Below are positions 1 to 32,997 of a stretch of DNA of 32,997 bases, in pieces. The translations under genes were made by a program, and so were the position numbers. Under the pieces are notes generated by a model. That model was not told the origin of the DNA. It saw only the letters and a program-made list of their open reading frames with translations, and ran no database searches. This DNA comes from a virus, in IMG/VR virus record IMGVR_UViG_3300047564_002077, positions 1 to 32,997 of that record. The stretch is one strand, 5' to 3'. Each line of letters begins with the position of its first letter. Within the stretch, counting starts at the first letter, position 1.

Positions 1-2
1 TT

Positions 3-3000
3 TTCAATAAAATTAAATATCAGTTTACTCCAGGATTTGAAGAAGTAGAATTAAATTCTAAAATTAATCCTCAAAATTTCATTTCAAAAGCAAAATCATT
101 TTATCAGAGCAAAGGAACAGACGAAGCATTCAAAATTTTATTTAAAGTACTTTATGATCAAGATGTAAAGATTATAAAACCAAGAGAATTTTGCTTTACT
201 CCTTCTGATGATAAGTGGGTAGTAACAGAAACTTTTGTGTGTGATTTAATATCTGGAGATCCATTAAAAATAAAAGGTCAGACATTATATCAAGATAGTG
301 ATCCATATAATTCAAATGTTCTGGAAGCTACTGGATCAATCTATGAGGTAGAGTCATTTAAATTAGATAACAAGGTATTATATAAAATAAAAATATTTGC
401 TGGATATTCTAATAATATAAGTCCTAAAGGATCTATTACTGGTGTTTTTGTATCTACACCAAAAACATATGTAGTAGAGAATGTAGATGTTGAATCTAAT
501 ATCATATTTGCAGATTCAACTGTAGGATTTCCTCAGAGTGGAATATTAAATATTAATGGAGAAGAATATACATATTCAGATAAAACTAATAATCAATTTA
601 TAGGAGTAAGTGGAATAACTTCTACCACTGTTATTGGAAGGAAAACTGAAATCTATGGATCTAATTTTGTATATTCGTATGAAGATGGGGATATATCAGC
701 ACAAGTTAGATTAAAAGTAAACAATGTTCTATCTGGAATAAAATCATCAGAAACTCTTTATGCTCTGGATAATGATCCTATTAGAATTGAAAATGTAGGA
801 AGTACAGTAGATACCATCTTTACCAAATCTTTATACTACAACCATCCATTAACAATTCCAGCTGGAATTGCTACAACACAAATAACTGACACTGTAAGAA
901 CTTATTTTAAAGAAGGATTTTCTGTTGTAAATGGATTAGCGTTATCAAAATATAATCATAATTTAAAATTAGGCGACACAGTAAATCTTTTTGTAAAGTC
1001 TACTGAAGGATACGAGTTAATATCATCAGGACTTTCAGTAAATACTAATCTTTCTAAAGAATTTAGTGTTCAACAAATATCAAATCCTAATGTTTTAGGG
1101 AAAAAGGTTTTATTTAGAAGAAATTTAAAGAAAACAAAAGCAGCACCATTTACCAAACTTTATGACAACATTCAAAATAAATTTACTTCCAACATTCAAG
1201 ATTGTTATGTAGATGATAATTACTATTATGTAACATCTAATGGACTTCCTGATTATGAAGTAAATCCATATATTAGAGAGTTTTCTTTTACAGTTAATGT
1301 ATCTACATTAGTAGGTGCACACAATTTTTATGATGGAGAAGCAGTAAAAGTAGTTTCATATACAACATCTACCAATTACGATAATAAAGTTGGAATTGAC
1401 ACTGGGGTAACTTATTATGTTACTAGATTAAGCCCAAATACTTTAGGATTAACTGAGAATAGAGATAATGTTGGAAAAACCTCTATAAATTTCTTTGAGT
1501 ATGATAATGAAGGCAATTTATCTGGAACTATAAATGAAATAGTTCTTATAAGTTCTCCTTTGTATGGAAATAATTTTACATCTTCTAAGTTATTTAAAAA
1601 AATACCAAAAAATTTAGAATTTTCCAAAACTAAAGTTGAAACTGCTGCTGGTCCAATTGGAATTTTTGTTAATGGAGTAGAGATTCAAAACTATAAATCA
1701 TATGATAAAATTTATTATGGTCAAATTGAAACTGTAGATGTTTTAAATGGGGGAACTAATTATAGCTTAATTAATCCCCCATCCTTTCAAATTTTTAATG
1801 ATACTGAAAAAGACCAGACTACTTTTTTAATTCCTCAAATGAAAGGGGTTTTAAAAGATTTAGTAGTAGTAAATCCTGGATATGATTATGAAGATATTCC
1901 AGTAGTTACTATAACTGGTGGTAACAATGATGAATTATCTGCTCAAGTCAAAATGAAGAGCATAGATAAACTGATTCAATTTAATGCAACCACTAGAGAC
2001 ACTGTAGTAAATACTGTAAATAATGAACTAAGGTTTGGAAAAAACCATGGATTCATAACTGGGGAACCTATTGTATATGAAACTTTTAATACTATCCCAA
2101 TAGGAATTGGGTCAGTAGTTTCTGATGGAACTCTATTGAACAACTCAGTTTATTATGCTGTAAATATTGGAGCAGGTACTTCACTTAAACTAGCATTAAA
2201 CCAAGAAGATGCTATTGCAGAAAGAAATTTAATTAATATAAGAACTACTGGTGGTGGTATTCAAAGATTTAAATCTTTGAATAAAATTCAAGTAATTGAT
2301 AAGGTAAATGTTTTAGGTCAAAATATTAATTTTGAATATAAAAAATTATCTTTTGGACCAGAAGATATCAATGTATATGATAATATTTTCACTTGCATAG
2401 ATCATCAATTCAATACCAGAGATAAAGTAGTAATTACAGCAGAAGGAACTTATTTAAGTGGAGCAACACCAAATCAGATTTATTATGTTTTAAAATTAGA
2501 TAACGACAGATTCCAACTAACTACTGATCCAGAAGGGAAAAATATATTAAACATTATTAGTACAGATTTTGCTACAACTTATTTTGTACAATATCCTCCA
2601 ATTACTGCAAATGTTTTTGGAAAAATTAAAAAAACTGCATCTGCAGTAATTGGATATGGTGCTACAATTATCCCTGTAGTTGAAGGGTCTGTTACTTCTG
2701 TTAGAGTTCAAAGAGGTCTTGCTAAACCTGCTAAACAACTCTTAGGGTCCAGTAATATAATAAACTATCACAAGCGTCCTACTGTTACTGTTTTAGAAGG
2801 AAAAGATGCATCTTTTGCTGCAATAATAGAGGATGGAAAAATTATTGATGTTATAGTCAAGAATGCTGGAGAAAACTATTTTAATAATTTTGAACTTAAA
2901 GTTTTTGGAAATGGATATGGTGCAGTACTTCAACCAGTAATAAGTAATGGTGAGATCTACAATACACAAGTAAGTTATGGACAAATTATAGATGTTATCA

Positions 3001-6000
3001 TAGCAAATCCTGGAGTTGGATATGCAACTACAAATACAACCATTCAAGTAGTTCCTAAAGGAGAAAATTTAAAGGTATCAGCTAATTTAACTTCTTGGAC
3101 AATAAATGAAGCTATTAAATTAGGAATTTCAAATTTAAACAATGGAACTATTTTTGGAAAAAAATATTCTTTATTTGGAAATATTTTTGGAACTTTCTTT
3201 TTGGATCAAAATCTTAGATCATCTTTCAATATTCCAAATACTCCAGTAAGGCACTCTCCAATAGTTGGATGGTCTTATGATGGATGTCCAATTTATGGTC
3301 CATATGCATTCGCCAATACAGATGGAACTGGTGATGTAATTAGAATGAAAAGTGGATATTCTAGATCAAAAATTAGTCCTCCAGCGAATTTAGATTGTAT
3401 TGAAGACTATATTTTCACAAATTCAGGAACATTAGATAGAAACAATGGAAGATTTTGCATTACTCCAGAATATCCAGATGGAATATATGCCTATTTTTGC
3501 ACTTTAGATGATAATAATGTTCCTGCATTCCCATATATCATTGGAAATAATTATGAATACACTCCACAACAAGAAAATTTTGATTTAAAATTTAATCAAA
3601 ATTTAGATTTCAATAAATTAAATATTGTAAAATATACTAAACCATACAGAATAGAAGATAAGGATAATTATTATGAGTATTTTAAATTTGAATCTAATTC
3701 TCTAGGAAGTGATGCAATAATTACATCATCATCATCTGGAAAAGTAGATTCTATAGAGATCATTGATTCTGGTCTTAATTATGAGATTGGAGATAAAATA
3801 TTATTTGATATTGACAATCTTGGTGGGGTGGGTGCTTATGGAGAAGTTGTAGAAGTTGAGGGTGTAGGCATAACTACCATACAATATTCTACAAATACTT
3901 TTTCAGATGTTAAGTTATTAAGTATAAACACTGGTATCTTAGGAATAACTACAATACCTCACAATTTTGCAGATCAAAGTTTTATCACAATTACAGGAAT
4001 TTCAACAACAGATTATTCTCAAATTGAGGGTACTAGAAAAATTAGAATTAATGTAGAATATCCAATTACTTCTATTGCAAGCACACTTCCAAGTTCAACT
4101 ACTACAGGAATTATTACTGGAATAACAGTTAAAGAACCTTTGTTTTCATATAATATAGATGATCAATTTAAAATTCAAAATGAAACTTTTAAGGTAATAG
4201 GTTTAGATTTTACCAATAATTTATTGAATGTTTTAAGAGAGACATCATCACCAGGGTATGGAATTGGAGCAACTGTTTTACCTTTACAGAATAGATTCAC
4301 ATTTGAATATAAAGGACTAGACAAACCATTAACTCAATTAGATGAGGCATATTATTTCAATCCAGTTCAGTCAGTATCTATTGGATTAGGAACTTCAGTA
4401 GGATTTGGAAATACTTTAGCAATATACCCATTAGGTGCAGGAACATCTATAACAAAATACGTTCAATATGGAGGACTATATTTACCAAATAATAAATTTA
4501 AGACTGGAGATAGAGTGGTATATGAGTCAAACGCATCAAGTATAGTAACTAATTTAGGAAATCTTGAATCTATTCCAAATCTTTTTGTAGTTAAATTATC
4601 TTCAGATGTAGTTGGATTGGTCAATGAAAAAAATAAAATTAATGACTCAGCATCTATACTACAGTATACATCAGTTGGGACTGGAGTACTGCACAAGTTA
4701 ACTACAGTAAGAAATGTCATTACTTGTACAACCATTCAAAATAATGTAAAAGTATCTACCGCAGAAACACATGGTCTATCACCTAATGATAATATAAAAC
4801 TTAGTGTTATTTCTGGAATAGTTACTAACTATACAGTAGGATATTCAACTATAACCAAAAGGGTATTAATTAATTCTCAAGGAAGTGCTCCAATTAATGT
4901 ATATGCTAATGATACTGTGGTTTTTGACGTCTCATCACTAGATTTAAGTGGAAAAGAATTTGGAATTTACACAAATGATTCATTTAATAATGAATATTTT
5001 GGAAATGAAGAAAATGGGTTGGAAGTTATTAAAACTGATTCTCAACTTAGATTAAACATTAGTGAATTTACTCCAAGGACTCTTTATTATAATTTAAAAA
5101 ATATTACATCTGATGATGAGATTTATCCAGACATATCTTTAAAGGATTATAATAAAATAATAGTAAATAATAGCATATACAATACAGATTCTCTCATAAG
5201 CACTACTACTGATTATACATTTGAATTTGATGTTGCAATTCTTCCAGAAAGACAAAAATATACAAATCTATTGTCATCATTAAAGTATAATGTAAAATCT
5301 CCAAATATAAAAGGTCCAATAGCAAAAACAAAAGTCTTATTTAATGGATCTAATTATAAAAAACTTCCATTAATTAAAGAAATAATAACAAAGAGTGGAT
5401 CTGGAGCTAATTTATTCGCACTTAGCAATACTATTGGAAAGCTTAAAAACGCTAAAATTACAAATACACAATCTATTTTCCCAACAGATACTACATTAAG
5501 ACCAGTTTCTAATGTATTTTCTACAATAAAATTAACTAACAATTATGAAGTTGTTAGGTGTGTAGTAAACTCTCCTGGTTCAAAATATTTAACTTCTCCA
5601 ACTTTAAAATTATACAATAGAACAGAAGATTTGATTAAAGAAGAATTTTCTGCAATTCCTATATTAAAAAATACTTCAATAAATGAAATTAAAATATTAA
5701 ATTCAGGATCAAATTTAAAATCTACAGATGATGAAATTTTAGTGTTGGATAATAGTAATGGCATTAGAGTATTATCAGCTTCTGTTGCTGGAGTGGACCC
5801 ATATCAAGTAACATTAACATTAGAAACTCCTTTAGTTGGTTTTACAACTGAATCTCCATTGCCAATACAAGTTGGAGATGAAATATTAGTTGAAAATATA
5901 GTAAGTACTTCTGGTGTAGGATTTAATAGCAAAGATTTTAAATATGTTCCATTTAAAGTCACATTTGTAGATCAGGCATTTAATTCCCAAGATGCTGCTT

Positions 6001-7862
6001 TAGTTAGATACGAAGTAAATGAATTTCCTGGAATCTTTAGTGAAGATCTTACATTTAATGCATCAGTCATAAAATATTCAGATGTCCCTAGAATTACTCC
6101 TGTTTTGGGAGAAAGTCAATTTTATAATTCAGAATTTTTGACAGATGAAGTTGAAATTATTGACAATCCAAATAATGACAAAATTACCAGAATACTCAAA
6201 CTCCATAAGTCTACTGGATTATCAATTGGGGATTCTGTTTCTGGATTATCATCAAAATCAAAAGGAACTATATCAGATATAAGTGATTTTCCAGCATTGT
6301 TTACAATAGATTCTAGTGTTCCAGAAACAATTGGATGGAAAGATTTTAGAGGAAATTTATCAAGCATTCTTCAAAAGTTGCCAGATAATGATTATTATCA
6401 AAAGTTTTCATATTCACTTAAGAGTAAAATTCCATATACTGATTGGAATTCTATAGTTTCAGATATATCTCATGTTACTGGATACAAAAAATTTGCAGAT
6501 TTTAATATTGAATCAAATCAAATAGTAGGAATTGGAAGCACTAATAATGATTTAAAAGTTAAATCAGACTCTACATCATCAATTAATGTTGTATTAACAT
6601 CATATTCTCAGGTAAATACTATTTCAAACTTTGATTTAGTTATTGAAGAAGATATTGATGAAAGTGAAGGAGCATATTCTGAATTTATTAAATTTAGAAC
6701 TAGAAAATTATCAGATTTTATTCTATCTACTCAAAATAGAGTTCTTTCTATTGATGATATTTCTACTTTATTTGATACTGATAATGCTCCATTTGTTGAA
6801 GTTCCCGTTGATGAAATTGATACTACTGAAAATATTGTACTGAAGTATTTCTTCTTTGTTGGAACTACTGCTTCATTCTTTGGAGAATTTGTAAAACCTC
6901 AAATATTAGATTTATTTGTAACTAGAAATAATTCTACTATAAATCTATCATCTTATGCATACTACTATGATTTCTTTACATCAAGTGGTTCAGCTGCTCT
7001 TCCTTTAGGAGATATTCAGGGGCAACTTAGTCCTACCAATGGAGATGAGATAATTATTAATTTTATCCCAAGAAATATATTTAATAGTTATGCTATCAGG
7101 GCAGTTAAAGAATTTGCTAATGTTGCTGTTGGTGTTGCCACAACTTCTTTTGGGTATATTAGAAATGTAGAGTCTACTGGAATTTATACATCTACTCCAT
7201 CTCCATCTACTAGTGTATTTTATAGTATTCCTCTATCAGATTGTGTTGCTGGGTCTGTATTTTTAGGCATATCTTCAGCTCCTAAGAGGGTTGAAAATGC
7301 ATTTGAAATAAGTTTTGTCAAAAATCAAAACAATATTATAGATTACAATATTTTTGCAGAACAAAAATATAAAGAACTTGGAGTATTTGGTATAACCACT
7401 AGTGCAGGGAATATAGACTTTACATTTACCCCACAAACTGGAATTGGAGTAACTTTATTTACTAATTTTAACTTTATAACTAATACTTATGATGTTCCAA
7501 ATGAAGTAATTAAGGAATTGAGTAGAGTTAGAAGTAATCAAGTAATATACACTGGATCAAGTGCTGTATCCATCTCCACAGTGAGTTCTGCATATGCTGC
7601 AACAAAATACATAATTGAAGCTACTAAGACTGTAGGATTAAGCACTCAGAAGTCTCTAATTCAAATAAACTCACTTCACTTCCAATCATATATCAATAAT
7701 ACAGTCTATGGAATAATTGGAGATTTCCCACAAGATGAGTTAGATTTTGAAACAATATTAAATCCTTCAACTAGTGAATATGTCCTAACATTTAATCCTA
7801 CTGTTTCTGCTACTTACAGATTTAGATATCTTGAAAAGAGTGTTCTAAATCCAAATACTTAA
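3..7862 (+). CDS. Giant virion structural protein with YHYH-like domain (5'-partial), baseplate region
   Basis: The frame is open from the left edge. The GTG at 237 is internal, because codons upstream (nt 3-236) read without a stop and encode a typical segment (FYQSKGTDEAFKILF, then KPREFCFTPSDDKWV). At least 2619 residues are present and the true start is outside the window. Numbering from the codon at 237, residues ~1005-1105 resemble the YHYH domain (HSPIVGWSYDGCPIYGPY, later YPDGIYAYF and FPYIIG), but the naming YHYH motif is degenerate (YAYF). At least seven copies of a short beta motif of the type I-x-V-x-N-x-G-x-x-Y occur (near nt 1725, 1855, 2840, 2985, 3745, 5545 and 5675). The GIGTT/GIST-rich composition is typical of marine T4-like baseplate proteins. 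By position (two genes before gp8) it sits near T4 gp7, but I see no clear sequence link to gp7. Role inferred: baseplate or tail-tip component. Confidence 0.82.
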   Translation, partial: FNKIKYQFTPGFEEVELNSKINPQNFISKAKSFYQSKGTDEAFKILFKVLYDQDVKIIKPREFCFTPSDDKWVVTETFVCDLISGDPLKIKGQTLYQDSDPYNSNVLEATGSIYEVESFKLDNKVLYKIKIFAGYSNNISPKGSITGVFVSTPKTYVVENVDVESNIIFADSTVGFPQSGILNINGEEYTYSDKTNNQFIGVSGITSTTVIGRKTEIYGSNFVYSYEDGDISAQVRLKVNNVLSGIKSSETLYALDNDPIRIENVGSTVDTIFTKSLYYNHPLTIPAGIATTQITDTVRTYFKEGFSVVNGLALSKYNHNLKLGDTVNLFVKSTEGYELISSGLSVNTNLSKEFSVQQISNPNVLGKKVLFRRNLKKTKAAPFTKLYDNIQNKFTSNIQDCYVDDNYYYVTSNGLPDYEVNPYIREFSFTVNVSTLVGAHNFYDGEAVKVVSYTTSTNYDNKVGIDTGVTYYVTRLSPNTLGLTENRDNVGKTSINFFEYDNEGNLSGTINEIVLISSPLYGNNFTSSKLFKKIPKNLEFSKTKVETAAGPIGIFVNGVEIQNYKSYDKIYYGQIETVDVLNGGTNYSLINPPSFQIFNDTEKDQTTFLIPQMKGVLKDLVVVNPGYDYEDIPVVTITGGNNDELSAQVKMKSIDKLIQFNATTRDTVVNTVNNELRFGKNHGFITGEPIVYETFNTIPIGIGSVVSDGTLLNNSVYYAVNIGAGTSLKLALNQEDAIAERNLINIRTTGGGIQRFKSLNKIQVIDKVNVLGQNINFEYKKLSFGPEDINVYDNIFTCIDHQFNTRDKVVITAEGTYLSGATPNQIYYVLKLDNDRFQLTTDPEGKNILNIISTDFATTYFVQYPPITANVFGKIKKTASAVIGYGATIIPVVEGSVTSVRVQRGLAKPAKQLLGSSNIINYHKRPTVTVLEGKDASFAAIIEDGKIIDVIVKNAGENYFNNFELKVFGNGYGAVLQPVISNGEIYNTQVSYGQIIDVIIANPGVGYATTNTTIQVVPKGENLKVSANLTSWTINEAIKLGISNLNNGTIFGKKYSLFGNIFGTFFLDQNLRSSFNIPNTPVRHSPIVGWSYDGCPIYGPYAFANTDGTGDVIRMKSGYSRSKISPPANLDCIEDYIFTNSGTLDRNNGRFCITPEYPDGIYAYFCTLDDNNVPAFPYIIGNNYEYTPQQENFDLKFNQNLDFNKLNIVKYTKPYRIEDKDNYYEYFKFESNSLGSDAIITSSSSGKVDSIEIIDSGLNYEIGDKILFDIDNLGGVGAYGEVVEVEGVGITTIQYSTNTFSDVKLLSINTGILGITTIPHNFADQSFITITGISTTDYSQIEGTRKIRINVEYPITSIASTLPSSTTTGIITGITVKEPLFSYNIDDQFKIQNETFKVIGLDFTNNLLNVLRETSSPGYGIGATVLPLQNRFTFEYKGLDKPLTQLDEAYYFNPVQSVSIGLGTSVGFGNTLAIYPLGAGTSITKYVQYGGLYLPNNKFKTGDRVVYESNASSIVTNLGNLESIPNLFVVKLSSDVVGLVNEKNKINDSASILQYTSVGTGVLHKLTTVRNVITCTTIQNNVKVSTAETHGLSPNDNIKLSVISGIVTNYTVGYSTITKRVLINSQGSAPINVYANDTVVFDVSSLDLSGKEFGIYTNDSFNNEYFGNEENGLEVIKTDSQLRLNISEFTPRTLYYNLKNITSDDEIYPDISLKDYNKIIVNNSIYNTDSLISTTTDYTFEFDVAILPERQKYTNLLSSLKYNVKSPNIKGPIAKTKVLFNGSNYKKLPLIKEIITKSGSGANLFALSNTIGKLKNAKITNTQSIFPTDTTLRPVSNVFSTIKLTNNYEVVRCVVNSPGSKYLTSPTLKLYNRTEDLIKEEFSAIPILKNTSINEIKILNSGSNLKSTDDEILVLDNSNGIRVLSASVAGVDPYQVTLTLETPLVGFTTESPLPIQVGDEILVENIVSTSGVGFNSKDFKYVPFKVTFVDQAFNSQDAALVRYEVNEFPGIFSEDLTFNASVIKYSDVPRITPVLGESQFYNSEFLTDEVEIIDNPNNDKITRILKLHKSTGLSIGDSVSGLSSKSKGTISDISDFPALFTIDSSVPETIGWKDFRGNLSSILQKLPDNDYYQKFSYSLKSKIPYTDWNSIVSDISHVTGYKKFADFNIESNQIVGIGSTNNDLKVKSDSTSSINVVLTSYSQVNTISNFDLVIEEDIDESEGAYSEFIKFRTRKLSDFILSTQNRVLSIDDISTLFDTDNAPFVEVPVDEIDTTENIVLKYFFFVGTTASFFGEFVKPQILDLFVTRNNSTINLSSYAYYYDFFTSSGSAALPLGDIQGQLSPTNGDEIIINFIPRNIFNSYAIRAVKEFANVAVGVATTSFGYIRNVESTGIYTSTPSPSTSVFYSIPLSDCVAGSVFLGISSAPKRVENAFEISFVKNQNNIIDYNIFAEQKYKELGVFGITTSAGNIDFTFTPQTGIGVTLFTNFNFITNTYDVPNEVIKELSRVRSNQVIYTGSSAVSISTVSSAYAATKYIIEATKTVGLSTQKSLIQINSLHFQSYINNTVYGIIGDFPQDELDFETILNPSTSEYVLTFNPTVSATYRFRYLEKSVLNPNT
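3250..3550 (+). other. YHYH-like domain inside the giant structural protein
   Basis: The translated segment has RHSPIVGWSYDGCPIYGPY, then a Gly-rich loop, CITPEYPDG, and ends with FPYIIG. This order matches the YHYH domain (an H-S-P-I-x-G-x-x-x-D-G-x-P-I-Y-G-P block followed by Y-P-D-G-x-Y-H-Y-H). Here the eponymous YHYH reads YAYF, so both histidines are lost, while the first block is well kept. The domain's function is not established; it is found in secreted bacterial proteins and in marine phage structural proteins. Confidence 0.7.
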
Positions 7863-7866
7863 TTAC

Positions 7867-7877
7867 CTAATAAATAT
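7867..7877 (+). promoter_or_regulatory. Probable T4-type late promoter element (CTAATAAATAT)
   Basis: The 23-base gap before the ATG at 7886 contains CTAATAAATAT, which matches the T4 late element TATAAATA except at its second base. The same ten bases CTAATAAATA recur at 10951-10960 before gp8. In T4 such sites are read by the gp55 sigma factor with gp33 and gp45; that this phage uses the same system is inferred. Confidence 0.6.
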
Positions 7878-7885
7878 TTCTAAAA

Positions 7886-10800
7886 ATGCCAGCTAACGAC
7901 ATTGGTGCCATTTATACTCCTTCAATTTATGGGAGAACTTCTTTTCCGTTGAGGCATGAAGGAGATCCTATATTTTATAAAACATTTGATGGGTCAGATT
8001 TTCGTACAGTAGGAATAACTTCAGATAAAATAAAAATAATAAATCACTTTTTTAAAACTGGAGAAAAGTTAGTATATAATTGTGGGTCTGGAACTTCTAT
8101 TGGAATAAGCACTTTAAGTCCAGGTTGGTCTAGTGGTATAGGAACTTTTCTTCCAACAGTAGTTTACCCAATAGTTTTAGATAAGGATAATATTAGAGTT
8201 GCATTAGCTGCAAGTTTAGCATTAAGTGGAGATTATGCAGATATTAATACTTTAGGAATTGGAACCATCCATACTTTATTAGCAGAAAAGCAAAATGCTA
8301 AAACTTTAATATCAGTAGACAATTTAATACAATCACCACTTTCATTTGGATCAACAGTATCTATATCAACTTACACTAATACATCTTTAAGAATAAACGA
8401 ATTAAAAAATATTAAATTAGGATCATTTTTAAAAATAAAATCAGAGATAGTCAAAATTTCTGCTATTGACTATCAACTACAAAATGGATTATATCCAGGA
8501 TATAATGTGTCCATTTCCAGAGGAACTGGTATAATGGGAACCCCACAAATTACTTTCAATGATTCTATAAAAAATGAGTATGTAAGTGTTTTGTCTGGAA
8601 ATTATAATATAGTAAAAGATATCATTTATTTCGCTGATGCACCATTAGAAGGAAGAAGAATTAACTTAGTTATTCCTGTTGGAAGTATAGATTTTGAAAC
8701 AGATACATTTTCATATTTTAGTGATGAAATTATTACAGGATCTCAGTGTGTATTTTATTCAGAAAATCCACCAGTAGAACTTACAAATGGTGGAATATAC
8801 TATTTGATTAGGTCTGCAAACAATACATTCCAATTTGCAGAAAGTTTGGTTGATGCATTTAATGGAATTTCTATAGAATTTTCTACTGACACTGGTAATG
8901 AATTTGTAGTTCAAGATTTTCAACTTTTCCTAGTTCTTCCAAGAGAAAATAGTAGTTTTCAAGGAAGAGTATTTTTAAGATCAAATTATGATTCAAATTA
9001 TGTTTTTGATGATATATCTGAGCAATTTACTGGAATAACAAGTTCATTTGAATTAAAAGTTTCTGGAATAAGCACAGTTGGTATCTCAAGTGATAATGGA
9101 ATAGTTTTGGTCAATAATGTATTTCAATATCCAGAGTCCAGTGAGGCATTTGATTACAGAGAAGTTGGTATTGGAAGCACTCCTACTCAGACTTTTATAG
9201 ATTTTAAAGGATCAGCAGCATCTAAAACTTATGATGTTAATGTAAAAGGTCTTCCTAGAGGAGGAATTATAGTAGGGTATGCAGTCTCTAGTGGATTAAA
9301 TTATTCACCATTACGTCCGGCATCAGGAGTAGCTGTAGTATCTGCAGCTGGAACTATAACATCAGTAATTATTGGAAGTCCTGGATCTGGTTATAGATCT
9401 GGAATTACAACTTATTATGTTGAGTTTGAAGATGGAGAGGGTTATGGAAGTGGAGCTTTAGCTATTGCAACTCCAAATCCAGATGGACTAATCTCCAGTG
9501 TTGGTATTTTAACTGGTGGATCTGGATATAAGTATAATGGACTTTCAACATCATTAACCAATACAATTAATGCATTAGATCCAAATGGAACTCCAATAGG
9601 AGTTGGAACCACCTCAATATTTGGATCATTTAGAGGATCTCCAGTAAACTTGCTAAATCCAGGATTTGTTAAAATTGATGACGAAGTAATTCAATATACT
9701 GGAATTAATAATTCTACCAGTGAATTAACAGGAACATTAAGAGGTCAATTTGATACTATTGGAACAGTTCATAACTCTGGGGCATCAGTAGAAAAATTTG
9801 AGTTTTTCTACTTTGCAAAATTTGATGCTCCATCACCATATGAAAATGTGCCATTATCTGGTTCTTCTGTTGGGATAGGAGCTTCAGTTACATTTGATAT
9901 TGATCCTGAAGGAAGAATAAAAGACTTAATATTTACAAATCGTGGATATAATTATAAGGCAGGGGAAGTATTATTCCCATCTGGGACTATTGGAGTTGGG
10001 ACACAAACTCAGGATGATAAGTTAAAAATTACTATAAATGAGGTAGCTAAAGATGAGTTTGCTGCTTGGAACATTGGGCAGTTATACAAATTAAATGATC
10101 TTACAGATAAAGTGAATGGAAGAAGGAAAGTATTTGTCCTTACTGAGACTATAGATGGGGAAGTTAGAAGAACTAGTTTAGAATCAGATCCTGGTTCAGA
10201 AATAGATTTAACATACAATCTTTTAGTTTTTGTTAATGATGTTTTACAAGTTCCCAATAAATCTTATACATTTCCTGGAGGTTCTCAAATTATATTTACT
10301 GAAGCACCAGCAAAAGGAAGTACAGTAAAAGTCTACTTTTATTTTGGATTTTTTGGAGATGCAACTTTATTCCAAAGTCAAACTGATGTTAAAGAAGGTG
10401 ACAAGTTGAGGATTCAAAGAGATATTTTTGAAGCTCCACCATTTGAACAATTAGATAGAACTGCAAAGAGAGTAGTGAGTTCAGATACATTAAGAACTGA
10501 AGTATATTCTAATATTGGATTATCTGAGGAATCTTCTCAGTTTAGATCTATTTCCTGGACTCCTCAAGTTGCAGATAAAATTATTAATGGGGAAATAGTT
10601 AGCAAATCTAGATCAGAATGGAAATCTGGAATTACTAGCATATCTAAATTATCAATAGACACTACTGTTGGAATAGTTACAGTAGCTATTAGCACATCTC
10701 CAGGAACATTTATTGGAGTAGGTACAAATATAATTGGAATCAATACTAACGCTGGAATTGGTAGTTTGATTCAAGTTGGTGATTATGTAGAAGGATCTTA

Positions 10801-10954
10801 CATTGGTATTGGAGTAACTATTGTATCAATAGGATCTAGCACCATTAACATAGGATCTCCAGGAATTTCTACTAATTATCTTGGAGACACATCATATTCA
10901 ACCTCTCCTGCAGGAACTAATACTATTCCTTTAACTTTTTATAGAATCAACTAA
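7886..10954 (+). CDS. Virion structural protein, 1022 aa (baseplate/tail region)
   Basis: The protein begins MPANDIGAIYTPSIYGRTSF, followed by PLRHEGDPIF. I recognise this as a conserved marine T4-like virion protein without an established name. Three copies of the short beta motif (near nt 9350-9400, 9490-9540 and 9910-9960) are shared with neighbouring structural genes. A VNDVLQ/VNNVFQ module appears twice (around residues 405 and 777). Residues 576-640 (from SIFGSFRG through VKIDDEVIQYTG) closely match a segment of the DUF4815-type protein. The C-terminal half has the segment PPFEQLDRTAKRVVSSDTLR. Its length is close to T4 gp7 (1032 aa) and it lies directly before gp8, but I cannot confirm homology with gp7. 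It has its own upstream late-type promoter and no strong Shine-Dalgarno sequence. Confidence 0.78.
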   Translation: MPANDIGAIYTPSIYGRTSFPLRHEGDPIFYKTFDGSDFRTVGITSDKIKIINHFFKTGEKLVYNCGSGTSIGISTLSPGWSSGIGTFLPTVVYPIVLDKDNIRVALAASLALSGDYADINTLGIGTIHTLLAEKQNAKTLISVDNLIQSPLSFGSTVSISTYTNTSLRINELKNIKLGSFLKIKSEIVKISAIDYQLQNGLYPGYNVSISRGTGIMGTPQITFNDSIKNEYVSVLSGNYNIVKDIIYFADAPLEGRRINLVIPVGSIDFETDTFSYFSDEIITGSQCVFYSENPPVELTNGGIYYLIRSANNTFQFAESLVDAFNGISIEFSTDTGNEFVVQDFQLFLVLPRENSSFQGRVFLRSNYDSNYVFDDISEQFTGITSSFELKVSGISTVGISSDNGIVLVNNVFQYPESSEAFDYREVGIGSTPTQTFIDFKGSAASKTYDVNVKGLPRGGIIVGYAVSSGLNYSPLRPASGVAVVSAAGTITSVIIGSPGSGYRSGITTYYVEFEDGEGYGSGALAIATPNPDGLISSVGILTGGSGYKYNGLSTSLTNTINALDPNGTPIGVGTTSIFGSFRGSPVNLLNPGFVKIDDEVIQYTGINNSTSELTGTLRGQFDTIGTVHNSGASVEKFEFFYFAKFDAPSPYENVPLSGSSVGIGASVTFDIDPEGRIKDLIFTNRGYNYKAGEVLFPSGTIGVGTQTQDDKLKITINEVAKDEFAAWNIGQLYKLNDLTDKVNGRRKVFVLTETIDGEVRRTSLESDPGSEIDLTYNLLVFVNDVLQVPNKSYTFPGGSQIIFTEAPAKGSTVKVYFYFGFFGDATLFQSQTDVKEGDKLRIQRDIFEAPPFEQLDRTAKRVVSSDTLRTEVYSNIGLSEESSQFRSISWTPQVADKIINGEIVSKSRSEWKSGITSISKLSIDTTVGIVTVAISTSPGTFIGVGTNIIGINTNAGIGSLIQVGDYVEGSYIGIGVTIVSIGSSTINIGSPGISTNYLGDTSYSTSPAGTNTIPLTFYRIN
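9611..9805 (+). repeat. Duplicated protein module (copy 1), shared with nt 17813-18001
   Basis: Residues 576-640 of the 1022-aa protein align with residues 1763-1825 of the DUF4815-type protein. Both read TSIFG(S/T)-x-x-G-S-x-V-N-x-x-NPG(F/Y)(V/I)KIDDE(V/I)I, then a Tyr, a variable loop, (L/I)-x-R-x-Q-F, and end K-(F/Y)-E-F. The match is collinear over about 63 residues with only small gaps. Confidence 0.8.
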
Positions 10955-10960
10955 TAAATA
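10951..10960 (+). promoter_or_regulatory. Probable late promoter element (CTAATAAATA) before gp8
   Basis: CTAATAAATA overlaps the stop codon of the upstream gene (TAA 10952-10954) and is identical to the ten bases at 7867-7876. It lies 20 bases before the gp8 ATG. It would drive the longest unit here: gp8, the DUF4815-type protein, two small genes, gp13 and gp14. Confidence 0.6.
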
Positions 10961-10980
10961 ACAATAAAGTATAATGTCAA

Positions 10981-12522
10981 ATGTCAGCAATTATAACTGA
11001 TAATCTAAGATTATTGAACTGCACTAATTTTATAAATGATGTAAAAACTGGTAATTATTACATATTTTTAGGTCTTCCTAATGCCTCTGCACTAGACTCT
11101 AACTGGGATAATGTTTCACCAGATCCTATTGACAGTGGTTTATACTTAAACTCTTACAAGGATACTATACTTGGTGTTAAAAAAATTACTGCTTCTGATA
11201 TAATTAGGGTAATTCCAAAAAATCAATGGATAGGTGGTAGAAAGTATGATATGTATAGACACGACTATAGCGTGTACAATACATCTCCAGTGACTTCAGC
11301 TACTAGATTATATGATTCTTTGTATTTTGTTATTAATAGTGAGTTTAGAGTTTATATTTGTATTAATAATGGATCTGCTCCATCCAACGCAAACAAAGGA
11401 GTAGTTTCCACAGAAGAACCTATTCATACAGACATATCTCCAAGAAAAGAGAGTGATGGATATGTTTGGAAATATTTGTACACCCTAAACCCTGCAGATG
11501 TTTTAAAATTTGATTCCACAGATTATATTAGTGTACCAAATGATTGGACAACTACTACCAATGCAGAAATATCTAGAATTAGAAATAATTCATTCGATGG
11601 AAAAATAGAAACTATCTTAATTGAAAAACAAGCTCAATATAATTTCTTTGGCACTTTAACTGGAGTTCCAATCAAAGGTGATGGATTTGGTGGAGAAGCT
11701 AGTGTAACTTTTGATGAAGAATCTAAACCTATTTCAGTTGAAGTTACTAATGGTGGATTTGATTATACTTATGCAACACTAGATTTAGACTCTGTTATCC
11801 CACCATTAAGTGGCGAAAAGGCAATTTTTAATGTTATAATTCCTCCACCTGGAGGACACGGAAGAGATGTTTATACTGAATTGGGATCAAATAGAGTTTT
11901 AATTTACAGTAGAATTGAAAATGATTCAACTAATCCAGATTTTATAGTAGGAAATCAATTTTCAAGAGTTGGCATAATTAAAAATGTTAAAACTTTTGGA
12001 TCAAACTCTAACTTTACTGATGGTACTGGGTCTGGAGTATATGCTGTAAAATTAAATACTTCAACTGTTACAGAATCTTTAGATTCTAAAATGACTCAAG
12101 CATCAACAAATGCTCAAGGAAATTTAGTCAGTTTTGATTCAACAACAAAAGTTCTTAGGTACATTCAACCTAGAACTAATTATATGGACAATTATGTTAC
12201 TGGAAATGTAGTTACAATAGATTATAATTATTCTAAGAGTGTAAGTGGAATTCAATCAGCTACTACATATGACCAAAATGAATTTGATAATTCAACTCCA
12301 ATTCAAATAGGCAGCAATTTATACACAATAGATACTGGATTTACTGGAAGTTCTGTAACTATTGGATCTGTTACATATTATCTTGGGCAAAGTTTTGGAT
12401 CAGGTCTATCTGGACCAGACATAAATATAAAGAGTGGTGAGATTATCTATGTTGACAATAGATCTTCAGTAACTAGAGCATCACAGCAAAGAGAAGACAT
12501 CAAAATTGTTTTAGAATTCTAA
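10981..12522 (+). CDS. 8: gp8-like baseplate wedge subunit
   Basis: 513 residues. The N-terminus (MSAIITDNLRLLNCTNFIND, then YYIFLGLPNASALDS-NWD) and the central SDGYVWKYLYTLNPADVLKF at ~158-177 are hallmarks of gp8 in T4-like phages, a structural subunit of the baseplate wedge. T4 gp8 is 334 aa, so this copy is longer. Part of the extra length is a beta motif (SVEVTNGGFDYTYATL, residues ~252-267) shared with the neighbouring structural proteins. ATG 10981 is preceded by an out-of-frame ATG at 10974 that opens only an 8-codon frame; the conserved N-terminus supports 10981. The next gene starts four bases after its stop, so the two are co-transcribed. Confidence 0.88.
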   Translation: MSAIITDNLRLLNCTNFINDVKTGNYYIFLGLPNASALDSNWDNVSPDPIDSGLYLNSYKDTILGVKKITASDIIRVIPKNQWIGGRKYDMYRHDYSVYNTSPVTSATRLYDSLYFVINSEFRVYICINNGSAPSNANKGVVSTEEPIHTDISPRKESDGYVWKYLYTLNPADVLKFDSTDYISVPNDWTTTTNAEISRIRNNSFDGKIETILIEKQAQYNFFGTLTGVPIKGDGFGGEASVTFDEESKPISVEVTNGGFDYTYATLDLDSVIPPLSGEKAIFNVIIPPPGGHGRDVYTELGSNRVLIYSRIENDSTNPDFIVGNQFSRVGIIKNVKTFGSNSNFTDGTGSGVYAVKLNTSTVTESLDSKMTQASTNAQGNLVSFDSTTKVLRYIQPRTNYMDNYVTGNVVTIDYNYSKSVSGIQSATTYDQNEFDNSTPIQIGSNLYTIDTGFTGSSVTIGSVTYYLGQSFGSGLSGPDINIKSGEIIYVDNRSSVTRASQQREDIKIVLEF

Positions 12523-12526
12523 GAAA

Positions 12527-15500
12527 ATGCCCCAAAGTACAAATTTAAATAGAAGTCCATATTATGATGACTTCAATGCATCTAAGAACTATTACAAAGT
12601 TCTTTTTAAGCCAGGTGTTACAGTACAGACAAGGGAATTAACTACTTTACAATCAATTTTACAAAATCAAATTGAAAGATTTGGAAGTAAATTTTTTAGT
12701 AATGGTGGAGTTGTAGTTCCAGGAGCAGTTTCTTATGATTCTGCATATAATGCAATAGAACTAAACAATACCTTTAAAGGACTTGATGTAGAAGAATATT
12801 TTAGTCAACTAGTTGGGAAAACAATAAGAGGATCTACTACGGGTATAACTGCTAAAGTAGTTAAAGTATTATCTAAATTAGAGTCTAGCAGGGGAAATAG
12901 CACATTATATGTAAAATACCAAACTTCTTCTCCTGATAATTTTCAGACTGAATTATTTCAAAATGGAGAAGAACTTACAACAACTGAAGATGTAATATTA
13001 GGTGCTGGATTTATTTTTGCTGGGGAATCAGTTGCAAGTGTTGCTGATCCTATTGGAAGAAATGCGACTTCAGTTGGATCTGCTGCATCTATAGAAGAAG
13101 GAGTATTTTTTATTAGAGGATACTTTGTAAATGTAGATAAAGAAACTATTATATTAGACGAATATACTAATGCCCCTACTTATAGAGTAGGGTTAAGTAT
13201 TTCCGAAGTAATAAATGATTCTAATGATGATTCATCATTAAATGATAATGCTCAAGGATTTTCTAATTTTGCAGCTCCTGGCGCAGATAGATTTTCTATT
13301 AAATTATCATTATCTAAAAAATCTGTAGATGATTATAATGATGATGATTTTGTAGAACTGTTTAGAGTAGAGAATGGAATTGTAAGAAAAATTAAAGCTG
13401 ATACTAAAGAAACTTTTATTACTGATGTTTTAGCCAGAAGAACATTTGATGAGTCTGGAAACTATTCAATTACTGGATATTTTGTCAGTGCTTTAGAATC
13501 TTTAAATAATGGATATGGAAATAATGGAATTTATTCTGATGGTCAAAAAACATCTAGTGGATCAGTTCCATCAGATGAGTTAGCAGTATTAAGAGTTTCT
13601 CCAGGAAAATCATACGTTAAAGGGTATGAAGTAGATACTGTAGAAACTATTGTAGATTATCCAAAACCAAGAACTACAAAGTCAGTAGAGTCATCATCTA
13701 CTACGTTTTTTGCTGGAGACATTCTAAAAGTTGATAATGTAGTAAATTCTCCAAAAATAGGATTAACCACAACTGGAATAATATCATTATATGATTCTAG
13801 ATTAGAAAATCAAGTATCTACTGGAACTACAATTGGGGTTGCTAGAGTTTATGATTTTGAATCAAACAATACCTCTTATGAAAACCCATCTAGTCAATTT
13901 AATTTAAGACTTTTTGATATTCAAACCTATACTAATATAGTATCAACCACTGGAATTGGATCCGAAGTTTTAGTAGGAACTTATGTAGAAGGATCTAATA
14001 CTAGTGCATCTGGATTTGTAAAATCAGTTTTTGAGAATCAGTTATCTTTATATCAAGTGTCTGGCAAGTTTTCTAAAAATGAAACTTTAACATTTGATGG
14101 AATACCTAGTAGCAACTTAATTGGAACTGTAACTGATTATTCTATTAATGATATTAAATCAATTTCAGATTCAAATGGATTCGCATGTGATACTACTTTA
14201 ACTCAAACTACTTCATTAATTGGACCTTTTGATGTTTCTGTTTATTCTCCAACTGGAATAGCAACTATTACAAAAAATAATGGGGATACTTTTGCGGGAA
14301 CTTTAAAAATTGGAGATATAATTTCATATGATACTTCAGGAGCAACAAATTCTATTTTTACTAAAATTATTGAAATAGCACCCACAAAAAATAAAATTAC
14401 AGTAACTGGAGTTTCTACAGTATCTAATGTTTGCGATGGAAACATTGGAGTTGGAACTTATTCCTTACAAACTTTAAATTTAAAAAGGCCACAAATATTT
14501 AATCCTGGAGAATCTTCTTTATATTCACAATTAAATAATTCTAGTATTTCCAATGTAAACTTCTTAAATTCTAGTGTTTATGTAAAGAGAGAGTATAGTG
14601 GTCTTACTAAGTCTGGAACAACTTTAACTTTACCATCACTGGCTGGAACTGACTATGTTTATTCTGGATTTGATGAAGAAAGATATATTGTAATAAATGC
14701 AAATGGCACACTTGAAAATTTAACAACTGCAACTTTTACTATAACTAATGGAGGTAAAAATGCAGAATTCATTAATTTAAGTGCTGCATCTGGACCATGT
14801 ACGACAATAACTACTCAAATTAAATCTAATGTTACTGCAAAGCAAAAGAAATTAAATAGATGCTCTACAATAACAATAGACAGAACAAAATATTCATCCC
14901 CCAAAAATGTTGGGTTAGGATATACTAGCATTTATGGAGTAAGAATAGAAGATACTCAAATTAGTTTAAATGTTCCTGATGTAATTGAAATCCAAGCAGT
15001 ATATGAATCATCTAATACTTCATCCCCAACTGTACCTTGGATATCTTTAACTGGAATTGAAAGTCCAAGTAGCACAACTACAGATTTAATAGTAGGAGAG
15101 TTGGTTGTTGGTGAAACTAGTGGGGCAGTAGCAGTATATGCAGAGCAAAGGGGATCAACTCAAATTTATTTAATTTATAAAACTCAACAAACATTCCAAG
15201 TATCTGAAACAGTAAGATTTAAAGAAAGTGGAGTTAGTGCAGTTATTGGAGTAGTAGAGTTTGGTGATAAGAATATATTAGATGAATTTACTTTAGATAA
15301 TGGACAAAGAAAGCAATATTATGATTATTCTAGAATGGTACGAAAATTATCTTCAAAAGAACCATTTGGAAGATTAAAAGTTTATTTTGACTACTTTAGT
15401 TTTGAACCAAGTGATTCTGGAGATTTAATTTCTGTCAATAGTTATCCAAACTTCATCTATGGAAAGTCTATTCCAACATATAATGGGATAAGAAATACTG

Positions 15501-18500
15501 ATACTATAGACATTAGACCTAGAGTTGGTAGTTATGCTATTGAAACTAAATTAAGTCCATTTGATTTTACATCAAGGTCGTTTAATTCTAGTGGAAACAA
15601 TTCATCTCAAATACTGGCATCCGGAGAGAGTATTATTTTTGATTATGATTTTTACTTACCTAGAACTGACAAATTAATTTTAGACAAATCAGGAAACTTT
15701 ACTGTTGTTTTTGGGGAACCAAGTGAAACACCAATTTCACCAGCAATTTCCCCAGAAACTTTAGAAGTAGCTACCATAATTAGCTCTCCATATGTTTATG
15801 ACATAAACTCTGGAAATGAAGTTGTAGTAGTTCTTAAAGATAATAAGAGATATACAATGTCAGACTTGAGAGACATTGAAAATAGAGTTACTGGATTAGA
15901 ATTCTACACAACATTATCTTTACTGGAAACATCTACTCAAAATTTATTGATTGAAGATGAAAATGGACTTAATAGATTTAAATCTGGATTTTTTGTAGAT
16001 GGATTCACTGATTACTCTGCATCAGATACTCAAAATCCATCATATAGTGCAGATATTTCAAATGAAACTTTAAAGCCTGAAAAAGAAGGAAACAGAATAG
16101 ATCTATCATTATTGTCATCTGATAGCGAATATTCCATAGAAACTATTAATATAAATGATACCCCATCAAATAATATTAAAAAAACTGGAACTATATTGTC
16201 ATTAAATTATAATGAAGTAAAATATTTTGAACAACCTTTTGCAAGTAGAATAGTCAGTGTAAACCCATATAATATTACCACTTGGATTGGAAAACTTGCA
16301 CTAAATCCAGCATATGACCATTGGCAAGTTTATGTTCGAAGAGATAATTGGATCCCAGATGTCAGAAGGCGTGGGGAAATTGAAACTCGTGTGATACGTA
16401 CTAGAATTCCATATATGAGAGCAAGGAACATTAAATTCACTGCCACTAGATTAAAACCAACAACTAGATTTAATTTTATATTTGCTGGATTGAATTTTTC
16501 ACAAGGATCTACTTCAGTATTTCCAAAATTAGTAGAAATAACTAGTGTTTCTGGATCCTTCCAGGTTGGAGAAACAATTTATATCACCAATGGTGTTGAT
16601 ACTTGTGTTTGTAAATTATGTACACCAAATCACAAGCAAGGTCCAATAGATAATCCATCTACAAAATATTTAATTAATCCATATTCTCCAACTGTAGGAA
16701 TTTCTACTTTATATGGACCGCAATCTACATTTTTAAATATAGACACTGAAACTTTATCTCAGCCTTTCCCATCTAGATATTGGGGGAACATTAAAAAGGG
16801 ATCTAAAGTATATGGTTTAACTAGCAAGGCAACTGCTGTAATAGCAAATAATAGACTAATTACTGACGATAACGGAACAGTTCAGGGATCTATTTGGATT
16901 CCTCCAAATAAACTAACAAGTGGTTCCGTCACAGCTAAAATAGAGACATCTGGACTACTAGGGGTTCCAGGAGAAACACCAAGTTCAGCTGAGACTTCAT
17001 ACTTCACTGCAGGAACTTTAATTACAACAGTTAGAAATATTTTCTATGATCCTCTTGCTCAAACTTTTGTAGTTGATGATGAAAATGGAATTATTCCTAC
17101 ATCAGTAGATGTATTCTTTGCACAAAAAGATTTTAATGTCCCTGTAACTTTACAAATAAGAGAAACAGTAAATGGATATCCAGGAGGATCAAACAGTATA
17201 GTAGGAGGTCTAGGAGGATTAGAAAAAGTATTACTTCCAAATCAAGTAAATACTAGCACTAATGGATTAACAGCAACTACATTTACCTTTGATACTTTGG
17301 TAAGACTTGAAGGTGGAAAAGAATATGCAATAGTGCTGCTGTCAGATTCTGATGCTTATACTGTATGGCATTCCAGACTAGGAGAAGTTGAAATTAGTAC
17401 TGCAAAACTGAATGAACTTGATAAGATTATTATTAACAAACAACCCTCCATGGGAACTTTATTCAAGTCTCAAAATGGTGCTACATGGGTTCCAAGTCCG
17501 GAAGATGATCTTAAATTTACACTAAAGAGAGCAGAGTTTATTTCAAATTCTGCTACTGCAAGATTCTACAATGCAAAAATATCAACCAGATCTCAAGAGG
17601 CAAATCTTCAAAATAATCCTATAGTTGCAATTTCAACCTTAGGAGAATCTCCTGTAAATGACGGAAGACATATATTAGTGTTCCACCCAAATCATGGTTT
17701 ACATTCACTAGGAAGCAAAGTTGAAATTACAGGAGTACAAAGTGATATTCTTCCCGAAAAACTAACAGTTGGTTATGGAATTACAGATACTGGAGCAATT
17801 AGTATAGGAAATACATCAATATTTGGAACATATGATGGATCTTTAGTTAATTCTACAAATCCAGGATATATAAAAATTGACGATGAAATTATTAGGTATG
17901 AAGCAGTTTCTACTAATCAATTACTGAATATTACTAGATCACAATTTAGTACCACAACTTTACCTCATGATATAAATTCATTAGTATATAAGTATGAATT
18001 TAATGGAGTTCCATTAACCAAAATCAATACAACTCATACAGTAGTTTCTTCTCCTAAACCAACATTAGATAGTTACTATGTTCAAGTTTCTGCAGGAAGC
18101 ACATTTACTGACATAAAATCTGGAGGAGGTCCTGATGTATATGCTTCAAGAAATCAACAGTTTAATACACTTTCAATTAATGAAGTTTTTGTAACTTCAT
18201 TTAATCAGACTTCTGTTTCTGGAAGAGTTAGAACTATTTCATCTACCAGTGTTGATGGTCAAGAATCATCTTATGTTGATCAAGGATTTGAAGATATTGA
18301 TGTAAATGAAACTACTGTGTTCCCAACAGTTAGAATGGTTGCATCAAAAGAAAATGAAACTGAGTTTGTCAATCCTACAGAATTCCCTGGATCAAAATCC
18401 TTTACTTTAGAATTAACTTTAAGTACTCAAGATACTAAAGTGTCTCCATTAATTGATTTAGAGCAAATTTATGTATCTACAGAAATTAATAGAATTAATC

Positions 18501-18955
18501 AACCAGTAGGCATTAGTTCATATTCAACAGACTCTAGAGTAAATTCTAATTTAAATGATCCTCATGCATTTGTTCATGTATCAACTAAAATAGATCTTCA
18601 GGAAAGTGCAAATTCATTGAAAGTTCTTTGTGCTGCAATAAGAGATTCTGACTCAGACTTCAGAGTTTTATACAAAATCTTTAGAAATGATGTTGCAGAT
18701 GAAGATCAAGTATGGCAACTATTTCCAGGATATCTAAACTTAGATGTGAATGGAAGAGTTATAGATGAAGATAATAATGATGGAAGACCTGATTCAAATG
18801 TTCCATCAAGTAGATTGGGAGAGTATAGAGATTATTCATTCACTGCAGATAATCTTCCAACATTTACTGGATTCCAAATTAAAATTGTTGGAAGCAGCAA
18901 ATCACAAGCAACTACCCCAATAATTAAAGATCTAAGAGCAATTGCACTAAAATGA
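12527..18955 (+). CDS. Very large DUF4815-type virion structural protein (2142 aa)
   Basis: The N-terminus (LNRSPYYDDFNASKNYYKVL, then PGVTVQTRELTTLQSILQNQ and IERFGSKFF) is the signature of the DUF4815 family, found in tail and baseplate proteins of marine T4-like phages. Residues ~1500-1650 contain DPLAQTFVVDDENGIIPTSV, then a jelly-roll-like segment with RETVNGYPGG. Small modules of the type G-E-x-V-x-G-x-x-S-G-x-x-G-x-V recur (e.g. around residues 490-530 and 860-910). Residues 1763-1825 duplicate a segment of the 1022-aa protein. A Cys-rich patch (C1360, C1362, C1365, H1369) is visible. The gene lies where T4 carries genes 9-12, so a peripheral baseplate or fibre-attachment role is inferred. 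Its stop overlaps the next start (ATGA). Confidence 0.85.
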   Translation: MPQSTNLNRSPYYDDFNASKNYYKVLFKPGVTVQTRELTTLQSILQNQIERFGSKFFSNGGVVVPGAVSYDSAYNAIELNNTFKGLDVEEYFSQLVGKTIRGSTTGITAKVVKVLSKLESSRGNSTLYVKYQTSSPDNFQTELFQNGEELTTTEDVILGAGFIFAGESVASVADPIGRNATSVGSAASIEEGVFFIRGYFVNVDKETIILDEYTNAPTYRVGLSISEVINDSNDDSSLNDNAQGFSNFAAPGADRFSIKLSLSKKSVDDYNDDDFVELFRVENGIVRKIKADTKETFITDVLARRTFDESGNYSITGYFVSALESLNNGYGNNGIYSDGQKTSSGSVPSDELAVLRVSPGKSYVKGYEVDTVETIVDYPKPRTTKSVESSSTTFFAGDILKVDNVVNSPKIGLTTTGIISLYDSRLENQVSTGTTIGVARVYDFESNNTSYENPSSQFNLRLFDIQTYTNIVSTTGIGSEVLVGTYVEGSNTSASGFVKSVFENQLSLYQVSGKFSKNETLTFDGIPSSNLIGTVTDYSINDIKSISDSNGFACDTTLTQTTSLIGPFDVSVYSPTGIATITKNNGDTFAGTLKIGDIISYDTSGATNSIFTKIIEIAPTKNKITVTGVSTVSNVCDGNIGVGTYSLQTLNLKRPQIFNPGESSLYSQLNNSSISNVNFLNSSVYVKREYSGLTKSGTTLTLPSLAGTDYVYSGFDEERYIVINANGTLENLTTATFTITNGGKNAEFINLSAASGPCTTITTQIKSNVTAKQKKLNRCSTITIDRTKYSSPKNVGLGYTSIYGVRIEDTQISLNVPDVIEIQAVYESSNTSSPTVPWISLTGIESPSSTTTDLIVGELVVGETSGAVAVYAEQRGSTQIYLIYKTQQTFQVSETVRFKESGVSAVIGVVEFGDKNILDEFTLDNGQRKQYYDYSRMVRKLSSKEPFGRLKVYFDYFSFEPSDSGDLISVNSYPNFIYGKSIPTYNGIRNTDTIDIRPRVGSYAIETKLSPFDFTSRSFNSSGNNSSQILASGESIIFDYDFYLPRTDKLILDKSGNFTVVFGEPSETPISPAISPETLEVATIISSPYVYDINSGNEVVVVLKDNKRYTMSDLRDIENRVTGLEFYTTLSLLETSTQNLLIEDENGLNRFKSGFFVDGFTDYSASDTQNPSYSADISNETLKPEKEGNRIDLSLLSSDSEYSIETININDTPSNNIKKTGTILSLNYNEVKYFEQPFASRIVSVNPYNITTWIGKLALNPAYDHWQVYVRRDNWIPDVRRRGEIETRVIRTRIPYMRARNIKFTATRLKPTTRFNFIFAGLNFSQGSTSVFPKLVEITSVSGSFQVGETIYITNGVDTCVCKLCTPNHKQGPIDNPSTKYLINPYSPTVGISTLYGPQSTFLNIDTETLSQPFPSRYWGNIKKGSKVYGLTSKATAVIANNRLITDDNGTVQGSIWIPPNKLTSGSVTAKIETSGLLGVPGETPSSAETSYFTAGTLITTVRNIFYDPLAQTFVVDDENGIIPTSVDVFFAQKDFNVPVTLQIRETVNGYPGGSNSIVGGLGGLEKVLLPNQVNTSTNGLTATTFTFDTLVRLEGGKEYAIVLLSDSDAYTVWHSRLGEVEISTAKLNELDKIIINKQPSMGTLFKSQNGATWVPSPEDDLKFTLKRAEFISNSATARFYNAKISTRSQEANLQNNPIVAISTLGESPVNDGRHILVFHPNHGLHSLGSKVEITGVQSDILPEKLTVGYGITDTGAISIGNTSIFGTYDGSLVNSTNPGYIKIDDEIIRYEAVSTNQLLNITRSQFSTTTLPHDINSLVYKYEFNGVPLTKINTTHTVVSSPKPTLDSYYVQVSAGSTFTDIKSGGGPDVYASRNQQFNTLSINEVFVTSFNQTSVSGRVRTISSTSVDGQESSYVDQGFEDIDVNETTVFPTVRMVASKENETEFVNPTEFPGSKSFTLELTLSTQDTKVSPLIDLEQIYVSTEINRINQPVGISSYSTDSRVNSNLNDPHAFVHVSTKIDLQESANSLKVLCAAIRDSDSDFRVLYKIFRNDVADEDQVWQLFPGYLNLDVNGRVIDEDNNDGRPDSNVPSSRLGEYRDYSFTADNLPTFTGFQIKIVGSSKSQATTPIIKDLRAIALK
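17813..18001 (+). repeat. Duplicated protein module (copy 2), shared with nt 9611-9805
   Basis: Residues 1763-1825 (TSIFGTYDGSLVNSTNPGY, then IKIDDEIIRYE, ending KYEF) match residues 576-640 of the 1022-aa protein in order. The two copies differ at many synonymous and some amino-acid positions, so this is an old shared module and not a recent DNA copy. Confidence 0.8.
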
Positions 18956-19191
18956 TAAATGATGATATAAAATATGCAAAAGTCGAAGGACATCCAAATT
19001 TATTAAGAGATCTTTCGACTAATGCAATTATTAATACAGATTCTATTTCATCTGGGCATTATACTATGCTGAAAAATAGAAAAATTTTAGAAAAGACTAG
19101 AATAGATAATCTCGAAACTGAATTGACTGAGTTAAAATCTTCTATTAATGAAATAAAATGTTTATTAAAGGATTTAGTTAATGGATCATGA
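18952..19191 (+). CDS. Small conserved phage protein with C-terminal coiled coil (79 aa)
   Basis: The start overlaps the stop of the large structural gene by four bases (ATGA), a sign of translational coupling. The N-terminus contains YAKVEGHPNLLRDLSTNAII, a pattern I recognise from small proteins of T4-like marine phages that lie upstream of gp13. Residues ~40-75 form a charged heptad-like stretch (NRKILEKTRIDNLETELTEL, then KSSINEIKCLLKDL) that predicts a coiled coil. Function is unknown. The position, between baseplate and neck genes, suggests a minor structural or assembly role. Confidence 0.78.
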   Translation: MINDDIKYAKVEGHPNLLRDLSTNAIINTDSISSGHYTMLKNRKILEKTRIDNLETELTELKSSINEIKCLLKDLVNGS

Positions 19192-19372
19192 AGAATTAAA
19201 ACTTGAAAGTATCAATAAATTATTTGAATTTGAAAAAATTTCAAGAGAACTTGATACCTGCACCAATATAGATTTTATGAGAAACATTTGTAAATGCTAT
19301 GTTAAATTATATTTGAAGCAACAAGAATCTTTAGTTTCAATTGCTAATGCTTTCCCAGATCTAAATAGTTAA
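19181..19372 (+). CDS. Small hypothetical phage protein (63 aa)
   Basis: The start lies inside the preceding gene (11-base overlap, different frame), and the stop is 15 bases before gp13. The protein is short, mostly helical and acidic to neutral (MDHEELKLESINKLFEFEKI), with three Cys (in DTCTN, RNICKC). There is no signal peptide or membrane segment. I do not recognise a function. The tight packing in a late operon, same strand and overlap support it as a real gene. Confidence 0.7.
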   Translation: MDHEELKLESINKLFEFEKISRELDTCTNIDFMRNICKCYVKLYLKQQESLVSIANAFPDLNS

Positions 19373-19387
19373 AAAAGTATTGGAATA

Positions 19388-20218
19388 ATGGCAAAACCAG
19401 CATCAAGACAACAATTGATTGATTATTGCCTAAGGCAACTTGGTGCCCCAGTTCTTGAAATAAATGTTGCCGAAGAACAATTAGATGATAGAGTGGATGA
19501 AGCCCTTCAGTATTTTCAAGAAAGGCATTTTGATGGCGTTCAAAAAATGTTTCTTAAGTATAAATTAACTGAAGAAGATATACAAAGAGGAAGATCAAAG
19601 GGAGGAGATTTTAATGTAGGAATAGTAACTACTAATGTAACTACTGGAATAGGGACTTTTGGATGGGAAGAGAATAGTAATTATATTCCAGTTCCAGACT
19701 CTGTAATTGGCATAGAAAAAGTATTCAAAATAGATAACAGAACAATTGCATCTAATTTGTTTAATGTAAATTATCAATTATTTTTAAATGACATATATTG
19801 GTTTAGTTCAACTGAAATGTTGAATTACTATGTAACCAAAAGATATCTTGAAGACATTGATTGGATTGTCAATCCACAAAGGCAATTGAGATTTAATAAA
19901 AGACAAAATAGACTTTACATTGATATGAGTTGGGATGCAGTTAAAGAAGACCAATATCTGCTTATAGAATGCTATAGAATTTTAGATCCATCAGAATCTA
20001 CGAATGTGTGGAATGATTCCTTCTTAAAAAAATATTTGACTTCACTAATCAAAAAGCAGTGGGGACAAAATTTAATTAAATTCCAAGGGGTAAAACTTCC
20101 AGGAGGAGTGGAACTTAATGGAAGGCAAATATATGATGATGCAGTAAGAGAATTGCAAGACATTAAAGATAGAATGATTCTAGAGTATGAAGAACCACCT
20201 ATGGATCTGATAGGGTAA
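19388..20218 (+). CDS. 13: gp13-like neck protein
   Basis: 276 residues (T4 gp13 is 309). The N-terminus (MAKPASRQQLIDYCLRQLGA, then PVLEINVAEEQLDDRVDEAL and QYFQERHFDGV) is the signature of the T4-like neck protein that joins the filled head to the tail with gp14. The middle has the conserved WIVNPQRQLRFN and YIDMSW patterns, and the C-terminus reads QIYDDAVRELQDIKDRMILE. The ATG at 19388 has only a weak upstream TTGGAA. The next gene begins one base after the stop, so gp13 and gp14 are coupled. Confidence 0.93.
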   Translation: MAKPASRQQLIDYCLRQLGAPVLEINVAEEQLDDRVDEALQYFQERHFDGVQKMFLKYKLTEEDIQRGRSKGGDFNVGIVTTNVTTGIGTFGWEENSNYIPVPDSVIGIEKVFKIDNRTIASNLFNVNYQLFLNDIYWFSSTEMLNYYVTKRYLEDIDWIVNPQRQLRFNKRQNRLYIDMSWDAVKEDQYLLIECYRILDPSESTNVWNDSFLKKYLTSLIKKQWGQNLIKFQGVKLPGGVELNGRQIYDDAVRELQDIKDRMILEYEEPPMDLIG

Positions 20219-20219
20219 T

Positions 20220-21596
20220 ATGTTAAATCCATTTTTCATTCAAGGCACAAATACAGAACAAGGTCTATTGCAAGATCTTGTAAATGAACAATTGAAAATG
20301 TATGGCATAGAAGTTTATTACATGCCAAGGCAAATCTTTTCGCAAGGAAAGGTTATAAAGGATGTTTTATTTTCAAAATTTAAAAATGCTTTTCCCATAG
20401 AAGCATACTTAATGAGTTATGAGGGGTTTGACTCTAATAGCATTTTAATGTCTAAATTTGGAGTTAAAATTACTGACGAAATGAGTCTCATAGTATCAAA
20501 AGAAAGATTTGATACTTATGTTGGCGAATTAATGAAGTCTATAGTTAATGTGAAAAATCCACTAAGACCTAATGAGGGAGATTTAATTTATATTCCTCTT
20601 TCTGATAGTTTAATGGAAATTAAATATGTGGAAAATAGAAAACCATTCTATCAACTTCAAAAGAATTATGTGTATGAATTAAAGTGCGAATTATATGAAT
20701 TTGAAGATGATGAAGTATCTACTGGAATTCAAAATGTAGATCAAATGTTGAAACCAATTGGATATGGTGCAGAATTAACCCTTTCTGGTTTGGGAATTAC
20801 TGCAACTGCATATACTGGAATAGTTAATGGAGCAGTACAAAAAATAGATGTTATTAGTGGAGGATATAGATATACATCATCCCCAACAGTTGTAATTGGA
20901 GAACCATATTCTGGAATTAGAGCTTCTGCTGTTGGGGTAATGTCAGAATCTAGAGGGTTAACTGGAGGAAAGAGTTTAAGAAAAATTTATATTCAGAATG
21001 CAGGACTTGGATATTCAGCATCAAATCCTCCATCATTATCATTATTTGGAGGAGGTGGATATGGGGCTAGTGCAAGAGTTAGTATATCTACAACTGGAAG
21101 TATTGGTATAGTTACAGTAACTTATCCAGGAACTGGATATGTGCAACCACCATCAGTCACTTTCTCTTCTCCAGTATCTGGAGGAACAACAGCTATTGCA
21201 GAGGCATTTTTAAATTCTTCTGGAGGAATCTCCACTATTAGAATAGTGAATGCAGGTTTTGGATATACTACTACACCAACTATAACTATATCTGCAGGAT
21301 CCACTATCTCTTCTGGAAACTTTATATTTGGAGAGCAAGTTTCTGGATCTATTTCTGGTGCTATAGGATTTGTCAAAGATTGGAATTCTGATACTAAAAT
21401 ATTAAAAGTATCTGGTATGGCAACAGATTTTTCTGTTGGAGATGTAATTGTTGGTGCAGCATCAAGTGCAAGATATTTCTTAAGATTGTACCAAACATAT
21501 GAATTACAATCTGCATATGATAATAGAGATGTTATAGAATCAGAGGCAGATTCTATAATAGACTTTAGTGAAATAAACCCATTTGGGGAAGCTTAA
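20220..21596 (+). CDS. 14: gp14-like neck protein with large beta-repeat insertion
   Basis: 458 residues; T4 gp14 is 256. The gp14 core is split. The N-terminal part, residues 1-180 (MLNPFFIQGTNTEQGLLQDL, QIFSQGKVIKDVLF, FDSNSILMSKFG, FYQLQKNYVYELKCELYEFE), and the end, ~416-458 (SARYFLRLYQTYELQSAYDN, then EADSIIDFSEINPFGE), are recognisable. Between them, residues ~185-415 hold four copies of a beta motif (at 207-224, 253-272, 295-313 and 337-355) with the pattern I-x-N-x-G-x-G-Y-x-x-x-P. A G-E-x-V-S-G-S-x-S-G-A module follows at ~370-412. The insertion probably projects from the neck. It resembles repeats in the baseplate proteins of this window. Confidence 0.9.
   Translation: MLNPFFIQGTNTEQGLLQDLVNEQLKMYGIEVYYMPRQIFSQGKVIKDVLFSKFKNAFPIEAYLMSYEGFDSNSILMSKFGVKITDEMSLIVSKERFDTYVGELMKSIVNVKNPLRPNEGDLIYIPLSDSLMEIKYVENRKPFYQLQKNYVYELKCELYEFEDDEVSTGIQNVDQMLKPIGYGAELTLSGLGITATAYTGIVNGAVQKIDVISGGYRYTSSPTVVIGEPYSGIRASAVGVMSESRGLTGGKSLRKIYIQNAGLGYSASNPPSLSLFGGGGYGASARVSISTTGSIGIVTVTYPGTGYVQPPSVTFSSPVSGGTTAIAEAFLNSSGGISTIRIVNAGFGYTTTPTITISAGSTISSGNFIFGEQVSGSISGAIGFVKDWNSDTKILKVSGMATDFSVGDVIVGAASSARYFLRLYQTYELQSAYDNRDVIESEADSIIDFSEINPFGEA
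20772..21465 (+). repeat. Beta-repeat insertion within gp14
   Basis: This segment encodes residues ~185-415 of gp14. It contains four copies of a roughly 40-residue unit ending in G-x-G-Y-x-x-x-P-(T/S)-(V/I/L), plus a GEQVSGSISGAIGFV module. The gp14 reading frame is unbroken through it. Copies are diverged, so they are visible as protein repeats more than as DNA repeats. Confidence 0.75.
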
Positions 21597-21603
21597 CTAA
21601 ATA
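21597..21603 (+). promoter_or_regulatory. Probable late promoter element (CTAAATA)
   Basis: CTAAATA directly follows the gp14 stop (TAA 21594-21596) in a 26-base gap and ends 19 bases before the ATG of the collagen-like gene. It shares the TAAATA core with the other six gap elements. It would drive the collagen-like gene and the protease. Confidence 0.5.
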
Positions 21604-21622
21604 AAAATAAACTGTCAACATA

Positions 21623-22321
21623 ATGTCTAGGCAAACAATATCTACTGGGTTTACACCTAATGATGGAACTGGAGACAGTTTACTGCAAGGTGCAACCAAA
21701 ATTAATAGCAACTTTAGTGAGATCTATACAACATTTGGAGATGGGACTACTTTAAATGCTTCTGCAGGAGCACAAGGTCCTCAAGGTTCTGTTGGAGCAA
21801 GAGGACCTCAGGGATCTTCTGGAGCAATAGGTCCACAAGGTGTTCAGGGATCTAGTATTGTTGGACCACAAGGTTCACAAGGAACTTCTGGTGCAATAGG
21901 TCCACAAGGACCTTCTGGAGGTGGAGGGGGTGGAAGTAGTTTGCAATCTAGGACTACTGTTTCAAGTACTACTCCATTATTAAACGCAAATTCTTCTTCA
22001 AGTGTAGTAATATCTGGATTTAAATCATATTTGTTATTAAAAATTGAAACATCTGCTGCTGCATGGGTTACAATTTATACTGATTCAACATCAAGAGATC
22101 TTGATTCTGCTAGAACTGAAGGAACAGATCCATTACCAGGATCTGGTGTTGTTGCTGAAGTAATAACTACAGGAGCATCCACTCAGTTAATAAGTCCAGG
22201 AGCTTTAGGATTTAATAATGATGTTTCTGTATCTGGAAACATTTATGCAAAAATTTATAACAAGAGTGGTTCTCAACAAGCAATAACAGTTACTTTAACT
22301 CTACTTCAATTAGAGAACTAA
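21623..22321 (+). CDS. Collagen-like structural protein (232 aa)
   Basis: Three regions are visible. Residues 1-45 form a short N-terminal domain (TGFTPNDGTGDSLLQGATKI, then NSNFSEIY) seen at the start of many marine phage fibre-like proteins. Residues ~49-105 are G-x-x triplets (GPQG repeated with GSS, GTSGAIG and a final poly-Gly run), which predict a collagen-like triple helix. Residues ~106-232 are beta-rich and probably form a globular tip or trimer domain. It lies between gp14 and gp15 and is followed one base later by the protease gene. The inferred role is a fibre or decoration at the neck or tail, possibly comparable in position to T4 fibritin (wac, next to gene 13), although the sequence is not fibritin. 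No signal peptide is visible. Confidence 0.8.
   Translation: MSRQTISTGFTPNDGTGDSLLQGATKINSNFSEIYTTFGDGTTLNASAGAQGPQGSVGARGPQGSSGAIGPQGVQGSSIVGPQGSQGTSGAIGPQGPSGGGGGGSSLQSRTTVSSTTPLLNANSSSSVVISGFKSYLLLKIETSAAAWVTIYTDSTSRDLDSARTEGTDPLPGSGVVAEVITTGASTQLISPGALGFNNDVSVSGNIYAKIYNKSGSQQAITVTLTLLQLEN
21767..21930 (+). repeat. Tandem G-x-x (collagen-like) coding repeat
   Basis: The DNA is a run of imperfect 9- and 18-base units built on GGNCCNCAAGGN. For example, the block GCAATAGGTCCACAAGG occurs twice, near 21825 and 21893. It encodes about 18 G-x-x triplets and ends in a GGA/GGT/GGG run (GGGGGG in protein). Such repeats tend to change length by slippage. Confidence 0.8.
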
Positions 22322-22322
22322 A

Positions 22323-24284
22323 ATGAAAGAATACATTGTATCTCTAGCATCTCATGAAGAGTTGGAGCAATTTTATGATGATATGGAAACTCCAGGAGGA
22401 ACAGAATTTGTTCCAGAAAGAGAAGTTGAGTGTTCATTAAGAAGACCAATTAGTAGAAATACTCATTATAACCTCACAGATAAAGAAGTAAGAAAATTAA
22501 AAGAAGACGATAGAGTTCTTGATATATGCCCAGCATCTGCATTGACAGATATTGTTAGAAAACCTTTATACACACAAACATCAACTGAATGGAATAAAAG
22601 TTCTACTTCAAGCACTAATCAAAAAAATTGGTCTCTTTTAAGATGTGTAGAGGGGGATCAAAGAAGTAATTGGGGAAGTAATGGAACTGCCCAAGTATCA
22701 GGAACAATTAATTTAACTAGCTCTGGAAAAAATGTAGATTTTATTTTAGTTGATGGACACATAAATCCAAATCATCCAGAGTTTGCCAAAAATTCAGATG
22801 GAACTGGTGGAACTAGAGTTAATCAGTTTAATTGGTATTCATTAACTTCTTTAGTTACTGGAGGTGCAAATGGATCGTATGTATATACTCCATACACTGA
22901 TGTTGGGGATGAGGCATTAACTGCTGACAATAATCATGGAATGCATGTTGGAGGATCTGCATGTGGCAATACTCAAGGGTGGGCAAGAGATGTAAATATC
23001 TACAATATAAACCCATATTCTTCAAGTTTAAATACTTTAGCTTCAACTTATATCTTTGATTATATTAGAGCCTTTCATAACACTAAACCAATAAATTCAG
23101 CATTAGGGATAAAGAATCCAACAATTTGCAATAATAGTTGGGGAGCATTTTATCAAATCACTAGATCAACTATAACAAATATTAACTGGAGGGGGACTAG
23201 TTATAATTCATCATTTACAGATGGGTTATTTAATTCAGTTGGACTTAGAAGTTATGATGCAACTTATTTGTATATTCCAGCTTGGACAACTGCTTTAACT
23301 GTAGATATAGAAGATGCTATAGCAGATGGAGTTTTATTTGTAGGAGCTTCTGGAAATGAGTCAACAAAAATAGATGTTCCTGGTGGAGCTGACTATAATA
23401 ATACTATAACTTGGTCTGGAGTTACTAGAAATTATAGCAGAGGAGATTATGTATCATCTTCAGGAAATGCTATATGTGTTGGAGCAGTAAGTGCATTAGT
23501 TAATGAATCAAAAGCAACATTTAGTAATTGTGGTCCAAGAGTTAATGTATATTCTCCAGGAGACAATATTATTTCTTGTCTTCATAATGGAGTAGTTTCT
23601 GGTGGATCTATTACTGTAGTAAATGACCCTAGAGATTCTGCATATAAATTAGGAAAATATGATGGAACTAGTATGGCATCACCACAAGTATGTGGAGTGC
23701 TTGCATCTGTACTAGAGCAATATCCAAGAATGAAGCAATCTGATGCAGTTGAGTATATAGAATACTATGCAAAATCAAATCAAATTACTGAGACTGGAAG
23801 AAGTACATTTACTTGGGACGTAACCAATAGTGGGTCTAGTGACTATGTATTTTCTGGATATAGTTCTGGAAATGATATTTCTATAACTGCTCAAGAAGGA
23901 TCAATCCTTGTATTTAATGTAAATGCTCCAGGTCATCCTTTTTGGATTAAAACAGAACAAGTTACTGGAACTTCAAGTGCAGTTACCACTGGAACAATAA
24001 CTGGAAATGGTAGTGAGTCTGATACAGTAATATGGAATACATATGGAGTAAAACCAGGAACTTATTATTATATTTGCCAATTCCATTCTTCTATGTCTGG
24101 AACTATTACTATTACTGCAGCATACACTGATGACACTTCACTTCAAGGATCTGATAATAAATTTTTGTTTTTCCAAAAAGATAGAAAAGATTCTGGAGTT
24201 CTTCAACCAAGAATAACTTTTAAAAGTAGAAGTACTTCTGGGCAGGTTTGGCCAAGACAGCAAACTTTATATTATAAAAAATAA
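22323..24284 (+). CDS. Subtilisin-family (S8) serine protease with C-terminal cupredoxin-like domain
   Basis: 653 residues. Residues 1-80 look like a protease propeptide (MKEYIVSLASHEELEQFYDD, later YNLTDKEVRKLKEDDRVLDI). The S8 catalytic set is complete: Asp144 (ILVDGHI), His205 (NNHGMHVGG), oxyanion Asn345 (GASGNES) and Ser450 (DGTSMASPQV). Residues ~500-600 form a beta domain with cupredoxin-type ligands: His538 (APGHPFW), Cys585, His588 and Met591 (YYYICQFHSSMSGT). The spacing C-x2-H-x2-M is that of amicyanin-like blue-copper sites. The tail (~601-653) is unassigned. No signal peptide is visible, so the protein is probably packaged in or on the virion. It follows the collagen-like gene by one base and precedes gp15. 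Substrate unknown: self-processing, virion maturation or attack on host surface protein are all possible. Confidence 0.9.
   Translation: MKEYIVSLASHEELEQFYDDMETPGGTEFVPEREVECSLRRPISRNTHYNLTDKEVRKLKEDDRVLDICPASALTDIVRKPLYTQTSTEWNKSSTSSTNQKNWSLLRCVEGDQRSNWGSNGTAQVSGTINLTSSGKNVDFILVDGHINPNHPEFAKNSDGTGGTRVNQFNWYSLTSLVTGGANGSYVYTPYTDVGDEALTADNNHGMHVGGSACGNTQGWARDVNIYNINPYSSSLNTLASTYIFDYIRAFHNTKPINSALGIKNPTICNNSWGAFYQITRSTITNINWRGTSYNSSFTDGLFNSVGLRSYDATYLYIPAWTTALTVDIEDAIADGVLFVGASGNESTKIDVPGGADYNNTITWSGVTRNYSRGDYVSSSGNAICVGAVSALVNESKATFSNCGPRVNVYSPGDNIISCLHNGVVSGGSITVVNDPRDSAYKLGKYDGTSMASPQVCGVLASVLEQYPRMKQSDAVEYIEYYAKSNQITETGRSTFTWDVTNSGSSDYVFSGYSSGNDISITAQEGSILVFNVNAPGHPFWIKTEQVTGTSSAVTTGTITGNGSESDTVIWNTYGVKPGTYYYICQFHSSMSGTITITAAYTDDTSLQGSDNKFLFFQKDRKDSGVLQPRITFKSRSTSGQVWPRQQTLYYKK
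23820..24122 (+). other. Cupredoxin-like domain within the protease
   Basis: Residues ~500-600 are beta-rich (DISITAQEGSILVFNVNAPG, then HPFWIKT and KPGTYYYICQFHSSMSGTIT). The candidate copper ligands His538, Cys585, His588 and Met591 are all present in the canonical order. Related domains occur in other marine phage structural proteins. Whether the site binds copper is inferred, not shown. Confidence 0.72.
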
Positions 24285-24287
24285 ATT

Positions 24288-24295
24288 ATTAAATA
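24288..24295 (+). promoter_or_regulatory. Probable late promoter element (ATTAAATA) before gp15
   Basis: In the 33-base gap after the protease gene, ATTAAATA ends 22 bases before the gp15 ATG. It matches TATAAATA at six of eight positions and keeps the TAAATA core. It would drive gp15, gp16, the multi-domain gene and gp17. Confidence 0.5.
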
Positions 24296-24304
24296 CACAT
24301 AGTT

Positions 24305-24309
24305 AGGAA
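24305..24309 (+). promoter_or_regulatory. Ribosome binding site of gp15 (AGGAA)
   Basis: AGGAA lies eight bases before ATG 24318 and fixes this start. Clear Shine-Dalgarno sequences are uncommon in this window. Confidence 0.6.
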
Positions 24310-24317
24310 TTTTTAAA

Positions 24318-25172
24318 ATGCTTGGCAATTATTTTTATCATAATTCAATCAGCAAAACAGTTGTTGCATTTGGAACGCTTTTTAATAATATTCAAGTAAG
24401 ACATAATGATGATTCTGGAAATCCTGTTTCTGTATTGAAAGTTCCATTAGCATATGGACCAATTCAAAAATTTCTAGCTAGATTGGAACAAAATCCTTCT
24501 GGAGATAGGAAGGTAGCAACCACATTGCCAAGAATGTCATTTGAAATGGTTTCTATAGATTATGATCCAACTAGAAAGTCTGCTGCAATACAATCATTTA
24601 GAACTTCATTATCTACAGAAGGTTCTCAAATGAGAAAGGTTTTTATGCCAGTACCATATAATATTGGGTTTGAGTTGAATATTATTTCAAAAATTCAGGA
24701 TGATGTTTTGCAAATAATAGAACAAATATTGCCATATTTCCAACCATCTTTTAATGTGACTGTTACTATGATTCCTGAAATTGATGAGAAAAGAGATATT
24801 CCAATAGTGTTGAATAGAATTGGATTTAGAGATGATTATGAAAATGATTACACCACCAGAAGAATCATAAATTATACATTGAATTTCACTGCAAAAACAT
24901 ATCTATTCAATGAAATTCCTAAAGATGATCAAGGACTTATTAAAAAAGTTCAAGTTGATTATGCTACTGATGCAATTAAGAATGCCAAGAGAGAAGTTAG
25001 ATATGTTGCTACTCCAAAGGCACTAGAAGATTATAATAATGATGGAATTATAGATTCTGTTGATGATGAACTAATTCCATTTGGTGATGATTTTGGATTC
25101 AATGAGACTAAAGAAGAATTCCAAGACTTTAAGACATTTAGCACTTCCCAAGGAATTGACGTGGAGCCTTAA
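24318..25172 (+). CDS. 15: gp15-like tail sheath terminator (tail completion protein)
   Basis: 284 residues, close to T4 gp15 (272). The N-terminus MLGNYFYHNSISKTVVAFGT followed by LFNNIQVRH, the block VPLAYGPIQKFLARLEQNP, and LPRMSFEM with SIDYDPTRK are hallmarks of gp15. In T4 this protein forms a ring that caps the sheath and tube and docks to the gp13/gp14 neck. The acidic C-terminus (DDFGFNETKEEFQDFKTF) is typical of marine homologues. The start is supported by AGGAA eight bases upstream. gp16 begins three bases after the stop. Confidence 0.94.
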   Translation: MLGNYFYHNSISKTVVAFGTLFNNIQVRHNDDSGNPVSVLKVPLAYGPIQKFLARLEQNPSGDRKVATTLPRMSFEMVSIDYDPTRKSAAIQSFRTSLSTEGSQMRKVFMPVPYNIGFELNIISKIQDDVLQIIEQILPYFQPSFNVTVTMIPEIDEKRDIPIVLNRIGFRDDYENDYTTRRIINYTLNFTAKTYLFNEIPKDDQGLIKKVQVDYATDAIKNAKREVRYVATPKALEDYNNDGIIDSVDDELIPFGDDFGFNETKEEFQDFKTFSTSQGIDVEP

Positions 25173-25175
25173 TTT

Positions 25176-25586
25176 ATGACTGAAAATTTTAGTGAAATAG
25201 AAGAATCATTAAATATAGAAACAAAAATTGTTTCTGTGGAACCATGTGATGTAAAAAAACAAGAAGTTCCAGATGATCCCCAAAAAGATTATGAATATAC
25301 TAGAGCAAATCTTTACAGTTTAATAAGTAAAGGTCAGGAAGCAATTGATGGTATACTAGAGCTTGCTCAACAATCAAATCATCCAAGAGCATATGAAGTT
25401 GCTGGTCAACTTATTAAATCAGTTGGAGATGTCAATGATAAATTGATGGACCTTCAGAAGAAAATGAAAGATCTAGATTCTCCTCAAAAAGGACCCACTA
25501 CAGTCAATAATTCTTTATTTGTTGGATCTACAGCAGAGTTATCTAAACTTATAAAGCAAGGACTTCTAAATACTAAAGAGGAATAA
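25176..25586 (+). CDS. 16: gp16-like terminase small subunit
   Basis: 136 residues (T4 gp16 is 164). The central region YEYTRANLYSLISKGQEAID, then HPRAYEVAGQLIKSVGDVND and a Lys-rich helix (KLMDLQKKMKDL), is the conserved core of T4-like small terminases. These form rings and regulate the large terminase during packaging. The C-terminus (VNNSLFVGSTAELSKLIKQG) is also typical. The N-terminal ~40 residues are acidic and variable. The order gp15-gp16-x-gp17 is that of T4 except for the inserted gene that follows eight bases later. Confidence 0.92.
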   Translation: MTENFSEIEESLNIETKIVSVEPCDVKKQEVPDDPQKDYEYTRANLYSLISKGQEAIDGILELAQQSNHPRAYEVAGQLIKSVGDVNDKLMDLQKKMKDLDSPQKGPTTVNNSLFVGSTAELSKLIKQGLLNTKEE

Positions 25587-25594
25587 TACTTAAT

Positions 25595-26698
25595 ATGAAA
25601 GATCCAAAAGGTCCTACAAAACCATATAGATCTCCAGAGGAAATCTCTAAAAAACATAAAGTTCCTTTGGATAAAATTATTAAGCAAGTGCGCATAGGAA
25701 CTAAAATTGAAGGTGAGCATACCACTAGTAAGAGTGGGGCAAGAATAACAGCATTGCAACATGTAGATGAATTACCAGATTATTATACAAGACTTAAAAA
25801 AGTAGAAAAACAGAAACCCATGAAAGAAGAAACTACTTCAGAAGAGCAATACGAAAAGGACACAAAATATTGCCTTCTTTGCAGAAAAAATGAGAAGAGA
25901 GAAGAATGTTCATGGGGTCCTTCTATGTGGGACAAATATACTATTGCAAAAATTCATCCTACTAATGAATCAAAGATTCATGAGGATCATAAGGAAGTTG
26001 CTTCTGGAAAGAAGAAGGATGAAGAAGGATATATGGCAAGAGTTGAGTTTGATCAAATTGAAAGGGCAGTTGATATTTTAAGAAAACATATTAAAAAAGG
26101 AGATCAACAAATTCCTGCTTGGGTACAATCTAAGATTACTAGAGCAGCAGATTTTATTGATACTGCAGCAGAATATATGTCAAGTGATGAAGATATTTCA
26201 GAAGGAATGACTATGAATGATTTCTTGAATGCTCGTAAAAAACGTGAAAGAAGTGCTGCAAGAAAAGAACTTTCACCTACTCGCAGAGCAGGAATTCATA
26301 CACCAGAAAAGAAACCAGAGAGAGATGCTAGAAGAGATGCTGCTGGGGGAGAAACTGGGCACGGTGGTCCATTAAGACCTAAAAAAGTTCGTAAAGCAAA
26401 GGCACTTGGAGAACTTGGTGAAATGATTACCTTTGAAGAGTTTATGCTTGAGGTTGCTGCATGGCAAAGAAAAGAAGGTAAAAATAAAAAAGGAGGATTA
26501 AATGAGAGAGGAAGAAAATCCTATGAGAATGAAAATCCAGGATCAGATCTTAAGGCACCTTCAAAGAAAGTAGGAAATCCTCGTAGAGCATCATTCTGTG
26601 CAAGGATGAGTGGGATGAAAAAGAAGTTAACATCAAAGAAAACTGCTAACGATCCAAATTCAAGAATCAATAAATCACTTAGAGCTTGGAACTGCTGA
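25595..26698 (+). CDS. Multi-domain protein between terminase subunits (DUF5661-like and DUF6321-like)
   Basis: 367 residues. Residues ~1-75 (SPEEISKKHKVPLDKIIKQV, IEGEHTTSKSGARITALQHV, LPDYYTRLKKVEK) resemble DUF5661. Residues 93-105 hold a Cys patch (KYCLLCRKNEKREEC). Residues ~144-198 (EGYMARVEFDQIERAVDILR, then IPAWVQSKITRAADFIDTAA) match a helical module common in small marine phage proteins. Residues ~200-270 are a very basic, probably disordered linker. Residues ~280-367 (WQRKEGKNKKGGLNERGRKS, RRASFCARMSGMKKKLTSKK, SRINKSLRAWNC) resemble DUF6321. T4 has no gene here; gp16 and gp17 are adjacent. Strong positive charge and location suggest DNA contact or packaging support, but that is inference. 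GAGGAATA upstream may serve as the ribosome site. Confidence 0.85.
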   Translation: MKDPKGPTKPYRSPEEISKKHKVPLDKIIKQVRIGTKIEGEHTTSKSGARITALQHVDELPDYYTRLKKVEKQKPMKEETTSEEQYEKDTKYCLLCRKNEKREECSWGPSMWDKYTIAKIHPTNESKIHEDHKEVASGKKKDEEGYMARVEFDQIERAVDILRKHIKKGDQQIPAWVQSKITRAADFIDTAAEYMSSDEDISEGMTMNDFLNARKKRERSAARKELSPTRRAGIHTPEKKPERDARRDAAGGETGHGGPLRPKKVRKAKALGELGEMITFEEFMLEVAAWQRKEGKNKKGGLNERGRKSYENENPGSDLKAPSKKVGNPRRASFCARMSGMKKKLTSKKTANDPNSRINKSLRAWNC

Positions 26699-26704
26699 TA
26701 ACTT

Positions 26705-28354
26705 ATGGGTCAGGATGTATATCTAGGTAATCCGCTTTTAAAAAAGGCTAATACCTCAATTGAATTTTCAGAAGATCAAATCATTGAATTTGTAAAGTGC
26801 AAAAATGACCCTGTTTATTTTGCAAAAAACTATGTTCAAATTGTCACCCTAGATCATGGTCTTCAACTTTTCAAACCATATCACTTTCAAGAGAAGTTAA
26901 TTAAAAACTTCCATGATCATAGATTTAACATTTGCAAAATGCCTAGACAAACAGGCAAATCTACAACTGTTGTGTCTTATCTTTTACACTATGCAATTTT
27001 TAATGATAATGTGAATATTGCAATTCTTGCTAACAAAGCATCAACAGCAAGAGATTTGCTTAATAGACTGCAAACTGCATATGAAAATTTACCTAAATGG
27101 TTACAGCAGGGAATTTTAGCCTGGAACAAAGGTTCCATGGAATTGGAAAATGGATCAAAGATATTGGCTGCTTCTACATCTGCATCTGCTGTCCGTGGTG
27201 GATCCTATAATATCATATTCCTTGATGAGTTCGCATTTATTCCAAACCATATTGCAGACCAATTCTTTGCCTCTGTTTATCCTACTATCTCGTCTGGCAC
27301 AAAAACTAAAGTAATTATGGTTTCAACCCCTCATGGGATGAATCATTTTTACAGATACTGGCATGATGCAGAAAGAGGTAAGAATCAATATGTAGCAACA
27401 GAAGTTCATTGGTCAGAAGTTCCAGGAAGAGATTCTGAGTGGAAAAAGCAAACCATTGCAAACACTAGTGAGCAGCAATTTAAAGTAGAATTTGAATGTG
27501 AATTCCTAGGATCAGTAGATACCTTAATTTCACCAAGCAAATTAAAAAGTTTAGTATATGATGATCCAGTAAAGAGAAGTAAAGGATTAGATGTTTATCA
27601 AGATTATAAAGATGGGCATGATTACTTAATTACTGTTGATGTTGCCAGAGGAGTTGGTGGAGATTACTCTGCTTTTGTAGTTTATGACATAACTGAGTTT
27701 CCACATGTTATAGTGGCAAAATATAGGAATAATGAAATTAAACCTATGATTTTTCCAAACATCATTCATGAAGTAGCAAAAGCATACAATAATGCATTTA
27801 TTTTATGCGAAGTAAATGATGTTGGAGATCAGGTAGCAGCAATTATTCAATATGATTTGGAGTATCAAAATCTTCTTATGTGTTCTATGAGAGGTAGAGC
27901 AGGTCAAATTGTTGGACAAGGATTCTCAGGAAAGAAAACTCAACTTGGACTTAAAATGTCTAAGACTGTTAAAAAGGTTGGTTGTCTCAATTTAAAAACA
28001 ATGATTGAGGAAGATAAACTTATATTCAATGATTATGAGATTATTAGTGAATTGACAACTTTTATACAAAAGCACAACTCCTTTGAAGCAGAAGAGGGGT
28101 GTAATGATGACCTTGCTATGTGCTTGGTAATCTATGCTTGGTTAGTTGCTCAAGATTATTTTAAAGAACTAACAGAACAAGATGTAAGAAAAAGATTATA
28201 TGAAGAACAAAAGAATCAAATAGAGCAAGATATGTCACCATTTGGATTTATTGTTGATGGAACAGAAAGAATTGCAGTAGAAGTAGATTCTGAAGGTGAT
28301 GTTTGGCATACTGATGAGTATGGAGACATGTCATATATGTGGGATTACAGGTAA
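26705..28354 (+). CDS. 17: gp17-like terminase large subunit (packaging ATPase and nuclease)
   Basis: 549 residues (T4 gp17 is 610). The ATPase domain carries Walker A RQTGKST (residues 81-87), Walker B IIFLDE (170-175, Asp174 and Glu175) and the coupling motif VSTPHG (206-211). The nuclease domain carries Asp312 (ITVDVARGVGGDYSA), Glu369 (ILCEVND) and Asp468/Asp469 (GCNDDLAM), the RNase H-like acidic triad. The N-terminal helix region that binds DNA or portal is shorter than in T4. The protein cuts concatemeric DNA and pumps it through the portal (gp20) into the prohead. The start at 26705 lies six bases after the preceding stop, without an obvious Shine-Dalgarno sequence. Confidence 0.96.
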   Translation: MGQDVYLGNPLLKKANTSIEFSEDQIIEFVKCKNDPVYFAKNYVQIVTLDHGLQLFKPYHFQEKLIKNFHDHRFNICKMPRQTGKSTTVVSYLLHYAIFNDNVNIAILANKASTARDLLNRLQTAYENLPKWLQQGILAWNKGSMELENGSKILAASTSASAVRGGSYNIIFLDEFAFIPNHIADQFFASVYPTISSGTKTKVIMVSTPHGMNHFYRYWHDAERGKNQYVATEVHWSEVPGRDSEWKKQTIANTSEQQFKVEFECEFLGSVDTLISPSKLKSLVYDDPVKRSKGLDVYQDYKDGHDYLITVDVARGVGGDYSAFVVYDITEFPHVIVAKYRNNEIKPMIFPNIIHEVAKAYNNAFILCEVNDVGDQVAAIIQYDLEYQNLLMCSMRGRAGQIVGQGFSGKKTQLGLKMSKTVKKVGCLNLKTMIEEDKLIFNDYEIISELTTFIQKHNSFEAEEGCNDDLAMCLVIYAWLVAQDYFKELTEQDVRKRLYEEQKNQIEQDMSPFGFIVDGTERIAVEVDSEGDVWHTDEYGDMSYMWDYR

Positions 28355-28365
28355 ACTTAGAAATT

Positions 28366-28373
28366 TATAAATA
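28366..28373 (+). promoter_or_regulatory. Perfect T4-type late promoter (TATAAATA) before gp18
   Basis: TATAAATA lies in the longest gap of the window (54 bases, 28355-28408) and ends 35 bases before the gp18 ATG. It is an exact match to the T4 late-promoter element and fits the high demand for sheath and tube proteins. Confidence 0.8.
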
Positions 28374-28398
28374 CTTTTAGAGCAAAATGAAGCACTAG

Positions 28399-28403
28399 AG
28401 GAG
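28399..28403 (+). promoter_or_regulatory. Strong ribosome binding site of gp18 (AGGAG)
   Basis: AGGAG (within AGAGGAG) ends five bases before ATG 28409. It is the strongest Shine-Dalgarno sequence I see here and fixes the gp18 start. An upstream ATG at 28387 opens only a three-codon frame (stop 28396-28398) and is probably chance. Confidence 0.75.
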
Positions 28404-28408
28404 TCAAA

Positions 28409-30562
28409 ATGGCTTTAAGCTTAGCATCTCCAGGTATTAGCGTAAGGGAAGTAGATCTGACGAGAGGTGGTATTCAAAATACCTCTTCAATATCTGCAGG
28501 AATTGCAGCACCTTTCGCTAAAGGACCTGTTAATCAGATTGTTACTATTAGAAATGAAGATGAATTAAAGAGAGTATTTGGAACTCCATCTATCAACGAT
28601 TATCATTATGAGCACTGGTATTCAGCATCAAACTTTCTTTCTTATGGGGGAAGTTTACAAGTAGTAAGATGTAATGGAACCAACCTCAAAAATGCTAATG
28701 CTGGAGTTGGAGTAGGTTCAACCTCACTTAAAATTGAAAATTATGATGTCTATAAAGAATCTTATGAAGATTCAACATCATTCTATTGGGCAGCAAGAGA
28801 GCCTGGATATTGGGCAGAAGAGTTAAAAGTTTGTGTCATTGACTACCTTGCAGACCAAACTCTGTCTGGAATCAATACTACTGGAGTTAGTGTTGGGTAT
28901 GGTGTTACTCAAACATTAACTGGAACCATTGCTGGAGTTGGAACAACTTCAGTAGCATCTGGATTCTTAAAGGGAATTATCACTGGTGTAGGATCTTCTG
29001 AACTTTATGTTAGAGTAGTTTCCAAAGTGGTTGGTGGAGTAGAGACTACTCAAAATTACACAGAAAATAGTTCTTATTCATTTACAGCAACATCTTTAAA
29101 TATAGTCAATAATGCTGGGACCACAGCAACAGCAGCAACTCCTTCTAGTGTCAAAGACTGGTATAATAGTCAAAATATCTTAGATACCACAAAAGGAGAT
29201 TTTGCCACTATTCCATGGAAGAGTATTGCTCCAAAACCAACCACTAATGCTTATGTTGCAGATAGAGGTGGTTCTAATGATGCAATGCACGTTGTTGTTA
29301 TTGATAGTAAAAAATCAGGAAACATTTCTGGAACATCTCAAACTGTTCTTGAGAAATTTGTAAATCTTTCAAAAGCTACTGATGCTACAGTTTCTCCATC
29401 AACTAAAATTTATTATAAAGATTATATTGGATTAAATTCTAGATACGTTTTTGCTGGAAAATCTCTTGGAGATGCTACAGATGCTTTCTGGGGAGTAGAC
29501 CCAGTTGCAGTTAAATTCTCAAGTGCATTCACTGTACAAGCAGAAAATTCAGGAATTTGGGGTGTAGAATCAGAAAATACCACATTCAATTCAATTGGAA
29601 ATGCTTCATTCACCTTAAGTAATGGTAAAGATTATAATGGAGCAGAAGGAGGGTTCTCAGTAGCACTATCAGATATTATTGATGCATATGATAGATTCTC
29701 TAATGATGCTGAAGTAGATATTACTTATTTACTACAAGGTGGTGCTTCTCTAAGTAAAGAGCAGGAGCAAGCTAAAGCGAATAAACTTATCAGTATTGCA
29801 GAAACCAGAAAAGATTGTATTGCATTTATTTCTCCATCCAGAGATACTGTTGTAAATGTTGTCCCACAATCAGCTCAACTTGATAATGTTCTTTCATTCT
29901 TTAGTCCATTAACATCTTCATCATATGCAGTGTTTGATAGTGGATATCAATATGTCTATGATAGATTTAATCAACAATTTGTTTACATGCCATGTTCATC
30001 TGACATTGCAGGGGTCTGTGTTAGAACTGACCTCAATCAATTCCCTTGGTACTCACCAGCAGGAAAAAATAGAGGTTCTCTGAAATTTACGATTAAATTA
30101 GCATACAATCCAGGTCAATCAGATAGAGATGAGCTATATGCTCAAAGAATTAATCCTATTATTTCTTCCCCAGGATCTGGTATTATCTTGTTTGGAGATA
30201 AGACTGCATTATCTTATCAATCTGCATTTGATAGAATTAATGTTAGAAAACTCTTTATTGCTATTGAACAAGCAGTAGAATCTGCTGCAGATGATCAATT
30301 ATTTGAATTTAATGATGCAACAACAAGAGCAAACTTCATTAATGTTGTTGAACCATACTTGAGAGATGTTCAGGTTAAGAGGGGAATTAGTGATTACTTA
30401 TTAATTTGTGATGAATCAAATAACACTCCAGATGTAATTGACAGAAATGAATTTATTGCTGACATTTATGTGAAGCCCGCAAGATCAATTAATTTTATTG
30501 GTCTTACATTTGTCGCCACCAGAACTGGGGTTTCATTTGCAACAGTTGTAGGTACAGTTTAA
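28409..30562 (+). CDS. 18: gp18-like tail sheath protein
   Basis: 717 residues (T4 gp18 is 659). The N-terminus MALSLASPGISVREVDLTRG and the following GIAAPFAKGPVNQIVTIRNE, then DELKRVFG, are the sheath signature. The C-terminal domain contains QSAFDRINVRKLFIAIEQAV, FNDATTRANFINVVEPYLRD and, at the very end, SINFIGLTFVATRTGVSFAT, which supply the handshake strands and conserved core of contractile sheaths. The middle (residues ~150-330) is a more variable, GIGTT-rich domain probably exposed on the surface. A perfect late promoter and strong ribosome site precede it, consistent with a high-copy virion protein. Confidence 0.95.
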   Translation: MALSLASPGISVREVDLTRGGIQNTSSISAGIAAPFAKGPVNQIVTIRNEDELKRVFGTPSINDYHYEHWYSASNFLSYGGSLQVVRCNGTNLKNANAGVGVGSTSLKIENYDVYKESYEDSTSFYWAAREPGYWAEELKVCVIDYLADQTLSGINTTGVSVGYGVTQTLTGTIAGVGTTSVASGFLKGIITGVGSSELYVRVVSKVVGGVETTQNYTENSSYSFTATSLNIVNNAGTTATAATPSSVKDWYNSQNILDTTKGDFATIPWKSIAPKPTTNAYVADRGGSNDAMHVVVIDSKKSGNISGTSQTVLEKFVNLSKATDATVSPSTKIYYKDYIGLNSRYVFAGKSLGDATDAFWGVDPVAVKFSSAFTVQAENSGIWGVESENTTFNSIGNASFTLSNGKDYNGAEGGFSVALSDIIDAYDRFSNDAEVDITYLLQGGASLSKEQEQAKANKLISIAETRKDCIAFISPSRDTVVNVVPQSAQLDNVLSFFSPLTSSSYAVFDSGYQYVYDRFNQQFVYMPCSSDIAGVCVRTDLNQFPWYSPAGKNRGSLKFTIKLAYNPGQSDRDELYAQRINPIISSPGSGIILFGDKTALSYQSAFDRINVRKLFIAIEQAVESAADDQLFEFNDATTRANFINVVEPYLRDVQVKRGISDYLLICDESNNTPDVIDRNEFIADIYVKPARSINFIGLTFVATRTGVSFATVVGTV

Positions 30563-30570
30563 TTTAAATC

Positions 30571-30575
30571 GGAGA
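30571..30575 (+). promoter_or_regulatory. Ribosome binding site of gp19 (GGAGA)
   Basis: GGAGA lies about seven bases before ATG 30583, in a 20-base gap. No TAAATA core is present here (only TTTAAATC), so gp19 is probably read through from the gp18 promoter. Confidence 0.6.
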
Positions 30576-30582
30576 ACCTAAA

Positions 30583-31233
30583 ATGGCAAGATTTCAAGAC
30601 AGAACTATTGATGCATTTAAAACAAAATTAAAAGGTGGTGGTGCACGCAGCAATTTATTTGAAGTAACTTTTGACAGTAGTAATACTGGAGCAAGTGGTG
30701 GTACTCCCAGTGGAAGATTTTTCCAAGAAATTGGAATTTCATTTGATCAGGGAGACTTAATGATGATCAAGGCAGCTAGTATGCCTGCATCAACTATTGC
30801 TGAAATTCCAGTTCCTTTTAGAGGAAGAACTCTTAAAATTGCTGGAGACAGAACATTTGATGTCTGGACAATAACAGTTATTAATGATACTGATTTCAGA
30901 TGGAGAAGCTTTTTTGAAAGGTGGATGAATTATATCACCAAAGTATCTGATGGATCTGGAACGATTGCTCCTGCTGATTATATGACAGACATGAGTGTTT
31001 CTCAACTCTCTAGAGGTCCTGTTGGAGCATTGTCAACTAGAGGAGATCAGAATAGCACAGAAATTCAAGTTTTAAGGAAGTACACAGTTCATGGGGTATT
31101 CCCAACTAGTGTTTCTGCTATTGATTTATCATATAATAATGAAAATGAAATTGAAGAATTTACTGTAGATCTTCAAGTTCAATGGTGGGAAGCTAATGAT
31201 GCTGCAGGATTACCCAACTCCAGCATAGTCTAA
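30583..31233 (+). CDS. 19: gp19-like tail tube protein
   Basis: 216 residues (T4 gp19 is 163). The pattern FKTKLKGGGARSNLFEVTFD near the N-terminus, the block MIKAASMPASTIAEIPVPFR followed by GRTLKIAGDRTFDVWTITVI, then FFERWMNYI, and a C-terminal DLQVQWWEAND are typical of T4-like tube subunits, which stack as hexamers inside the sheath. The extra length is partly a Gly/Ser-rich loop (GASGGTPSGRF) and an extended C-terminal part. It follows the sheath gene as in T4. Confidence 0.94.
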   Translation: MARFQDRTIDAFKTKLKGGGARSNLFEVTFDSSNTGASGGTPSGRFFQEIGISFDQGDLMMIKAASMPASTIAEIPVPFRGRTLKIAGDRTFDVWTITVINDTDFRWRSFFERWMNYITKVSDGSGTIAPADYMTDMSVSQLSRGPVGALSTRGDQNSTEIQVLRKYTVHGVFPTSVSAIDLSYNNENEIEEFTVDLQVQWWEANDAAGLPNSSIV

Positions 31234-31237
31234 ATAC
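31230..31237 (+). promoter_or_regulatory. Probable late promoter element (CTAAATAC) before gp20
   Basis: CTAAATAC overlaps the gp19 stop (TAA 31231-31233) and ends 22 bases before the gp20 ATG at 31260. It resembles the CTAAATA at 21597. No clear Shine-Dalgarno sequence lies between it and the start. Confidence 0.5.
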
Positions 31238-31259
31238 TATTACAGTTTAAAATTATACA

Positions 31260-32912
31260 ATGGCAAGACTTTTTGGGTTTTCACTTGAAGACGACAATAA
31301 ATTACCAAAAGAAGCGATCTCCCCTGTCCCAGATAACAATGAGGATGGGGTTGATTACTATCTAACTAGTGGTTTTTATGGTCAATATGTAGATATTGAG
31401 GGTGTCTATAGAAATGAATATGATCTAATCAAAAGATATAGAGAGATGGCACTTCACCCAGAGTGTGATAGTGCCATTGAAAATGTCGTTAATGAAGCTA
31501 TTGTAAGTGATCTTAATGATTCTCCTGTTGAAATTGAACTTAGCAATTTAAACGCTAGTGATGGACTGAAGAAAATTATTAGAGATGAGTTTAAATACAT
31601 TAAAGATCTTATGGATTTTGATAAAAAATCCCATGAGATCTTTAAGAATTGGTACGTAGATGGAAGAATTTTATACCATAAAGTTATAGATTTAAAAAAA
31701 CCAGAAGAAGGCATCCAAGATCTTAGATTTATGGATGCTTTAAAAACTAAATTTATTAGGAAAGAAAAGAAAAGAACTGATAATTATGCTGGTGTTTATA
31801 ATAGCAGACAAGAAGCTTCTGATTTCAATGAGCCAGAAATAGAAGAATATTTTCTGTATTTCCCACTAGGGCATATTCAAAAAACTGCTGCAGCAAATAA
31901 AGGAATTCCAATTTCAAAGGATGCAGTTACATTTGTAACATCAGGCCTTGTAGATAGAAATAGACAACTTACGCTTTCTTATCTACACAAAGCAATTAAA
32001 GCACTCAATCAATTAAGAATGATTGAGGATGCTCTTGTCATCTATAGACTCTCTAGAGCACCAGAAAGAAGAATTTTTTACATTGATGTTGGCAATCTTC
32101 CTAAAGTAAAAGCTGAGCAGTACCTTAGGGATGTAATGAATCGCTATAGGAATAAGTTGGTATATGATGCAAGCACTGGAGAGATGAGGGATGATAAGAA
32201 GTTCATGAGTATGATGGAGGACTTCTGGTTACCTCGTAGAGAAGGTGGCAGGGGTACTGAAATCACTACACTTCCTGGTGGACAAAACCTAGGAGAATTA
32301 ACTGATGTTCAGTATTTTCAGAAGAAACTCTTCAGAGCATTGAATGTCCCAGAATCTAGAACTGCTTCTGATGGTGGATTTAATCTAGGAAGATCATCTG
32401 AAATTCTTAGAGATGAACTGATGTTTGGTAAGTTTGTAGGAAGACTAAGAAAAAGATTTAGCAATGTCTTCCATGACATGCTTAAAACTCAGTTAATCTT
32501 AAAAAATATTGTAACCCCAGAAGATTGGGAAAAAATGAGTGATCATATTCAATATGATTATCTTTATGATGGACATTTCTCTGAATTAAAAGATACTGAG
32601 TTAATGAATGAAAGACTCAATCTTATGGTTGCAATTGAACCTTACATTGGAACTTACTATTCAAGAGACTATGTAAGAAGGAAGATCTTAAGACAAACTG
32701 ATCAAGAAATCTTTGATGAGGATAATTTAATCAAGAAAGAGATTAAAGATAGATTATATCCAGATCCAAAATTAATGCCTCCAGTAGGTCCAGATGGTAT
32801 GCCTTTAGATCCAATGGCAGCAGGAAATGAACCAATGGGAGTGGCACCTAAAGAACCAGATACTCTATCCTCTGATAATAAGATTACAAATATCAAAGGA
32901 GCTGAGATATAA
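31260..32912 (+). CDS. 20: gp20-like portal vertex protein
   Basis: 550 residues (T4 gp20 is 524). The conserved portal core covers residues ~258-360: ALVIYRLSRAPERRIFYIDV, then GNLPKVKAEQYLRDVMNRYR, MSMMEDFWLPRREGGRGTEI, TTLPGGQNLGEL and YFQKKLFRALNVPESR. This gene is the classic marker for marine T4-like phages. The portal forms a 12-subunit ring at one head vertex, starts prohead assembly and is the channel for DNA driven by gp17. The C-terminal ~50 residues are Pro-, Met- and Asp-rich (PVGPDGMPLDPMAAGNEPMG) and probably flexible. Confidence 0.96.
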   Translation: MARLFGFSLEDDNKLPKEAISPVPDNNEDGVDYYLTSGFYGQYVDIEGVYRNEYDLIKRYREMALHPECDSAIENVVNEAIVSDLNDSPVEIELSNLNASDGLKKIIRDEFKYIKDLMDFDKKSHEIFKNWYVDGRILYHKVIDLKKPEEGIQDLRFMDALKTKFIRKEKKRTDNYAGVYNSRQEASDFNEPEIEEYFLYFPLGHIQKTAAANKGIPISKDAVTFVTSGLVDRNRQLTLSYLHKAIKALNQLRMIEDALVIYRLSRAPERRIFYIDVGNLPKVKAEQYLRDVMNRYRNKLVYDASTGEMRDDKKFMSMMEDFWLPRREGGRGTEITTLPGGQNLGELTDVQYFQKKLFRALNVPESRTASDGGFNLGRSSEILRDELMFGKFVGRLRKRFSNVFHDMLKTQLILKNIVTPEDWEKMSDHIQYDYLYDGHFSELKDTELMNERLNLMVAIEPYIGTYYSRDYVRRKILRQTDQEIFDEDNLIKKEIKDRLYPDPKLMPPVGPDGMPLDPMAAGNEPMGVAPKEPDTLSSDNKITNIKGAEI

Positions 32913-32915
32913 ATA
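32908..32915 (+). promoter_or_regulatory. Perfect T4-type late promoter (TATAAATA) after gp20
   Basis: TATAAATA overlaps the gp20 stop codon (TAA 32910-32912) and ends 20 bases before ATG 32936. It is an exact match to the T4 late element and probably starts the prohead-core/protease/capsid unit beyond the right edge. Confidence 0.78.
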
Positions 32916-32935
32916 ATTCAAAATACTATTTTTTT

Positions 32936-32997
32936 ATGGAATCTACTAATGAATTAATGGACATGATACTTACTGATGGATCTCCTGAAGAAGTTTC
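32936..32997 (+). CDS. Start of next gene (3'-partial), in place of T4 prohead core genes
   Basis: The frame opens with MESTNELMDMILTDGSPEEV and runs off the window. A perfect TATAAATA lies 20 bases before the ATG. T4 has genes 67 and 68 (prohead core) and then 21 (protease) at this place. Marine T4-like phages often have a prohead-related gene here with a similar start, so a core or scaffold role is likely but rests on position and about 20 residues. Confidence 0.6.
   Translation, partial: MESTNELMDMILTDGSPEEV

Follow-up and report, generated by a model that had tools for sequence, protein, structure and literature searches.

A predicted subtilase–cupredoxin fusion in a probable T4-like cyanophage and the spread of its cupredoxin domain among cyanophage tail proteins

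The window, i.e., the whole stretch of 32,997 nucleotides analysed here (positions 1 to 32,997 of IMG/VR record IMGVR_UViG_3300047564_002077), carries on its plus strand a gene encoding a protein with a subtilisin-like (S8) protease domain and a C-terminal cupredoxin domain, directly preceded by a gene for a shorter, fibre-like protein. The protease–cupredoxin fusion proposed for positions 22323–24284 in the initial annotation was confirmed, and the eight residues named there were all found at the positions given. The features of the two genes are listed below.

21623–22321, plus strand: upstream partner gene, 232 aa, with a gp9/10-type N-terminus, collagen repeats and a conserved C-terminal domain
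21941–22318, plus strand: conserved C-terminal domain of the partner (phrog_9627/phrog_15343, function unknown), found in 60 of 65 upstream partners
22323–24284, plus strand: gene of the I9-like/S8/cupredoxin protein, 653 aa, ATG start
22323–22562, plus strand: pro-domain, residues 1–80, with I9-like beta-alpha-beta topology (AlphaFold2 elements; PF05922 in relatives)
22569–23768, plus strand: S8 subtilase domain, residues 83–482 (PF00082 and fold)
22752–22754, plus strand: catalytic Asp144, in 46 of 46 aligned relatives
22935–22937, plus strand: catalytic His205, in 46 of 46 aligned relatives
23355–23357, plus strand: oxyanion Asn345, in 46 of 46 aligned relatives
23670–23672, plus strand: catalytic Ser450, in 46 of 46 aligned relatives
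23805–24116, plus strand: cupredoxin domain, residues 495–598 (profile, domain model and fold matches)
23934–23936, plus strand: predicted copper ligand His538 (profile alignment and conservation)
24075–24095, plus strand: predicted copper loop C585-x2-H588-x2-M591 (profile alignment and conservation)
24228–24257, plus strand: C-terminal tail motif RSTSGQVWPR (RxTGxxFPR-like); such a motif is found in 42 of 70 protease ORFs with a strict pattern

With regard to the protease, the window protein matches PF00082 over residues 142–480 (Pfam, E 3.7e-24). The full-length AlphaFold2 model, obtained with an input alignment of 46 sequences, has a mean pLDDT of 84.5 and exhibits a small beta-alpha-beta pro-domain (about residues 1–75), a subtilase and a beta-sandwich (residues 495–598). 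A subtilisin fold is present in this model, which is matched by the proteinase-K-like subtilase 2b6n (Foldseek, E 1.8e-17) and by 8c4z (VIA, Z 35.4, rmsd 2.3 over 278). D144, H205, N345 and S450 are invariant in all 46 sequences of the alignment, which was hand-picked (A1; the distinct protease ORFs number 66 overall). The complete S8 triad with its oxyanion asparagine is therefore upheld by the domain match, the fold and the conservation, and the protein is predicted to be proteolytically active.

The propeptide-like character of the N-terminus is likewise supported, since the predicted elements of this region (strands 2–8, 37–39, 46–51 and 65–70, helices 11–22 and 53–59) have an I9-like topology and PF05922 (I9) is matched by 14 of 27 relatives at E<=1 (best 0.0015), the window's own sequence not being among them. 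A search of the PDB with the pro-domain sequence gave no match. No signal peptide is visible, as had been stated before: judged by hydropathy, the first 40 residues of the window protein contain no hydrophobic segment (best 12-residue mean 0.12). The protein resembles S8 proteases of the proteinase K and aqualysin type in its catalytic residues and fold, and its pro-domain is I9-like. It differs from them in being phage-encoded, fused to a cupredoxin and devoid of a visible signal peptide. That the fusion could be an assembly artefact, or two genes joined by chance, is most improbable: nothing points that way beyond one frameshifted relative (L007), whereas the full fusion is found on separate contigs (L002, L003, L005 and L006) and in cultured phages, e.g., S-H9-1 (L128) and ACG-2014h (L142).

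The upstream partner exhibits a T4 gp9/10-type N-terminus (PF07880, E 7.2e-9), followed by collagen-like repeats (PF01391, E 1.3e-4, below its cut-off) and by the conserved C-terminal domain. For the latter, no sequence match was obtained in the PDB at E<=1, and nothing convincing in Pfam. This domain ends 60 of the 65 ORFs located directly upstream of S8 genes and is absent from the five others; the 65 include near-copies (62 are distinct), and the count excludes five protease ORFs that have no ORF before them. The gp9/10-type N-terminus was detected in 16 of the 65 (phmmer), so the anchors vary while the terminal domain stays. In the window and in four cultured phages, the protease and partner genes are one base apart or overlap. 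As the partner domain also ends genes that precede non-protease genes, one of which in S-H9-1 (770 aa) carries its own cupredoxin, it is not a dock dedicated to the protease.

The initial annotation had placed the protease next to gp14/gp15. This adjacency is not conserved, the pair being located in other neighbourhoods in S-H9-1, Sf-FR1, S-CREM1 and S-RSM4, and a conserved position at gp14/gp15 is thus ruled out. These differing neighbourhoods indicate that the two genes behave as one mobile unit.

The window phage is very probably a cyanophage, because a close relative, the 142.8-kb contig L005, whose protease is 90% identical, carries a psbA/psbD-family gene (PF00124, E 5.9e-91). A photosystem reaction-centre gene was found in 3 of the 11 records searched. 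Within T4-like cyanophages, the S8 protease is accessory by its distribution: 44 phage records match the window protein, two of them in the cupredoxin only, and the gp8-type wedge is found in 471 records, 457 of which are named Synechococcus, Prochlorococcus or cyanophage (duplicate GenBank/RefSeq records are included in both the 44 and the 471). An accessory protease paired with a fibre-like partner would suggest host contact rather than a core assembly step.

The protease could instead serve assembly or maturation, cutting fibre or baseplate proteins of the phage, perhaps its own partner, within the cell. A cytoplasmic zymogen without a visible signal peptide would suit such a role, as would the pairing with one kind of upstream gene. 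Nevertheless, we consider it unlikely, since an S8 match is lacking in most records of T4-like cyanophages, so that no general assembly step needs an S8 enzyme, and the prohead protease gp21 is separately present in all nine genomes searched, eight of which bear the S8 gene. The same observation disposes of a replacement of T4 gp21, which belongs to family S77, by the window protein, which belongs to S8.

The C-terminal domain of the window protein scores below the PF00127 cut-off of 21.2 bits, both within the whole protein (15.3 bits) and alone (19.2 bits); among family members, 39 of 63 match PF00127 at E<=0.1. A family profile built from 63 cupredoxin copies (A2) matches plastocyanin 1bxu (E 5.2e-5) and amicyanin 2gb2 (E 1.5e-4). 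In the profile alignment, a His and the Cys-His-Met of amicyanin, which we take to be its copper ligands, are in register with the first His and the C-x2-H-x2-M of the domain. Modelled alone, the domain reaches a pLDDT of 94.8, and its best VIA matches are the Hyphomicrobium nitrite reductase 2dv6 (residues 24–135; Z 10.8, rmsd 2.4 over 95) and rusticyanin 2cal (Z 10.0), followed by two-domain laccases. The best 50 Foldseek matches listed for the domain model are mostly copper proteins. The few others among these 50 include aspartic peptidase 3njm and EfeO 7wgu.

Profile comparison and predicted fold thus agree with the C-terminal cupredoxin and its amicyanin-spaced ligand set, as first read from the sequence. 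In the model, the domain is a cupredoxin in which the predicted copper ligands H538, C585, H588 and M591 are intact, and the fold match and profile alignment suggest that the four side chains would converge. Amicyanin, plastocyanin, rusticyanin and the first domain of the Hyphomicrobium copper nitrite reductase share this fold and ligand set, and the C-x2-H-x2-M spacing of the window domain is that of amicyanin. These proteins are free or enzyme-bound electron carriers. In contrast, the window domain is part of a viral fusion protein and has HPF around its first ligand.

Among 119 non-redundant full copies of the domain (324 copies, reduced to 305 full ones, then to 171 distinct ones and to 119 after clustering at 80% identity), 111 exhibit the set HCHM and one HCHQ; leaving out the free plastocyanin-like frame of P-SSM2, HCHM is found in 110 of 118. 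The ligand columns are 95–96% conserved, among the highest values in the domain. In the first IMG/VR set, all four ligands are present in 79 of 90 aligned sequences, and 5 of the 11 exceptions are gaps at ligand columns of truncated copies. Bacterial relatives have the same ligand set in 23 of 24 cases, the other one having Gln in place of Met. The IMG/VR and bacterial counts favour intact sites, because the seed peptides of these searches include the ligand letters; one seed also holds the catalytic His.

Two further sets are less biased, although the ligand columns formed part of the profile that retrieved their copies. In cultured-phage records (tblastn), 17 of 17 full copies keep all four ligands at 31–58% identity to the window domain; these come from 18 matches, a 30-residue partial one being dropped, at loci hand-picked from 44 and 94 matching records (17 distinct records). 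Copies free of any seed peptide, which are 20–45% identical to the window domain, exhibit HCHM in 26 of 32 cases, or in 25 of 31 without the plastocyanin-like P-SSM2 frame. The cultured group within the 119 comprises 15 copies, 12 of them seed-free; once the P-SSM2 frame (L170) is removed, 14 of 14 and 11 of 11 are intact. All four are also present in three distant copies located in other large proteins of phages (L164, L165 and L168, of which the last two are alike). Codon changes in the cupredoxin between the window and its near relatives L005 and L006 amount to 23 synonymous versus 7 and 6 non-synonymous ones.

The initial annotation had left room for the copper site being a relic of a reused beta module. 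On this reading, the domain is a metal-free, Ig-like adhesion or spacer module in which the ligands were kept by chance or for packing. The domain has indeed moved between fibre and baseplate proteins, as other beta modules do, and the site is lost in some copies (7 of the 119; the L026 and L073 genes) while the domain persists; the cupredoxin fold can therefore serve without metal. A metal-free module is nevertheless improbable, since 111 of the 119 copies retain the ligands and homologues do not routinely lose them. The losses are moreover concerted, six of the seven copies being changed at at least two ligand positions, and the bacterial relatives, found with seeds that carried the ligand letters, keep the set. 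Conservation in the two sets not chosen by motif, i.e., the cultured and seed-free copies, rules out the relic as the main reading.

The cupredoxin is a module that is mobile among cyanophage proteins, gp9-type baseplate connectors being some of its carriers, and it is far more widespread than the protease fusion. Among cultured phages, copies occur in gp9-type connectors of S-SSM5, P-RSM4, S-CAM8, S-P4, S-B64, S-MS29 and ACG-2014a, and also in the Prochlorococcus Autographiviridae phage P-SCSP2, in the actinobacterial phage DSL-LC01 and in fibre proteins of P-SSM2. At E<=0.01, 19 of the 20 records searched whole match the cupredoxin, two of them (Sf-FR1 and S-RSM4) through weak partial matches only. 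P-SSM2 has five matches, one of which lies in a 131-aa frame that is presumably its free plastocyanin. In S-SM1 and Syn9, a copy is found in frames of 409 and 406 aa, respectively, which is a gp9-type length, along with a weak match in a 116-aa frame, and no copy was found in S-PM2 at E<=0.01. The named BFVD matches include cyanophage S8 proteins, tail fibres and baseplate connectors, many others being nameless. Giant-virus beta-sandwich proteins and a blue copper protein of Fadolivirus are also found in BFVD.

PHROG 677, the cyanophage gp9-type baseplate wedge tail fiber connector, illustrates the same module in another setting. Its C-terminal ~110 residues are the same cupredoxin, all four ligands are present in seven aligned gp9-type proteins, and its N-terminus resembles that of the upstream gene of the window (3.7e-17). 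In contrast to the window pair, PHROG 677 has no protease and exhibits anchor and cupredoxin on one polypeptide.

Bacterial relatives were found at 25 loci, in Bacteroidota, Pseudomonadota, Myxococcota, Bdellovibrionota, Acidobacteriota and one archaeal MAG. They include short proteins, and 8 of 26 ORFs exhibit a lipoprotein-like N-terminus according to a simple pattern. Such relatives are likely located in the cell envelope, a usual place of cupredoxins, and could point to a working redox centre in the phage protein as well. Such a centre would serve electron transfer or copper cycling at the surface of the host, or its redox change would trigger attachment or protease activation. The complete type-1 ligand set would allow this. 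However, no redox partner was recognised among the genes of the window, and fusion of the module to different phage proteins suits a structural or binding role, which leaves a redox centre as a minor possibility.

The arrangement of protease and cupredoxin varies within the family. At least three arrangements relative to the RxTGxxFPR-like tail motif are observed: the cupredoxin precedes the motif in the window relatives and L018, follows it in, e.g., L028, S-H9-1 and ACG-2014h, and lies inside the S8 region in L072 (the motif pattern is strict, and near misses such as L011, L016 and L145 were scored absent). In L013, the cupredoxin is found in the upstream partner and not in the protease. The protease does not need the cupredoxin, since several S8 members, e.g., L011, L016 and L020, are devoid of it.

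The nearest copies to the window cupredoxin are found in large proteins that are not proteases (67% identity to that of L060). A tree with all protease-linked copies in one clade was rejected by AU tests on ~106 columns (p 0.004 with 35 rows and 0.024 with 31 rows). It was also rejected in a 36-row test without the longest branches (p 0.0005), in which L072 was counted among the proteases and six rows were left out, mostly long branches, including the P-SSM2 plastocyanin-like frame. The groups were set after the tree had been seen, and tandem internal protease copies were kept among the others in all of these tests. A single ancestral protease–cupredoxin fusion is thus disfavoured by the tests and the arrangements, at weak resolution.

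The pro/S8 region of the window protein corresponds to PHROG 9158, of unknown function (E 3.8e-131, residues 2–489), which is labelled neither as a protease nor as a copper protein. As the last ~110 positions of PHROG 9158 match cupredoxin copies of other proteins, the fusion lies within this family. The order differs, the window cupredoxin being located before the tail motif and those of relatives such as L028, S-H9-1 and ACG-2014h after it.

S-SZBM1 contains a single cupredoxin copy, located at the C-terminus of SSZBM1_206 (146110–147606), with all four ligands; the N-terminus of SSZBM1_206 is gp9/10-type, as judged by eye. According to Table 1 of PMC9146016, which does not give peptide positions, SSZBM1_206 was detected in purified S-SZBM1 virions with 9 peptides covering 24.9% of the whole protein. 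The cupredoxin module is thus present in one phage protein found in virions by others. No virion proteome of an S8-bearing phage was found in the open-access literature (titles and abstract starts, among the matches listed). Packaging of the S8 protease is supported only indirectly, through its pairing with a fibre-like gene (60 of 65) and through the presence of the module in SSZBM1_206. An alternative is an intracellular effector, i.e., an unpackaged protease that would act on host proteins during infection. In its favour, the pair is located beside host-derived or accessory genes in Sf-FR1 and S-RSM4. On the other hand, the partner in the window has a baseplate-type anchor and the module occurs in a protein detected in virions, which makes an effector improbable.

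Taken together, the reading that we prefer, and to which we give about an even chance, is that of a subtilase zymogen which is carried on the tail and has a surface module stabilised by metal, encoded in a two-gene tail cassette of T4-like cyanophages. The upstream gene would provide a fibre-like protein that is anchored to the baseplate through a gp9/10-type region and ends in a conserved domain, and the downstream gene a subtilase zymogen, most likely seated on that fibre. The I9-like pro-domain would chaperone and block the enzyme during assembly in the host cytoplasm, before being cut off. Packaged at the baseplate or at the fibre tip, the protease would clip host-surface proteins at adsorption. 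As a module shuffled among virion proteins, the cupredoxin would bind copper, or another metal in its place, through H538, C585, H588 and M591, and the bound metal may lock the beta-sandwich, provide a metal-dependent contact surface, or both. Free copper is scarce in the cytoplasm, in which phage proteins are synthesised. Copper loading is therefore a problem for this model, and our guess would be that it takes place after release or at the envelope. The packaging and the activity of the protease, its target, the occupancy of the site by copper and a structural or adhesive rather than redox use of the metal are what we infer from these data; the structural or adhesive use was weighed above the redox one because a number of distinct tail proteins have the module attached to them.

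S8 proteases and cupredoxins are both known families. What did not appear as described before is their fusion, the cassette and the spread of a ligand-complete cupredoxin through cyanophage tails; in the open-access literature (titles and abstract starts, among the matches listed), no description of a cupredoxin, type-1 copper, copper-binding or plastocyanin-like domain in phage tails was found. Genomes carry the domain unannotated because PHROG 9158 is of unknown function and PHROG 677 is a plain baseplate connector. A parallel is provided by the HxH iron sites known in phage tail fibres, i.e., in T4 gp37 and in the Alteromonas phage R22Y (PMC11705849), which, like the window domain, have conserved metal-ligand residues in marine phage tail proteins. 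These iron sites, as presented there, are His-only, in contrast to the copper-type His/Cys/His/Met site of the window, which lies in a single domain. Intact, selected type-1 sites in cyanophage tails would mean that iron is not the sole metal of phage tails.

As an accessory zymogen that has one kind of fibre-like partner and was probably linked to this metal module on more than one occasion, the protease of the cassette is a candidate host-range enzyme. A broader proposal, which we put forward tentatively, is that T4-like cyanophage tails are copper-bearing: connectors, fibres and the subtilase would have functional type-1 sites shared with bacterial envelope cupredoxins, and copper loaded into the virion on release or at the host envelope would set fibre stability, host contact or enzyme activation. 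The effect of copper on cyanophage stability or adsorption would become a testable question. For marine picocyanobacteria, copper is both toxic and in short supply, so that a virion which uses it would connect the chemistry of trace metals with infection. If this is true, infection would be governed in part by the supply of copper, and surface waters would contain, in the form of phage particles, a copper ligand that has gone unrecognised.

The C-terminal domain of the partner, the conserved end of the gene directly upstream of the S8 subtilase gene (phrog_9627/phrog_15343), is reused in a second gene pair, where it is followed by a protein of 770-802 aa.

L128 (cultured phage S-H9-1), 1415-5204: second gene pair; also near the starts of the IMG/VR loci L062, L069 and L038.

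The downstream protein of this pair exhibits an intact cupredoxin site in S-H9-1, and the region matching this cupredoxin appears degenerate, as judged by eye, in L062, L069 and L038.

Differences in the cupredoxin are also observed at other loci.

L007, 4992-6964: cupredoxin split by a frame change, either real or a sequencing error.
L049, 863-3937: one protease with five cupredoxin-like stretches in tandem, some of them partial.
L185, 3842-4321: bacterial relative in which the axial methionine is replaced by glutamine (HCHQ).

Glutamine is known as an axial ligand in stellacyanin-type cupredoxins.

In the window, a further protein is encoded between gp16 and gp17.

25595-26698: 367-aa protein with DUF5661 and DUF6321.

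The first frame of the window includes a YHYH domain (PF14240, 2.6e-21).

3-7859: baseplate wedge-like protein, phrog_2885.

Two of the BFVD matches of the cupredoxin structural model are phage proteins named YHYH, which suggests that cupredoxin and YHYH domains may travel together.
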